A stretch of DNA of 64,000 bases from Mesorhizobium japonicum MAFF 303099. Its GTDB lineage: Bacteria; Pseudomonadota; Alphaproteobacteria; Rhizobiales; Rhizobiaceae. A model generated the notes under the pieces. It saw only the letters and a program-made list of their open reading frames with translations, ran no database searches and was not told where the DNA came from. Shown one piece after another: positions 1 through 64,000 of the stretch. The stretch's first letter is position 1; every line of letters starts with the position of its first letter. A program made the translations under genes and the position numbers. The stretch is taken from assembly GCF_000009625.1 (NCBI RefSeq), contig NC_002678.2:3132001-3196000 (forward strand), read 5' to 3'.

Positions 1-206
1 TGCGTCATCCAGGGCCGGCAGGCATGGATATCGGCGAGCGCCACAACCCGCAGCTTCAGGCCATCAGGCCAGTGCGGCGGCGTCAGCGCGTAACGCTTCA
101 CATGGGTCAAGAGCATCGGCTCGATGCCGACCGCATAGGCGCCGAGCGCGGCAGCCGTCAGGAACGACCCGCCGATGAAGCGCAGGAACCCGCGTCTGGT
201 TATCAT
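1..206 (-). CDS. Metallophosphoesterase, N-terminal part (runs off window)
   Basis: The first 68 codons are visible, starting at the ATG at 206. The N-terminus MITRRGFLRF continues into a hydrophobic stretch, which looks like a twin-arginine signal peptide. It is followed by a segment ending LRVVALADIHACRPWM. The DIH after a hydrophobic beta-strand is the first metal-binding motif of calcineurin-like phosphoesterases of the YkuE/YaeI type, so the protein is probably exported or membrane-tethered. The catalytic core lies outside the window, so substrate and length cannot be judged. It lies 160 bp downstream of ruvB on the same strand. Confidence 0.7.
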   Translation of the reverse strand, partial: MITRRGFLRFIGGSFLTAAALGAYAVGIEPMLLTHVKRYALTPPHWPDGLKLRVVALADIHACRPWMT

Positions 207-365
207 GGATTGGCTCCCCGGCCCTTCGATCGCAGCGGTTCCCCGCACGCGTTCGATAAAATCCAGGATTGCGCCGGCAAATCGGCAAAGACGAGCAGAT
301 TTTGCGCAAGCCGTTCACGGATGCTTGATCACTGGCCTGAAAATCCGAGCCTGATCGCTTGGCCG

Positions 366-1403
366 CTATTCTTCCTGGAACAGGTTGATCTGCTGCTGCG
401 CCAAATCCTTCGGCGCGTCGAGGCCGAGATGGCGCCAGGCGTTGGCCGTCAGCATGCGGCCGCGCGGCGTGCGCTGGATGAAGCCTTGTTGGATCAGATA
501 AGGCTCGATGATGTCCTCGATGGCATCGCGCGGCTCGGACAGCCCAGCGGCGATCGTCTCGATGCCGACTGGCCCGCCGCCGAAATTGCGGGCGATCATC
601 GAGAGATAGCGGCGGTCGAGCGCGTCCAGGCCGAGCGCATCGACCTCAAGCCGGGTCAGCGCCTCGTCGGCGATGAGACGGTCGACATGGCCGTCGCCGG
701 CGACCGAGGCGAAATCGCGCACGCGGCGCAGCAACCGCCCCGCGATGCGCGGCGTGCCGCGCGCGCGCCGCGCGATCTCCAGCGCGCCATCGTCGCCGAG
801 CGGCATTTGCAGGATGCGCGCGCCGCGACGGACGATCTGCTCCAGTTCCTCGACCGTATAGAAATTGAGCCGCACCGGAATGCCGAATCGGTCGCGCAGC
901 GGATTGGTGAGCAGGCCAAGTCGCGTGGTGGCGGCGACGAGGGTGAAACGGGCGAGGTCGATCTTGACCGAACGCGCCGCCGGCCCCTCGCCGATGATCA
1001 GGTCGAGCTGGAAATCCTCCATCGCCGGATAGAGAATTTCCTCCACCGCAGGATTGAGCCGGTGGATCTCGTCGATGAACAGCACATCACCTTCTTCGAG
1101 ATTGGTGAGCAATGCGGCGAGATCGCCGGCCTTGGCGATGACCGGTCCGGACGTCGAGCGGAAATTGACGCCGAGTTCGCGCGCCATGATCTGCGCCAGC
1201 GTCGTCTTGCCCAGCCCCGGCGGCCCGACGAACAGCACATGGTCGAGCGCCTCGTTGCGGCCCTTGGCGGCCTCGATGAAGACTTTGAGATTGGCCCGCA
1301 CCGCCGCCTGGCCGACAAAGTCGGCGAGCGTCTGCGGCCGCAAGGTCTGATCGGCATCCTCGCCGCGTTTTTCCGGCGCAATGAGACGGGGCGACAGGCT
1401 CAT
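366..1403 (-). CDS. ruvB: Holliday junction branch migration ATPase RuvB
   Basis: RuvB is the hexameric AAA+ motor that, with RuvA, drives branch migration of Holliday junctions during recombination and repair. The 345-residue product has the expected family length. Walker A is GPPGLGKT (residues 60-67), and the Walker B/DEIH motif LFIDEIHRL lies near residues 108-116. The sensor-1 region VAATTR and the arginine-finger region LRDRFGI follow, and the C-terminal winged-helix domain ends in IQRTPRGR. It lies 43 bp downstream of ruvA on the same strand, consistent with a ruvAB transcript. Confidence 0.98.
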
Positions 1404-1446
1404 GCTGTCTTCCTGGCATATGGCACGAGCAGGGACAAGCGAGCCC

Positions 1447-2067
1447 TCACCGCGCCAGTTCCTTCAGCCCGAAGCGGATCAGCTTCGAGGCATCCGCGTC
1501 CTCGCCCGCCGTCTTCAGTGCCGCGGCCACCGCATTGGCGGCGGTGTCGCGCGAATAGCCGAGATTGACCAGTGCCGAAACCGCATCGGTGATCGGCGCG
1601 GGCGCCACTCCTTCACCGAGCTCCTGCTTCAGGCCGATGGTGCCGGAGGCGGCGCCCGCATAGGCCGGCGCCTTGTTCTTCAATTCGGTGACGATGCGCT
1701 CAGCCACCTTCTTGCCGACGCCTGGGGCTCGGCTGACCATGGCGATGTCGCGCAGCGCGATCGCATTGGCGAGGTCGGCCGGCGCCAGCGTCGACAGGAT
1801 GGCCAGCGCCACCTTGGCGCCGACACCCGGCACATTGTTCAGCAGCAACCGAAACCATTCGCGCTCCAGGGCCGACTGGAAACCATAGAGGCGCAGCATA
1901 TCCTCGCGCACATAGGTCTCGATGAACAGCACCACCGCCTCGCCGGGCGAAGGCAGCGCGGCAAGTGTGCGCGCCGAACAATAGGCGACATAGCCGACGC
2001 CATGAATGTCGACGAGGCAATGATCCTCGTCGATCTCGTCGAGCGTGCCCTTGAGCTTGCCGATCAT
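1447..2067 (-). CDS. ruvA: Holliday junction DNA helicase subunit RuvA
   Basis: RuvA is the tetrameric protein that binds four-way junctions and loads RuvB. The 206-residue product begins [13 protein letters not shown], as is typical of the N-terminal OB fold. The helix-hairpin-helix region [13 protein letters not shown] and a second one, [13 protein letters not shown], follow. The C-terminal RuvB-binding domain contains [16 protein letters not shown]. Length and motif order are normal. A toxin-antitoxin pair (2095-2761) separates it from ruvC, so the usual ruvC-ruvA adjacency of rhizobia is broken here. Confidence 0.97.
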
Positions 2068-2094
2068 GCCTGATCTTTCATGGAAGATGGGCCC

Positions 2095-2514
2095 TCATGG
2101 GTGCATATCCGGAGAGATGATCTCGAGGTCGGGAAAGTAACTGCGATAACGCGTGGCGTCGCGTGTCAAAAGACGATGTCCGGCAACGGACGCATGAGCG
2201 CCGATAAAGAAATCAGGCAAGGTCCTTTCCCTGACGCCACCGGCCCGGCGATAGCGGGAATGCGTGACGCCAGCAAGGAATGCCGCGTCCCAGGGTATAA
2301 GTTCGCGATCCATCTCGAGCATGTCGACGGCTTTTCGAAGCGCGGCCTCTGTCGCGATCAGCGGCGCCAGTTCAGACCAGATGATCGAATTGACGACCAA
2401 TGCGCCGTCGCGGCGGCATGAAGCGATTGCCGATGCCGACCATTCTTTCATCGGCCCGGTTGGTCCCCAAACGTCGATCAGGACATTTGTGTCAATCAAT
2501 GTCGAGATCTTCAC
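2095..2514 (-). CDS. vapC: PIN-domain toxin (VapC-like ribonuclease)
   Basis: This is a PIN-domain protein of 139 residues, the usual VapC length; VapC toxins are RNases that often cut tRNA or rRNA. The four conserved acidic residues are visible: D8 in LIDTNVLIDVW, E48 in IIWSELAPL, D101 in LPDFFIGAHA and D119 in LLTRDATRY. The start is a GTG at 2514 that overlaps the end of the antitoxin gene by 23 nt, so the two are translationally linked. It sits between ruvC and ruvA, on the same strand as both. The active site looks intact, but toxicity is inferred from the family only. Confidence 0.9.
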   Translation of the reverse strand: MKISTLIDTNVLIDVWGPTGPMKEWSASAIASCRRDGALVVNSIIWSELAPLIATEAALRKAVDMLEMDRELIPWDAAFLAGVTHSRYRRAGGVRERTLPDFFIGAHASVAGHRLLTRDATRYRSYFPDLEIISPDMHP

Positions 2515-2761
2515 GCGGCCCCCTCAACCACTCCATGTATTGATCGGTGGTCATGCCCCCCAGATCCAACGTGCCTTCCATCCGGTCGAGGACATCGTGG
2601 AACCTGCGCAATTTCTCCTCATGCGAGAGGTTCTCGTTGACGGGAACCAGCCGAACGCCCCCGTCGGTGGCCACGAATTCCACCTCCGAGCCCGGACCTA
2701 TGCCCAGATGGTCCCTTATCGGTTTGGGGATTGTCACTTGCCCTTTGGTGGTCACGCGCAT
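2492..2761 (-). CDS. vapB: AbrB/SpoVT-type antitoxin (VapB-like)
   Basis: The 89-residue protein starts MRVTTKGQVTIPKPIR, the swapped-hairpin AbrB/MazE DNA-binding signature, followed by HLGIGPGSEVEFV. The C-terminal half (after about residue 50) is acidic and helical, as expected for a segment that wraps the PIN toxin. It is the upstream gene of the vapC pair and overlaps it. A perfect inverted repeat lies immediately before its ATG and is the probable autoregulatory operator. The target toxin is inferred from adjacency. Confidence 0.9.
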   Translation of the reverse strand: MRVTTKGQVTIPKPIRDHLGIGPGSEVEFVATDGGVRLVPVNENLSHEEKLRRFHDVLDRMEGTLDLGGMTTDQYMEWLRGPREDLDID

Positions 2762-2762
2762 G

Positions 2763-2783
2763 GTAATACCTCTATGGTATTAC
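2763..2783. promoter_or_regulatory. Inverted-repeat operator upstream of vapBC
   Basis: The 8-bp half-sites GTAATACC and GGTATTAC are perfectly complementary and separated by 5 bp. They abut the vapB start codon. AbrB-type antitoxins usually repress their own operon by binding such palindromes, so this is the likely VapB/VapBC binding site. Binding is inferred. Confidence 0.7.
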
Positions 2784-2817
2784 TTATCCTCACAACGTGA
2801 ACAAGTCAAGAACATCG

Positions 2818-3327
2818 TTATCCGGCAAGCGCCATCCGGTAGGCAGCGCTCTGGCGGTGATGCGCGTGGCAAATCGCGATAGCCAGCGCGTCGGCGGCGT
2901 GTTCGGTGTCGAAGGTCGCTTTCGGCAGCAGCACCTTCACCATCATGTGGATCTGCTTCTTGTCGCCATGGCCGACGCCGATGACCGCCTTCTTCACCGC
3001 ATTGGGTGCATATTCGGCGACGACAAGGCCGGCACGCGCCGGCACCAGCATGGCGATGCCGCGCGCCTGGCCGAGCTTCAATGTTGCCACGGCATCCTTG
3101 TTGACGAAAGTCTGTTCGACGGCCGCCTCATGCGGCATTGCTGCATGCAGGACTTCGGCGAGCCCGTCATGCAATTGGCAGAGCCGCGTCGCCAGCGCCG
3201 CCTTGTCCTCGGAGCGCACGGTGCCGGACGCGACGAAGCGCAAGGAATTGCCGAGGCTCTCGACGATGCCCCAGCCGGTGCGCCTGAGCCCCGGATCGAT
3301 GCCGATGATGCGAATCGCGTCCCCCAT
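2818..3327 (-). CDS. ruvC: Holliday junction endonuclease RuvC
   Basis: RuvC is the dimeric resolvase that cleaves Holliday junctions held by RuvAB. The 169-residue product has normal length. The first catalytic aspartate is D11 in [16 protein letters not shown]. The glutamate lies in [11 protein letters not shown], and the C-terminal acidic cluster is in [17 protein letters not shown] basic patch [15 protein letters not shown] matches the DNA-contact helix. It is the first ruv gene in transcription order, and the vapBC module follows it before ruvA. YebC, which often precedes ruvC in this group, is instead encoded about 25 kb away. Confidence 0.97.
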
Positions 3328-3420
3328 CCGGTCACTTTACCTCCGGGGGACAGCGATGCCAGCGAAATGTGAACAAACCGGAAACGGAGGCCTATCGAAC
3401 CGGAAATAGTCCGAAGCCGC

Positions 3421-3954
3421 TCAGTTGCGGGCGAACGCCGTGTTGAGCAGGCTGATCTGGTCGGAAACCGGATTGGGCCGGCGGCCCATGGGCTGCATGT
3501 CGACCACCGCGCCGGCGCCGTAGATTTCGTCGTCCATGCGGCGCACCAGCGCCTGCAGGCGGAGCGAGCGGGTGACCAGGTCGAGGAACTCCTCGGGCAG
3601 TTCGGCCCAGCCGGCGGCTTCGTCATGCGCGGAAGCGGTATCGAGGCGCACCTTGGACTTTTCCGAAGCAACCTGGTCTCGGGTCATCTCGCCGGAATTG
3701 GCCGCGCGCTGCAAAAGCAGCCAGGAGGCCACCTGCATCAGCCTGGTCGTCAGCCGCATCGATTCAGCTGCGTAGAGCGTGGCGGCCAGCCGCGACAGCT
3801 TCTTGGCCTCGGCGCGGCCCTTGCCGTCGAGATACTCGGCCGCCTGTTCGACCAGCCCCATGCCTTCCTGGTAGAGCGGCTTGAAGGAATGCGAAAAAAC
3901 CCGGCGCTCCGCCAGTTTGACGGTTTTCGCACTGCCCTTCGAAGGCTCGTTCAT
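3421..3954 (-). CDS. rcdA: RcdA-like cell-cycle proteolysis adaptor (DUF1465)
   Basis: The 177-residue, largely helical protein matches the DUF1465 family, whose Caulobacter member RcdA is an adaptor that helps deliver CtrA and other substrates to the ClpXP protease. Family features seen are the N-terminal segment VKLAERRVFSHSFKPLY, the helical ESMRLTTRLMQVASWLLLQRA, and a C-terminal tail ending in ISLLNTAF. It precedes ruvC on the same strand with a 93 bp gap. The role in CtrA turnover is taken from the Caulobacter protein and is not shown by the sequence. Confidence 0.75.
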   Translation of the reverse strand: MNEPSKGSAKTVKLAERRVFSHSFKPLYQEGMGLVEQAAEYLDGKGRAEAKKLSRLAATLYAAESMRLTTRLMQVASWLLLQRAANSGEMTRDQVASEKSKVRLDTASAHDEAAGWAELPEEFLDLVTRSLRLQALVRRMDDEIYGAGAVVDMQPMGRRPNPVSDQISLLNTAFARN

Positions 3955-4323
3955 TGATACGCCCCTGCACTTGTAACCGGCCGATTCGGTTCACTGCCGA
4001 TACACCCGGCACCCTATCTGACTGAAGCTTGAAAATGCGCTTCGCCGGGGGTGAAGGCAAGCACATGTTTAACAGAAGGTTAACGGCGAGCCGCCGCGCT
4101 AGGGTCCCCGGAATGCGGACAAAAAAAGAGCCGCGGATAAGGCGGCTCTCAGGAGTTTAACAGGGAGGCGTCAAACAAAGTGGCTCCAACCACTCGGTAA
4201 GAATCCAGATCACTGGATGCGCATAGTAAACGCCTGTAAAGCTTAATGAACCTTTAACGGGCCCGATGTTTTTTGACCGAACGTCCCCTTCCTGTGCCGT
4301 AACAGCACAGCCTCGAACCTCGT
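3955..4323. other. Non-coding stretch between rcdA and the oxidase-like gene
   Basis: This 369 bp interval contains no convincing gene; the ORFs here have neither plausible codon use nor domains. It holds a minus-strand terminator at about 4119-4150, a roughly 170 nt 3' region between the oxidase-like stop and that terminator, and the presumed rcdA promoter region (about 3955-4110). The 3' region could host a small RNA, but I see no family match. Confidence 0.5.
4119..4150 (-). terminator. Rho-independent terminator
   Basis: Read on the minus strand, a GAGCCGC/GCGGCTC stem with a short loop is followed by seven T residues. It would end the transcript of the oxidase-like gene (4324-4704), well before rcdA. 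Confidence 0.8.
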
Positions 4324-4704
4324 TCAGGCCTTCTTCCAGACGGCCGGCAAGGCGATGAAGGCAAACAGCAGCATGGCCGCGTAGAAGCCCATCGAAGAAA
4401 TTCCCACCAGCGGTTCGATCGCGGCATTGCCGGCGAGCAGGAAATAGAGGCCGATCAACAGGCCGATGCCGCTGATCGCCGTCAGCCAGAAATGGATGGT
4501 GGCGAGCATCTTTTGCCCGACCGCCGGAAACAGATGGTAGAAGAAGGCGAAGACCGCCGACATCAGCCATCCGGCCACCATCGTGTGGGCGTGGGTGGGC
4601 ATCTGGCCATGATCCTGGCTGATCGCCATGTGCAGGCCGAGCGCCATGCCGCACAGCGAATAGATGATGGCCAGCGTGAAGAAATTCCGTGCTACCCCTT
4701 GCAT
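4324..4704 (-). CDS. Four-helix membrane protein resembling oxidase subunit I
   Basis: The 126-residue protein has about four transmembrane helices (roughly residues 8-28, 40-62, 68-90, 97-120). The motif PTHAHTMVAGWLM with paired histidines resembles the heme-binding helices of cytochrome oxidase or NorB subunit I, but the protein is far too short to be a complete catalytic subunit. A good ribosome-binding site (GGGGGA) precedes the ATG. It is transcribed alone, divergently from a DUF2269-like gene. Function is unknown; a heme- or metal-associated membrane role is speculative. Confidence 0.75.
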   Translation of the reverse strand: MQGVARNFFTLAIIYSLCGMALGLHMAISQDHGQMPTHAHTMVAGWLMSAVFAFFYHLFPAVGQKMLATIHFWLTAISGIGLLIGLYFLLAGNAAIEPLVGISSMGFYAAMLLFAFIALPAVWKKA

Positions 4705-5034
4705 AATGTTCCCCCTGATTGCCTCTTCCCGTCTGCGGGAATGGGTTGATTGTCAGGCGATTCCTGTCGCCACCGGGCTCCCGGCGTCGGCGCACTAGCA
4801 TCGGCAATGTTTCCGGACGATGTCGCGCCAACCCCTCCCGACACTTCGCATATTAGCGGAAACGGATCTAAGCATCTGTAGTTGTTATAGGTTATGCCCG
4901 TGAAAAAGCAGCCGAAACAGAGCCGGGTTTCCGCGACATCGTTCCGAAACAGGCGCCGCGCTAAACGCCCGCTCCTCTGACGGCTGGCGCATATCCGCTC
5001 CACCGCAACCAAATTGAAGCAGCAGGAGCAACGC
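4705..5034. other. Divergent intergenic region
   Basis: This is 330 bp between two divergent membrane-protein genes. It contains a small perfect hairpin (TTCCCG/CGGGAA at 4726-4741) in the 5' leader of the minus-strand gene and presumably the promoters of both genes. I see no coding sequence and no convincing FNR-type box, although the oxidase-like neighbour would make one plausible. Confidence 0.45.
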
Positions 5035-5586
5035 ATGGACTGGTATTCGATCGTCAAATTTCTCCACGTCGTCTCGGCCATTTTGTGGGTCGGAGGCGGC
5101 TTCGTATTGTTCCTCCTCGGCGTGCTTGCCGAGCGCGCCGGCAACATCGAGGACAAGCTTCAGGCGATGCGGGCCAGCGGGCAGTTGGGCGGGCGTTTCT
5201 TCGCGCCGATGTCGATGCTGACCCTGCTCTTCGGCCTCATCATGTGCGGCTTCTGGGTCGGCTTCTCCGACCTGTGGATCATCATCGGCCTGGCCGGATA
5301 CGCCACGACCTTCTCGATCGGTATGCTCATCTTCAAGCCGACCGGCGAGCGCATGGGCGCGATGATCGCCAAGGAGGGCGTGACGCCTTCCGTGCTTGCC
5401 ATTGGCCAGCGCATGATGAGCGCGGCGCGCTTCGACTATGCGGTGATGCTGGTGATCGTCGCCGACATGGTGCTCAAGCCGACCATGCATGACATCGGCA
5501 TCCTCGCCGGCATGATACTGGTTCTGGTGGTAGGCGCCACGCTGGCCTTCGGCGGAAGCCGCCGGCTCGTGGAAAGCGCCGCCTGA
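5035..5586 (+). CDS. DUF2269-like integral membrane protein
   Basis: The protein has 183 residues from the ATG at 5035, chosen because AGGAG lies 7 nt upstream; a TTG 21 nt earlier is in frame but unsupported. It has four to five transmembrane helices. Features are an N-terminal IVKFLHVVSAILWVGGG with a conserved histidine, a central cytoplasmic loop GKRFF-like segment (LGGRFFAPMSM), and a C-terminal LAGMILVLVVGATLAFGG. It matches the DUF2269 (YkoI/copper-resistance-D-like) style of membrane protein. No substrate can be inferred. Confidence 0.8.
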   Translation: MDWYSIVKFLHVVSAILWVGGGFVLFLLGVLAERAGNIEDKLQAMRASGQLGGRFFAPMSMLTLLFGLIMCGFWVGFSDLWIIIGLAGYATTFSIGMLIFKPTGERMGAMIAKEGVTPSVLAIGQRMMSAARFDYAVMLVIVADMVLKPTMHDIGILAGMILVLVVGATLAFGGSRRLVESAA

Positions 5587-5628
5587 CGCTGGTGGTGAAC
5601 TGCGCTCGGCAGCAAAGCCGCCGGCTTG

Positions 5629-6399
5629 CTACATCAGGCCGGCAACGCCATCCCACAAAAGCTTCAGCGCCACGACGGCCACGGTCGCGTAGGTAAAGGG
5701 ATAAAAGATCTCAGGCCGCATGCGCCGCACCAGCCAGGCGCCGGCGATGGTCGACAGCGGCGCCAGCGGCATCAGCACGGCCGACGCCGTCAGGTTGGCG
5801 GTGTCGAACTGGCCGAGCGCGAAATAGGGGACGAGCTTCAACGCATTGGTCGCGGCAAAGAAGATCGCGGCCGTGCCCGACAGCACCTTGGGGTCGAGCC
5901 GGATCGGCAGCGCATAGACCTGGAAGGGCGGGCCACCGACATGGGCGACGAAGCTGGTGAAGCCGGCGACCGTCCCCCAGATCGCGGCAGCCACGCGGTT
6001 GGGTTCGGCGGCATGGTCGGCGCCATGGCGGAACTGCAGATAAAGCCAGCGCAGCACGAAGATGATGGCGACGGCGCCGACGATCAGCCGCACCGCCTCC
6101 TCGGTCACCAAGGCCGCCGTCAGCCAGCCGAGGCCGATTCCGATGACGGCGCCCGGCATCATGTCGACCAGCATCTTGCGGTCATACACGCCCCACCACG
6201 TCCAAACCGAGACGATGTCCATCAGGCACAGGATCGGCAGCAGGATGGCGGCCGCCTGCACCGGCGGCATGGTCAGCGCCATCAGCGGCACGCCGACGAA
6301 ACCGACAGCGCCGCCAAACCCGCCCTTGGACAGGCCGACCAGAATGACCGCCGGAATGGCGGCCGCGTAAAACCACGGATCGAGAAGCAGGCCTGACAT
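5629..6399 (-). CDS. TauE/SafE-family anion exporter
   Basis: The start at 6399 gives 256 residues with about eight transmembrane helices, the normal TauE/SafE size; the longer open frame upstream is not protein-like. The two repeat signatures of the family are present: ILVGLSKGGFGGAVGFVGVP near residue 20 and GFTSFVAHVGGPPFQVYALP in the second half. Members export sulfite, sulfoacetate or related organosulfur anions across the inner membrane. The neighbours give no hint of substrate. It is convergent with the DUF2269-like gene. Confidence 0.9.
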   Translation of the reverse strand: MSGLLLDPWFYAAAIPAVILVGLSKGGFGGAVGFVGVPLMALTMPPVQAAAILLPILCLMDIVSVWTWWGVYDRKMLVDMMPGAVIGIGLGWLTAALVTEEAVRLIVGAVAIIFVLRWLYLQFRHGADHAAEPNRVAAAIWGTVAGFTSFVAHVGGPPFQVYALPIRLDPKVLSGTAAIFFAATNALKLVPYFALGQFDTANLTASAVLMPLAPLSTIAGAWLVRRMRPEIFYPFTYATVAVVALKLLWDGVAGLM

Positions 6400-6506
6400 G
6401 GGGAGGGACTGGTCTGGAGGGAAGGCGTCAACGCCTGAATAGCCCAGAATTGCGTTTTGGGCGACTGTAAATCCAGGCTGGCCGTCCGCCAATGTCCGGC
6501 TTGGGC

Positions 6507-7235
6507 CTAGCGGCGCGCCGAGACCAGCAGGAACATCGGCCGATCGAGCTCTTCCGCCAGTTCCGGCCTGGCCGTGATCTGCGCGTCTGTCGGACAGAAC
6601 TCCTCGACATGCTCGATCGCGAAACCGGACCGGATCAGCGCGTTCAGCGTCGTGCCGACAGTGCGGTGGTGTTTCACCACGCCCTTGGCCAGCCAGTCGG
6701 TCTTGCGCGGGCCTTCCACCAGATAGCGGTCGATAGGCCATGTCCTGCGGCCTTCGGCATCGATCGCCCAGCCGGGCCTGGCCGGGGCCATGTAGATCGG
6801 ATGTTCCGTCGAGAAGACGAAATGGCCGCCGGGCGACAGCGCCTGGTGCACCGTCCTGAACAGCCGCGCGACATCCTCGACATAATGCAGCGCAAGCGAG
6901 CTGTAGGCGAGATCGAAGCTGTCTTGCGGCAGATGGAGCTTGTCGAGGTCGGCACGCTCGTAGGTGATGCCTGTGTCCGGGCCGGCGGCCCTCGCCCGGG
7001 CCAGCATCTTCTCCGACAGGTCCAGCCCAAGGACATAGCTCGCCCCGTGCTCGTGCGCCCAGCGGCAGAACCAGCCGAAACCGCAGCCGAGGTCGACGAT
7101 CCGCAATCCGCCGACTTCAGGCAGCATCGCGCGCAGCGCCGGCCATTCGGCGGCGCCGTCAAGGCCTTCGATCGACCGGCCAAGCTGGCTGTAGCCCGCG
7201 AAGAAATCCGGCTGGTCGTAGATATTCTGCGCCAT
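6507..7235 (-). CDS. Class I SAM-dependent methyltransferase
   Basis: The 242-residue protein carries SAM-binding motif I as VDLGCGFG (residues 47-54). Motif II is LDLSEKML (71-78). Later motifs FDLAYSSLALHYVED and ALSPGGHFVFSTEHPIY follow the UbiE/COQ5-like Methyltransf_11 pattern. The acceptor substrate is unknown. It stands alone on the minus strand, downstream of an Lrp-type regulator, with 82 bp between them. Confidence 0.9.
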   Translation of the reverse strand: MAQNIYDQPDFFAGYSQLGRSIEGLDGAAEWPALRAMLPEVGGLRIVDLGCGFGWFCRWAHEHGASYVLGLDLSEKMLARARAAGPDTGITYERADLDKLHLPQDSFDLAYSSLALHYVEDVARLFRTVHQALSPGGHFVFSTEHPIYMAPARPGWAIDAEGRRTWPIDRYLVEGPRKTDWLAKGVVKHHRTVGTTLNALIRSGFAIEHVEEFCPTDAQITARPELAEELDRPMFLLVSARR

Positions 7236-7317
7236 GTCTTCCTCGTCTCACAGCCCATCATCTGGCGGGCTGACATCTAGTGGACCGGTCGCGCCTGTCC
7301 ACCACGGCCATGCGGGA

Positions 7318-7776
7318 TCAAGACGAAGATGAAGATGGCGCCACGAGCGGCGGCGGCCGCCGCCGGATCGGCTGCGCCTTGATGATGGCGGTGCTGGTCT
7401 CGGCCTTGTCGGCGATGCGATCGAGAATGCCGTCGAGGTCACCGATCGAACGCACGAACAGCCGGGCGACGAAACAGTCGTCACCCGTCACCTTGTCACA
7501 TTCACCGAACTCGGCGATCTCCTCGATCAGTTTCTGGACGATGTGCAGCTTGCCCGGCAAAGGCCGGATGCGCACGATCGCCTGCAGCGTATAGCCGAGC
7601 GCCAGCGGGTCGATCTCGACTGTGAACGCCCGGATGACGCCGCGCTCCTCGAGCCGTCGCAGCCGCTCCGAAACGCTCGGCGACGACAGCCCGACCTGGG
7701 CAGCCAGCTCCTTCAGCGAGGTCCGTGCATCCCTGACCAGGATTTCGAGGAGGTTTCGGTCGAGATCGTCAAGCAT
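7318..7776 (-). CDS. Lrp/AsnC-family transcriptional regulator
   Basis: The 152-residue protein starts MLDDLDRNLLEILVRDAR. It has the AsnC-type helix-turn-helix (LKELAAQVGLSSPSVSERLRR) and a C-terminal RAM effector domain with YTLQAIVRIRPLPG and VTGDDCFVARLFV. Such proteins sense amino acids and often control a divergent exporter, which fits the EamA transporter transcribed in the opposite direction. A perfect palindrome lies 30 bp upstream of its start. The effector is not predictable. Confidence 0.93.
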   Translation of the reverse strand: MLDDLDRNLLEILVRDARTSLKELAAQVGLSSPSVSERLRRLEERGVIRAFTVEIDPLALGYTLQAIVRIRPLPGKLHIVQKLIEEIAEFGECDKVTGDDCFVARLFVRSIGDLDGILDRIADKAETSTAIIKAQPIRRRPPPLVAPSSSSS

Positions 7777-7805
7777 TTCAGATTTCTCACAGATTTGCGG
7801 AAAGC

Positions 7806-7822
7806 ACCTAATATAATTAGGT
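7806..7822. promoter_or_regulatory. Palindromic operator between Lrp-type regulator and exporter
   Basis: ACCTAAT and ATTAGGT are perfect inverted half-sites flanking ATA. They lie between the regulator start (7776) and the exporter start (7908). The position and AT-rich symmetry suit an Lrp/AsnC binding site. Confidence 0.65.
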
Positions 7823-7907
7823 CATATCTCCATACAGCCTTTCCAATGAGATGGAAAGCGACCATCTCGCATGAGATCATGCCGCCTCAACGGGCTCAGA
7901 GGTTATC

Positions 7908-8813
7908 ATGAACGATACGGTACGTGGCACGGTCGAAATGTCGGCTGCAATGGCGATCCTTGGGACGATAGGATGGTTCGTCATCATGTCCGGCCAGCCG
8001 ATCATGGATGTGGTGTTCTGGCGCTGTGCGTTCGGCGCGGTGACGCTGCTGATCATCTGCGCTTGCCTGGGATTGTTGCGCGGCGGACTTTCCCTGCGCG
8101 TCATCGGCCTCGCCGCGTTTGGCGGCGCGGCCATCGTCATCAACTGGCTGCTCCTGTTCAGCGCCTTCTCCCGCGCGTCGATCTCGATCGCCACCGCCGT
8201 CTACAACACACAGCCCTTCATGCTGGTCGGCTTCGGCGCGCTCTTCTTCGCCGAGCGGCTGACGCTGACCAAGCTGACATGGCTGGCAATAGCCTTCGCC
8301 GGCATGGTTCTGATCGTCGAGGCCGCGCCTGACGCCGGCGATGTCGGCACCAACTATTTTGCCGGCATCCTCATGGCGCTGGCCGCGGCCTTCTTCTGGG
8401 CCGTCGCCGCCATCGTCACCAAGAAGCTCAAGGGCACGCCGCCGCATCTGATCGCGCTGATCCAGGTCTGCGTCGGCGTCGTCATGCTGGCGCCCTTTGC
8501 CCATCTCTCGCACCTTCCCGCCGACCCGTGGAGCTGGGCGATGCTGGCGACGCTCGGCATCGTCCACACCGGCCTGATGTACATATTGATGTATGGCGCC
8601 ATCCAGAAGCTGCCGACGCATCTGCAGGGATCGCTGTCCTTCATCTATCCGGTGGTTGCCATCCTGGTCGATGTCGTGGCTTTCGGCCATCGGCTGCATC
8701 TCAGCCAGGCCGCCGGCGCCGCAGCCATCCTGGTGGCGGCCGCCGGCATGAACCTCGGCTGGTCCTTGTGGAAATCGAAACCGGTCACCGCGAGCCCTGA
8801 GCCGGTCAAGTAA
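7908..8813 (+). CDS. EamA/DMT-family transporter
   Basis: The 301-residue protein has two EamA repeats and about ten transmembrane helices. The first repeat is around residues 10-140 (FWRCAFGAVTLLIICACLG) and the second from about 150 (GILMALAAAFFWAVAAIVTKKL). Drug/metabolite transporters of this kind often export amino acids or small metabolites. The divergent Lrp-type regulator supports an amino-acid-related export role by analogy only. A hairpin terminator follows at 8859. Confidence 0.9.
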   Translation: MNDTVRGTVEMSAAMAILGTIGWFVIMSGQPIMDVVFWRCAFGAVTLLIICACLGLLRGGLSLRVIGLAAFGGAAIVINWLLLFSAFSRASISIATAVYNTQPFMLVGFGALFFAERLTLTKLTWLAIAFAGMVLIVEAAPDAGDVGTNYFAGILMALAAAFFWAVAAIVTKKLKGTPPHLIALIQVCVGVVMLAPFAHLSHLPADPWSWAMLATLGIVHTGLMYILMYGAIQKLPTHLQGSLSFIYPVVAILVDVVAFGHRLHLSQAAGAAAILVAAAGMNLGWSLWKSKPVTASPEPVK

Positions 8814-8858
8814 GGCAGGCACTCCGGCCGCCCCGGCGGTCAGGAAAAGCGATCCCGA

Positions 8859-8891
8859 CTGCCCGCCTGTTCAAAGCGGGCAGTTTGCTCT
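8859..8891 (+). terminator. Terminator after the EamA gene
   Basis: CTGCCCGC and GCGGGCAG form an 8-bp perfect stem with a 9-nt loop, followed by a short T-rich tail. The weak U-tract lowers certainty. Confidence 0.55.
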
Positions 8892-8947
8892 ATGCCGCAA
8901 TGCAACCATCTTCGCCCGGCATAGGCGAAACCCGGGATCGAAGAACC

Positions 8948-9595
8948 ATGAACGACGCCACACCCCCAAATCGTTGCCGCATCGTGCTGATCGCGCCGCC
9001 CGGCGTGCCGGCCGCGCGCATCGCCACCGCATTCGACGGCGGCGATGTCGCCTCGCTGATCCTGCCCGAGAACGGCATGGACGAGGCTTCCTTCCAGGCC
9101 TTTGCCGAACAGATCGTGCCGACGGCCCAGGCTGCGGGCGTGGCCGTGATCATCGCCGGCGACACCCGCATTGCCGGCCGTGTCCAGGCCGACGGCATCC
9201 ATGTCGAGACGTCCAAGGCCGAACTCGCCGAGACGATCGAACATTTCCAGGCGAAGATGATGGTCGGCGCCGGCGGCGCCAAGAAGCGTGACGACGCGCT
9301 CGAGCTTGGCGAGGTCAGGCCCGACTACATCTTCTTCGGCCGCTTCGGCTATGACAACAAGCCGGAGCCGCATCCGCGCAACCTGTCGCTGGGCGAGTGG
9401 TGGGCGCAGATGATCCAGATCCCCTGCATCGTCATGGCCGGATCCGATCTGGCTTCCGTCGAGGAAGTGGCTGCCACCGGCGCCGAGTTCGTCGCGTTGT
9501 CGAGCGCGGTGTTCGCCGACGGTGTCGATCCGAAAACGGCCGTGGCCCGAGCCAACGCATTGCTCGACGAAACCGCGCCGCGCTTCGAGGACTGA
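8948..9595 (+). CDS. Thiamine phosphate synthase-like TIM-barrel protein (degenerate)
   Basis: The protein has 215 residues from the ATG at 8948. The ThiE/TenI superfamily outline is visible: beta-strand CRIVLIAPP, the ADGIHVE segment that aligns with the ThiE ADGVHLG motif, PDYIFFGRFG at the usual phosphate-loop strand, and GAEFVALSSAVF at the C-terminus. The canonical ThiE substrate motifs (IGxSxH and the TK loop) are replaced by MVGAGGAKKRDD and a NKPEPHPRN loop. Thiamine synthesis is therefore doubtful. Its stop codon overlaps the GTG start of the Sel1 gene, so the two are coupled. Confidence 0.75.
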   Translation: MNDATPPNRCRIVLIAPPGVPAARIATAFDGGDVASLILPENGMDEASFQAFAEQIVPTAQAAGVAVIIAGDTRIAGRVQADGIHVETSKAELAETIEHFQAKMMVGAGGAKKRDDALELGEVRPDYIFFGRFGYDNKPEPHPRNLSLGEWWAQMIQIPCIVMAGSDLASVEEVAATGAEFVALSSAVFADGVDPKTAVARANALLDETAPRFED

Positions 9596-9596
9596 T

Positions 9597-10637
9597 GTGG
9601 CTCCGGTAAGGCTTCCCCTTCAGGCCTTGCTTGCAGCGGTCATGATCCAGACCGCCGCCGCCGAAACCATACCCTTGCCGCCGCCCATGCCTGAAACCGG
9701 CGCACACACCGACAAGCCGATCGAAAAGCAGTTGCCGCAGCCCGCCACCACGGCGGAGCCCGCACCGCTGCCCTCGGTCGACAGCATCAATCCCGACCGC
9801 TTCGGCGCCAAGCCGGCGGACGCCGCCTATGGCGCCTTCCAGCGCGGGCTCTACAAAACGGCCTATAATCTGGCGCTGACCCGCGCCCAGAATGGCGACC
9901 CGGCGGCGCAGACATTGGTGGCCGAGATCCTGTCGCGTGGGCTCGGCGTGCCGTTGAATGCCGCGGAAGCCTCGAAATGGTATGCGCTCGCCGCCGAACA
10001 GGGCGTGCCTGAGGCGCAGTTCCAGTATGCGCTGATGCTGCTCGACGGCCGTTACGTCAAGAAGGACCCGAAAGAGGCCTACGCCCTGATGCAGGCCGCC
10101 GCCGAAGCCGGCAACCAGCTGGCGCAGTTCAATTTCGCGCAGATGCTGGTCCGCCAGGATCCCGGCGACACGGGCCTGGCCAAGGCAGTCTCCTATTATG
10201 AGCGCGCCGCCGCGACCGGCCTCGCCGACGCGCAATACGCCATGTCCCAGATCTATGCCAACGGCGTTGGCGGCAAACCACGCGACGACGCGCAGGCAAG
10301 GCGCTTCCTGGCGCAGGCTGCGCGGCAGAACTACGACACCGCGCAGATCGATCTCGCCGCCTGGATGATCGAGGGCCGCGGCGGCGCCCGCGACCTGAAA
10401 TCGGCTTTCGGCTGGACGAAGCAGGCCGCCGAGGGCGGCAACGTCGCCGCGCAGAACCGGCTGGCAAAACTCTACATGCAAGGCATCGGCACAGACCCGG
10501 ACCTGGTGCTCGCCGGCGCCTGGTACATCGTCGCCCGCCGCGCCGGTCTCATCGATCCCGACATGGACGATTTCCTACAAGGGCTGAGCGACGACCAGAC
10601 CAAACAGGCCCTGCAAAAGGCGAACCGCCTGCCCTAA
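9597..10637 (+). CDS. Sel1-like tetratricopeptide repeat protein, probably exported
   Basis: The protein has 346 residues from GTG 9597, which overlaps the preceding stop codon (9593-9595). The start is chosen because it leaves a signal-peptide-like N-terminus (LPLQALLAAVMIQTAAAE); the longer frame lies inside the ThiE-like gene. A proline-rich linker is followed by five or more Sel1 repeats, for example AQFQYALMLLDGRYVKKD and AQNRLAKLYMQGIGTD. Sel1 proteins are scaffolds in signalling or envelope assembly. The partner is unknown. Confidence 0.85.
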   Translation: MAPVRLPLQALLAAVMIQTAAAETIPLPPPMPETGAHTDKPIEKQLPQPATTAEPAPLPSVDSINPDRFGAKPADAAYGAFQRGLYKTAYNLALTRAQNGDPAAQTLVAEILSRGLGVPLNAAEASKWYALAAEQGVPEAQFQYALMLLDGRYVKKDPKEAYALMQAAAEAGNQLAQFNFAQMLVRQDPGDTGLAKAVSYYERAAATGLADAQYAMSQIYANGVGGKPRDDAQARRFLAQAARQNYDTAQIDLAAWMIEGRGGARDLKSAFGWTKQAAEGGNVAAQNRLAKLYMQGIGTDPDLVLAGAWYIVARRAGLIDPDMDDFLQGLSDDQTKQALQKANRLP

Positions 10638-10651
10638 TGGCGGTTGGTGAA

Positions 10652-11668
10652 TCATTGCGTGTGATCGAGGACGACCTTGCCGAAGGGCGAACCGTGTTCG
10701 AGGTGCCGGAAGGCTGCAGCCGCGTCCTTCCAGGCAAACACCTTCTCGATCACGGGTCTTATCCGGTTGACTGTCAGGCCTCGGTTCATCGCCTCGAAGG
10801 ATTCGCGTGAGCCCACAGGTATGCCGCGCGCCCTGACCTGGCGGCGGAAGATATCGAGGGGATTGATCGACCCTTCGCTGCCGCCGAGATAGCCGATGAC
10901 GTTGATCTGGGCGCCTCGTGCCGAAGCCTTCAGCGACTGAGCGAAGCTTTGCGGCCCGCCGACCTCGATAATATGGTCCGCGCCGCGGCCGTCGGTCAGC
11001 GCCAGCACTGCCGACGACCAATCGGGATTGACGCGATAGTTGATGCCGTGATGCGCGCCAAGCGCCTTTGCCCGCGTGAGCTTGTCGTCGCTGCTAGACG
11101 TGACGATGACGTGTGCGCCGGCTGCCGCGGCGAACTGCACGGCAAACAGCGAGACGCCGCCAGTGCCCAGGCTGAGAACCGTCTCGCCCGGTTTCAACTG
11201 GCCTTCGGTGAACAGCGCGTGCCAGGCCGTCACCGCGGCGCAAGGCAATGTCGCCGCCTCGACATCGCTCAGATGGGGCGGCGCAAGCACGGCCGCCTGT
11301 TCGTCCAGCCGCGCGAACTCGCTGAGCAAACCGTCAATGGGGCCGCCGCGCTGATAGGAGGGCTCGGCCATGGCGAAACTGCCACCGACCCAGCGCTGCC
11401 AGAATGTGCCGCAGACGCGGTCGCCGACCTTGAAACGGGTCACTTCGGCGCCAACCGCGACCACTTCACCCACACCATCCGAAAGCGGTATCAGCGGCAG
11501 CGCAAAGGCGGTGTGGTAGCTGCCACGGGCGATCTCCACATCGCGGTAGTTGAGCGCTGTTGCCTTGACCTTGATGATCATCTCCTGGCGGCCCGGTTCC
11601 GGCATTGGCCGCTCGACCAGTCTGAGATTGTCGATGCCGCCGGGGGCCCGCAATTCGATCGTCTTCAT
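10652..11668 (-). CDS. Zinc-type alcohol dehydrogenase / quinone oxidoreductase-like
   Basis: The 338-residue medium-chain dehydrogenase/reductase has an N-terminal GroES-like domain (IIKVKATALNYRDVEIARG, GVGEVVAVGAEVTRFKVGDRVCG). The Rossmann fold carries LSLGTGGVSLFAVQFA. The GHE metal-site motif of true zinc alcohol dehydrogenases is absent, so it more likely belongs to the zinc-independent quinone oxidoreductase-like branch. It is divergent from a LysR regulator that probably controls it. The substrate is unknown. Confidence 0.88.
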   Translation of the reverse strand: MKTIELRAPGGIDNLRLVERPMPEPGRQEMIIKVKATALNYRDVEIARGSYHTAFALPLIPLSDGVGEVVAVGAEVTRFKVGDRVCGTFWQRWVGGSFAMAEPSYQRGGPIDGLLSEFARLDEQAAVLAPPHLSDVEAATLPCAAVTAWHALFTEGQLKPGETVLSLGTGGVSLFAVQFAAAAGAHVIVTSSSDDKLTRAKALGAHHGINYRVNPDWSSAVLALTDGRGADHIIEVGGPQSFAQSLKASARGAQINVIGYLGGSEGSINPLDIFRRQVRARGIPVGSRESFEAMNRGLTVNRIRPVIEKVFAWKDAAAAFRHLEHGSPFGKVVLDHTQ

Positions 11669-11739
11669 TGTCTTCGCTTTCCTTTTGAAAATCCGTCGAA
11701 AGGAAAATCGCTTGCCGGCAGCCTGATTTCAAATTCATA

Positions 11740-11756
11740 ATAATCAGAATGATTAT
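11740..11756. promoter_or_regulatory. Palindromic LysR-type site in the divergent promoter region
   Basis: ATAATCA and TGATTAT are perfect inverted half-sites separated by GAA. They lie between the dehydrogenase (start 11668) and the LysR gene (start 11775). This AT-rich dyad is a likely site for the LysR protein encoded next to it. Confidence 0.65.
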
Positions 11757-11774
11757 GCATTTGAGGACCGAAGG

Positions 11775-12632
11775 ATGCTGGAAGAATTGCGCACGCTTGT
11801 CCTCTTCGCCGAGGAAGGCTCGATCCAGAATGTGGCCCGCCGCCTGCCTTTGACGCAGCCGGCCGTCACCCGGCAGATGCAGCGGCTGGAGGACATGCTC
11901 GCGACAACGCTTCTCGATCGCCGGCAGAAGCCGCCGCGGCTGACCGCGGCGGGATTGGAGGTGCTGGCGCGCGCAAAGGACATACTGGCTTCGGTCGAGG
12001 CTCTGAAAGCGTTCGCCGCCGACGCCGAGCCGCAGGGCGTGCTGCGTGTCGGCCTGGCGCATGGCTTGTCCGATGCAAGCATCGCGGGCGCCATCGCCGG
12101 CGCGGCCGCCGCGTTTCCAAAGATATCGTTGCGGCTCAAGACCGGCTGGAGCGCTGAGCTGATCGAGCAGTTCGAACGCGGTCAACTCGATATGGCGATC
12201 GTTCTGCGACCTGCCGATCATCAAGGCCCGGACGCGCTCGGCACCGAACGTCTCTGCATCATAGCGCAAGCCGGCGCCCATCTCACGGACGCTCGGGTCC
12301 CCATGCCCTGGGTTCTCAGCCCCGAGCCTTGCGACGCGCGCCAGACGCTCCTCTCCAGTTTGGGCGGCGAGCGGCATCCGCTCATCGTGGCGGCGGAAAT
12401 TCAGGACCCGGCGATGCAGATGGAATGGGTCCGTCGGGGACACGGCCTCGGCCTCATGCCGTTGCGGCTCGCGGCGCGAGGACTTCCCGACGGCCTCGCG
12501 CTTGTCGATCTCGAAGATGTCGACCTTTCATTGCAGGTCGTGGCACTACGCTCGCCACATCTCAACCGGCTGGCGAAGGCCGTGGAGGCCATTGCACAAA
12601 CCGTCGGCGAAGCCATCAAGATCGAGGCCTGA
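11775..12632 (+). CDS. LysR-family transcriptional regulator
   Basis: The 285-residue protein has an N-terminal winged helix-turn-helix (NVARRLPLTQPAVTRQMQRLE) and a C-terminal periplasmic-binding-protein-like effector domain with GVLRVGLAHGLSD and GQLDMAIVLRP. It is divergent from the quinone oxidoreductase-like gene, the classic LysR regulator/target layout. The inducer is unknown. The start ATG directly follows AGG and lies 18 bp from the palindrome. Confidence 0.92.
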   Translation: MLEELRTLVLFAEEGSIQNVARRLPLTQPAVTRQMQRLEDMLATTLLDRRQKPPRLTAAGLEVLARAKDILASVEALKAFAADAEPQGVLRVGLAHGLSDASIAGAIAGAAAAFPKISLRLKTGWSAELIEQFERGQLDMAIVLRPADHQGPDALGTERLCIIAQAGAHLTDARVPMPWVLSPEPCDARQTLLSSLGGERHPLIVAAEIQDPAMQMEWVRRGHGLGLMPLRLAARGLPDGLALVDLEDVDLSLQVVALRSPHLNRLAKAVEAIAQTVGEAIKIEA

Positions 12633-12748
12633 TACCGGCTGACCGACTGGGACCGATCGGGCGTCCCTTGCCTCTCCGGACGATTTGTGGTCTTGGGAGC
12701 CCCTAAATCGCCAGTCCCGGCGAAAATCTCATTCCGGATCACCCCATC

Positions 12749-13315
12749 ATGGCCAAGATCAATGGCAACGAAATCCGTCCCGGCTACGTCATCGAGCATG
12801 ATGGCGGCCTGTGGGTGGCGGTCAGGACCAACACCGTCAAGCCCGGCAAGGGCGGCGCCTACAACCAGGTCGAATTGAAGAATCTGATCAACGGCACCAA
12901 GCTCAACGAGCGCTTCCGCTCGGCCGAGACGGTCGAGCAAATCCGCCTCGACCTGAAGGATTTTTCCTTCCTCTACGAGCAGGACGACGCGCTGGTGTTC
13001 ATGGACACCCAGAGCTACGAACAGCTCGAACTGAACAAGGATTTCGTCGGCGACCGCGCCGCATTCCTGCAGGACGGCATGATGGTGACGGTCCAGCTCT
13101 ATGAGGAGAGGCCGATCGGCATCTCGCTGCCCGATCAGGTGACCCTGACCATCACCGAGGCCGACCCGGTGGTGAAGGGCCAGACGGCGGCGGCCTCCTA
13201 CAAGCCGGCGGTGCTGAAGAACGGCATCCGCGTGCTGGTGCCGCCTTTCATCGGCGCCGGCGAACGCATCATCGTCGACACCAACGAAATCACTTACGTG
13301 CGCCGCGCCGACTGA
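12749..13315 (+). CDS. efp: Translation elongation factor P
   Basis: EF-P binds ribosomes stalled at polyproline stretches and promotes peptide-bond formation. The 188-residue product has the normal three-domain length. The loop at the tip of domain I reads [10 protein letters not shown], with K34 in the position that is beta-lysylated in Escherichia coli. The C-terminal signature [18 protein letters not shown] is intact. The inositol monophosphatase gene follows 24 bp downstream and may be cotranscribed. Confidence 0.97.
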
Positions 13316-13339
13316 CGCGCTGCAGCAGGAAGACATACG

Positions 13340-14140
13340 ATGGCACGCTCAGCCCTTCTCAACGTCATGGTCCAGGCCGCAATGAAGGCCGGCCGCTCGC
13401 TGTCACGCGACTTTGGTGAGGTCCAGAACCTCCAGGTCTCGTTGAAGGGACCCGGCGACTATGTCAGCCAGGCCGACCGCAAGGCCGAGGACATCATCTT
13501 TGCCGAATTGTCGAAGGCGCGCCCGGGCTACGGTTTCCTGATGGAAGAGCGTGGCGCGGTGGAAGGCGAAGACAGCCAGCACCGCTGGATCGTGGATCCG
13601 CTCGACGGCACCACCAATTTCCTGCACGGCATTCCGCTGTTCGCCGTCTCGATCGCGCTGGAGCGCCAGGGCCAGATCGTAGCCGGCGTCATCTACAATC
13701 CGGCCATGGACGAGCTCTACACGACCGAGCGCGGTGGCGGCGCTTTCATGAACGACCGCCGGCTGCGCGTGGCTGGCCGCATCAAGCTGGTCGACACGGT
13801 GATCGGCTGCGGCATGCCGCATCTGGGACGCGGCCACCACGGCAATTTCCTCGTGGAATTGCGTAACGTCATGGCCGAGGTCTCGGGCGTGCGCCGTCTC
13901 GGTTCGGCCGCGCTCGATCTCGCTTATGTCGCTGCCGGCCGCATGGACGGTTTCTGGGAAACCGGCCTGTCGGCCTGGGACATTGCCGCGGGCCTGCTCC
14001 TGATCCGCGAAGCCGGCGGCTTCGTCTCGGACATGGATGGCGGGCAGGACATGCTGGACAACGGCTCGGTGGTCGCGGGCAACGAGGTCATCCAGCGCGC
14101 GCTGCTGAAGGCCGTGAAAAAGCCTCTCTCGGCGCGCTGA
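13340..14140 (+). CDS. suhB: Inositol-1-monophosphatase family protein (SuhB-like)
   Basis: The 266-residue protein carries the family metal-binding motifs: MEERG, the signature WIVDPLDGTTNFLHG (near residue 90), and WDIAAGLLLIREAGG near the C-terminus. The family are Mg-dependent, lithium-sensitive phosphatases. Bacterial SuhB also acts with NusA/NusG in rRNA antitermination in Escherichia coli, which may or may not apply here. Downstream of efp with a short gap. Confidence 0.93.
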   Translation: MARSALLNVMVQAAMKAGRSLSRDFGEVQNLQVSLKGPGDYVSQADRKAEDIIFAELSKARPGYGFLMEERGAVEGEDSQHRWIVDPLDGTTNFLHGIPLFAVSIALERQGQIVAGVIYNPAMDELYTTERGGGAFMNDRRLRVAGRIKLVDTVIGCGMPHLGRGHHGNFLVELRNVMAEVSGVRRLGSAALDLAYVAAGRMDGFWETGLSAWDIAAGLLLIREAGGFVSDMDGGQDMLDNGSVVAGNEVIQRALLKAVKKPLSAR

Positions 14141-14222
14141 AGGGCCGCAGTCGCAAAACCGCCACCTAAGCTTGAAATACTGTCCGGCGGTTGCCCAGAT
14201 ATGGGGTGAAGCAGGACGATCG

Positions 14223-14909
14223 ATGGCCAATATCCCGCCCCAACTCGAAATCCCCTTTGTCGGGCGCTGGCACTACTCCCGCGCGGAGATGATCGCCGAC
14301 GGCATTGTCCATGCTGTCGGCATCGTGTTGGCGATCGCGGCCGGCTCGGCGCTGCTGGCGCTGGCGGCGTTTCGCGTCGGGCCGGGCGAGTACATCGCCG
14401 CCGCCTTCTATGTCGTTTCGCTGCTCACTGTGCTGTCGGTGTCGCTGGCCTACAATCTGTGGCCGGTGTCGTCCCCGGCCAAATGGGTTCTGCGGCGTTT
14501 CGATCACGCCGCGATCTATCTTCTGATCGCCGCCACCTACACGCCTTTTCTGGCTCAGCTCGACGCTTCGCCGCTGGCCCGCTGGATGATCGTACTGGTC
14601 TGGATCGCGGCGGCGACGGGCATCGCCATCAAGGTGTGCTTTCCCGGCCGTTTCGACCGGCTGGCGATCGTCTTCTATCTCGCCATCGGCTGGAGCGGCA
14701 TCGTCCTGGTCAAGCCGCTCGTCGAGACGCTGCCGACGACGTCGATCGTGCTCATCGTCGCCGGTGGCGTCGTCTATTCCTGCGGCGTCATCTTCTTCGC
14801 CTGGAAGGGTCTGCGCTTCCACAACGCCCTGTGGCACGGCTTCGTCGTCACTGGCGCGGGCCTGCATCTGGCGGCCATGGTCGACTGCCTGGTGATAAAC
14901 CGTTTCTGA
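14223..14909 (+). CDS. Hemolysin III / PAQR-family membrane protein
   Basis: The protein has 228 residues from the ATG at 14223; the longer frame lacks support. The N-terminal motif RAEMIADGIVHAVGIVLAI contains the conserved Glu and His. The second motif LRRFDHAAIYLLIAATYTPF carries the SxxxH/D-type zinc-site residues. The C-terminal HNALWHGFVVTGAGLHLAAM carries the histidine pair. Seven transmembrane helices are likely. Family members are putative metal-dependent membrane hydrolases; hemolytic activity should not be assumed. Confidence 0.9.
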   Translation: MANIPPQLEIPFVGRWHYSRAEMIADGIVHAVGIVLAIAAGSALLALAAFRVGPGEYIAAAFYVVSLLTVLSVSLAYNLWPVSSPAKWVLRRFDHAAIYLLIAATYTPFLAQLDASPLARWMIVLVWIAAATGIAIKVCFPGRFDRLAIVFYLAIGWSGIVLVKPLVETLPTTSIVLIVAGGVVYSCGVIFFAWKGLRFHNALWHGFVVTGAGLHLAAMVDCLVINRF

Positions 14910-15013
14910 TCCGCCCGCGGCAATATTGCCAAGCGCCATTCAATTTGGTCACAATTCCGTTTAGAGTCGCGAACGACGTGATCGGCGGCAGCGGCAGCGA
15001 AAACGGGGCACGG

Positions 15014-16039
15014 ATGGCTTTTCTCAGATCCTTCGGCATGGGCAGGCGCTCCGACGTACTGATCTACGATCCACATAAACTGTCGAGTCCGCAGGTGTTC
15101 CTGCTGACCATGGTCATCTTCCTGGCCATCGTCGCCTTCATTGCCGCCATCCTGACCCGCCAGATCTCGACGGCCTTCGTCACCAATCCCGGACTCAACG
15201 GCCTGATCATCGGCGTGCTCGCGGTCGGCATCCTGCTTGCTTTCGCCCAGGTCGGGCGGCTGTTTCGCGAGGTGCGCTGGCTCAACTCCTTCCGCGCCGG
15301 CTCCGAGACCACCGAGCCGGTGCTGCTGGCGCCGATGAAAGCCATGATCGGCCGCTCCTCGACCATGGCCTTCTCGACCTCCTCGATGCGCACCATGCTC
15401 GATTCCATCGCAACGCGCCTCGACGAAAGCCGCGACACCTCGCGCTACCTGGTCGGCCTCCTGGTGTTCCTCGGCCTGCTTGGCACCTTCTGGGGCCTGT
15501 TGAACACGATCGGCTCGATCCGCGAGACCATCGAATCGCTCGACCCCGGCACGGGTGACGCCGCGGCGGTGCTCGATTCCTTGAAACAGGGCCTGTCGGC
15601 GCCGCTGGCCGGCATGGGCACCGCCTTCTCGTCCTCGCTGTTCGGCCTCTCCGGCTCGCTCGTGCTCGGCTTCCTCGATCTGCAGGCGGGCCGCGCCCAG
15701 ACGCGCTTCTACACCGAGCTTGAGAACTGGCTGTCCTCGGTCACCGATCTCTCCTCCGACATCGTCGTCTCCGATCAGGCCAAGAGCGAACCATCCGACG
15801 AGATCCGTCTGCTTTCGGAGCGGCTGCGCAGCATGCAGGAGAATGGCGGCGGCTCCAATCCGCGCGTCGCCACCGCCATGGCCAATCTCGCCGATGGCAT
15901 TTCCGGCCTGGTCAAGAACATGCGCTCCGAGCAGCAGATCATGCGCGACTGGGTCGAGGCCCAGTCCGATGAGCAGAAGGCGATGCGCAACACGCTGGAA
16001 AAGATCGCCGACGCCCTGAAGAAGCCCGGGGTGCACTGA
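15014..16039 (+). CDS. MotA/TolQ/ExbB-like proton-channel subunit
   Basis: The protein has 341 residues from ATG 15014; the longer frame overlaps the previous gene. Two N-terminal helices (about residues 30-50 and 57-77) are followed by a cytoplasmic segment. The MotA/TolQ/ExbB core is the pair of helices VGLLVFLGLLGTFWGLLNTI and MGTAFSSSLFGLSGSLVLGF. A roughly 110-residue tail with helical, coiled-coil-like character ends the protein. It is followed 1 nt later by an OmpA/MotB-like gene, so the two likely form an ion-driven stator-type complex. No flagellar, Tol or Ton genes are nearby. Confidence 0.85.
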   Translation: MAFLRSFGMGRRSDVLIYDPHKLSSPQVFLLTMVIFLAIVAFIAAILTRQISTAFVTNPGLNGLIIGVLAVGILLAFAQVGRLFREVRWLNSFRAGSETTEPVLLAPMKAMIGRSSTMAFSTSSMRTMLDSIATRLDESRDTSRYLVGLLVFLGLLGTFWGLLNTIGSIRETIESLDPGTGDAAAVLDSLKQGLSAPLAGMGTAFSSSLFGLSGSLVLGFLDLQAGRAQTRFYTELENWLSSVTDLSSDIVVSDQAKSEPSDEIRLLSERLRSMQENGGGSNPRVATAMANLADGISGLVKNMRSEQQIMRDWVEAQSDEQKAMRNTLEKIADALKKPGVH

Positions 16040-16040
16040 C

Positions 16041-17072
16041 ATGGCGCTTGCCAGGGGCCGGCGTACCGATCGCCGCATCGACTACTGGCCGGGCTTTGTC
16101 GACGCGCTGTCGACGCTGCTGCTGGCCATCATGTTCCTGCTCACCGTCTTCGTGCTGGCGCAGTTCCTGCTCGGCCGCGAGATTTCCGGCAAGGATACGG
16201 TGCTCGCCCGTCTCAACTCGCAAATCAACGAATTGACCCAGTTGCTGGCACTCGAGCGCTCGACGGCGCAGGACAAGGACGATTCGCTGGCCAATCTGCA
16301 GGCGTCGCTGTCGGCCGCCGAGGCCGAGAAGAGCCGGCTCGAACAGTTGCTGGCGCAAGGCGCCGGCGCCGGCGACCAGGCCAACCAGCGCGCCGCGGCG
16401 CTTTCGGGCGAACTCGACAGCCAGCGCCAGATCAGCCAGCAGGCGCTGAGCCAGGTCGAGATCCTCAACCAGCAGATCGCAGCACTTCGCAAGCAGATCG
16501 GCGCGCTTGAAGACGCGCTCAATGTGTCCGAGGCCCGTGACCGCGATTCCAACACCAAGATCGCCGATCTCGGCCGCCGGCTGAACGTCGCCCTGGCGCA
16601 GCGCGTGCAGGAATTGAACCGCTACCGCTCCGACTTCTTCGGACGTCTGCGCGAGATCCTCGCCGATCGCGAGAACATCCGCATCGTCGGCGACCGCTTC
16701 GTCTTCCAGTCGGAAGTGCTGTTTCCGACCGGCTCCGAGGTGATCAACGATGCCGGCAAGGTCGAGATGAAGAAGCTCGCCGACGCCATCATCGAGTTGC
16801 AGAAGGAAATTCCGCCCGAGATCAACTGGGTGCTGCGCGTCGACGGCCATACCGACAACAAGCCGCTCTCTGGCACCGGCCGCTTCCGCGACAATTGGGA
16901 ACTGTCGACGGCGCGTTCGACCTCGGTGGTCAAGTTCCTGATCGAGAACGGCGTGCCGGCCAACCGCCTGGTCGCCGCCGGCTTCGGTGAGTTCCAGCCG
17001 CTCGACCCCGCCGACACCGACGAGGCGCGCAACAAGAACCGCCGCATTGAACTGAAGCTCACCGAACGTTGA
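16041..17072 (+). CDS. OmpA/MotB-like peptidoglycan-binding partner protein
   Basis: The 343-residue protein has one transmembrane helix near the N-terminus (about 19-43, YWPGFVDALSTLLLAIMFLL). The motif GFVDALS holds an Asp where MotB and ExbD carry the proton-binding Asp. A long coiled coil spans roughly residues 50-190. The C-terminal OmpA domain contains VDGHTDNKPLSG and NWELSTARSTSVVKFL. This is MotB architecture with an unusually long periplasmic coiled coil. It is paired with the upstream channel subunit. Confidence 0.88.
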   Translation: MALARGRRTDRRIDYWPGFVDALSTLLLAIMFLLTVFVLAQFLLGREISGKDTVLARLNSQINELTQLLALERSTAQDKDDSLANLQASLSAAEAEKSRLEQLLAQGAGAGDQANQRAAALSGELDSQRQISQQALSQVEILNQQIAALRKQIGALEDALNVSEARDRDSNTKIADLGRRLNVALAQRVQELNRYRSDFFGRLREILADRENIRIVGDRFVFQSEVLFPTGSEVINDAGKVEMKKLADAIIELQKEIPPEINWVLRVDGHTDNKPLSGTGRFRDNWELSTARSTSVVKFLIENGVPANRLVAAGFGEFQPLDPADTDEARNKNRRIELKLTER

Positions 17073-17125
17073 TTTCTCATCACGCGAAGTCACGCGAATT
17101 TGTTCGCCGGCTCAACTCTAGGGCG

Positions 17126-17166
17126 CAGGCCGGGGCCGGCAAGGCCTGAAAAGATTATCTTTTTTT
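17126..17166 (+). terminator. Possible terminator after the stator-like pair
   Basis: A CAGGCC/GGCCTG stem is followed about 10 nt later by a run of seven T. The spacing between stem and T-run is longer than ideal. Confidence 0.35.
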
Positions 17167-17320
17167 AATTACACTTCGCGCCGGAGCGCTCCTAGCTTGC
17201 CACGCAGGGCCGAGAACCGCCGGCGATGCCTCCCATCGCGACGCGACGGAACTGGACGACCCAAACGGTCGGAAGGCGAGGCGGCGCGGCCGCTCCCTTC
17301 CTAGCAGGAGGAAGCGCGCC

Positions 17321-17740
17321 ATGCGCACATCTCTCAAGACGGCAACGCTTGCCGCAATTCTCATTGTCGCCCCGCTCGCCGGCGCCTATGCCGCGGGCCA
17401 TCACAAGGGCGCTCTCGACGCGACGGACCCGACCGACATGACCGGCCCGCGTGTCGAGGCTCTCATCGAACAGGTTCAGGGCGTCCATAAGGGCATAGTC
17501 GACGCCAGGCAGGCCAACAACATCACCCCGGCGGTGGCGGAGCGCCTGGAAATGCGCACCGCCCGCATCAGCCAGGCGGCCGAGAAGATCGCCGCGTCGG
17601 ATCACGGCAGGATACCGGCCGCGCAATATCATGACCTGCTGCGCCGTCTCGACAATGTCGACCAGCGGCTGCGGGTCGATACCGGCAGCGGTTTCCTGAT
17701 GGGTGACGGCGCCGACGGCGGAACCTATCCGAACGGCTGA
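17321..17740 (+). CDS. Small secreted protein of unknown function
   Basis: The 139-residue product has a clear Sec signal peptide (MRTSLKTATLAAILIVAPLAG, likely cut after AYA). A helical, charged region follows (VEALIEQVQGVHKGIVDAR, LRRLDNVDQRLRVDTG). A strong ribosome-binding site AGGAGGA precedes the ATG. No catalytic motif or domain is recognised. It is monocistronic and followed by a good terminator. A periplasmic or outer-surface role is likely from the signal alone. Confidence 0.75.
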   Translation: MRTSLKTATLAAILIVAPLAGAYAAGHHKGALDATDPTDMTGPRVEALIEQVQGVHKGIVDARQANNITPAVAERLEMRTARISQAAEKIAASDHGRIPAAQYHDLLRRLDNVDQRLRVDTGSGFLMGDGADGGTYPNG

Positions 17741-17778
17741 GGCCATCCTGCAAGGTCCGAGAGGAAGGGACCACCTGG

Positions 17779-17815
17779 CGCCCACGGGTCCCCAATCCCG
17801 CGGGCGTCCTTTTTT
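17779..17815 (+). terminator. Rho-independent terminator
   Basis: CGCCCACGGG pairs with CCCGCGGGCG (one mismatch), and the stem is followed by TCCTTTTTT. It ends the 17321-17740 transcript just before the convergent DUF1304 gene. Confidence 0.8.
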
Positions 17816-17834
17816 GCTCACCAGCCCGGCTTGC

Positions 17835-18188
17835 CTACCAACCAAGCCAGACCGCGATCAGGGCGACCACCGCCGGCACGGTCTGGATGAACAGGATCTT
17901 GCGGCCGACCGTCGCCGCGCCGTAAAGGCCGGCAATGGCGACGCACAACAGGAAGAACACCTTGACCTGAAAACCGGTGGCGCCGAGGTAGAGCCCCCAG
18001 ATCAGGCCGGCGGCAAGAAATCCGTTGTAGAGGCCCTGATTGGCGGCCAGCACCTTCGACGCCTTGGCGAATTCCGGCGTCAGGCGGAATGCCTTGTGCC
18101 CGCGCGGCGTGTCCCACAGCACCATCTCGAGATAGACGATGTAGACGTGGATCAAGGCCACCAGCCCGACCAGGATGTTGCCGATCAT
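17835..18188 (-). CDS. DUF1304-family membrane protein
   Basis: The 117-residue protein has four predicted transmembrane helices. Family features are the N-terminal GLVALIHVYIVYLEMVLW, the motif RGHKAFRLT, and ASKVLAANQGLYNGFLAAGLIWG. This matches DUF1304, a widespread small inner-membrane family of unknown function. It is convergent with the preceding secreted-protein gene. Confidence 0.88.
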   Translation of the reverse strand: MIGNILVGLVALIHVYIVYLEMVLWDTPRGHKAFRLTPEFAKASKVLAANQGLYNGFLAAGLIWGLYLGATGFQVKVFFLLCVAIAGLYGAATVGRKILFIQTVPAVVALIAVWLGW

Positions 18189-18269
18189 TTGCTCCCCCCT
18201 TGATGCGTTGCCGGCAGCATTTCATGTGTGGCATCGCTTGCGCAAGATGCATCTGCCGGAGGGCATCTG

Positions 18270-18361
18270 AGCAATTCCAGGAAAAGTGTGAGGCGGTTTT
18301 CCGTCCGGAATTGCATCAAAACAAAGAGTTAGAGCGGTTTGCCGTTTCCATGAAACGGTGA
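18270..18361. repeat. Dispersed intergenic repeat, copy 1
   Basis: This 92-bp segment begins AGCAATTCCAGGAAAAGTGT and ends CCGTTTCCATGAAACGGTG, and it shares most of its sequence with the element at 57604-57731. It carries internal inverted repeats (GGAAAA.../TTTTCC, and CCGTTTCCATGAAACGG). It lies upstream of the M32 carboxypeptidase. This is a rhizobial palindromic intergenic repeat family; copy number elsewhere cannot be seen. Confidence 0.85.
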
Positions 18362-18431
18362 ACTGCCCTGAGGGTTGCCAAGGCTTTTGCGTTGGTGTCT
18401 TTTCGCGCCGTCCTCAATCACGGAAGCCGCC

Positions 18432-19916
18432 ATGTCCTTTCAAAAACTCGACGACCTCGGCCACAAGCTCGAAGCGCTTGAGCATGCGCTGGCCATCCTC
18501 GGCGCCGACGAAGCGACGCATATGGCCGTCGGCGGCGGCGAGAAGCGCGCCGAGGCGATGGCGGCACTGGCCGGCATGTACCATGCCAGGGCGACCGCAC
18601 CGGAAATCGCCGACTGGATCGCCGCCGCCGAAGGCGAGGCGCTCGACGACGAGCAGCGCGCGGCGCTCGGCGAACTGCGGCGGCAATACACCAACCTGAC
18701 CTGCCTGCCGGTCGAATTCGTCGAACGCCAGACGACGGCGCGCATGCGTTGCGAGCAGCTGTGGCGCGACCTGCGCGCCAAGAACGACTGGGCGGGTTTC
18801 CAGCCGGCGCTCGAGGGCGTTGTGGCGCTGGTGCGCGAAGAGGCGGCTATGCGCTCAGACGTGCTCGGCCTCGCCCCTTACGATGCGCTGATGGAGCAAT
18901 TCGACCCCGGCAACCGTACCGCCGACATCACCCCCGTCTTCGCCGACCTGAAAGCCTTCCTCAAGGGATTCGTGCCGGAGGCGCTGGCGATCCAGGAAGC
19001 GCGGCTGCGCAAGCATCCGCTGAAGCCGCTCTCGGGCACCTACGCGATCGACAAGCAGCGCGAGCTTGGCCTTGCCATGATGGCGGCTGTCGGTTTCGAC
19101 CTGACGCATGGCTCGCTGTCGGTGTCGCACCATCCCTTCTGCGGCGGCGTGCCCAGCGACGTGCGCATCACCACCCGTTACAAGACATCGGACTTCCTGT
19201 CGGCGCTGATGGGCGTGCTGCACGAGACCGGCCATGCGCTCTATGAACAGAACCTGCCGAAGGCGTGGTCGCACTGGCCGCTCGGCAAGGCGCGCGGCAT
19301 GGCCGTGCATGAAAGCCAGAGCCTGTTCGTCGAAAAGCAGATCGGCCGCAATCCCGCCTTCTGGCGCTGGGCCCTGCCGGTGGTGGAAAAACATCTCGGC
19401 GAAGCCTGGTCGCTCGACGACCTCCTGCCGCATGTGCATCGCGTCGAGCGCGGCCTGATCCGCGTCGACGCCGACGAGGTGACCTATCCCCTGCATGTCA
19501 TCCTGCGCTACGAGCTGGAGCAGGAGCTGGTCTCGGGCAGGCTGGAGGTTGCCGATTTGCCCGAAGCCTGGGACGCCAAGATGCGCGACTATCTCGGTCT
19601 CTCCACGCTGGACAACCCGGCTGACGGGCCGATGCAGGACGTGCACTGGCCAGGCGCCGCCTTCGGCTACTTCCCGTCCTACACGCTGGGCGCGATGATG
19701 GCGGCGCAGCAATGGGCCGCGCTGACGCGCGAACATCCCACCGCCGATGACGACCTTGCCAAAGGAAACTTCGCGGCCATCAATGGATGGCGCCGCGAAA
19801 AAATCTGGTCGCAGGGTTCGCGCTGGTCGACGCCGAACCTGCTCGAACGCGCCACCGGCGAAAAGCTCAACGCGGTGCATTTCGTCAATCACCTGAAGCA
19901 GCGCTACGGCGGATGA
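18432..19916 (+). CDS. M32-family metallocarboxypeptidase
   Basis: The protein has 494 residues from ATG 18432. The HExxH zinc motif is HETGH at residues 264-268, within GVLHETGHALYEQ. The third-ligand region AVHESQSLFVEKQIGR follows about 30 residues later. The family signatures FCGGVPSDVRITTRY and HVILRYELEQELVSG are also present. M32 enzymes (carboxypeptidase Taq type) remove C-terminal residues from peptides in the cytosol. Length is normal. An intergenic repeat lies directly upstream, so the promoter may be within or close to it. Confidence 0.95.
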   Translation: MSFQKLDDLGHKLEALEHALAILGADEATHMAVGGGEKRAEAMAALAGMYHARATAPEIADWIAAAEGEALDDEQRAALGELRRQYTNLTCLPVEFVERQTTARMRCEQLWRDLRAKNDWAGFQPALEGVVALVREEAAMRSDVLGLAPYDALMEQFDPGNRTADITPVFADLKAFLKGFVPEALAIQEARLRKHPLKPLSGTYAIDKQRELGLAMMAAVGFDLTHGSLSVSHHPFCGGVPSDVRITTRYKTSDFLSALMGVLHETGHALYEQNLPKAWSHWPLGKARGMAVHESQSLFVEKQIGRNPAFWRWALPVVEKHLGEAWSLDDLLPHVHRVERGLIRVDADEVTYPLHVILRYELEQELVSGRLEVADLPEAWDAKMRDYLGLSTLDNPADGPMQDVHWPGAAFGYFPSYTLGAMMAAQQWAALTREHPTADDDLAKGNFAAINGWRREKIWSQGSRWSTPNLLERATGEKLNAVHFVNHLKQRYGG

Positions 19917-20058
19917 GATCGGCCGCCCCGGTTTCGGCGACCGGCGGCGGCGAACAAGGAGGCGATGACGCGCCATCGCCGGGCGGCGATCTTGCGGGAT
20001 CGCCGCTACTTTTCTATCACTGGTGGTATCCGAGCGTATATTGCAAGACGTGCGGACC

Positions 20059-22047
20059 ATGAGGGCGGTACTTCCGGTGACATCTTCTGCGACAACGCGG
20101 CTTTTCGTCTTGATTGCCTTTACGCTTTTCTGCGCACCGGCCATGGCCGACGCCGAAATCCACAAGGGCAGCCCTGGCAGCTGGATCGACCGGGTCGAGC
20201 TTCCGAAGGCGGACCCGCGTTTCGACAGCCGGATCAAGAACGGCATCTCCAATCTTGTCTCGGAATATCAGATCCGGCAGCGGCCCGGCGGCATCGAGGC
20301 CTTCGACCGCTATGCCTACAGGATCGTCGACCGCACCGGGCTCGAGCGTGGCGCCGCCATAAATTTCGAATTCGATCCTGCGACGTCGCAAGTGACGATG
20401 AACTGGCTGAACATCATCCGCGACGGCGTGGTCATCGACCGGCTGCCCGGAGCTACTTTCGATGTGTTCCGGCGTGAGAAGGATGCAGAGAAAGGCCTGT
20501 TCGACGGCTGGCTCACCGCTTACGTGAATGTCGACGATGTCCGTGTCGGCGACATCATCGACTATGGCAAGACCACCGTCAGGACACCCATCGTCGGCGC
20601 GGATCTGTTTTTCCACTCGGTCGCCATGGCCTGGGGCGAGCCCATAGCGCTCATCCGCGAGAAGGTCGTCTGGCCGGCGAACCAGCCCCTGAACATCCGC
20701 CAGGTTCGCACCGACATCCAGCCGGATGTCAAAACCGACGGCGCCTCGAAAACCTATAGCTGGCAAAGCATCAACCCTGCCCCGGTCAAGCCCGAGGAAA
20801 ACCTGCCGGCGGATTTCCTGACCTATCCGACGATCCAGATTTCCTCGACAGCCAAATGGCAGGATGTCGTCGACGCGATGTTGCCCTACTACCGGCTCGA
20901 CCAGGAATTGCCGGCCGCTTTCGCATCGAAGCTCGACGATATCGCTGCCCGATACGCTAAACCCGAAGACCGGATGATCGAGGCGATGCGGCTGGTCCAG
21001 GACACCATCCGTTATGTCAGCCTGTCGATGGGCCGTGGCTCCTACATTCCCCGCAGCCCGAGCACCGTGATTGCCTCAGGCTTCGGCGACTGCAAGGACA
21101 AGGCCCTGCTTCTTGCCTCCAGCCTGCGTCGGCTTGGCGTTGAGGCTGAGCCTGCCCTGACCGATCTCGACGACGGACTGGCACTTGGCGACATGCTGCC
21201 GACGATCCGCGCCTTCGACCACGTCATCGTCAAGGCATCGATCAAAACCCAGACATACTGGATCGATGCGACCAACTATCTGCAGGGTGGCCGGGCCGAG
21301 AACCTTGTTCCACCGGACTATGGATTCGCCTTGCCGGTCGTCGCCGGCAGCGCTCGGATGGAACGGATAGAACGCAAGGAACTTTTCCAGCCGACCACCT
21401 TCGTCAGCGAGGCGTTCGACTTTCCCAAAAACACAGGCGAGGCGCTCAAGCTGACGGTCAGCACGACCTACCGGGACGCGGATGCCGACTCAATGCGCTA
21501 CAGGCTGGTTTCCCAATCGGCCACCAAGCTCGCCGACGACTATCTCCAATATTACAACCGGCAATATCCGGGGATGACCAGCCTGGCGCCGTTGTCGGCA
21601 AAGGACGACCGTGACGGCAATGTCGTCACCACGGTCGAATCCTACGAGCTGCCGGCCGAGGATCTCGACGCCGATGATCTCGTCAAGAACTTCCCCTTGA
21701 AGGCCGATGTCGGCATCAACAATTTGCCGGAGCCGGACATGGTTGGCAGGGCCGGGCCGATCTGGCTCGGCAGCCCGATGTTCAAGCGTCATCAGTGCAT
21801 CGTCCGGAACCTGAAGGCGGAGTTTGTCGGCCCCGAAAAATCCGACGACGTGATCACGCCCTATGTCGCCTTCAAGGCGCGCTGGTCGAGTACGCCGAGC
21901 GAATTCCAGGTCGACTGGTTTCTCAAGACGATCAACGATCGCGTTCCCGCCAAGGATATCGGTTCATATCTGAGATCGCGCAGGAAGATGGGCGACAACG
22001 CCTCCTGGACCTACAATTTCGGCTATGCCGAAACCGAGGCGAACTGA
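20059..22047 (+). CDS. Exported DUF3857 / transglutaminase-like protein
   Basis: The protein has 662 residues from ATG 20059; a GTG 36 nt upstream is less likely. A signal peptide ends at CAPAMA. The N-terminal DUF3857 beta-rich domain spans roughly residues 50-250. The transglutaminase-like domain carries C345 in GFGDCKDKALLL, H388 in FDHVIV and D403 in WIDAT, an intact Cys-His-Asp triad. A DUF3858-like C-terminal region follows. Such proteins are periplasmic and widely conserved, but their substrates are unknown. No obvious operon partner is present. Confidence 0.85.
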   Translation: MRAVLPVTSSATTRLFVLIAFTLFCAPAMADAEIHKGSPGSWIDRVELPKADPRFDSRIKNGISNLVSEYQIRQRPGGIEAFDRYAYRIVDRTGLERGAAINFEFDPATSQVTMNWLNIIRDGVVIDRLPGATFDVFRREKDAEKGLFDGWLTAYVNVDDVRVGDIIDYGKTTVRTPIVGADLFFHSVAMAWGEPIALIREKVVWPANQPLNIRQVRTDIQPDVKTDGASKTYSWQSINPAPVKPEENLPADFLTYPTIQISSTAKWQDVVDAMLPYYRLDQELPAAFASKLDDIAARYAKPEDRMIEAMRLVQDTIRYVSLSMGRGSYIPRSPSTVIASGFGDCKDKALLLASSLRRLGVEAEPALTDLDDGLALGDMLPTIRAFDHVIVKASIKTQTYWIDATNYLQGGRAENLVPPDYGFALPVVAGSARMERIERKELFQPTTFVSEAFDFPKNTGEALKLTVSTTYRDADADSMRYRLVSQSATKLADDYLQYYNRQYPGMTSLAPLSAKDDRDGNVVTTVESYELPAEDLDADDLVKNFPLKADVGINNLPEPDMVGRAGPIWLGSPMFKRHQCIVRNLKAEFVGPEKSDDVITPYVAFKARWSSTPSEFQVDWFLKTINDRVPAKDIGSYLRSRRKMGDNASWTYNFGYAETEAN

Positions 22048-22102
22048 GCCCGCCAAGCAACTCCCGTGAAATGATTTCCGGCGAAAACGGCTCGGGAAGA
22101 GC

Positions 22103-23902
22103 CTACTCCGCCGCGCCCCTGAAGGCGCTGGCGCCGGTCTCGAACTGCAGCTTGGCCAGCCTGGCATAGATGCCGCCCTTGGCGACCAGGCTCTGGTGCG
22201 TGCCTTCCTCGACGATGCGGCCGCCATCCATCACCAGGATCCTGTCGGCCTTCAGCACCGTCGCCAGCCGGTGGGCGATGACGATCGTGGTGCGGCCCTG
22301 CATCAGCCGCTCTAGCGCCGTCTGCACCAGCGTCTCGCTTTCGGCGTCCAGTGCCGAGGTGGCTTCGTCGAGCAGCAGGATCGGTGCGTCGCGCAGGATG
22401 GCGCGGGCGATGGCCACGCGCTGGCGCTGGCCGCCGGACAGCGTCACGCCGCGCTCGCCGACCTGGCTGTCATAGCCGTGTTCGAGCTTGAGGATGAATT
22501 CGTCGGCCAGCGCGTCCTTCGCCGCCGCCTCAATTTCGGTATTGCCTGCGCCCGGCCGGCCGAAGCCTATATTGTCGCGCGCGCTCGCCGCGAAGATGGT
22601 GACGTCCTGCGGCACGATGGCGATGCGCTCGCGCACCGAAACCGGATCGGCTTCGCGCACGTCGACGCCATCGATCAGGATCTTGCCGGTTTCGGGATCG
22701 TAGAAGCGCAGGATCAGCGAGAAGACCGTGCTCTTGCCGGCCCCCGAGGGACCGACGATGGCTACCGTCTCGCCAGGCATGACCTGGAAACTCAAGCCGT
22801 GGACGGCGGCCCGGTCGGGCCGCGCCGGATAGGAGAAGGAGACGTCGTCGAAGACGATCGCGCCCTTGGCGACCGTAGGCAGCGGCTTCGGCTCGGCCGG
22901 CGCCTGGATCGCCGGGTTCTCGGCCAGGATCTCGGTCAGCCGCTCGGCCGCACCCGCTGCCTGGGCAAGTTCGCCCCAGACCTCCGACAGCGCGCCGAGC
23001 GCGCCGGCGGCGAACACCGAATAGAGCAGGAACTGGCCGAGCGTGCCCGGCGATATCGTGCCTTCGAGCACGTCGCGCGAGCCGAACCAGAGCACCGCCA
23101 CAACGGACGAGAAGATGGTGAAGATGGCAAAGAAGGTGAGGAAGGAGCGGGCGAAGATCGAGGCGCGCGCCGCCTCGAAGGCAGCCTCAACCGCGCCCGA
23201 AAACCGCCCGGTGACCAGCTTCTCATTGGTGAAGGCCTGCAGCGTGCGCACCGCGCCGATTTGCTCGCTGGCATAGGCTGTCGCCTCGGCAAGCGTGTCC
23301 TGCGCCTGCCTCGACTTGCGGCGCACCGAACGGCCGAAGGCGACCAGCGGCAGCACGATGACGGGAATGGCTGCAATGACCAGGCCGGACAGTTTTGGAC
23401 TGGTCACGACCATCATTCCCACCGCGCCGAGACCGAGGATGACGTTGCGCAGCGCGACCGAAGCGGTGGCGCCGACCGCCGATTTGATCTGCGTGGTGTC
23501 GGCGGCAAGCCGTGACACGATCTCGCCCGACTGGGCGGTGTCGAAGAAGGCGGGCGACAGCGTCGTCACATGGGCAAAGACATCGCGGCGGATATCGGCG
23601 ACGACGCGCTCGCCAAGCGTGATGACGAAATAGTAGCGGCCGGCGGATGCCGCCGCCAGCACGGCGGCCATCGCCACCAGTGCGGCGAAATATTCGGCGA
23701 TGAAAGTGGTGCTGGACGACGAGAAACCGTGATCGATCATCCGCCGTACGGCCAGCGGCAGCGTCAATGTCGTTGCCGCCGCGATGGCCAGCGAGATGAG
23801 GGCGCCGACGACCAGCGTGCGATATCCAGCGATATAGGGGAACAGGCGCCTGAGCGGCTTGAGCGAGCGTCGGCGCTCGTCTGCGCTGCTTGATTGCGCC
23901 AT
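22103..23902 (-). CDS. ABC transporter with fused membrane and ATPase domains (MsbA-like)
   Basis: The 599-residue half-transporter functions as a homodimer. Six transmembrane helices fill about residues 25-320. The nucleotide-binding domain has Walker A GPSGAGKST, the signature LSGGQRQRVAIARAIL, Walker B ILLLDEATSALD and the H-loop IAHRLAT. The family exports lipids, lipid-linked molecules or drugs. The protein resembles ABC exporters annotated as MsbA-like in rhizobia, but substrate cannot be assigned. It is divergent from rpmE. Confidence 0.92.
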   Translation of the reverse strand: MAQSSSADERRRSLKPLRRLFPYIAGYRTLVVGALISLAIAAATTLTLPLAVRRMIDHGFSSSSTTFIAEYFAALVAMAAVLAAASAGRYYFVITLGERVVADIRRDVFAHVTTLSPAFFDTAQSGEIVSRLAADTTQIKSAVGATASVALRNVILGLGAVGMMVVTSPKLSGLVIAAIPVIVLPLVAFGRSVRRKSRQAQDTLAEATAYASEQIGAVRTLQAFTNEKLVTGRFSGAVEAAFEAARASIFARSFLTFFAIFTIFSSVVAVLWFGSRDVLEGTISPGTLGQFLLYSVFAAGALGALSEVWGELAQAAGAAERLTEILAENPAIQAPAEPKPLPTVAKGAIVFDDVSFSYPARPDRAAVHGLSFQVMPGETVAIVGPSGAGKSTVFSLILRFYDPETGKILIDGVDVREADPVSVRERIAIVPQDVTIFAASARDNIGFGRPGAGNTEIEAAAKDALADEFILKLEHGYDSQVGERGVTLSGGQRQRVAIARAILRDAPILLLDEATSALDAESETLVQTALERLMQGRTTIVIAHRLATVLKADRILVMDGGRIVEEGTHQSLVAKGGIYARLAKLQFETGASAFRGAAE

Positions 23903-24108
23903 CTCGGTGTGTCCTCTAGCCGCTTCGGCTTCATGCGCCGCAATATGCGCTTGCCGCGGCCTTGTGATTCAATTCCGCCTGATGTATAGGCTCGCCGACC
24001 GTTTTAGAAGCCGTGGCTCCTCAATAGCTGCGGCTTCGAGTTTTAAAAAGAGGCGCATCGACGCAGGCTTATGCCCGTCAGCCGCGCCGGCAAGCCAGGA
24101 ACCGAGCC

Positions 24109-24330
24109 ATGAAGAGCGCTATTCATCCCGACTACCACACCATCAAGGTCGTCATGACCGACGGCACCGAATACACGACCCGTTCGACCTGGGGCAAGGA
24201 AGGCGATACGATGAACCTCGATATCGATCCGACCACCCACCCGGCCTGGACCGGCGGCCAGCAGACCCTGCTCGACCGCGGCGGCCGCCTGTCGAAGTTC
24301 AAGAAGCGTTTCGAAGGCTTCGGCCTCTAA
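24109..24330 (+). CDS. rpmE: 50S ribosomal protein L31 (bL31)
   Basis: The 73-residue protein starts [19 protein letters not shown] and contains [15 protein letters not shown] and SKFKKRFEG, diagnostic of bL31. The CxxC zinc ribbon of the C+ paralogue is absent, so this is the zinc-independent form. It is monocistronic, with a strong terminator 30 bp downstream. The ABC exporter gene is transcribed divergently. Confidence 0.97.
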
Positions 24331-24360
24331 GCCCACTTCGGCATTGTCGCAGATCAAGAA

Positions 24361-24384
24361 CCCGCCTTCGAGGCGGGTTTTTTG
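24361..24384 (+). terminator. Rho-independent terminator of rpmE
   Basis: CCCGCCT/AGGCGGG forms a 7-bp perfect stem with a TCG loop followed by six or more T residues. Confidence 0.92.
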
Positions 24385-24432
24385 TTGACCTCAAGCAGTC
24401 GTATTGGGGACGAATTCGTCTGAAAGGGTGAC

Positions 24433-24933
24433 ATGTCTATTCTCGACGATAGCAGATGGTCCGGCCTCAAAGGCGGGTACAAGGTTGTGTACGATCCGCG
24501 ACCGGCTTTGCAAACGCTGACCGTTCACTACACCAGCAAGTCGGCCTGGGACGAACTCTGGAATGAACTGCATCATCAGGGGGATGTCGGGGACGCTTCC
24601 TACGCCGCCGTCGTGGAGTTGGTTCGCATCTCCAAAGACCACGCTCCGGCCTATTGGGGTGCTTACGGCCTGGCCGCGACGATCGAAGAAGCGCGACAGC
24701 TCGATGACCGGAACCCACCGGTTCCGGATTGGATCGAACCGCACTACAGGGCAGCGTGGCGGACGCTTCTGCACCTGGCGTTGCGGGACCTGGCAACTAA
24801 GATTGACGACGAAACCGCTAACTGTGCGTTGGCTGTTGTCGCACTCCGTCGAGGCAGCCTGAGCCTTGCCCGAATGGCAATGTGCGCAGAGGATGAGCGC
24901 GCGGAAATGCTTCGCAGCTATTTCGGCACATAG
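24433..24933 (+). CDS. Helical hypothetical, resembling orphan immunity proteins
   Basis: The 166-residue protein has no signal peptide. The segment WDELWNELHHQGDVGDASYAA resembles the W-x-x-L-W-x-x-L-x-HQG-x-V-x-x-ASYAAVP core common in HEAT-like immunity proteins of polymorphic toxin systems. The rest is alpha-helical (WRTLLHLALRDLATKID, SLARMAMCAEDERAEML). No toxin gene is adjacent. Base composition appears lower in GC than the neighbours. The immunity label is a motif-level inference; the protein may have another role. Confidence 0.6.
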   Translation: MSILDDSRWSGLKGGYKVVYDPRPALQTLTVHYTSKSAWDELWNELHHQGDVGDASYAAVVELVRISKDHAPAYWGAYGLAATIEEARQLDDRNPPVPDWIEPHYRAAWRTLLHLALRDLATKIDDETANCALAVVALRRGSLSLARMAMCAEDERAEMLRSYFGT

Positions 24934-24942
24934 CGCGCTTGT

Positions 24943-25071
24943 TCAGCGGATGGGGGCACGGACACAGTCGCCCTTGATGACGACCGAGGGCTTGGCGCCG
25001 GCGTTGTTGGGAAGCGTGCTGTCGACGAAGGAGGCCGTCGCGGCGACCGAATACATCCTTGCCGGCCACAT
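24943..25071 (-). pseudogene. Possible remnant of a secreted-protein C-terminus
   Basis: A 42-codon minus-strand frame ends ...SFVDSTLPNN...KPSVVIKGDCVRAPIR with good amino-acid composition but no clear start or signal sequence. It reads like the tail of a protein whose 5' part has been lost near the TetR gene end. It could equally be chance. Confidence 0.25.
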
Positions 25072-25110
25072 CCTTGTCGGAGCAGGGAAAATGAGCAGGC
25101 GCGGCGCCGT

Positions 25111-25740
25111 TCAGTCTCCGGTCAGTTCCCGCAGCGCCATGCGCTTGTAGGCGGCGACCAGCCTGTCGCCCTCCTGTCGCTCGACCGAGATGGCCAGCCG
25201 TACCGCGGCCTCGCCCATTTGCCAGACGAGAAATGCCGTGGTCTCCAGGGCGACGGGGTCGGCGCCGGGACGCAGGCGCTTCAGCACCGCCACGAGGAAC
25301 TCCGCATTGGCCCGGCTGTCGGCGAGTTCGAGCTGGCGCAACGCCTTGTCGGCCTGCGTGCCCGACCAGATGTCGCGCATCACCGGCTCGGCCAGGAACA
25401 GCCCGTAGTAGATATCAACCAGCTCCGAGAAAGCCCGCCGCAGGCCTTCGGCGTCGCTGACATCCTTGAGCGCGGCCGAGATACAGGCCTGGCTTTCGGC
25501 CGTGTAGCGCTCGGCCAGCGCCCAGATGATCGCCCGCTTGTCGGGAAAGAACTGGTAGAGCGAACCGATCGACACCCCTGCCCGTTCCGCGACCTCGCCC
25601 ATGCGCATGGCGTCGCTGCCTTGCTCGGTGATCAGCGCCGAGGCCGCGGCAAGCATGCGCTCCACCCGCTCCCGGCTGCGCTGCTGGCTCGGCGCCCGCC
25701 GTGGCGAAGCGATCTGCTCGTTGGCCGGTGTGCCTTCCAT
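25111..25740 (-). CDS. TetR-family transcriptional regulator
   Basis: The protein has 209 residues from ATG 25740, chosen because GGAG lies 7 nt upstream; an upstream GTG at 25794 is in frame. The helix-turn-helix is MGEVAERAGVSIGSLYQFFPDKRAI. The C-terminal domain is helical and ligand-binding. It is divergent from an NmrA-like reductase gene and a DUF1772 gene that it probably represses. Confidence 0.92.
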   Translation of the reverse strand: MEGTPANEQIASPRRAPSQQRSRERVERMLAAASALITEQGSDAMRMGEVAERAGVSIGSLYQFFPDKRAIIWALAERYTAESQACISAALKDVSDAEGLRRAFSELVDIYYGLFLAEPVMRDIWSGTQADKALRQLELADSRANAEFLVAVLKRLRPGADPVALETTAFLVWQMGEAAVRLAISVERQEGDRLVAAYKRMALRELTGD

Positions 25741-25823
25741 GACTGTCTCCAACAACCCCTTCGGCACAATCGCCGAGAAAATGGCTTGACTCACAAAATA
25801 CGAGGGTTTATCACGTTTTGCAA

Positions 25824-25843
25824 ATGTGAGGATTGCTCATGTT
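25824..25843. promoter_or_regulatory. Candidate TetR operator
   Basis: ATGTGAG and CTCATGT are near-palindromic half-sites around GATTG, between the TetR gene (25740) and the NmrA-like gene (25865). Position suggests autoregulation and control of the divergent genes. Confidence 0.5.
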
Positions 25844-25864
25844 TTCAAACAGAGGAAAACCACC

Positions 25865-26692
25865 ATGACCGACACCAGACCAATTCTGATCCTCGGCGGC
25901 ACCGGCAAGACCGGTCGCCGTCTTGCCGAGCGGCTGACGGCGCGCGGCATACCGGTACGGATCGGCTCCCGTTCCGGTACGCCGCGCTTCGACTGGGAGG
26001 CCCCCGCAAGCTGGGCTCCTGCACTCGAGGGCGTCAGCGCGGTCTATATCAGCTACTATCCCGACATCGCCGTGCCTGGCGCCGCCGAAGTCATCGATGC
26101 CTTCACCCGCCTTGCCGTGGAGCATGGCGTTCGCCGGCTGGTGCTGTTGTCGGGCCGCGGCGAGCATGAGGCGCAGCGCGCCGAAGAGATGCTGAAGGCT
26201 TCCGGGGCCGACTGGACGATCCTGCGCTGCGCATGGTTCTCGCAGAATTTCAGCGAAGGCTTCCTCATCGAGCCATTGCTGGCGGCCGAAGTGTCCCTGC
26301 CGGTCGGACCTGTCGGTGAACCCTTTGTCGATGTCGACGACATCGCTGACGCCGCCGAAGCGGTGCTGACTGAGCCCGGTCATGTCGGCCAGCTCTATGA
26401 ACTGACGGGGCCGCGGCTGTTGAGCTTTGCCGACGCGGTCGCCGAAATTGCCAAGGCGACAGGACGCGACATCCGCTTTGTCAGAATTTCGCATGATGAG
26501 TTCACGACCGCTGTCGCGTCGCATGAACTGCCACCCGAAATCGTCTGGCTGCTCGATGAGCTGTTCACCAAGGTGCTCGACGGCCGCAACGAATCGCTCA
26601 CCGACGGCGTCCAACGCGTGCTCGGCCGGGCACCGAAAGACTTTTCCGCCTACGCAACCGAAACCGCCGCAGCCGGCTTCTGGAGTAACTGA
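25865..26692 (+). CDS. NmrA-like NAD(P)-binding oxidoreductase
   Basis: The 275-residue protein starts MTDTRPILILGGTGKTGRR, with the atypical-SDR glycine motif GGTGKTG. It contains RRLVLLSGRG and the GADWTILRCAWFSQN region of NmrA/NAD(P)H-azoreductase-like proteins; the catalytic YxxxK of classical SDRs is not evident. The ATG starts a two-gene operon with the DUF1772 gene, which begins 1 nt after its stop. It is controlled by the divergent TetR regulator by context. The substrate is unknown. Confidence 0.85.
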   Translation: MTDTRPILILGGTGKTGRRLAERLTARGIPVRIGSRSGTPRFDWEAPASWAPALEGVSAVYISYYPDIAVPGAAEVIDAFTRLAVEHGVRRLVLLSGRGEHEAQRAEEMLKASGADWTILRCAWFSQNFSEGFLIEPLLAAEVSLPVGPVGEPFVDVDDIADAAEAVLTEPGHVGQLYELTGPRLLSFADAVAEIAKATGRDIRFVRISHDEFTTAVASHELPPEIVWLLDELFTKVLDGRNESLTDGVQRVLGRAPKDFSAYATETAAAGFWSN

Positions 26693-26693
26693 G

Positions 26694-27170
26694 ATGAGCA
26701 AGCTTGTTCCCGCCCTCACCATCATCGCCGCAATCGGCTCGGGCGTCGTCGGCGGCGTCTTCTTCGCCTTTTCCAACTTCGTCATGGCAGCACTGGCCCG
26801 GCTGCCCGTCCCGCAAGGCATCGCCGCGATGAATTCGATCAACATCACGGTGATCACGCCGACCTTCATGACGGCGCTTTTCGGCACCGGCCTGCTCTGC
26901 CTGGTGCTCATCGCCGCCGCCATCATGGGCTGGAGCCTGCCCGGCTCGTACTGGCTGCTTGCCGGTGCGGTGATCTATGTGATCGGCAGCCCGATCGTGA
27001 CCATGGTCTTCAACGTGCCGCTCAACGATGCGCTCGCCGCTGTCGACCCTGCCAGCAGCAACGGCGCCGCCGTGTGGGCGAACCATCTAAGCCAGTGGGT
27101 GATGTGGAACCACGTCCGCACCGTCACCTCCATCGTGGCGATGGCCTGCTTTATCTTCGCATTGCTGTAA
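26694..27170 (+). CDS. DUF1772 / anthrone-oxygenase-like membrane protein
   Basis: The protein has 158 residues and four transmembrane helices. Features include GSGVVGGVFFAFSNFVMAALA with a conserved FSxFVMxxL, GIAAMNSINITV, VFNVPLNDALA and WANHLSQWVMWNHVRT. It fits DUF1772, whose fungal relatives are anthrone oxygenases. Coupling to the NmrA-like reductase suggests a small redox module on a hydrophobic substrate. This is an inference. Confidence 0.85.
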   Translation: MSKLVPALTIIAAIGSGVVGGVFFAFSNFVMAALARLPVPQGIAAMNSINITVITPTFMTALFGTGLLCLVLIAAAIMGWSLPGSYWLLAGAVIYVIGSPIVTMVFNVPLNDALAAVDPASSNGAAVWANHLSQWVMWNHVRTVTSIVAMACFIFALL

Positions 27171-27171
27171 A

Positions 27172-27198
27172 GAGGCCTTGCGAAACGCAAAGGGCCTC
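27172..27198 (+). terminator. Hairpin after the DUF1772 gene
   Basis: GAGGCC-TTGCG and CGCAA-GGCCTC pair into a long stem around an AAA loop. T residues follow only after about 13 nt, so it may act as an RNA stabiliser or bidirectional terminator. Confidence 0.5.
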
Positions 27199-27200
27199 GC

Positions 27201-27548
27201 TCAGGCGGGGTCTTTTTGCGTGTGCCCCTTTGACGTGTGGCCCTTGCGGTCGGAATGACCGAGATCGCGATCCGGGTCGATCACGTCGCGCACCAGCTGC
27301 TTGAGTTTTGCCGCATCGGGAAAGCCACCGTCGCGCTTGCGATCCCAGATGAGAACATCATTGCAGGAGATGGTGAAGACGCCGCCGGTGCCGGGCACCA
27401 GCGTCACTTCGCCGAGATCGGTGCCGAAGGTGGAGAGCAGTTCCTGCGCCATCCAGCCGGCACGCAGCAGCCACTGGCACTGCGTGCAATAGGTGATGCG
27501 GATGGCGGGCAACGGCGTCTCGCTCATATCGGATTGAGCTTTGCTCAT
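27201..27548 (-). CDS. SelT/SelW/SelH (Rdx)-family thioredoxin-like protein
   Basis: The 115-residue protein contains the redox motif CTQC in IRITYCTQCQWLLRAGWMAQELL and GGVFTISCNDVLIWDRKRDGGFPD, typical of the SelW-like Rdx family with Cys in place of selenocysteine. A His-rich C-terminal tail (GHSDRKGHTSKGHTQKD) is unusual. It sits 11 nt downstream of yebC, so it is probably cotranscribed. Physiological partner unknown. Confidence 0.88.
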   Translation of the reverse strand: MSKAQSDMSETPLPAIRITYCTQCQWLLRAGWMAQELLSTFGTDLGEVTLVPGTGGVFTISCNDVLIWDRKRDGGFPDAAKLKQLVRDVIDPDRDLGHSDRKGHTSKGHTQKDPA

Positions 27549-27559
27549 ATCCCAACCGA

Positions 27560-28309
27560 TCAGGCCGCGCTGAGCTTGGCCAAGGTCTCGTCGTCGACTT
27601 CGAAGTTGGCGTATACGCTTTGCACGTCGTCGTCATCCTCGAGCGTGGCGACCAGCTTCATCAGCGACTGTGCCCGCTCCTCGTCGACCGGAACATTGTT
27701 CTGCGGACGCCAGATCAGCTTCACCGACTCCGCCTCGCCGAGCGCGGCTTCCAGTGCCTTCGACACCTCGCCGAGATTCTCGAAGGCGCAATAGATCGTG
27801 TGGCCTTCCTCGTCACTTTCGACGTCGTCGGCGCCGGCTTCAATCGCCGCTTCCATGACCTTGTCGGCGCTGCCGGCCGATGCCGGATAGTAGATCTCGC
27901 CGACACGGTCCCACATGAAGGACACCGAACCGGTCTCGCCCATCGCGCCGCCGGCCTTGGTGAAGGCGGCGCGGACATTCGACGCCGAGCGGTTGCGGTT
28001 GTCGGTCAACGCCTCGACGATGACGGCGACGCCGCCTGGGCCATAACCTTCATAGCGCACGGCCTCGTAGTTCTCGGCATCGCCCATCGACGCCTTGTTG
28101 ATGGCGCGCTGGATGTTGTCCTTCGGCATCGACACGGCCTTGGCGTTCTGGATCGCCAGCCGCAGGCGTGGGTTCATCGATGGGTCGGGCGTGCCGCTCT
28201 TGGCGGCCACGGTGATTTCGCGCGCCAGCTTGGAAAACATTTTCGACCGCACCGCGTCCTGACGGCCCTTGCGGTGCATGATGTTCTTGAACTGTGAATG
28301 GCCAGCCAT
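27560..28309 (-). CDS. yebC: YebC/PmpR-family protein
   Basis: The 249-residue protein starts [19 protein letters not shown] and has the family motifs [13 protein letters not shown] and [19 protein letters not shown]. YebC proteins bind DNA as regulators and, more recently, are linked to translation of proline-rich stretches. In many alphaproteobacteria it is beside ruvC; here the two loci are about 25 kb apart. The SelW-like gene follows. Length is normal. Confidence 0.95.
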
Positions 28310-28520
28310 GGCACCCCTGTCGTGTTCGGCTAGAGCATCTCGCAGCCAGGTGGATCACCTCGCCCTTGCAAAATGCTCGAATTCAAAATTTCAGAGCGTC
28401 CCAGGTGCAACCCGTGGAAGCACGGCGTTCTCTGTCGGAATGGCCGGCTTATAGATAAATCGGCTCAATTCGTCCAGCCGCGCCGTGCTGCCGGCAGCCA
28501 ACAAGGACGTCTACAAGCGC

Positions 28521-28844
28521 TCACGCCTCCAGATCGGACTTCAGCCGGTCGATGATGCTGAGCGCATGGCCGGCATACTGGCTGATCCAGCGGTCGTGGA
28601 TCTGCTTGATCGGCAGCGCGTTGAGATGGTTCCAGCGCTCGCGTCCGTCGCGGCGCGCAACGATCAGCTCCGCCTCCTCCAGCACCTTCAGGTGCAGCAT
28701 GACGGTGCAGCGGTCGATGTCGGGAAAGGCATCGCACAGCATGCCCGTGGTCTTCGGCTCGTCCTTCAGCCGATCGAGCATCTCACGCCGGCGCGGATGC
28801 GCCAGCGCCTTGAAAACATTGTCGTCTTGCGATCGGCTTGACAT
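28521..28844 (-). CDS. ArsR-family transcriptional repressor
   Basis: The 107-residue protein has the ArsR winged helix-turn-helix: VFKALAHPRRREMLDRL, followed by DIDRCTVMLHLKVLEEAELIVARRDGR. The metal-binding ELCVCDL motif of ArsR/SmtB is absent, so it is probably not a metal sensor. It belongs to the subgroup commonly paired with SRPBCC (AHSA1) proteins, and two such genes are divergent from it. A perfect inverted repeat abuts the start codon. Confidence 0.92.
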   Translation of the reverse strand: MSSRSQDDNVFKALAHPRRREMLDRLKDEPKTTGMLCDAFPDIDRCTVMLHLKVLEEAELIVARRDGRERWNHLNALPIKQIHDRWISQYAGHALSIIDRLKSDLEA

Positions 28845-28860
28845 GTTATATTTCTATAAC
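28845..28860. promoter_or_regulatory. Inverted-repeat operator next to the ArsR gene
   Basis: GTTATA and TATAAC are perfect half-sites around TTTC, immediately upstream of the ArsR start codon and before the first SRPBCC gene. A likely autoregulatory site. Confidence 0.65.
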
Positions 28861-28895
28861 ATAACGTAAGGCCAATCAAGCAGGGAGTTGTGGAT

Positions 28896-29378
28896 ATGTC
28901 TTTCGGATTCCGCGTTTCCGGCCGCATCGGCAAACCGGTCGCCGAAGTTTTCGACGCCGTCGTCAACCCCAAGAAACTGAGCGGCTATTTCACCACAATC
29001 GGCGGCGCCAGCGCGCCGCTGGAAACCGGTGTTGGCGTCGTTTGGTGGGGCAAGGTGCCGGTCGAGGTCGACGAAGTGGTCAAGGACAGCCGCATCGTGC
29101 TGCGCTGGGACGCCACCGATGCCGACGGCAAGCCGGCCTACAAGACCCGCATCGAAATGAATTTCGAACCGCTGGACGATGGCGGTACCTTCGTCACCAT
29201 CGCCGAAAGCGGCTGGCAGGAAGGCGCGGTCGGCTTGAAGAAATCGTACCTCAACTGCGAGGGCTGGTCGCAGATGCTGGCCTGCATGAAGGCCTATGTC
29301 GAATACGGCATCAATCTGCGCGACGGCTATTACCGCAGTGAGATGAAGGGCGAGCCCGCCAACGAGACCAATGTTTGA
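28896..29378 (+). CDS. SRPBCC-domain (AHSA1-like) protein 1
   Basis: The 160-residue protein starts at ATG 28896 after GGGAG. The helix-grip fold is shown by RIGKPVAEVFDAVVNPKKLSGYF and the terminal LNCEGWSQMLACMKAYVEYG. AHSA1-type proteins bind hydrophobic ligands or act as stress-related chaperone partners. Its stop overlaps the upstream end of the second SRPBCC gene region, so the two are coexpressed. Confidence 0.87.
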   Translation: MSFGFRVSGRIGKPVAEVFDAVVNPKKLSGYFTTIGGASAPLETGVGVVWWGKVPVEVDEVVKDSRIVLRWDATDADGKPAYKTRIEMNFEPLDDGGTFVTIAESGWQEGAVGLKKSYLNCEGWSQMLACMKAYVEYGINLRDGYYRSEMKGEPANETNV

Positions 29379-29386
29379 GCGTTCCC

Positions 29387-29854
29387 ATGGAGATCCGCGA
29401 AACCCCGACAGCCGAAACCGGCATGCTGATCCGGCGGCCTGTCGCCGAAGTGTTCGAGGCCATCGTCGATCCGGCCATCACCACCAAATTCTGGTTCACC
29501 CACGGCAGCGATCGGCTGGATAGCGGCGAAGAGGTCCGCTGGGAGTGGCGCATGTACGGCGTCTCGACGACCGCCAAGGTCAGCGAGATCGTCAGGAATG
29601 AAAGGATCGTCATGCAATGGAGCGATCCGCCGACAACGGTGGTCTGGACCTTCACCGAAATGCCCGGCGATGCAACCTTTCTCGAGGTCCGCAACTTCGG
29701 CTTCGCCAGCACGCCCGACGAGCAGGTCAAAGAAGCGATCGGCTCGACCGGTGGCTTCACGTTGGTGCTGGCCGGCGCCAAGGCCTGGCTGGAACAAGGC
29801 CTGACGCTAGGCCTTATCGGCGACCGCCACCCGAAGGGTGTGCCGGGGCGTTAG
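29387..29854 (+). CDS. SRPBCC-domain (AHSA1-like) protein 2
   Basis: The 155-residue protein starts at ATG 29387, 8 nt after the preceding stop; an overlapping TTG at 29375 is less likely. It shows the same fold as its neighbour (RRPVAEVFEAIVDPAITTKFWF, GGFTLVLAGAKAWLEQGL). The two proteins are diverged paralogues rather than recent duplicates. The upstream divergent ArsR gene is the probable regulator. Confidence 0.87.
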   Translation: MEIRETPTAETGMLIRRPVAEVFEAIVDPAITTKFWFTHGSDRLDSGEEVRWEWRMYGVSTTAKVSEIVRNERIVMQWSDPPTTVVWTFTEMPGDATFLEVRNFGFASTPDEQVKEAIGSTGGFTLVLAGAKAWLEQGLTLGLIGDRHPKGVPGR

Positions 29855-29873
29855 ATGCCCCAGCATGCCGGTC

Positions 29874-30641
29874 TCAATGCCCGTCGTCGGGCTTCGCTTT
29901 CCTGCGCCGCCGCGCCAGCATGTTGAGCCCTTCGACCAGGGCCGAGAAACCCATCGCCGCATAGATGTAGCCCTTGGGCACGTGGTAGCCCATGCCGTCG
30001 GCGATCAGCGTCATGCCGATCATCAACAGGAAGCCCAGGGCCAGCATGACGATGCTGGGGTTCTTGGCGATGAAGTTGGCCAGCGGACCCGCCGCCAGCA
30101 TCATCACGCTGACGGCCACGATCACGGCGATGTACATGATGGCGATCTCGTCGGTCATGCCGACGGCGGTGATGATGGAGTCGATCGAGAAGACGAGATC
30201 GAGCAGCAGGATCTGGAAGATCGCGCCGGCAAGCGAGATCTTGAGCGTCTCACCCATCATCGTGTCCTTGTGGTCGTCGGGATCGACCGTGTGATGGATC
30301 TCCTTGGTCGCCTTCCACACCAGGAACAGGCCGCCGGCGATCAGGATCAGGTCGCGCCAGGAGAAGCCATGGCTGAAGGCGGTGAAGACCGGCGTCGTCA
30401 GCTGGACGATGACCGAAATGGTGGCGAGCAGCACAAGCCGCATGACCAGCGCCGCCGAAATGCCGAGCCGGCGGGCGCGGGCCCGCTGCGCTTCCGGCAG
30501 CTTGTTGGTCAGGATCGAGATGAAGATCAGATTGTCGATGCCGAGCACAATTTCGAGCACCACCAGCGTCAGCAAGGCGACCCATGCGGTTGGATCGGAA
30601 ACGAATTGAAAATGCGGCGCAAGAAATTCGATAAGCTGCAT
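29874..30641 (-). CDS. TerC-family membrane protein
   Basis: The 255-residue protein has about seven transmembrane helices. The metal-binding acidic motif [15 protein letters not shown] lies near residue 35, and a second, [19 protein letters not shown], is in the middle. This is the TerC/Alx type, associated with Mn2+ export or cotranslational metal loading. No ter operon or mntP is near. The protein is single and convergent with the SRPBCC pair. Confidence 0.93.
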
Positions 30642-30719
30642 GGAGGTCGTTGTCCCCTCTTTTAACGATCTGAAGCAGATGTCGTCGGCAATTAGGTACT
30701 GCGCGCGCCTATATCAATG

Positions 30720-31544
30720 TCATGACCAGAAGGATGGAGCCGTTTCTTCCAGCCTTGGCCCGCGACGAAACGGCGCGATCTTCTCGGTCAGTCCGGTACG
30801 ATCGGAAATATTGACACCGACCCCGCACAAGGTCGCCGGGCCGGTCGCAGCCTCGAAGCGCCCCTTCGGCACTTTCGACAGGAACCGGTTGAGCGGTTCC
30901 TCCTTGTCCATGCCAAGCGAGGAATCGTAGTCGCCGCACATGCCGGCATCCGACAGATAGCCGGTGCCGCCATTGAGGATCTGGTGGTCGGCCGTCGGCT
31001 GGTGGGTGTGGGTGCCGACCACCAGGCTGGCGCGGCCGTCGACGAAATGCGCAAAGCACATCTTTTCCGAGGTCGCCTCGGCATGGAAGTCGATCACCAC
31101 CGCATCCGCCTGCTCGCCGAGCGGGCAGGCGGCAAGCTCGCGCTCGCCGGCCTGGAACGGATCGTCGAGCTCGGGATGCATGAACACCCGCCCCATGATG
31201 TTTGTGACCAGCACGCGCGCGCCGCTCCTGGCGATGTAGACGCCGGAGCCGCGCCCGGGCGTGCCCTTGGGGAAATTCGACGGACGCAGGAAGCGCTCTT
31301 CGCGCGGCGCGAAGGCGAGCGCATCGCGCTGATCCCAGACATGGTTGCCGGTGGTGACGACATCGGCGCCGGCCGCGATCGTCTCGCGAAAGATTTCTTC
31401 TGTGATCCCGAAGCCGCCGGCGGCATTCTCGCCATTGACGATGACGAAGTCGAGTTTGAAGTCCGAGATCAGGCCGGGCAGTTGTTCCCACACCGCCGTG
31501 CGTCCCGTTTTTCCGACCATGTCACCGAGGAAGAGAAGTCTCAT
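30720..31544 (-). CDS. YmdB-like (TIGR00282) metallophosphoesterase
   Basis: The protein has 274 residues from ATG 31544. Metal-site motifs are FLGDMVGKTGR (D8), NGENAAGG, TGNHVWDQ and VVGTHTHQPTADHQIL. The Bacillus YmdB homologue has 2',3'-cyclic-nucleotide phosphodiesterase activity; this activity is likely here but unproven. It lies 71 bp downstream of the 5-FTHF cyclo-ligase gene on the same strand. Confidence 0.93.
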   Translation of the reverse strand: MRLLFLGDMVGKTGRTAVWEQLPGLISDFKLDFVIVNGENAAGGFGITEEIFRETIAAGADVVTTGNHVWDQRDALAFAPREERFLRPSNFPKGTPGRGSGVYIARSGARVLVTNIMGRVFMHPELDDPFQAGERELAACPLGEQADAVVIDFHAEATSEKMCFAHFVDGRASLVVGTHTHQPTADHQILNGGTGYLSDAGMCGDYDSSLGMDKEEPLNRFLSKVPKGRFEAATGPATLCGVGVNISDRTGLTEKIAPFRRGPRLEETAPSFWS

Positions 31545-31614
31545 ATGATCCCGCACCGAAAGTCAGCGAAGCAAAAGCTGCATGACATCCGCGAAAAGAT
31601 CATGCCTCCATTAT

Positions 31615-32202
31615 CTACAATTTTGGCGTGAAGCGGCGCAACCCGCTCTCGGTGAGTATTTCCGGGATGATGACGTCATGGTTCTCGTCCGGAACCTGCG
31701 CCACCTCCTGGCAGTCAAAGGCGATGCCGATCAGCCGGGGTGTATGCCCCTTGTCGACAAGCTTCGCGATTGCGCGGTCGTAATAGCCGGCGCCATAGCC
31801 GATGCGGTGGCCGCGCGCGTCGAAGGCGGCGAGCGGCACCAGCATCACCTCGGGATCGAGCACCTCGGCCTCTTCATGGGGCCCGACCGTGCCGAAGCCC
31901 ATATCCACCATCGGCGCGCCGCGCACCAGCTCGCGAAAGACGATCGTGGTCTTGTCGAGAATGGCGGGCAGGCAAAGCCTGGCGCCCTGTTCGCGCAAGG
32001 CGAACATCAAGGGCCTGACGTCGACTTCCGAACGCATCGGCCAGAAGCCGGAGACGATCTGGCCAGGCTCGATCGCCAGATGATCGCGCGCTGTCTCGGC
32101 CATTTCCAGCGCCACCTCCACCCGCCAGAACTCATCGAGCGCGTCGCGGCGTCCAAGCGCCTGGAGCCGCAGCTGTTTTTTCAGGTCTTTGAGAGATGTC
32201 AT
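31615..32202 (-). CDS. 5-formyltetrahydrofolate cyclo-ligase
   Basis: The enzyme converts 5-formyl-THF to 5,10-methenyl-THF using ATP. The ATG at 32202 gives a 195-residue protein, the family size; the longer frame reads through the 6S region. Motifs seen are LRLQALGRRDAL (N-terminus), FWPMRSEVDVRPLM, MVDMGFGTVGP and the ATP-binding GYGAGYYDRAIAKL. The 6S RNA candidate lies directly upstream, a typical arrangement in proteobacteria. Confidence 0.93.
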   Translation of the reverse strand: MTSLKDLKKQLRLQALGRRDALDEFWRVEVALEMAETARDHLAIEPGQIVSGFWPMRSEVDVRPLMFALREQGARLCLPAILDKTTIVFRELVRGAPMVDMGFGTVGPHEEAEVLDPEVMLVPLAAFDARGHRIGYGAGYYDRAIAKLVDKGHTPRLIGIAFDCQEVAQVPDENHDVIIPEILTESGLRRFTPKL

Positions 32203-32274
32203 GCGCGGACGATAGAAAAGGCCGGATCTGGATGGCGTTTTGGGAGCGACGTTTTCCACCGCATCATCCACCGA

Positions 32275-32425
32275 AATGCGTGGATACAGGGGCAAGAAGT
32301 GACGATCCACACAACCGGTGGAGAGAGCGATCCCGGGAACCTACAAAGTAGGTGGGCGCCGTGTGAGAAAACCCACGGGTCTTCCCAGGGACAGCTCCCT
32401 AAGGATCGTTAAGGCCCCGGGGAAA
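32275..32425 (-). ncRNA. ssrS: 6S RNA (SsrS) upstream of the 5-FTHF cyclo-ligase
   Basis: Read on the minus strand, the ends pair: GGGGC with GCCCC (32414-32418 with 32289-32293) and ACGATCC with GGATCGT. Between them is an open region flanked by short stems, such as CACCTAC/GTAGGT and CCCGTGGG/CCCAC. The size (about 130-150 nt), the closing stem and the position just upstream of the cyclo-ligase match alphaproteobacterial 6S RNA, which binds RNA polymerase holoenzyme. The 389 bp gap 32203-32591 holds no coding sequence. Exact ends are approximate. Confidence 0.75.
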
Positions 32426-32591
32426 ATGTTCTCCTGCCGGGAAGCACAGACCGTCCCGTCCAATATAGGCCGCTCATCGGTCGAGCGCCAGTGAGACCGG
32501 CAGTTTCGGCGGCTTTATTCGCCATCCGCGCCGCACCCTTGCACAGGCCGGGCGGCGTCCTTACGGTCACAGGGTGAACCAAGGAGCAAAA

Positions 32592-33431
32592 ATGCGTTTC
32601 GAAGGCACGGCGGCCTATGTCGCCGACAAGGATCTGATGGTGGCCGTCAACGCGGCGATCGCGCTGGAGCGGCCCCTGCTGGTCAAGGGCGAGCCCGGCA
32701 CTGGCAAGACCGAGCTTGCCCGTCAGGTGGCGGCGGCCCTCGGCCTCGATCTCATCGAATGGCACGTCAAATCGACGACGCGGGCGCAGCAAGGCCTTTA
32801 CGAGTATGACGCCGTGTCGCGGCTGCGCGACAGCCAGCTTGGCGATGCCAGGTTCAACGACATCAAGAACTACATCAAGCGCGGCAAGCTCTGGGAGGCG
32901 TTCGCGGCGGGCAAGAAGGTCGTGCTTTTGATCGACGAGATCGACAAGGCCGACATCGAGTTCCCCAACGACCTGCTGCAGGAACTCGACCGGATGGAGT
33001 TCTTCGTATACGAGACCGGCGAGACCATCCGCGCTGCTATCAGGCCGATCGTCATCATCACCTCCAACAATGAGAAGGAACTGCCGGACGCCTTCCTGCG
33101 CCGCTGCTTCTTCCACTACATCCGCTTTCCCGACGTCGACACGCTGCACAGGATCGTCGACGTGCACTATCCCGGCATCAAGCAGAATCTGGTGCGCGCC
33201 GCGCTCGCCCAGTTCTACGAGATCCGCGAAGTGCCGGGCCTGAAGAAGAAGCCGTCGACCTCCGAGGCGCTCGACTGGATCCGCCTGCTGGTCGCCGACG
33301 ACATCGCACCCGAGGATTTGCGCGCCGACCCGAAGAACGCATTGCCCAAACTGCATGGCGCCCTGTTGAAGAACGAACAGGACGTGCATCTGTTCGAGCG
33401 GCTGGCCTTCATGGCCAGAAGACAGCAATAG
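32592..33431 (+). CDS. MoxR-type AAA+ ATPase
   Basis: The protein has 279 residues from ATG 32592, preceded by AGGAG. Walker A is LLVKGEPGTGKTELARQ, Walker B is VVLLIDEIDKAD, and sensor I is IITSNNEKELPDAFLRRCFF. MoxR ATPases work as chaperones with von Willebrand factor A partners, usually encoded next door. Here the VWA partner (34771-35961) is separated by a GNAT gene and an unknown gene. Confidence 0.95.
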   Translation: MRFEGTAAYVADKDLMVAVNAAIALERPLLVKGEPGTGKTELARQVAAALGLDLIEWHVKSTTRAQQGLYEYDAVSRLRDSQLGDARFNDIKNYIKRGKLWEAFAAGKKVVLLIDEIDKADIEFPNDLLQELDRMEFFVYETGETIRAAIRPIVIITSNNEKELPDAFLRRCFFHYIRFPDVDTLHRIVDVHYPGIKQNLVRAALAQFYEIREVPGLKKKPSTSEALDWIRLLVADDIAPEDLRADPKNALPKLHGALLKNEQDVHLFERLAFMARRQQ

Positions 33432-33523
33432 GCAGGCAGCAATAGCGCTTTTCCCGGCCGTGGACCGTTGCTGCCAGCCGGACGGGAAGGCAGCTTCGGC
33501 TGCAACCTTTCGCAGGAGATGAA

Positions 33524-33970
33524 ATGTCCGAGATTATTGTCCGCCCGCTCGCGCAGTCCGACCACGCCGACTGGAAGCGCCTGTGGACCGACTACCTGAC
33601 CTTCTATGAGACCAAGCTGCCGGAAGAGGTCTACGCCGTCACCTGGAAGCGGCTGTTCACGGCAGGCGAATTCGAGCCGAAGGGTTTTATCGCCACGCTC
33701 GACGGCAAGGCCGTCGGCCTCACCCACTATCTCTACCATCGCTCAGGCTGGTCCGAGAGGAACAACTGCTACCTGCAGGACCTGTTCGCCGACCCGGACG
33801 TGCGCGGCAAGGGCATCGGTGCGGCGCTGATCAATGCCGTGAAGCAGGAGGCCGCAAAGATCGGCGTCAAGAACGTCTACTGGATGACGCACGAGACCAA
33901 CGCAACCGCGCGCAAGCTCTACGACCACGTGGCGCGCCGCACCGGCTTCATCGAGTATGATCTGCTGTAA
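33524..33970 (+). CDS. GNAT-family N-acetyltransferase
   Basis: The 148-residue protein carries the acetyl-CoA pyrophosphate-binding motif as DVRGKGIGAALINAV and a beta-bulge/V-cleft region NNCYLQDLFADP. The C-terminal YWMTHETNATARKLYDHVARR is typical of GNAT motif B. A ribosome-binding site AGGAG precedes the ATG at 33524. Its stop overlaps the next start (TAATG), so they are coupled. The substrate is unknown. Confidence 0.9.
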   Translation: MSEIIVRPLAQSDHADWKRLWTDYLTFYETKLPEEVYAVTWKRLFTAGEFEPKGFIATLDGKAVGLTHYLYHRSGWSERNNCYLQDLFADPDVRGKGIGAALINAVKQEAAKIGVKNVYWMTHETNATARKLYDHVARRTGFIEYDLL

Positions 33971-34761
33971 TGAAATCGTCAGCGCAGCGCGCAAAGCTGA
34001 CCTGGAATGCCAATCGGTTTGAGGCGTTGGAACGCATACGCGCTGTCTTGCTGGAAAGCGAGTTCAGGCCGCTCTATGCCAGCTACATCGCATATCTGGA
34101 GCTGCGGGAGCGCGGGCTGAGAAAACGATCCTTTGCCCAGCTCGATGCCTTTATTGAGCAAATAGCTTCCGACCCGTTTGAAGTGCGCCTGTCGGTCGTG
34201 CGGCATCTCGTTGGCGCAACTGAAGAGTACTGGGACAATTGGCCAGCGCCCGACAACTGGCAGTTTCCTGAACAGATATCTCGACGGCTGACTGGACCGC
34301 TCTGGCGCGAATGGCAGGAGCGGGATCCGGCCAATCCTGAGGCATGGCTACATGGTTTTGACGATCTGTCCCGCGGAGTCGATGGCAGGGAGGTTGCGTT
34401 TCTGCTGGACCCAACTCATCCGCGCTACCAATATGCCCATCTGAATGGTCTCTGCGCGCAGCTGAACCATGAGCTTCACGAGTTGGAACACGTTGAGACA
34501 ATCCTTTGCACTCCCGAACACTTTGGCAAGCTTGCCGGTTCGGTGTCCGCTGTTGCGGCGGCAATCGGTGGCAACATGACTGAAGAGGTCGCGAGAACAC
34601 CTGTCCAACTGAACGAACTGGCGGCGATCTATCGCAGCCACAAGAGGGATAGCGGTACCTTTTTGCGAGAGCTTCTGCGGCTCGGTCGCAAAGATCTGGT
34701 CGACTTTCCCATCTTGCCGGCCCGGCGTTGGTTCCGTGTGCTGCCCCATCCTCTAGGTTGA
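33970..34761 (+). CDS. Uncharacterised protein inserted in the MoxR/VWA locus
   Basis: The 263-residue protein has no signal peptide or membrane segments. It is soluble and rich in helix and tryptophan (YWDNWPAPDNWQFPE, LTGPLWREWQERD). It contains a histidine/glutamate-rich helical stretch LNHELHELEHVETIL. No domain is recognised. Base composition looks lower in GC than the flanks, suggesting transfer. It starts at an ATG overlapping the GNAT stop and ends 9 nt before the VWA gene, so it is embedded in the operon. Confidence 0.7.
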   Translation: MKSSAQRAKLTWNANRFEALERIRAVLLESEFRPLYASYIAYLELRERGLRKRSFAQLDAFIEQIASDPFEVRLSVVRHLVGATEEYWDNWPAPDNWQFPEQISRRLTGPLWREWQERDPANPEAWLHGFDDLSRGVDGREVAFLLDPTHPRYQYAHLNGLCAQLNHELHELEHVETILCTPEHFGKLAGSVSAVAAAIGGNMTEEVARTPVQLNELAAIYRSHKRDSGTFLRELLRLGRKDLVDFPILPARRWFRVLPHPLG

Positions 34762-34770
34762 TCCGCTCGC

Positions 34771-35961
34771 ATGTTCATCCCCTTCTTCCTCGAACTGAAG
34801 GCTGCGCGCGTTCCCGTTTCGCTCCGGGAATATCTGTCGCTGCTGGAAGGGCTGGAAGCCGGGCTGGTCGACTATGACGTCGAGGGGTTTTATTACCTGG
34901 CCCGCGCCGCTTTGGTGAAGGACGAGCGCCACATCGACCGCTTCGACCAGGTGTTCGCGCATGTCTTCAAGGGCATTGAAGCGCTAGGCGGACCGGATGC
35001 GGTCGATGTCGCCAACATTCCCGAGGAATGGCTGCGCCGGCTTGCCGAAAAGCATCTGACTGACGAGGAGAAAAAGCTGGTCGAGGCGCTCGGTGGCTTC
35101 GAAAAGCTGATGGAGTCCTTGAAGCAAAGGCTCGAGGAGCAAAAAGGCCGCCACCAGGGCGGCTCGAAATGGGTCGGCACCGGCGGCACCTCGCCCTTCG
35201 GCGCCTATGGCTACAATCCCGAAGGCGTGCGCATCGGCCAGCACGAAAGCCGTAACCGCCGCGCGGTGAAGGTCTGGGACAAGCGCGAGTTCCGCAATTT
35301 CGACGATGCCGTCGAGCTCGGCACCCGCAACATCAAGATCGCGCTGAAACGGCTGCGCCGCTGGGTGCGCGAAGGTGCCGAGGAAGAATTCGACCTACCC
35401 GGCACCATCCACGCCACCGCCGAACATGGCTATCTCGACGTGCAGACGCGGCCCGAGCGCCGCAACGCGGTGAAGCTTTTGATGTTCTTCGATGTCGGCG
35501 GCTCGATGGACGACCATATCAGGAGCGTCGAGGAGCTGTTTTCGGCGGCCCGCGCCGAATTCCGCCAGCTCGAATATTTCTACTTTCACAATTGCCTCTA
35601 CGAGGGTGTCTGGAAGGACAATCGCCGCCGTTATGCGGAGGTGATTCCGACCTTCGATCTCCTCCATAAGTACGGACCGGACTACAAGGTGATCCTTGTT
35701 GGCGACGCCTCGATGAGTCCTTACGAGATCGCCCACCCCGGCGGCTCGGTCGAGCACTGGAACCCGGAGGCCGGCGCCGTCTGGCTCGGCCGCCTGCTGC
35801 AGCAATGGCCGAACGCGGTATGGCTCAATCCCGAGAGCGAAAAGAACTGGGGTTACACCCATTCGATCGCCATGATCCGCGACATCTTCGGCGGCCGCAT
35901 GTTCCCGCTGACGCTGGCCGGACTCGAAACCGCGACGAAGCAGCTTTCCAGAAAGCACTGA
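34771..35961 (+). CDS. VWA-containing CoxE-like protein
   Basis: The 396-residue protein begins MFIPFFLELKAARVPVSLREY, typical of CoxE-like proteins. The C-terminal half holds a von Willebrand factor A domain with a modified metal-ion motif LLMFFDVGGSMDDHI (DxGxS). It is the usual partner of MoxR ATPases and helps in cofactor insertion or complex assembly, for example in CO dehydrogenase maturation. No cox genes are in the window. Confidence 0.88.
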   Translation: MFIPFFLELKAARVPVSLREYLSLLEGLEAGLVDYDVEGFYYLARAALVKDERHIDRFDQVFAHVFKGIEALGGPDAVDVANIPEEWLRRLAEKHLTDEEKKLVEALGGFEKLMESLKQRLEEQKGRHQGGSKWVGTGGTSPFGAYGYNPEGVRIGQHESRNRRAVKVWDKREFRNFDDAVELGTRNIKIALKRLRRWVREGAEEEFDLPGTIHATAEHGYLDVQTRPERRNAVKLLMFFDVGGSMDDHIRSVEELFSAARAEFRQLEYFYFHNCLYEGVWKDNRRRYAEVIPTFDLLHKYGPDYKVILVGDASMSPYEIAHPGGSVEHWNPEAGAVWLGRLLQQWPNAVWLNPESEKNWGYTHSIAMIRDIFGGRMFPLTLAGLETATKQLSRKH

Positions 35962-35979
35962 GCAATTTCCGGAGCCACC

Positions 35980-36777
35980 ATGACCTGCTTCCTCTGCCTG
36001 CAATGCGGGGTTCAGTTCGCGGCCAAGGAGACGCCGCCGCAACACTGCCCGGTCTGCGAGGACCAACGGCAGTTCGTCCGCTGGGAAGGCCAGGCCTGGA
36101 TCACGCCGCAGGAGCTCGCCGCCGGGCATCGGCTGTTGATGCGGGATGATGCCGGCGTGCTCGGCTTCGGCATCGAGCCGCGCTTCGCCATCGGCCAGCG
36201 GGCGCAACTGGTGCAGACGCCGCACGGCAATGTGCTGTGGGACTACGTCTCGATGGTGAGCGACGAAGCGGTGGCCGAGATAAACCGGCGCGGCGGCCTG
36301 GCGGCCATCGCCATCTCGCACTGCCATTTCTACTCGGCGATGGCTTGTTGGAGCGAGGCGTTTGGCGGCGTGCCGGTCTATCTCCACGCCGACGACCGCC
36401 AATGGATCATGCGGCCGCATCCCTCGATCGTCAGCTGGCAAGGCGAGACGTTTGCCCTCAATCCATCGCTGACGCTCGTCCGCTGCGGCGGCCACTTTGC
36501 CGGCAGCCAGGTGCTGCACTGGCAGCGCGAGGGCGGCAACGCCCTGCTGACCGGCGACACCGTGCAGGTGACGCCGACTCGCCGCTATGTCAGCTTCATG
36601 TACAGCTATCCCAACCAGATACCGCTCAACGCGGCAGCCGTACGCCGCATAGGGGCGGCATTGGAGCCATTCGACTTCGACGATATCCGCGGCGCATGGT
36701 GGGACCTGAACATCATCGGCGGCGCAAAGGCGGCGTTCAACGCATCGGTCGCTCGTTATCTCGCCGCCATCGCATGA
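35980..36777 (+). CDS. Metallo-beta-lactamase-fold hydrolase with N-terminal zinc ribbon
   Basis: The 265-residue protein has an N-terminal ribbon with CLQCGVQF and CPVCED (two CxxC pairs, residues about 5-27). The MBL metal motif is degenerate: SHCHFYSA replaces HxHxDH. Later motifs CGGHFAGSQVLHW and LLTGDTVQV match the family fold. The altered HxHxDH and the fused ribbon argue against standard beta-lactamase chemistry. It starts 18 bp after the VWA gene. Confidence 0.85.
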   Translation: MTCFLCLQCGVQFAAKETPPQHCPVCEDQRQFVRWEGQAWITPQELAAGHRLLMRDDAGVLGFGIEPRFAIGQRAQLVQTPHGNVLWDYVSMVSDEAVAEINRRGGLAAIAISHCHFYSAMACWSEAFGGVPVYLHADDRQWIMRPHPSIVSWQGETFALNPSLTLVRCGGHFAGSQVLHWQREGGNALLTGDTVQVTPTRRYVSFMYSYPNQIPLNAAAVRRIGAALEPFDFDDIRGAWWDLNIIGGAKAAFNASVARYLAAIA

Positions 36778-36877
36778 TATCAGATCGAAAATGCGAGAAA
36801 ATCCGGTAACAAATGCCTATGTTGGTGCGAATATGAGGCTGCAACCAAGAACGAGCCGCCAAGGCTGAGGAGATCAA

Positions 36878-37282
36878 ATGGACACCCACACCTACCCCGT
36901 CACCCGCACCGATGCCGAATGGCGCGCCCGGCTGACGCCGGAGCAGTATGCGGTCATGCGCAATCACGGCACCGAGCGGCCGGGCAGCTGCGCTTTGCTC
37001 TACGAGAAGCGCGCCGGCACATTTTCCTGCGTCGGCTGCGACCAGCCACTGTTCGAATCCAAGCTGAAGTTCGAGAGCGGCACCGGCTGGCCGAGCTTCA
37101 ACGACCCGGTGCCCGGCTCGATCGAGACCACTGTCGACCGCAGCTACGGCATGGTCCGCACCGAGTGCCATTGCTCACGCTGCGGCAGCCATCTCGGCCA
37201 CGTCTTCGAGGACGGCCCGCCGCCAACCGGCCTGCGCTATTGCATCAACGGCGTGGCGCTTAATTTCGAGCCGGCGGCCTGA
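36878..37282 (+). CDS. msrB: Peptide methionine-R-sulfoxide reductase MsrB
   Basis: The enzyme repairs methionine-R-sulfoxide in proteins. The 134-residue product has two zinc CxxC pairs (CVGCDQ and [12 protein letters not shown]), the substrate motif [10 protein letters not shown] and the catalytic cysteine in [11 protein letters not shown]. Normal length and all key residues present. A strong terminator follows. Confidence 0.97.
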
Positions 37283-37305
37283 CGGGCATCGCGTAGAATT
37301 CCGGC

Positions 37306-37331
37306 AAAGGGCGGCTTCGGCCGCCCTTTTT
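37306..37331. terminator. Bidirectional Rho-independent terminator
   Basis: AAAGGGCGGC and GCCGCCCTTT form a perfect 10-bp stem around TTCG with T residues on both sides. It separates msrB from the convergent small membrane-protein gene. Confidence 0.92.
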
Positions 37332-37350
37332 CATGCTGCGTTCCGCCCGC

Positions 37351-37692
37351 TCAGACCACAACCGTGGCGATGAGCCAGAGCGCCGAGCCCAGCAGCGTCA
37401 GCGCGGCCTTGGCGCCCGATTGCTCAGCCGTCCGCCAGACCGCGATAGTGAGGAAGATGTTGTAGGGTACCGGTGCGAAATGCACCGCCAGCACGAGCCC
37501 GAGCGGCATCTTCAGCCCAAGCAGGATCAGAGCGACCACGGACGAGGCAATGCTGATCCCCGTCCCGACCAGCAGCATGTCGCGCCAGAACAGCCGGTCG
37601 ATCGGCACCTCACCTAGCCAGCGCGCACGGAAGAAGCCGCCGTTGCGTTTGGCCCGGCCAGGCGCCGCGCCCGTCGCATCGAGATCGTCCAT
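37351..37692 (-). CDS. Small membrane protein of unknown function
   Basis: The 113-residue protein starts at ATG 37692; the longer frame reaches into the ArsC promoter. Two to three transmembrane helices are likely: DMLLVGTGISIASSVVALIL, GLVLAVHFAPVPYNIFLTI, and the C-terminal LTLLGSALWLIATVVV. Nothing further can be assigned. Divergent from the ArsC-like gene. Confidence 0.7.
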   Translation of the reverse strand: MDDLDATGAAPGRAKRNGGFFRARWLGEVPIDRLFWRDMLLVGTGISIASSVVALILLGLKMPLGLVLAVHFAPVPYNIFLTIAVWRTAEQSGAKAALTLLGSALWLIATVVV

Positions 37693-37831
37693 CGATCGAG
37701 CCTTCGCCACCTCAGCATGTTCTAAAAACGCACCGCGGACGGCGCAGAAATCCGCCGCCAAACCATATATGATCACGGAGCTGTGATCCGTATAGCATTC
37801 TGCCATCCGCGCAAACATGGAGGCGTTCGAA

Positions 37832-38341
37832 ATGAGCGATCATGTCTACAACGTTCTCTTTCTTTGCAATGCCAATTCCGCCCGTTCGATCATGGGCGAA
37901 GCTATCTTGAACCGGGTCGGGGCAGGCCGCTTCAAGGCCTATTCCGCCGGTGCGCGACCGAAAGGCAGCGTCAACCCTTTTGCGCTTCAACTGCTGGAAA
38001 GCCTGAACTACGACACATCCTTTGCCCGCTCGAAAAGCTGGGACGAGTTCTCCAGGCCCGACGCGCCGCGGATGAGTTTCGTCTTCACCGTTTGCGACAA
38101 CACCGCAAATGAGAGCTGCCCTGTCTGGCCCGGTCATCCGATGACGGCACTCTGGGCGGTGCCGGATCCAGCCAAGGCCAGCGGCACCGAGGCCGAACGG
38201 CATCTCGCCTTCGCCGACGCCTATCGCATGCTGAACAATCGCATCGCGGTGTTCACCAATCTGCCGATGGCATCACTCGATCATCTGGCCCTGCAGCAAC
38301 ATTTGGACGACATCGGCAGGGGTGAGCCGTTGCCGAACTGA
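37832..38341 (+). CDS. arsC: ArsC/low-molecular-weight phosphatase-type protein
   Basis: The protein has 169 residues from ATG 37832, preceded by GGAGG. The P-loop CNANSARS (C12 to R18) fits the CX5R motif of low-molecular-weight tyrosine phosphatases and ArsC. The region VFTVCDNTANESCPVWPG, which carries the two resolving cysteines of thioredoxin-type arsenate reductases, is present. No ars operon genes are adjacent. Arsenate reduction is therefore likely but unconfirmed. Confidence 0.85.
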   Translation: MSDHVYNVLFLCNANSARSIMGEAILNRVGAGRFKAYSAGARPKGSVNPFALQLLESLNYDTSFARSKSWDEFSRPDAPRMSFVFTVCDNTANESCPVWPGHPMTALWAVPDPAKASGTEAERHLAFADAYRMLNNRIAVFTNLPMASLDHLALQQHLDDIGRGEPLPN

Positions 38342-38370
38342 ATCCGGGGCCGCCCTCTGTGACGAGGCGG

Positions 38371-38826
38371 TCAGACTTGAGGCAGGGATTCGTTTCCGAG
38401 CACCGCGACAACAGCGCGCTCGACGCGCGAGCATTCCGTCACCAGCCAGTCAGTCATGGCGGGCCAATTGTCCTCGGCAAAGCAGTTGACCCGCCACATC
38501 GAATTGATGCCGAGGCCCTCGCAGCTTTGTTCCGGCCTGAGCTTCAGCCTCCCTTCGATCGCCGGCTGGAACGGCTTCAACCGCGACCAGCTTTGGGTGG
38601 CGCCGAACTTCTCGTTGCGGCCAAAAAAGACGCCGACATGGTTCTGCGCCGGCGCGACATACATGGAAATGACCAGGGCGAAGTCAGGCAGCCCGCGCTG
38701 CCAGAACCAGGGCCCGCGCCGCACCAGCCGTGCCCTTTCTTCCGGATGCCGCTCGGCGAACAGCGACCAGAAGCCGCGATGGCGGAATTCCGAGGCGCGG
38801 CGTCCGCCGAAGTCGAATTCGCTCAT
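38371..38826 (-). CDS. Uncharacterised protein (DUF4268-like)
   Basis: The 151-residue protein contains HVGVFFGRNEKFGATQSWSR and is rich in aromatic and basic residues (RRGPWFWQRGLPDF). It recalls DUF4268-type nuclease-associated domains, but the match is weak. It stands alone, between the ArsC-like gene and gapR. No catalytic residues can be named. Confidence 0.6.
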   Translation of the reverse strand: MSEFDFGGRRASEFRHRGFWSLFAERHPEERARLVRRGPWFWQRGLPDFALVISMYVAPAQNHVGVFFGRNEKFGATQSWSRLKPFQPAIEGRLKLRPEQSCEGLGINSMWRVNCFAEDNWPAMTDWLVTECSRVERAVVAVLGNESLPQV

Positions 38827-38946
38827 GGTTCGATGCTCTCTCCAGCATCACACTCGGCCGAGACTGTTTCGAAATTCGCTCCGGCGAGCCATATGGTGGT
38901 GGTTTCGAGAACCGGAGCGGAGCGGACATTCGAGTCCGTGAGCTCA

Positions 38947-38972
38947 GTTCTACTGCGCTGCCGCAGTAGAAC
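38947..38972. repeat. Perfect 11-bp hairpin downstream of gapR
   Basis: GTTCTACTGCG and CGCAGTAGAAC form a perfect stem around CTGC. There is no T-run on either side, so it is not a typical intrinsic terminator. It lies between gapR and the upstream minus-strand hypothetical gene. Confidence 0.65.
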
Positions 38973-39030
38973 GGGGAAGCGCAGAAAACGCCATCAGATG
39001 GCCGGCGGAGTAGAATTTCCAGACAGTCTC

Positions 39031-39291
39031 TTACACCATGCCGAGCGCGGCCATGTACAGATCGAGGATGGCATCCTCTTCCTGGCGCTCGGCCTGGTCC
39101 TTCTTGCGCAGGCGGATGATGGTGCGTATCGCCTTGGTGTCGAAACCGGTGCCCTTGGCCTCGGCGAACACTTCCTTGATGTCGTCGGCGATCGTCTTCT
39201 TTTCTTCCTCGAGCCGCTCGATGCGTTCGATGAGGGCACGCAGCTGGCCGGCGGCAACAGTCTGGCTGGTCTCGGTGATATCGTCGGCCAT
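39031..39291 (-). CDS. gapR: GapR-like nucleoid-associated protein (DUF2312)
   Basis: The protein has 86 residues from ATG 39291. It is coiled-coil rich: [18 protein letters not shown], followed by [28 protein letters not shown], the DUF2312/GapR signature. In Caulobacter GapR encircles overtwisted DNA ahead of replication forks and stimulates topoisomerases. Adjacent to pyc, with no functional link. Confidence 0.93.
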
Positions 39292-39441
39292 GTTTTTCTC
39301 CAAAATTGGTTCTGGGCCGCGACTCGGCGAAAGACGGCGGCAAATTTGAGCCGGTTCGATGCCCGACCGGCGGCGGCGGGTCAAGCTGTTATCGAACAAG
39401 GCATGAGGGCTGCCGACAGCCTGCCCTCTCTTTGCCGGCTC

Positions 39442-42900
<3,459 letters not shown>

Positions 42901-43142
42901 GGACTGGGCTCCAGCAGCGGAAGGAACGGGAAATCGGTGCAATGATTAGCGTGAAAATGCTGCAGTGCAAACAAAATCAGCGCCGGTTTAAACCGATTTA
43001 AATCAATTATCCGGCCAACACTCGCACGCCTTAGCCCCCACGGACGGAACAATGGCGACAATTTCGATCCTGGATGCGATCTCTCCAAGCTGGGAGGAGC
43101 CCACAAAGAGGCTCATCGGCCACCGGAATGCGCCAAAGAAAA

Positions 43143-43166
43143 TGCCCGGCGCGTTGCGCCGGGCAT
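43143..43166 (-). terminator. Terminator of livJ
   Basis: On the minus strand GCCCGGCGC/GCGCCGGGC forms a 9-bp perfect stem with a 3-nt loop followed by ATTTTCTTT. It lies about 27 bp after the livJ stop. Confidence 0.88.
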
Positions 43167-43193
43167 CTTGGATTTCAGACCTGCCAGAGCAGC

Positions 43194-44309
43194 TTATTTC
43201 GGGAACCAGGAATACTTGCCGTCGTCCTTCTTCTTCCACTCGTACATGATGTAGCCCGGCAGCTTCGGGTCGCCCTTGGCGTCATAGGCGAGATCGCCCA
43301 GCACGCTCGGGAACGGGCCGCTTTCATGCATCGCCTTGGCAACGGCCTGCGGGTCGTTCGTCTTGGCGGCGGCAGCCGCCTCGGCGACCACCTGCACGGC
43401 GGCATAGGCGTAGAGCGTATAGGCTTCCGGCTCGAAGCCCTGCGCACGGAACTTCTCGACGAGTTCCTTGTTGGCCGGGATCAGGCGCGGATCGGGTCCG
43501 AACGTGTTGAGCGTGCCGGCGACAGCGTCGCCCGCGATCGCGGCGAGTTCGTCCGTCACGATGCCGTCACCCGACATCATCGGTGCCTTGAGGCCCTGGT
43601 CCGCCGACTGACGGATGATCAGGCCGGCTTCGGTGTGCAGGCCGCCCCAATAGATCAGGGTGACGCCGGCTTCCTTCATCTTGGCGATGAGCGCCGAGAA
43701 GTCCTTGTCGCCGACATTGACGCCTTCATACATCACTTCCTTGACGCCGGCGGCGTTCATCGCCTTCTTGGTTTCATCGGCGAGGCCCTGGCCATAAGGG
43801 GTCTTGTCGTGCACGACAGCGACCTTGGCATCCTTGAAGTTCGCGGCGATGTAGGCGCCGGCGATGCTGCCCTGCTGATCGTCGCGTCCGCAGGTGCGGA
43901 ACACGTTCCACAGGCCGCGCTCGGTGAACTTCGGGTTGGTCGCGGCCGGGGTGATTTCGACGATGTTGTTTTCGGCGTAGACTTCCGAGGCCGGGATCGA
44001 GACGCCCGAGTTGAAGTGGCCGATCACGAACTTGACGCCGTCGCCGACGAACTTGTTGGCGACCGAGATGCCTTGCTTCGGATCGGAGACGTCGTCGCCG
44101 ACTTCGAGCTTGATCTGCTCGCCGTTGATGCCGCCCTTGGCATTGATCTCGGCGACCGCCGCCTCTGCGCCCTTCTGCAGCTGTGCGCCGAAGGCCGCGT
44201 TCGGACCGGTGATCGGACCGGCAACGCCGAATATTACATCAGCCCACGCGTTGCCGCCGAACGCGACCAGCGCGGTCAGGGCGACGGCGGACAAAAGTGT
44301 CTTTTTCAT
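43194..44309 (-). CDS. livJ: Branched-chain amino-acid ABC transporter, substrate-binding protein
   Basis: The 371-residue periplasmic protein has a Sec signal peptide ([19 protein letters not shown], cut after NAWA). The mature region begins [18 protein letters not shown], the Peripla_BP_6 / LivJ-type signature. [20 protein letters not shown] and [12 protein letters not shown] follow the family fold. It captures leucine, isoleucine, valine or related amino acids. It is encoded at the distal end of the liv cluster with its own promoter region and a strong terminator. Confidence 0.95.
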
Positions 44310-44446
44310 TTAAACGCTCCCATTAACGGAGTGGGCGTGGATGAAGCTTTCATGCGATGCCCACCCTTATCGCAGAAAGCATAGTTTGCCGATTTTCAGG
44401 CACTTGTCACGCCGATTCATCCTTGACGCGGCGTTAATGATGAACG

Positions 44447-44794
44447 TCAACCTTTCGGCTTCCAGCTCAAGATTGAAGCTCTTTCGTAGAGCCAATTATA
44501 CTGTGTGACCATCTGGTTGGTTCGTGTGTATTGATAGCCGACGAAGCCCAGTATCATCAGCACGATGGTGTCGACGATATAGTACTGCAGCGAGAACATC
44601 GTGCCGTCGAACAGCGCGTGATGGATGAAGCGGATGCCGATGCCGAGACCCAGCAGATAGGCGAAAAGCTGGATGAAGGAACGCCATGTCTGGGCGCTGG
44701 CCTTGCCGGTCATCCAGGCCGCCCAGCCGCCGAGCAGGCAGGTGACGAAGAAGAACTGCCAGATCGAGGGTTCCTCATAGAGAATGCCCTGCAT
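44447..44794 (-). CDS. DUF6867-like membrane protein in the liv cluster
   Basis: The 115-residue protein has three transmembrane helices (about 13-33, 42-60, 72-92). It starts MQGILYEEPSIWQFFFVT and includes AWMTGKASAQTWRSFIQLF. It matches the small membrane protein often found between livF and livJ in rhizobia (DUF6867). Its role in transport is unknown. Confidence 0.8.
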   Translation of the reverse strand: MQGILYEEPSIWQFFFVTCLLGGWAAWMTGKASAQTWRSFIQLFAYLLGLGIGIRFIHHALFDGTMFSLQYYIVDTIVLMILGFVGYQYTRTNQMVTQYNWLYERASILSWKPKG

Positions 44795-44812
44795 GATGAA
44801 GTCTCCCTAGCA

Positions 44813-44854
44813 CGATCCCGAAAAGTTGCAGACTTTTCGGATAAGGATCATGCG
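44813..44854. repeat. Palindromic intergenic element, family 2 (copy A)
   Basis: CCGAAAAGT and ACTTTTCGG form a 9-bp stem around TGCAG, flanked by GATCC and GGATCATGCG. The reverse complement has the same organisation as the element at 62429-62470. It lies between livF and the DUF6867-like gene. Confidence 0.7.
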
Positions 44855-44904
44855 ACAAACAAACAAGTTGGAGCGGGATGCCGGATGCACATTCCGCCCC
44901 AAAC

Positions 44905-45633
44905 TCAGTGATGTCCACCTTCGAGATAGGCGGCGCGCACTTCCGGATTGGCGAGCAGTTCCTTGCCGGTGCCGCTCATCGTCACATTGCCGTTGACCAT
45001 GACGTAACCGCGCGTGGCGAGCTTCAGCGCACCGAACGCGTTCTGCTCGACCAGGAACACGGTCAGCCCTTGCGTGCGATTCAACTCGCGGATGGCGTCG
45101 AAGATCTGCTTGACGATCAGCGGCGCCAGGCCCAGCGACGGCTCGTCGAGCAGAAGCAGCTTCGGCCGCGCCATCAGCGCGCGTCCGATCGACAGCATCT
45201 GCTGCTCGCCGCCCGACAGCGTGCCGCCGCGCTGGGCGATGCGCTCCTTGAGCCGCGGGAACAGCGTGAACACCTTCTCGACGTCCTCGTCATAGTGCTT
45301 GAGGTTGTCGAGGCTGGCGCCCATTTGCAGGTTTTCCATCACCGTCATGCGCGGGAAGATGCGCCGGCCTTCGGGTGATTGGGCGATGCGCATGCGCGCG
45401 ATCTCGTGCGTCGGCAACTGGGTGATGTCGGTGCCGGCGAAGGTGATAGTGCCGGTGCGGGCGCGTGGGGCCCCGAAAATGGTCATCATCAGCGTCGACT
45501 TGCCGGCGCCGTTGGCGCCGATCAGCGCCACGATCTCACCTTCCTTGACGGTGACATCGACGCCGTTCAGCGCTCGGATGTTGCCGTAATAGGTCTCCAC
45601 GCCCTTGATATCGAGCAGCGTTGTCCCGGCCAT
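44905..45633 (-). CDS. livF: Branched-chain amino-acid ABC transporter ATP-binding protein LivF
   Basis: The 242-residue ATPase contains Walker A GANGAGKST, signature LSGGEQQML and Walker B LLLLDEPSLGLAP, and ends in VRAAYLEGGHH. The C-terminal region AFGALKLATRGYVMVNG is typical of LivF. Its ATG overlaps the livG stop by 1 nt (TAATG), indicating tight translational coupling. Confidence 0.96.
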   Translation of the reverse strand: MAGTTLLDIKGVETYYGNIRALNGVDVTVKEGEIVALIGANGAGKSTLMMTIFGAPRARTGTITFAGTDITQLPTHEIARMRIAQSPEGRRIFPRMTVMENLQMGASLDNLKHYDEDVEKVFTLFPRLKERIAQRGGTLSGGEQQMLSIGRALMARPKLLLLDEPSLGLAPLIVKQIFDAIRELNRTQGLTVFLVEQNAFGALKLATRGYVMVNGNVTMSGTGKELLANPEVRAAYLEGGHH

Positions 45634-46735
45634 TATTTACGCCCCCCACGCGGCTTGGCTGTCGAGGATTTTCCGGTCGGCTTGGCCGTGGCCCGCTCAG
45701 AAGGCTTTCTTGGCAAATTGGCCCTTGCATCGACCTGTGCCGCCTTGGAGGCGCCCTTCGACACCGTGACGCGCTCGCCCTCGCTGTGTCCGACGGTGTC
45801 GGTCACAGGTCCGGCCAGGTATGACGACGATGTTCCCGGCCCATGCGCGGCATCCGGCCCTATGTCGAGCTGCTCGATGACGTCCTCGTCGCCGACCTCG
45901 GTCAGCACGGTCTCGACCTCCTCGTCGTCAACGCCGAGATAGGCGGCGATGACGCGCGGATCGGTGCGCACCGACTGCGGATTGCCGTCGGAGATCTTGC
46001 GGCCATATTCCAGCACCACGACATGGTCGGAAATCTGCATGACCACCGACATGTCGTGCTCGATCAGCAGGATCGAGGTGCCCGTGTTGTTCTTGATGTC
46101 CATCAAGAGCTCGTTGAGCGCCGCCGATTCCTTCGGGTTGAGGCCGGCCGCCGGCTCGTCGAGACACAGAAGCTCCGGTCCCGTGCACATGGCGCGCGCG
46201 ATCTCGAGGCGCCGCTGCGCGCCATAGGGCAGATCGCCGGCCGGATCATCGGCGCGATCGACGAGATCGGCCTTCTCCAGCCAATGCCTGGCCAGCTCCA
46301 TCGACTCGGCCGAGGCCTTGCGGTAACCGCTGAAGCCGAACAGGCCAAGCACCGTATAGCCCGATGCCTTCATCAGCTTGTTGTGCTGGGCAACCAGAAG
46401 GTTCTCCAACAGCGTCATGCCCGAGAACAGCCGAATGTTCTGGAAGGTGCGCGCGACCTTGGCGCGCGCCGGGATCTCATGGTTGGGCAGCCGTTCCAGC
46501 AGGTAGCTGGAACCATCGGCCCGGTTGAGCGTGATCATGCCTTCGGACGGCTTGTAGAAGCCGGTGATGCAGTTGAACACGGTGGTCTTGCCGGCGCCGT
46601 TAGGCCCGATCAGCGCAGTGATCTCGCCGCGTCTGGCGGTGAAGGACAGGTCGCCGATGGCAACCAGGCCGCCGAACTTCATCGACAGATGTTCGACCTG
46701 CAGGATGGCGTCGTTCATTTGCGTGGTCACATTCA

Positions 46736-46736
<1 letters not shown>
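45633..46736 (-). CDS. livG: Branched-chain amino-acid ABC transporter ATP-binding protein LivG, with C-terminal extension
   Basis: The 367-residue ATPase has Walker A GPNGAGKTT, a signature-region LPYGAQRRLEIARAM and Walker B LLCLDEPAAGLNP, as in LivG. The canonical domain ends near residue 265 (IAAYLGVDDEEVE). About 100 extra residues follow, acidic at first and then lysine/arginine/serine-rich (AKPTGKSSTAKPRGGRK). Typical LivG proteins are about 250 residues. The ATG overlaps the livM stop. Confidence 0.93.
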
Positions 46737-48331
<1,595 letters not shown>

Positions 48332-48335
48332 GATC

Positions 48336-49238
<903 letters not shown>

Positions 49239-49574
49239 GTGTACGTGGCTCCCCTGGAATGTCGCCCATGCAGACGCATTCCTTTTCGTATTTCCCCTAG
49301 TCGTAAAGTTTCGAGCCCGGATTGCAACGTGATTTTTTTGACCGCCCCGCGTGTTTCCGATTCACGTCGTTCCGACCGCCCGTTTTCTGCACCCGACCCC
49401 TGGACTATCGCGGACCCTATCATTGGCATAACGCAATGTCTTTGACGATTCGGCCGTATCATGCGCCCCGTTTCGAAGAAATCACCGTCAAAATTAGGTG
49501 ATAAGAGGAATCGTTGCGTTCCTGATAGGGTTCGTCTTTTCGCCACACTCCTTTCCGTAGGGTCAGGATTCTCG
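49239..49574. other. Upstream region of livHMGF
   Basis: This 336 bp interval between livH and the hydroxyproline epimerase gene holds no convincing gene. It includes a weak inverted repeat (ATCACC/GGTGAT around 49481-49502) and a T-rich tract near 49330. Promoters for livH and the end of the epimerase transcript should lie here. I see no certain regulatory site. Confidence 0.45.
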
Positions 49575-50576
49575 TCACGTGACTACGAAACCATGCGCGA
49601 ACGGATCGCGGTCGTCGATGAAGATCGTGTTCAGTCCGGTCAGGCGCGCCCAGCCGCCGATCGAAGGGATGATCGCCGGTTTGCCCGCGACAGTGACCTC
49701 CTTTTCGACCTTGCCCTTGAACAGCGAACCGATGATCGATTCGTGCACGAAGGCGTCGCCGGCCTTGAGTTTGCCCTTGGCATGAAGCTGCGCCATGCGC
49801 GCCGAGGTGCCTGTGCCGCATGGTGAGCGGTCGATCGCCTTGTCGCCGTAGAAGACGGCGTTGCGGGCGTCGGCCCCTTCCACTGTCGGCTTGCCGGTCC
49901 ACAGCATGTGCGACAGCCTGTTGATGCCGGGGTTTTCCGGATGCACGAAGGAATACTTCTCGTTGAGCCGCTGCCGCACCACCGGGCTCCAGGCGATGAG
50001 GTCGCCAGCCGAATGGTCGGCCATGTCGCGATAGTTCTCCTGTGGCTCGACGATGGCGTAGAAATTTCCGCCATAGGCGACATCGACGGTGATCTCGCCG
50101 AGCCCGGGGCATTCGACCGTCAGACCCTCGGCGTGGAGGAAAGACGGCACGTTGGTGATGCGCACCTCCTCGACATATTCGCCGACCTGTTTGTATTCGG
50201 CGATGACCAGCCCGGCCGGCGTATCCAGCCTCAGCACGCCCGGCGTCTTCGGCTTGATCAGCCCGTGTTCGATGGCCATCGTCACCGTGCCGATGGTGCC
50301 GTGGCCGCACATCGGCAGGCAGCCGGAGGTCTCGATGAACAGGATGGCGATGTCGCAATCCTCGCGCGTCGGCGGATAGAGGATCGAACCCGACATCACG
50401 TCATGGCCGCGCGGCTCGAACATCAGCCCGGTGCGGATCCAGTCATACTCGGCCAGGAAATGCGCACGCCGCTCCATCATCGTCGACCCCTCGAGCAGCG
50501 GGCCGCCGCCGGCGACCAGCCGCACCGGATTGCCGCATGTGTGGCCGTCGATGCAGAAGAAGGATTTCTTGGCCAT
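49575..50576 (-). CDS. 4-hydroxyproline epimerase (proline racemase family)
   Basis: The protein has 333 residues. The two active-site cysteines of the two-base mechanism are C90 in MCGHGTIG and C253 in SPCGTGTSARMAQ. This Cys/Cys pair distinguishes the epimerase/racemase from the trans-3-hydroxyproline dehydratase, which has Thr in place of the second Cys. It would convert trans-4-hydroxy-L-proline to the cis-4-hydroxy-D form. It is the last gene of the three-gene operon under GntR control. Substrate is inferred from gene context. Confidence 0.9.
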   Translation of the reverse strand: MAKKSFFCIDGHTCGNPVRLVAGGGPLLEGSTMMERRAHFLAEYDWIRTGLMFEPRGHDVMSGSILYPPTREDCDIAILFIETSGCLPMCGHGTIGTVTMAIEHGLIKPKTPGVLRLDTPAGLVIAEYKQVGEYVEEVRITNVPSFLHAEGLTVECPGLGEITVDVAYGGNFYAIVEPQENYRDMADHSAGDLIAWSPVVRQRLNEKYSFVHPENPGINRLSHMLWTGKPTVEGADARNAVFYGDKAIDRSPCGTGTSARMAQLHAKGKLKAGDAFVHESIIGSLFKGKVEKEVTVAGKPAIIPSIGGWARLTGLNTIFIDDRDPFAHGFVVT

Positions 50577-50594
50577 GTCGTTCCTCGAAAAATT

Positions 50595-51908
50595 TCAAAA
50601 CCGTTGTGGACCGAAGGGGGCGAGATCAATAGACGCAACCTGCCCCATGATGATTTCCCGGATCAACCGTCCCGTCGCCGCGGCCTGGGTGAGGCCGAGA
50701 TGGCCGTGGCCGAAAGCATAGACCACCGGCCGGCTTCCCGACGCCTTACCGATGACAGGCACCGAATCCGGCAGCGAGGGCCGGAATCCCATCCATTCGC
50801 GCCCGCCCGAGGGATTGAGCCCGGGCAGGAATTGCTGCGCCTTCCGCAACAGCGCCTTCGACCTGGCAAAATTGGGCGGCCGCTCGATGCCGCCGAGCTC
50901 GACGGCGCCGCCGACGCGCAGGCCCGTGTCGAGCGGCGTGATGACGAAGCCATGGCCTGAGAAGATCAGCTGCCGCTTCACATCGAAGGCGCTCCTGGGC
51001 AGCGTCGTGTTGTAGCCGCGCTCGGTCTCCAGCGGAATGCGGTCGCCAAGCTGTCGCGCCAGAAGATGCGACCAGGCGCCGGCAGCGATGACGAGCTGCC
51101 TCGCCTGCCTGGTCGTGCTGTCGGCCAGCATCAGCGTCGCGCCATCCTGGTCCGCCGCGATCTGGTCGATGCGGGCCATTTCAAAGCGGGCGCCCTTGGC
51201 CCGGGCATAAGCCCACACCGCCTTGCCGAGCAGTTTTGGATCGGCGACCGTCTTCCAGCCCGGCACGAAGGTGCCCTTGATGAAGCGCGGGGAGAGGCCC
51301 GGCTGCAAACCCACCAGGCCTTCGCCCTCGACGTGGCGAAAGCCGATGCCGAAACGCTCGCGCGCGGCCCAGCCCGACAGCGAGGCGCGGAACTCGGCTT
51401 CGCTCTCGTAGAGCTCCAGCGAGCCATCCTCGCGCAGCATCGGCCGCGTGCCGGAGCGATCGAGCAGGTCCATCCATTCCGCTTCGGCGAGTTTCATCAT
51501 GCCGGCCTGGGCGATGAGGCTCGCTTCATACTTCGCCGGCGCGCCGGCGCGCCAGAAGCGGATCAGCCAGGGCAGCAGCCGCGGCAGATAGGCGGGCGGA
51601 ATGCTGAGCGGACCGAGCGGATCGGCCAGCCATTTCGGCAGGTTCTTGATCATGCCTTTGTGCGCCAGCGGCAGCACGTCCGAGAAGGCGAAGGCCGCCG
51701 CATTGCCGGAACTCGTCTCCTCGCAGATGCCGCTGCGGTCGAAGATTGTCACGCTGCGCCCCGCCTCGGCGAGGAAGGCCGCGGCACAGATGCCGATGAT
51801 GCCGCCGCCGATGATGGCGATGTCCTCACCTCCTCCCCGCTCACGGGGAGAAGGTGCCCCAGCGGCCGAGCGCTGCTCCTGTTCCGGGGATTCGGAATTT
51901 CCTGGCAC
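50595..51908 (-). CDS. FAD-dependent D-hydroxyproline/D-amino-acid dehydrogenase
   Basis: The 437-residue flavoprotein has the FAD motif IAIIGGGIIGICAAAFLAEAG, preceded by 27 residues absent from homologous DadA proteins. The only in-frame start is GTG 51908. In that extension the repeat at about 51826-51857 is translated (SPRERGGG). The oxidoreductase should convert cis-4-hydroxy-D-proline to pyrroline-4-hydroxy-2-carboxylate. It follows the DHDPS-like gene by 14 nt and precedes the epimerase gene. Confidence 0.85.
   Translation of the reverse strand: MPGNSESPEQEQRSAAGAPSPRERGGGEDIAIIGGGIIGICAAAFLAEAGRSVTIFDRSGICEETSSGNAAAFAFSDVLPLAHKGMIKNLPKWLADPLGPLSIPPAYLPRLLPWLIRFWRAGAPAKYEASLIAQAGMMKLAEAEWMDLLDRSGTRPMLREDGSLELYESEAEFRASLSGWAARERFGIGFRHVEGEGLVGLQPGLSPRFIKGTFVPGWKTVADPKLLGKAVWAYARAKGARFEMARIDQIAADQDGATLMLADSTTRQARQLVIAAGAWSHLLARQLGDRIPLETERGYNTTLPRSAFDVKRQLIFSGHGFVITPLDTGLRVGGAVELGGIERPPNFARSKALLRKAQQFLPGLNPSGGREWMGFRPSLPDSVPVIGKASGSRPVVYAFGHGHLGLTQAAATGRLIREIIMGQVASIDLAPFGPQRF
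51826..51857. repeat. Short palindromic repeat lying inside a coding frame
   Basis: CTCCCCG and CGGGGAG flank CTCA with flanking AGGTGCC/CACC. This resembles the CTTCTCCCC...GGGGAGAAG repeats of Mesorhizobium intergenic DNA. It falls inside the N-terminal extension of the FAD protein gene. Confidence 0.55.
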
Positions 51909-51922
51909 GTCGGTGCTGTCCC

Positions 51923-52858
51923 TTATTCGGCTGCCACCTGTCTGTCCGCCGATAGAGGAGACGTCTGGAGCGACGGCAGCTTCGGCCGCGCCGCCAGCGC
52001 ATCCCGTATGATCTTCTCGACCGCCTTGCGGCGCTCGCCCGACAACGGTTGGCGCGGCATGCGCACGCGGTCATTGGTATCGATTGCCAGCACTTCGGCA
52101 AGCTTGATGTTCTGTACCAGATAGGTCGAGACGTCGAGATCGAGCAGCGGCCGGAACCAGCGGTATACGGCAAGCGCCTCCTCGCGGCGGCCCTGCTTCA
52201 TCAGCTGGAAGATGGCAACGGTTTCGCGCGGGAAGGCGGTGACCAGGCCGGCCACCCAGCCGATGGCGCCGACCGACAGCGCTTCGAAGGCGAGATTGTC
52301 GACACCGGTGAACAGATCGTAGCGATCGCCAAGCCGGTTGATGATCTCGGTCGAGCGCCTGATGTCGTCGGAGGATTCCTTGATGGCGACGAAGCGCTTG
52401 TCCGATGCCAGCTCCTCCATCTGGTCGACGGTGACGTCGACGCGATAGGCGAGCCGGTTGGAGTAGATCATCACCGGCAGGTCGCCGGCCTCGGCGACCG
52501 CGCGCAGCGCAGCCACCGTCTCTTCCGCGTTGGTGTGGTAGATCGGGCTCGGCACCACCATCAGGCCATCGGCGCCCTCCCTGGCGGCGCGCCTGGCGAT
52601 AGCGGCGGCCTCACGGGTGCCCGCTTCGTTGACGGTCAGCAGCACCGGCTTCTTGCCGGCGACTTTCTGCGCGGTCTTCAGCACTTCGATCTTCTCGTCA
52701 GGCGACAGCATCGGCCCTTCGCCGAGCGAGCCGCAGACGATGATGCCGTCGCAGCCGGCCTCCATCTGCAGGCCGAAACAGCGCTCCATTTCGGCATGGT
52801 CGAGCCGGTCGTCGGCGGTGAATTTGGTCGTAACGGCGGGGAAAACTCCGGTCCACAT
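51923..52858 (-). CDS. DHDPS-family protein, probable pyrroline-4-hydroxy-2-carboxylate deaminase
   Basis: The 311-residue TIM barrel has the Schiff-base lysine K160 in FVAIKESSDD and the tyrosine in MIYSN near residue 132. LLTVNEAGTREAAA is also typical of the DapA superfamily. In hydroxyproline catabolism the deaminase forms alpha-ketoglutarate semialdehyde. It is the first gene of the operon and lies 14 nt before the FAD oxidoreductase. True dapA function is unlikely from context. Confidence 0.85.
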   Translation of the reverse strand: MWTGVFPAVTTKFTADDRLDHAEMERCFGLQMEAGCDGIIVCGSLGEGPMLSPDEKIEVLKTAQKVAGKKPVLLTVNEAGTREAAAIARRAAREGADGLMVVPSPIYHTNAEETVAALRAVAEAGDLPVMIYSNRLAYRVDVTVDQMEELASDKRFVAIKESSDDIRRSTEIINRLGDRYDLFTGVDNLAFEALSVGAIGWVAGLVTAFPRETVAIFQLMKQGRREEALAVYRWFRPLLDLDVSTYLVQNIKLAEVLAIDTNDRVRMPRQPLSGERRKAVEKIIRDALAARPKLPSLQTSPLSADRQVAAE

Positions 52859-52873
52859 GGTCGCGTCTCCATC

Positions 52874-52950
52874 TGATATATCAGCCGTATATCTGTTAAG
52901 AAGCCCGCTGTCAATGCAGAATCCGTTATGATATATTCGGGATATATCAG
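52874..52950. promoter_or_regulatory. Paired GntR-type operators in the divergent promoter
   Basis: Two AT-rich palindromes are present. The first, TGATATATCA (52874-52883), is followed by GTATATC. The second is TGATATATTCGGGATATATCAG (52929-52950), with GATATA half-sites. They lie between the deaminase start (52858) and the GntR start. Such spacing suits repression of both genes by the GntR protein. Confidence 0.75.
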
Positions 52951-52981
52951 GAGATCGCCTTTGATATCCATGGAAGCAACC

Positions 52982-53620
52982 ATGACGTCCGAGCCGGTGG
53001 CGGCCAGGGCCTATCGCGTGCTCGAGCACATGATCGTCACGCTGGAACTGGCGCCCTCGAGCTTTGTCACCGAGGGGGCGCTTATCGAAAAGCTGGACCT
53101 CGGCCGCACTCCAGTGCGCGAGGCGATCCAGCGGCTGGCATGGGAAGGGCTGCTGGACGTCAGACCGCGCGCCGGCATCGCGATCGCGCCGCTGCATCCC
53201 GGCGACTGGCTGCGCGTGCTCGACGCCCGGCGCGGCGTCGAGGTGGTGCTGGCCCGCTCGGCCGCCCGCTTCGTCACCCGCGAGGCCGCCGACCTGTTTC
53301 ACGAGGCGGCGCTGGCCATGCAGAAGGCGGTCATCTCGGGCAATGTGCTTGCCTTCATCCAGGCCGACAAGGCGCTCGACGAGGCACTGGCGCTGGCCGC
53401 CGACAATCCCTTCGCCGCGCGGCTGGCCGCGCCCCTGCAAACCCACAGCCGCCGCTTCTGGTTCCGCTACAAGGCCGATACGGGCCTGGCCGAATCAGCC
53501 GAGCATCATGTCGCGCTGATCCGCTCGATCCTCGACGGCGACGAGGAGGCAGCCGCCAAGGATGCCAAGCGGCTGATGGCGCTGCTGCGCAGCCATGCCG
53601 AGGTCGCCGCGACGCGCTGA
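52982..53620 (+). CDS. GntR/FadR-family transcriptional regulator
   Basis: The protein has 212 residues from ATG 52982 (GGAAG is 5 nt upstream); ATGs at 52928 and 52970 are in frame, but the first would overlap the operator. The winged helix-turn-helix is GALIEKLDLGRTPVREAIQRLAWEGL, and the FCD ligand domain is helical (HHVALIRSILDGDEEAA). It is the probable repressor of the hydroxyproline operon. Confidence 0.9.
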   Translation: MTSEPVAARAYRVLEHMIVTLELAPSSFVTEGALIEKLDLGRTPVREAIQRLAWEGLLDVRPRAGIAIAPLHPGDWLRVLDARRGVEVVLARSAARFVTREAADLFHEAALAMQKAVISGNVLAFIQADKALDEALALAADNPFAARLAAPLQTHSRRFWFRYKADTGLAESAEHHVALIRSILDGDEEAAAKDAKRLMALLRSHAEVAATR

Positions 53621-53628
53621 TCGGGCGA

Positions 53629-53940
53629 TCAGATTCCTTGCTTGGTGGCGATGGCGGTATCCTCCCATCCCTCACCGGTCGCGAAGATGCAGCTTCGGCC
53701 CTGCACGTCGGTCACCAGCATGGACCAGGTCCCGCTTGCCGAGACATAGATCTCGACAATGGCGGATTGCCCGACCACACCGTAACCGATCTGCTTTTGT
53801 TGAAAGGCCTGCGCCAGTCCCGTGACAAGGTCACTGTGGCCGCCGCAGATGAATTGCGCCTGTGCCGATAGCGCCGACAGCGCCAGCGCGGCGCCGATCG
53901 CGGCTATCTTGATCCATCGAAACGAAAATCTGTGTGCCAT
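53629..53940 (-). CDS. Small exported protein of unknown function
   Basis: The protein has 103 residues from ATG 53940. A Sec signal peptide ends at LSAQA. The mature protein has two or more cysteines (FICGGHSD, RSCIFATGEGWED) and a beta-rich sequence. It is convergent with the GntR gene. No domain recognised. Confidence 0.65.
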   Translation of the reverse strand: MAHRFSFRWIKIAAIGAALALSALSAQAQFICGGHSDLVTGLAQAFQQKQIGYGVVGQSAIVEIYVSASGTWSMLVTDVQGRSCIFATGEGWEDTAIATKQGI

Positions 53941-54167
53941 TTGGCACCTCCTTCGCCTTGGCGTTTCCGGCAAAGGGAGGCACATGGGCAGCCCAACACA
54001 CCGGAACGCTCCAGGCCGGGTTCGACGTCTTCATCACGTCACTCCTTCTGGTTTCCGGTCTGTCGTCAGGAAATTTTATCATTCCCTGGAATCGATATGG
54101 TGAGGCCCCGATCCGAAAACAAGCTCCATTTCGGAGCTCACGGCGCGTTGCCGGACGACGATCAGCG

Positions 54168-54581
54168 TCAGGCTTGCGCGGGCTCGCGAAGTGCCGCCCA
54201 TTTCAGCAAGGCGTCGAGGGCCGGGCACAGGGCCTGGCCCCAATCGGTCAGGCAGTACTCGACCTTCGGCGGCACCTGGTGGTGGACGATACGGCGAACG
54301 ATGCCGTCGGCCTCCATCTGCCGCAGCTGTTGGATCAGCATCTTCTGCGAGATCGCTGGGATCGCCCGTTCGAGGTCGGAGAAGCGCAGCACCTTGCCGC
54401 CGAAAAGATGAAACAGGATCACCAGCTTCCAGCGGCCTTCGAGGATGCGCAGCACATTCTCGACGCCGCTCGCCGCCGACAACGGCGTCAGTGCCTCAAC
54501 CTCATTCGGGGGCCGGGCCTTGCCTACAGGACTGCCCTTACTTTCGGGTAAGTACCTTACTTTTTCGTCAGTTCTTGTCAT
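54168..54581 (-). CDS. HxlR-family transcriptional regulator
   Basis: The protein has 137 residues from ATG 54581. The HxlR domain runs from about residue 35: ILEGRWKLVILFHLFGGKVLRFSDLERAIPAISQKMLIQQLR. The DxCP redox cysteine of some relatives is absent. It is divergent from a SnoaL-like gene and may control it. A palindrome sits just inside its predicted coding start, which leaves the true start open. Confidence 0.85.
   Translation of the reverse strand: MTRTDEKVRYLPESKGSPVGKARPPNEVEALTPLSAASGVENVLRILEGRWKLVILFHLFGGKVLRFSDLERAIPAISQKMLIQQLRQMEADGIVRRIVHHQVPPKVEYCLTDWGQALCPALDALLKWAALREPAQA
54548..54560. promoter_or_regulatory. Candidate HxlR-type palindrome
   Basis: GTAAG and CTTAC flank TAC. 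The site lies within the first codons of the annotated HxlR frame and resembles the short palindromes bound by HxlR proteins. Either it is an internal operator or the start is further downstream. Confidence 0.45.
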
Positions 54582-54660
54582 TTCGCCAGTATATCTCATT
54601 TTAGAAGCCGGACAAGCGCCGCCGGCCTCGGTGGCGGCGACCCACACCGGAGACGACACC

Positions 54661-54990
54661 ATGACCGCAAACCTTCCGCAGCCGCTGGCCGACTATTTTT
54701 CCGCCAAGAACCGGCACGACATCGACGCCATGCTCGTGCCTTTCTCGTCGGACGCCACGGTCAAGGACGAAGGCCAAACCCATCGGGGTTCGGCCGCCAT
54801 TCGCAGCTGGATAGAGGAAACGACACGCAAATACCGGGTGACCGTCGAGGTCGCCGACGTGACGGTCAACGGCGATAGATGGCGGATCGCCGGCATCGTG
54901 TCTGGAAATTTCCCCGGCAGTCCCGCGACGCTCCACTACGTCTTCACACTGGCCGATGACCGGATCACGCGACTGGAGATCGGCGCATGA
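54661..54990 (+). CDS. SnoaL-like (NTF2-fold) protein
   Basis: The 109-residue protein begins MTANLPQPLADYFSAKNRHD. It contains FSSDATVKDEGQTHRG and a C-terminal LHYVFTLADDRITRLEIG, typical of SnoaL-like NTF2-fold proteins that bind or isomerise small molecules. Divergent from the HxlR gene; substrate unknown. Confidence 0.85.
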   Translation: MTANLPQPLADYFSAKNRHDIDAMLVPFSSDATVKDEGQTHRGSAAIRSWIEETTRKYRVTVEVADVTVNGDRWRIAGIVSGNFPGSPATLHYVFTLADDRITRLEIGA

Positions 54991-55011
54991 CAGGACGAAA
55001 TGACGCCGCGC

Positions 55012-55041
55012 AAAAAAAGGGCGCGGCAAAAGCCGCGCCCT
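55012..55041 (-). terminator. Terminator of mmsA
   Basis: On the minus strand GGGCGCGGC and GCCGCGCCC make a 9-bp stem with a 4-nt loop followed by seven T residues. Confidence 0.9.
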
Positions 55042-55067
55042 TAGCTCGGTGAAATAAATGTCAGACT

Positions 55068-56564
55068 TCAGTTCATCGTCGGGATGACGAACTCCGCACC
55101 GTCCTTGATGCCGGACGGCCAGCGCGAGGTCACCGTCTTGGTCTTGGTGTAGAAGCGGAAGGCGTCCGGGCCGTGCTGGTTGAGGTCGCCGAAGGACGAC
55201 GCCTTCCAGCCGCCGAACGTGTAATAGGCGATCGGCACCGGGATCGGCACGTTGACGCCGACCATGCCGACCTGGACACGGCTTGCGAAGTCACGCGCGG
55301 CGTCGCCGTCGCGGGTGAAGATGGCGACGCCATTGCCCATCTCGTGGTCGTTGGCGAGCTTGATCGCGCTCTCATAGGTCGGTGCGCGCACCACCGAGAG
55401 CACCGGCCCGAAGATCTCTTCCTTGTAGATGCGCATGTCCGCCGTGACATTATCGAACAGGCAGCCGCCCATATAGTAGCCGTCCTCATAGCCCTGCATC
55501 TTGAAGCCGCGGCCGTCGACGACGAGCGTGGCGCCTTCCTTGACGCCGGTGTCGACATAGCCTTTCACGCGCTCCAGTGCCTGCGCGGTCACGAGCGGGC
55601 CGAAATCGGCGGCCGAATCCGTCGACGGGCCGACCTTCAGGCTCTCGACGCGCGGGATCAGCTTTTCCATCAGCCGGTTGGCGGTGTCGTTGCCGACCGG
55701 AACAGCCACCGAGATCGCCATGCAGCGCTCGCCAGCCGAGCCGTAGCCGGCGCCGATCAGCGCGTCGACGGTCTGGTCCATGTCGGCGTCGGGCATGATG
55801 ATCATATGGTTCTTGGCGCCGCCGAAGCACTGCACGCGCTTGCCGGCCGCGGTGCCGCGCGAATAAATGTAGTGGGCGATCGGCGTCGAGCCGACGAAGC
55901 CGACGGCCTTGATGTCGGGATCGTCGAGGATGGCGTCGACGACTTCCTTGTCGCCGTTGACGACGTTGAGGATGCCTGCCGGCAGCCCCGCCTCGAGGAA
56001 CAGTTCGGCGATGCGGATCGGCACGCCAGGATCCCGCTCCGACGGCTTCAGGATGAAGGCATTGCCGCAGGCGATCGCCGGCGCGATCTTCCACAGCGGG
56101 ATCATTGCCGGGAAGTTGAACGGGGTGATGCCAGCGACGACGCCGAGAGGCTGGCGCATCGAATAGACGTCGATGCCCGGGCCGGCACCATCGGTGAATT
56201 CGCCCTTCATCATGTGCGGCGCGCCGATGCAGACTTCGACCACTTCGAGGCCGCGCTGGATGTCGCCCTTGGCGTCGGCGATCGTCTTGCCGTGCTCGCG
56301 CGCCAGTATGTCGGCCAGTTCGTCATAGTCGCGGGCGACCAGTTCGAGGAATTTCATCAAGACGCGCACGCGGCGCTGCGGGTTGGTGGCGGCCCATTTC
56401 GGCTGCGCCGCCTTGGCATTCTCGACCGCCGCGCGCAATTCCGCCTGCGAGGCCAGCGCCACCGTGCCGCGCACGGAACCGTCCATCGGCTGCATGACGT
56501 CCTGCTTGCGGCCGCTGGTGCCGGCGACACGCTTGCCGCCGATGAAATGACCGTATTCTATCAT
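55068..56564 (-). CDS. mmsA: CoA-acylating methylmalonate-semialdehyde dehydrogenase
   Basis: The protein has 498 residues from ATG 56564, preceded by GGGAGAG. The catalytic cysteine is C281 in GSAGERCMAIS. The catalytic-site asparagine is N150 in TPFNFP, and the family lacks the usual ALDH general-base glutamate. Other features are VGFVGSTPIAHYIY and TFGGWKASSFGD. It converts methylmalonate semialdehyde to propionyl-CoA in valine, thymine or inositol catabolism. The valine transporter genes are about 6 kb away. A LysR gene is divergent. Confidence 0.95.
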   Translation of the reverse strand: MIEYGHFIGGKRVAGTSGRKQDVMQPMDGSVRGTVALASQAELRAAVENAKAAQPKWAATNPQRRVRVLMKFLELVARDYDELADILAREHGKTIADAKGDIQRGLEVVEVCIGAPHMMKGEFTDGAGPGIDVYSMRQPLGVVAGITPFNFPAMIPLWKIAPAIACGNAFILKPSERDPGVPIRIAELFLEAGLPAGILNVVNGDKEVVDAILDDPDIKAVGFVGSTPIAHYIYSRGTAAGKRVQCFGGAKNHMIIMPDADMDQTVDALIGAGYGSAGERCMAISVAVPVGNDTANRLMEKLIPRVESLKVGPSTDSAADFGPLVTAQALERVKGYVDTGVKEGATLVVDGRGFKMQGYEDGYYMGGCLFDNVTADMRIYKEEIFGPVLSVVRAPTYESAIKLANDHEMGNGVAIFTRDGDAARDFASRVQVGMVGVNVPIPVPIAYYTFGGWKASSFGDLNQHGPDAFRFYTKTKTVTSRWPSGIKDGAEFVIPTMN

Positions 56565-56724
56565 GATATCTCTCCCTTGTTTGTGATGGCGCATTGTCCG
56601 CCTTTGCGGTGGCGAAGGCAACGCGAGGAAGAACGCAACCGTTGTGCGAAAATTAGATAACGATTGACGGGCGGGCATCAATTCTCGCAAATGGCGGATC
56701 GCAAGATATCTCCAGGGGATTCCC

Positions 56725-57606
56725 ATGAACTGGGATGACGTCCGCATCTTCCTTGCCGTGGCACGCGCCGGCCAGATCCTTGGCGCAGCCAGGCGGCTGG
56801 AGCTCAACCACGCCACCGTCTCGCGCCGGATCGCAGCGCTCGAGGACGCATTGCGCACAAAGCTCTTTCGCCGTCTGACCACCGGCAGTGAACTGACACC
56901 GGCCGGCGAGCGTTTCCTCGACATTGCCGAGCGCATGGAGGGCGAGATGATCGCCGCGCGCTCGACCATATCAGGCGAAGGCGACGATATCTCCGGCACC
57001 GTGCGCATCGGCGCGCCGGACGGGTTCGGCGTCGCCTTCCTGGCCCGGCGCCTCGGCGAACTGACCGCGCTGCATCGCGAGCTGACGATCCAGCTCGTGC
57101 CGGTGCCGCGCTCCTTCTCCCTGTCCCGGCGCGAAGCCGACATCGCCATCACCGTCGAGCGGCCGACAGAAGGCCGGCTGGTGGCGGGAAAGCTGGTCGA
57201 TTATTCGCTCGGCCTGTTTGCGTCGCGCGCCTACGCCGATGCCAATGGTCTGCCCAAAACCGCAGCCGAACTCGGCCGGCATCCCCTCATCGGCTATGTG
57301 CCCGACCTCATCGTCAGCCCTTCGCTCGACTACGCGGCCGAATTCAGCGCGGACTGGCGCACCAGCTTCGCTATTTCCTCGGCACTCGGCCAGGCTGAAG
57401 CGGTGCGCTCGGGCGCCGGCATCGGCATCCTGCACACCTTCGTCGCGCGCTCGATGCCGGAGCTGGTGGCCGTCGATGCGGTGGCGCCCATCCGCCGCGC
57501 CTACTGGCTGGTTTATCACGAATCGGTCAGGCCGCTGCGCCGCATCCAGATCGTCGCCGGCTTCATCACCAAGGCGGTGGAGCGGGAAAGAAGTCTTTTC
57601 CTTTAG
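56725..57606 (+). CDS. LysR-family transcriptional regulator
   Basis: The 293-residue protein has the LysR helix-turn-helix LGAARRLELNHATVSRRIAALE. The effector domain contains VRIGAPDGFGVAFLARRLG. It is divergent from mmsA with a 160-bp intergenic region, so it is the likely regulator. Partial inverted repeat GCGAAAATT/AATTCTCGC lies near 56646-56690. Confidence 0.9.
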   Translation: MNWDDVRIFLAVARAGQILGAARRLELNHATVSRRIAALEDALRTKLFRRLTTGSELTPAGERFLDIAERMEGEMIAARSTISGEGDDISGTVRIGAPDGFGVAFLARRLGELTALHRELTIQLVPVPRSFSLSRREADIAITVERPTEGRLVAGKLVDYSLGLFASRAYADANGLPKTAAELGRHPLIGYVPDLIVSPSLDYAAEFSADWRTSFAISSALGQAEAVRSGAGIGILHTFVARSMPELVAVDAVAPIRRAYWLVYHESVRPLRRIQIVAGFITKAVERERSLFL

Positions 57607-57731
57607 AGCAATTCCAGGAAAAGTGTGAGCGGTTTTCCCGGGAAAAGCGCGTTGCGCTTTCCCTTGGGAATTGCGTCAAAACAAAGAGTTAGAGCGGTTC
57701 GCCGTTTCCATGAAACGGTGAAACGCTCTAG
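57604..57731. repeat. Dispersed intergenic repeat, copy 2
   Basis: Shares AGCAATTCCAGGAAAAGTGT and the closing CCGTTTCCATGAAACGGTG with the element at 18270-18361. This copy is longer because of an internal palindrome (GGGAAAAGCGCGTTGCGCTTTCCC type). It directly follows the LysR stop and precedes a convergent gene. Confidence 0.85.
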
Positions 57732-57737
57732 AGGCGC

Positions 57738-58313
57738 TCAGGGTCCATCGAGAACAAAAGAGCTCGCCACCCGTTCAGCCTCATCGGCCAATGGCACCCA
57801 CTTCCGCTTCATTTGCTCGACGCTGTCGCCCGTGAGCCCGCAGGTCACCAGACCGAAGTGTGTGCCGCGTAGCGAAAGCACGACCTTGGCGTGACCGGGG
57901 AAGCTGGCGCTGCCGTCGCCGACCTGGAAATCCATATCGGCCATTCGTGCCGGATAGCCGTCGGGAAAGCGGATCAACTTTTCGTTGCTGAAGACCGACG
58001 AGGTAAAGGCGGCTCCCACCATCTCTTGCCAGGCCTGCGGCGACCAGCCCGTCTCGAGGAATGCCTTGGGATCGGCGGGGGAATCGGACGCCTGCGGATC
58101 ATAGAGACCGATCGATACCCGGCAGGTGAGGCCCTGATCGCCGGACTTTATCTTCAGCCGCATCGTCTTGCCGGAAGGCTCCTCGATGGTCCACCCTTCC
58201 GGAAAGGTCAGGGAAAATCCGTTATCCTTGTCGTGAACGGTCTTGTCGGCGGCATTGGCCGCCGAGGTGCAGGACAGAAATACGGCAGCCGCAACCGCAA
58301 AGCCGATACGCAT
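57738..58313 (-). CDS. Exported hypothetical protein
   Basis: The protein has 191 residues from ATG 58313 (a GTG at 58316 is adjacent). The signal peptide MRIGFAVAAAVFLSCTSAANA is followed by DKTVHDKDNGFSLTFPEGW. The domain looks like a DUF1795/PsbP-like beta fold with FLETGWSPQAWQEMVG. No enzymatic motif. Convergent with the LysR gene across an intergenic repeat. Confidence 0.7.
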   Translation of the reverse strand: MRIGFAVAAAVFLSCTSAANAADKTVHDKDNGFSLTFPEGWTIEEPSGKTMRLKIKSGDQGLTCRVSIGLYDPQASDSPADPKAFLETGWSPQAWQEMVGAAFTSSVFSNEKLIRFPDGYPARMADMDFQVGDGSASFPGHAKVVLSLRGTHFGLVTCGLTGDSVEQMKRKWVPLADEAERVASSFVLDGP

Positions 58314-58505
58314 CACTGATGCTCGCGAAATGCCAGACGGGGACCATGCGCCCGGCAGGTTGTACCGCCGCGGTCATAACACGGTCAGGTGATGGCCGCC
58401 GCCTTTTCCTTGCCACAAAACCGGCCAGTGTGGCATCAGGCATGTGGTCGCCGGCCATGGGCAGGCCGCCGGTGGGGAATCGTTCAGAAAGCTGGCGCGG
58501 AAAAA

Positions 58506-58949
58506 ATGCGAGCCGTTCTTGCCATCCTGCCGCTGGTGTTCGTTTCGGCCTGCGCCAACCCGTGGACAAAAGTGCCGGAAGCCGAATTGCCCAAGCCGAT
58601 CCGTTATGTCATGGCGGGCCCCTCGCCTTTCGTCTTCGGCAATTATTGCGGCCCTGGCACCCGCACCGGCGATCTGTCGGCTCGGCCGGTCGACCGCCTC
58701 GACGCGGTGTGCCAGACCCACGACGCCTGCTACATCGCCCGCCACAATCATTGCGATTGCGACGGCGCGCTTGTCGCCTCTGCCAGGGCAATCCGGGATG
58801 ACAGGACGGCGCCACGCAAGATGCGCGACGAGGCGGAATTGCTGATCGCTACCTTCGCCATCCCCGTCTGCAAGGTGTTTCCCCAAGGGTTCATGCCGCC
58901 GCGCGACCCGGCACAGTTGAGCGCGATGAAGGCCGGAGCCACCGGGTGA
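58506..58949 (+). CDS. Phospholipase A2-like lipoprotein
   Basis: The protein has 147 residues from ATG 58506. The lipobox LVFVSAC places the lipidated cysteine at residue 16. A secreted-PLA2 signature follows: NYCGPGTRTGD (46-56) as the Ca-binding loop, LDAVCQTHDACY with the catalytic pair H72-D73 flanked by C69 and C75, and CDCDGALV with D86 in the position of the PLA2 catalytic Asp. Enzyme activity is inferred. It overlaps the following phospholipase D-like gene by 4 nt. Confidence 0.8.
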   Translation: MRAVLAILPLVFVSACANPWTKVPEAELPKPIRYVMAGPSPFVFGNYCGPGTRTGDLSARPVDRLDAVCQTHDACYIARHNHCDCDGALVASARAIRDDRTAPRKMRDEAELLIATFAIPVCKVFPQGFMPPRDPAQLSAMKAGATG

Positions 58950-61090
58950 ATCGCCACGCATTTGTCATCCTTGCCCTGTTCGGGCAGACCGCCCTTGCCG
59001 GTTGTGCCGGCATTGGCCGCAATGCCTGCGATATCCTGCCGGGACAGGTGGCCTGCGCGCGGCCGTCCCTGTCGGCCGGCACGCCTGGAGTCGCGGCTTC
59101 GCAGTTTTTTGGCGATGCCGGCGCCAGCGACTACGAAAGGCGCTTCCTGGCGCTGCTCGCCCACAACCAGCTCGGCGCCATGGATCGCGCCAACGGCACC
59201 GGCCCGTTCGGGCGCAACCGTCGCGATGTGCAGAACAGCGACTTCCAGGCGACCTATTCGACGCTGCAGCAACTGGCCGGTCCGGTTGCCAGGGCGCATC
59301 TGCCGCCGGCAAATGGCAGCGGCGAGGGTCATTTCGACGGACGCTGGCGGGTGTCGCGGCAGACTCTCTACATCGACGCGGCAGCGCGGCCCTCGGCCCC
59401 CAAAAATTTCGATTTCTCCGGCCTGCAGGCGCGCAGCGTCGAGATCGTCGTGCGCCAGGCCGGCGAGCAGCCGGCCGAGATCGAGGCCACCTGCGACGGC
59501 GCCTTGGCGATCCGCGCGGCCGGCGCCTCGCGCACCATCACCGCCGGCGCGGCATTCCGCTTTCGCCTGGCGGGCGAGGACGACACGGTCAGCCTGTTTC
59601 CCAGCGACAGCCTGAACCGCTGCACGGCAAGGATCCGCTCCAGCCTTGCCCCGGCCGGTGCTCCGCTTACCATCCGACGCGAAGAGGCCGCGGATCCGGC
59701 TCTCGCCAGCCTCGACAGCCGCTATGAGCGCTGTCCGGTCCCCGACAGCGCCGGCCTCGACGCGCTCGAGCGCGTCTTCTATGCCAGCCGCTGGCTGTCG
59801 CAGACCTGCGCCCTGCCGATCGGCGAGCTCCGGCTGCTGCGCAAGTCGCGCGACGGCTTCAACGCCAAGGTCGAGGCGCTGATGGGCGCACCGCTGTCCG
59901 ATGCGGCAATAGACAAAGGCGACCCGGAGCTGCCTCTCGATTTCTCCAAGGCGCCACGGCTGAAGCTGATCTATCTGTCCTCGCTGGAATTCAAGGCGGA
60001 CTTTTCCGGCTGCATCATCGAGCGGTTGATCCGCCATCATGCCGCCCTTGGCACCAAGGTGCGCATTCTGGTCACCGACGTGCTGGAGCGCGAAAAGGAC
60101 GACGCCATGCTGCACCGGCTGGCGGCGGAGTTCCCCAATGTCGAATTGCAGGAATATCGCTGGCGCGCCGATCATGGCGCGCCGATCGACGAGCAGATTT
60201 CACAGCTGCACAAGACCCATCATATCAAGATGCTGGCGACGCTGGCTGTGGACCCAGCGCGCTCGCGCGTCATCATCGGCGGCCGCAACATCCATGACGG
60301 CTTCCTGTTCCACAGTCCGATCGACCTGTCGCGCTATCCGGACCTGCAGCAATACGGCAAGACCGACGGCTTTTCGCTGAACTACTATTCGAACTGGAGC
60401 GACTTCGACATCGAGTTCGCCGACCGGGCGACGGTCGAGACGCTCGCCGCGCATCTGTCGACAATATGGTTGCGCGATGCCGACACCAATCTGGCGCGCC
60501 CCTTCTCCATCCCGGTGCGTGGAGATGGCCGCCCCCGCGGCAATGCCCGGCATTTCATTTCCGTGCCCTATGAGGACGACCATGCGCTGGAGGGCTATTT
60601 TGTCGAACTGGTTGACGCCGCCCGGCGCCATATCCAGATCGTCAACCCCTACCTCAATCTGACGCCGAGCCTCGCCCAGGCCTTTGACCGGGCGCTCGCC
60701 CGCGGCGTAAAGATCGACATTGTCGGCCGCATCGACCTCAAGGGCGATATTGGCGGCAAGTTCCTCACCGCGCTCAACAGGCTGTTCGTCGAGAAATATG
60801 GCGACCGCATCAACATCCGCGAGTTCAAGGCGCCCGACGTGGTGCTGCATTCCAAGATCATGATGATCGACGAAAGGCTGGTCGCCATCTCCTCGGTCAA
60901 CCTCAACAACCGCAGCTTCTTCCACGATTCAGAGAACGGCATGATGGTGCTCGATCCCGCCTTCTACGTCAGGATGAAGCCGATCTATGACGACTATCTC
61001 GCCCATTCGAATCCGGTTTCCGCCAACGTGACGATCCCATGGGCCTATCGGCTGCTGTTCGATGAAGCCTGGGTCAGGCAGGCATTCTGA
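58946..61090 (+). CDS. Phospholipase D-like lipoprotein
   Basis: The protein has 714 residues from GTG 58946. A signal peptide with lipobox TALAGC predicts a lipoprotein. The N-terminal ~300 residues are unique and include several cysteines. The PLD domains follow. The first HxK is H426-I-K428 in THHIKMLATLAVD, with IIGGRN downstream. The second HKD motif is HSKIMMID (H635, K637, D642), followed by SSVNLNNRSFFHD. It starts within the PLA2-like gene, so the two are translationally coupled. Confidence 0.88.
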   Translation: MNRHAFVILALFGQTALAGCAGIGRNACDILPGQVACARPSLSAGTPGVAASQFFGDAGASDYERRFLALLAHNQLGAMDRANGTGPFGRNRRDVQNSDFQATYSTLQQLAGPVARAHLPPANGSGEGHFDGRWRVSRQTLYIDAAARPSAPKNFDFSGLQARSVEIVVRQAGEQPAEIEATCDGALAIRAAGASRTITAGAAFRFRLAGEDDTVSLFPSDSLNRCTARIRSSLAPAGAPLTIRREEAADPALASLDSRYERCPVPDSAGLDALERVFYASRWLSQTCALPIGELRLLRKSRDGFNAKVEALMGAPLSDAAIDKGDPELPLDFSKAPRLKLIYLSSLEFKADFSGCIIERLIRHHAALGTKVRILVTDVLEREKDDAMLHRLAAEFPNVELQEYRWRADHGAPIDEQISQLHKTHHIKMLATLAVDPARSRVIIGGRNIHDGFLFHSPIDLSRYPDLQQYGKTDGFSLNYYSNWSDFDIEFADRATVETLAAHLSTIWLRDADTNLARPFSIPVRGDGRPRGNARHFISVPYEDDHALEGYFVELVDAARRHIQIVNPYLNLTPSLAQAFDRALARGVKIDIVGRIDLKGDIGGKFLTALNRLFVEKYGDRINIREFKAPDVVLHSKIMMIDERLVAISSVNLNNRSFFHDSENGMMVLDPAFYVRMKPIYDDYLAHSNPVSANVTIPWAYRLLFDEAWVRQAF

Positions 61091-61106
61091 TCTCCCCGCG
61101 CCGCGC

Positions 61107-62363
61107 CTATTTCAGGTAGCGCTCCTGTGCCAGGGCACGGGCATCGATCTCGGGCACCTTGTTCGACATGATGTCGGCCAGCACCTTGGCCGAACCGCAG
61201 GCCATGGTCCAGCCGAGCGTGCCATGGCCGGTGTTGAGGAAGAGATTGGAAAGCTCGGTGCGGCCGATCAGCGGCGGCCCGTCCGGCGTCATCGGCCGCA
61301 GGCCGCACCAGAAGGTCGCCTCGCGCATGGCGCCGGCGCCCGGAAAGAGATCGCCCACCGAATGTTCCAGCGTGCGCCGCCGCGATTCATGGAGCCTGAG
61401 GTCGAAGCCTGAAATCTCGGCCGTGCCGCCGACGCGGATACGGTCGCCGAGCCGGGTGATCGCCACCTTGTAGGTCTCATCCATCACGGTCGACACCGGC
61501 GCCACGTCGGCGTCCTTGATCGGCACGGTGATCGAATAGCCCTTGACCGGATAGACCGGGATCGACCGTTTCATCCGGCGCATGAAGCCGGCCGAGTAGC
61601 TGCCCAGCGCCATCACATAGGCTTCGGAAGCCTTGAACCCCTTGCTGGTGCTGAGGTTGGCAACGCGGTTGCGGCTGCGAAGGACGCGCCAGATCGTCGT
61701 GTCGTATTCGAACTTGACGCCACGCGCCACGCAGAGCTCGGCCAGTTTCTCGGTGAACATCTTGCAGTCGCCGGTCTCGTCATGCGGCAGCCTCAGCCCG
61801 CCGACGAATTTCTCGCGCACGCCGCCCAGCGCCGGCTCCGCCGCAATGCAGCCGTCCTGGTCGAGGATCTCGTAGGAAACGCCATATTTCTTCAGCACCT
61901 CGACGTCACCACCGGTGCCATCGAGCTGCTTTTGGGTGCGAAACAGCTGCAGCGTGCCCTGGGTGCGCTCGTCATAGGTGATGCCGGTCGCCTCGCGCAG
62001 CGCCTTCAGCGTGTCGCGGCTGTATTCGGCCAGCGGCACCATGCGCGACTTGTTGATGGCATAGCGCTCGGTCGTGCAGTTGCGCAGCATCTTGACCAGC
62101 CAGGTCCACATATGCGGGTCGAAGGCCGGTCGAACCACCAGTGGGCCATGCTTCATCAACAGCCATTTGATCGCCTTTAGCGGAATGCCGGGCCCGGCCC
62201 AGGGCGAGGCATAGCCGGGCGAAATCTCGCCGGCATTGGCAAAACTGGTTTCCAGCGCCGGGCCTTTCTGGCGATCGAGCACCGTCACCTCGTGGCCGGC
62301 CTCGGCGAGATAATAGGCCGTGGTCACCCCGATGACGCCGCCGCCCAGCACCATGATCTGCAT
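61107..62363 (-). CDS. dadA: D-amino-acid dehydrogenase small subunit (DadA)
   Basis: The 418-residue FAD protein starts [23 protein letters not shown]. It contains GKSSxx-like [25 protein letters not shown] (split by length limits: [11 protein letters not shown] then [11 protein letters not shown]) and a C-terminal [18 protein letters not shown], both diagnostic of DadA. It oxidises D-amino acids, chiefly D-alanine, to keto acids. The alanine racemase gene is about 1.4 kb upstream, with two Rnk-like genes between. Confidence 0.95.
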
Positions 62364-62428
62364 CGTTCACTCCTTGCCGCGCCGCGCATCCTCAGGACGC
62401 CCGTGGACGCGGCCGCATTTCTCGATTT

Positions 62429-62470
62429 GCGCATGATCCCAAATGAAAATCGACGCCGATTTTCGAGAAC
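62429..62470. repeat. Palindromic intergenic element, family 2 (copy B)
   Basis: GAAAATCG and CGATTTTC form a perfect stem around ACGC, preceded by GCGCATGATCCC. The reverse complement of the element at 44813-44854 has the same order: CGCATGATCC, then a stem. It lies between dadA and the first Rnk-like gene. Confidence 0.7.
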
Positions 62471-62487
62471 CATACGCTGTTGCCCAT

Positions 62488-63030
62488 TCACGCCGCCGAG
62501 GGACCGGGGTCGTCGTCTTCTGTCTGCCGCATTCCGGCCGTCTCGCCAAGAGGCTGCCAATCGTCTGCGGCGCTGTAGACGAGAGTGAGCCCATGCGGTC
62601 GCCGCCCGTCGGCCCGGTCTTTCTGCCTGACCGCGCGCCCGGCAGCCTCCGGCTGGTAAAGCACGGCCTTGATCAGGATCGACTCCCGCCGGCCGTCGGC
62701 GTGCTCGATCGAGGCCGTTTGGCCCTGTGCCATGCCAAGCATGCAGAGCCCGCGCCTGGTTGCCACCGACAGGCTGGAGCCGACCGGTCCGCGCACCTCG
62801 TTCTGCACCAGGGTGCGCGTCTGGGCGTGACCGGCATCGATGCTGAACACCACCCTGCTGTTCAGCGTGACGATATCGGGGCCGACCGTATCGATCGGGA
62901 CGACATCGGCGCTTGAAAGCTTGTGTTCGAGCACATGCACGATCGGATCCGCGAATGCCCGCCGGCGCTCCAGCATGACTTCGAGGACGGCACGGTCCTT
63001 CGTCGTCAGACAGCAATTCGTACTCTTCAT
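62488..63030 (-). CDS. Rnk/GreA-like regulator 1
   Basis: The protein has 180 residues from ATG 63030 (GGAGG upstream). The N-terminal helical region LEVMLERRRAFADPIVHVLEHKL is like the Gre-type coiled coil of Rnk. The C-terminal FKBP-like domain includes VGPDIVTLNSRVVF and LSVATRRGLCMLGMAQGQ. Rnk-type proteins bind RNA polymerase. It has an extra C-terminal tail (after about residue 150). Tandem with a second paralogue. Confidence 0.8.
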   Translation of the reverse strand: MKSTNCCLTTKDRAVLEVMLERRRAFADPIVHVLEHKLSSADVVPIDTVGPDIVTLNSRVVFSIDAGHAQTRTLVQNEVRGPVGSSLSVATRRGLCMLGMAQGQTASIEHADGRRESILIKAVLYQPEAAGRAVRQKDRADGRRPHGLTLVYSAADDWQPLGETAGMRQTEDDDPGPSAA

Positions 63031-63044
63031 CACCGCCTCCACGA

Positions 63045-63467
63045 TCAGCGCCGCTGCGCGCCGGAGACCGGCGTGTCGACGGCTTCGACGGTCACCGACA
63101 GCTCACGGCCGCCACGACTGCTCCAGCACACCGCCTGCCCGATCGACGCTCCGATGAGCGCCGTTCCCATCGGCGTCAGCACCGAGATCCTGTTTTCGGC
63201 AATGTCGGCTTCGCCGGGATAGACCAGCATGATGCGCTGGGTCGCCCCGCCTTCGCCGCGGACCGTCACGGCCGATCCCATACGCACCACGTCGGCCGGC
63301 ATCGCCGCCGCGTCCGTGACGACGGCGCGGTCCATTTCGAAGAGCAGCTCCTCGGCCGTCTCGGGGGCACGGTCGAGCAAGGCTCTCGCCAGGCCGGTCA
63401 ACCTGTCATGGTCGGTGTCGCTGATCAGAATCCGGCTCGATGGACGCGGTCCTGTTGCATGTTGCAT
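63045..63467 (-). CDS. Rnk/GreA-like regulator 2
   Basis: The protein has 140 residues from ATG 63467 (GAGG is 7 nt upstream). It begins with the Rnk-type RILISDTDHDRLTGLARALL and continues ADVVRMGSAVTVRGEGG and ISVLTPMGTALIGASIGQAV, the Gre-factor C-terminal fold. Upstream copy of the tandem pair, spaced 14 nt from the first. Role as RNA polymerase-binding regulator is inferred. Confidence 0.85.
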   Translation of the reverse strand: MQHATGPRPSSRILISDTDHDRLTGLARALLDRAPETAEELLFEMDRAVVTDAAAMPADVVRMGSAVTVRGEGGATQRIMLVYPGEADIAENRISVLTPMGTALIGASIGQAVCWSSRGGRELSVTVEAVDTPVSGAQRR

Positions 63468-63743
63468 GGCAAACCTCATGGATCGGCGCATCGAATGGAT
63501 GCGCGCTTGCCACCGCACTGACGGCGGCGTGATGAAAAAGCCGGCAGCCGCGAAGGGCTATACGGCTTGATGGCGGTTGTGGATGTATGGATGCCCCGAT
63601 ACGGACGGACGCCAGAAGGCGGCCGCGCCGGGGCTACGATCCCGCGATCGGGCAGACCCTGAACAAGGTTCTGGTGTAAGCGAGGTTGCTCATGCCCCGA
63701 ACCTTGCCGACAGGCGCCCGCTTGTCAAGCGCGGCCAAACCGC

Positions 63744-64000
63744 TCAGCCGCCGACATAGTGGCGGTGAAAGCGCGGGCCGAGACTGGCCAGGATTTCATA
63801 GCCGATGGTGCCGGCATGGCCGGCGGCGTCGTCGACGCTCTGCGAGGGACCGAGCAGCTCGACCAGATCGCCCTCGCGCAGCCTGCCGGGCGGCAAAGCG
63901 GAGATGTCGAGAATAATCGAATCCATCGACACACGCCCGAGGAAAGGCAGGCGCACGCCTTCGAACCAGGCCGCCGAAGCGGAGCGGCGCAGCCAGCCAT
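63744..64000 (-). CDS. alr: Alanine racemase, C-terminal part (runs off window)
   Basis: The last 85 codons are visible. The sequence WFEGVRLPFLGRVSMDSIILD has the GRVSMD motif of the alanine racemase C-terminal domain, and the protein ends IGYEILASLGPRFHRHYVGG. The catalytic lysine and tyrosine lie outside. Together with dadA this would be a D-alanine catabolic pair (dadX-type role), though a biosynthetic alr cannot be excluded. Confidence 0.9.
   Translation of the reverse strand, partial: GWLRRSASAAWFEGVRLPFLGRVSMDSIILDISALPPGRLREGDLVELLGPSQSVDDAAGHAGTIGYEILASLGPRFHRHYVGG

Follow-up and report, generated by a model that had tools for sequence, protein, structure and literature searches.

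An overlapping gene pair for two predicted lipoproteins, PLA2-like and PLD-superfamily, in Mesorhizobium and its possible role in envelope phospholipid editing

The gene pair and its neighbourhood

The window (the whole stretch of 64,000 nucleotides from Mesorhizobium japonicum MAFF 303099) carries on its forward strand a gene for a phospholipase A2 (PLA2)-like predicted lipoprotein (58506–58949, +; 147 aa, ATG start), directly followed by a gene for a predicted lipoprotein of the PLD superfamily (58946–61090, +; 714 aa, GTG start). The start codon of the second gene overlaps the stop codon of the first in the sequence GTGA (58946–58949, +). Each protein opens with a hydrophobic stretch closing on a lipobox, VSAC for the PLA2-like protein (signal peptide of residues 1–16; 58506–58553, +) and LAGC for the PLD protein (residues 1–20; 58946–59005, +), as read from the sequence and from aligned rows. 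Cys16 is found in 33 of the 34 rows of the PLA2-like alignment, which were selected from the window and 69 matches, and the lipobox is weaker in two rows (LSDC, LADC) because an aspartate directly precedes this cysteine. Cys20 is present in 27 of the 28 rows of the PLD alignment, with a gap in the remaining one. Judging from these sequences, both proteins are probably membrane-anchored lipoproteins. The elements that the earlier note had listed for the locus, namely the coordinates, the 4-nt overlap, VSAC16 and LAGC20, NYCGPGTRTGD, H72-D73, CDCD (83–86) and K637, all match the sequence.

Single-protein searches returned one copy of each gene in the 7.6-Mb genome. Both genes are under purifying selection, with a median dN/dS of 0.129 for PLA2 and 0.241 for PLD among 20 sequences (190 pairs), i.e. 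19 of 60 named loci plus the window. Between 58100 and 61200, five terminator-like sites were counted for 2.4 expected and no sigma-70-type promoter was found (0.6 expected), while Shine-Dalgarno-like words ahead of the PLD start occur in only 29 of 58 loci and give no strong evidence.

The pair is surrounded by genes for a methylmalonate-semialdehyde dehydrogenase (mmsA; TIGR01722, over cut-off), a D-amino acid dehydrogenase (dadA; NF001933, over cut-off) and a LysR-type regulator with sub-threshold matches to the YafC and GcvA models. LysR and mmsA were matched in all 54 full-length loci and dadA in 53 of them, at varying distances; locus L075 was not counted for dadA, because its match has only 24% identity and lies on the opposite side. 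A divergent gene for a 192-aa exported protein (57738–58316, −), which has no Pfam match at E ≤ 0.01, lies between LysR and the pair in 24 of these 54 loci.

Likeness of the two proteins to known enzymes

The PLA2-like protein matches PF00068 with an E-value of 7.2e-6 and 26.9 bits, below the Pfam cut-off of 32.1; in precomputed annotation, the same family is carried by many close relatives, and a Methylobacterium relative reaches 32.6 bits. The best single-sequence matches to solved PLA2 chains have E-values of 1.4e-5, 4.1e-5 and 4.9e-5. Besides, at E ≤ 1 the PLA2 family profile matched 89 distinct PDB sequences; every one of the 60 listed is a PLA2 or a homologue of one, with a bungarotoxin and a taipoxin chain among them. 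As far as sequence comparison goes, the PLA2 similarity is beyond chance.

The earlier note had recognised the layout of a secreted PLA2 in this protein, and the larger part of that layout holds. In the putative Ca2+-binding loop NYCGPGTRTGD (residues 46–56; 58641–58673, +), N46, Y47, C48, G49, G51 and G55 are invariant in 34/34 rows, as is the catalytic-type His72-Asp73 (58719–58724, +), which aligns in sequence with the catalytic dyad of solved PLA2s. Less certain is the alignment of D86 with the catalytic Asp. Within CDCD (residues 83–86; 58752–58763, +), Cys85 is invariant and residue 86 is Asp in 29 rows and Asn in 5, but in the alignments D86 does not fall on the position of the second catalytic Asp, Asp99 of PLA2s. 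From the inferred helix and disulfide layout, D86 would be its equivalent. Structure prediction gave two adjacent helices and a match of the fold to rice PLA2, which points to a likely PLA2 fold, whereas a Foldseek search with the PLA2 model returned no significant match. Taken together, the small protein likely combines PLA2-type residues with a PLA2-type fold.

With the secreted PLA2 superfamily (PF00068; rice PLA2, 2wg7/2wg8/2wg9), the PLA2-like protein has in common the Ca-loop YCGxG and the His-Asp of CxxHDxCY, besides the two adjacent predicted helices and the fold match. It differs by its lipobox, by having only six further cysteines, by its sub-threshold Pfam score and by a gene that adjoins a PLD gene in all 12 genomes of the family that have it. 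Secreted-type PLA2s are the subject of a plant review (PMC6635587), and PMC11525133 describes bacterial PLA2s with a His/Asp dyad, i.e. group XIV (Streptomyces violaceoruber) and TtaP/DUF1353. Likeness to the latter two lies in being a bacterial PLA2 with such a dyad (PMC11525133), and their Pfam families are absent from the matches of the PLA2-like protein listed at E ≤ 1.

The second protein contains PF13091 (E 1.5e-17) and PF00614 (E 1.8e-6), both above cut-off, and displays the PLDc domain match and a two-lobed predicted fold. Its first half-site (H426-x-K428 ... G445-G446-R-N448; 60221–60289, +) is without the Asp of HxKxxxxD in 28/28 rows and lies in a region of partly low confidence in the structure model, and its second half-site (H635-x-K637-x4-D642 ... 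N652 ... E663; 60848–60937, +) is complete, so that only one of the two HxKxxxxD motifs is whole. Among four E. coli enzymes used as single-sequence templates, ClsC was the best, with 312 aligned columns that cover both half-sites and the GGRN motif, indicating a ClsC-like core. Vaccinia F13 was the top structural match, and Foldseek ranked phosphatidylserine synthases and a PLD best. The earlier note saw two lipid-cleaving domains in the pair. PLA2-type residues with a likely fold and a PLD-superfamily core are borne out, but lipid cleavage by the second protein is not, its fold and profile being equally near to phosphatidyltransferases and phospholipases and its first motif lacking the Asp.

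A parallel may be ClsO, which PMC12846801 describes as an outer-membrane PLD-superfamily lipoprotein that makes cardiolipin at the cell surface, with homologues in several classes of Proteobacteria. As described there for Acinetobacter and other Proteobacteria, ClsO shares with the window PLD the superfamily, the lipobox and the ClsC-like core (PMC12846801), a likeness drawn through ClsC and this description. In contrast to ClsO, the window PLD has a first motif lacking Asp, an extra N-terminal all-beta region (residues ~136–245, ten predicted strands in the structure model; 59351–59680, +) and a coupling to a PLA2-type gene. By analogy, its mode of action may be that of ClsO even if it is not itself a ClsO.

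Two side observations concern the PLD protein. A Bdellovibrio plasmid (L206:4851-8644) encodes a distant PLD relative (27.6% over 517 residues) that overlaps by one base a neighbour with acyltransferase and condensation domains, a single case. Finally, a defence system was considered and set aside: the PADLOC matches of PLD, to the DrmC and Mko models, involve the second PLD half, and the PLA2-like protein has no PADLOC match at E ≤ 1.

Distribution and co-occurrence

Close relatives of both genes are mostly found in Mesorhizobium among the matches listed (120 of 239 in one search). The two genes stand side by side in 60/60 named loci, two of which (L033, L062) are not titled Mesorhizobium; PLD has an internal loss in L046, and PLA2 is split over two frames in L073 and L076. 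In 58 of these loci (L046 and L076 are the exceptions), PLD can start at a codon that gives the 4-nt overlap, a count biased upward because the rule prefers the start codon closest to that position. Across 119 genomes of the genus, PLA2 was detected in 79 (E ≤ 1e-3), PLD in 80 (E ≤ 1e-30), both in 78 (same contig and adjoining, judged by eye from coordinates) and neither in 38. Single remnants occur in G284 (PLA2 piece), G273 and G291 (PLD pieces). Among the 78, PLD is damaged or cut in G265 and G344 and reaches a contig end in G310, and PLA2 is in two pieces in G249.

The sites were examined in 19 of the 38 genomes without the pair. LysR is present in all of them, and in 15 dadA lies 26–1487 bp from LysR with the pair missing between, one with a PLD remnant. 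At the other four, dadA was not found in the stretch, also after rechecking without the identity filter that had first dropped dadA and LysR matches below 60%. In L152, L153, L154 and L187, a remnant of either gene lies between LysR and dadA, the pair being otherwise missing. The overlapping genes are thus largely kept and lost together.

Over 297 genomes of the family, the PLA2 profile was found in 12 genomes of 5 genera (one match, in G765, has one stop inside), with PLD downstream in 12/12. The PLD profile at E ≤ 1e-40 was found in 18 genomes of 8 genera, 6 of them without PLA2; this absence is less certain in G975, because its PLD sits close to a contig end. In genus g390, three of the four genomes have PLD behind the same LysR gene, and no PLA2 lies between the two. 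One genome of g412 and one of g413 carry the pair, but the 10-kb stretch there contains no match to LysR, mmsA or dadA. Within the family, PLA2 is therefore always found with an adjoining PLD, and PLD can stand alone.

Outside the family, the picture differs. Among 249 genomes of the order, weak PLA2 relatives were found in seven outside the genus and clear PLD relatives in two, and in none of the stretches examined did the two adjoin. Genes standing apart in most genomes, which the earlier note named as a point against a functional pair, is hence what is seen outside the family but not within it. The same note called animal-like PLA2-fold genes uncommon in bacteria; this agrees with a survey of the class, where 3/385 genomes match (the window's genome included), but less well with annotation, which records PLA2-family proteins in two phages and on plasmids of Methylobacterium, staphylococci, enterococci and others. 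In Methylobacterium and other genomes of the order, PLA2-family proteins occur whose surrounding stretch gave no PLD match (L112:4909-5367, L115:4689-5156), and another (L207:4704-5336) has no PLD in the stretch per annotation.

A possible role in envelope phospholipid editing

That the pair is kept and lost together in related bacteria suggests a possible joint role in membrane-lipid editing. Our main reading is a two-gene module that edits phospholipids in the cell envelope, to which we give a probability of roughly 0.45. Catalysis, substrate, order of action, lipidation and outer-membrane location are parts that we infer as follows. Both proteins would be lipid-anchored, probably in the outer membrane, since the residue after the lipobox Cys is Ala and not Asp in both; this sorting rule stems from E. 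coli and may differ in this bacterium. With Ca2+, His72 and a partner Asp, the PLA2 protein would remove the sn-2 acyl chain of glycerophospholipids, and the PLD protein would move a phosphatidyl group to another lipid, like ClsO, or release the head group by hydrolysis. Acting within one leaflet, deacylation by the PLA2-type partner and the PLD reaction would together clear or convert misplaced phospholipid, a task partly performed by PldA in E. coli.

Alternatively, the pair could strip acyl chains and head groups off external or dead-cell phospholipids to gain fatty acid, phosphate or head-group amines. This is feasible for lipid-anchored surface enzymes, whose bond specificities would be complementary if both are hydrolases, but the adjoining mmsA-, LysR- and dadA-like genes are not transporters of the products, and scavenging appears unlikely. 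Also against scavenging, and against phosphate regulation, the window scan revealed no Pho-box-like site upstream of the pair, its four matches with at most three mismatches to the consensus all lying elsewhere (chance mean 3.8). It is rather improbable that PLD is the sole enzyme, the PLA2-type protein being a non-catalytic lipid-binding or Ca2+-sensing helper subunit. The one-way dependence of PLA2 on PLD within the family and the Asn at position 86 in 5/34 rows would fit a helper, but the invariant Ca-loop residues and His-Asp and the strong constraint (median dN/dS 0.129) are as expected of an active site and argue against it.

Decidedly unlikely, in our view, is an attack on plant or microbial membranes in symbiosis or competition. 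One such PLA2 is known as a secreted factor of a streptococcus, and the plasmids and phages of Gram-positive bacteria carry annotated relatives from the PLA2 family. However, lipobox anchors on both proteins and a common chromosomal setting (LysR and mmsA 54/54, dadA 53/54 full-length loci) speak against it. In the same vein, the use at a host membrane raised by the earlier note received no support from the nearest genes or from the 38/119 genomes of the genus that have neither gene. According to PMC12846801, ClsO and PLD-like lipoproteins of its type were themselves formerly mistaken for secreted lipases harming host membranes. Finally, that PLD is a membrane-anchored nuclease whose lipid link is accidental seems highly improbable: weak matches of its second half-site to Nuc and NucT and structural matches to NucT, PLD3 and PLD4 are outweighed by the alignment of GGRN and both half-sites to ClsC, the best Foldseek matches and the coupling to a PLA2-type gene.

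Returning to envelope phospholipid editing, a narrower version, which we find doubtful and put forward tentatively, places the pair at the surface. An outer-membrane PLA2 lipoprotein of the animal/plant secreted type and a coupled ClsO-like phosphatidyltransferase would deacylate, then transfer or convert, phospholipids on the outer leaflet, taking in these alphaproteobacteria the part that PldA and ClsO play elsewhere. In E. coli, PldA (OMPLA) deacylates phospholipids misplaced at the surface, which is partly the task proposed for the pair. The likeness is limited to this proposed job, as PldA is of a different family from the PLA2-like protein, and the PldA family (PF02253) was not found in this genome.

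Both domain types are already known, including secreted-type bacterial PLA2s and lipoprotein PLD-family enzymes. As for their combination, no description of a coupled PLA2/PLD pair was found in the titles and abstract openings of the open-licence PMC literature, outside which most subscription papers fall. Should the enzymes work on the outer membrane, bacteria lacking PldA would have in this pair a maintenance route of the PldA/ClsO kind, and phospholipid turnover at the surface could be tested in a simple system of two genes. Besides, its natural presence or absence at one chromosomal site within the genus provides ready-made comparison strains.
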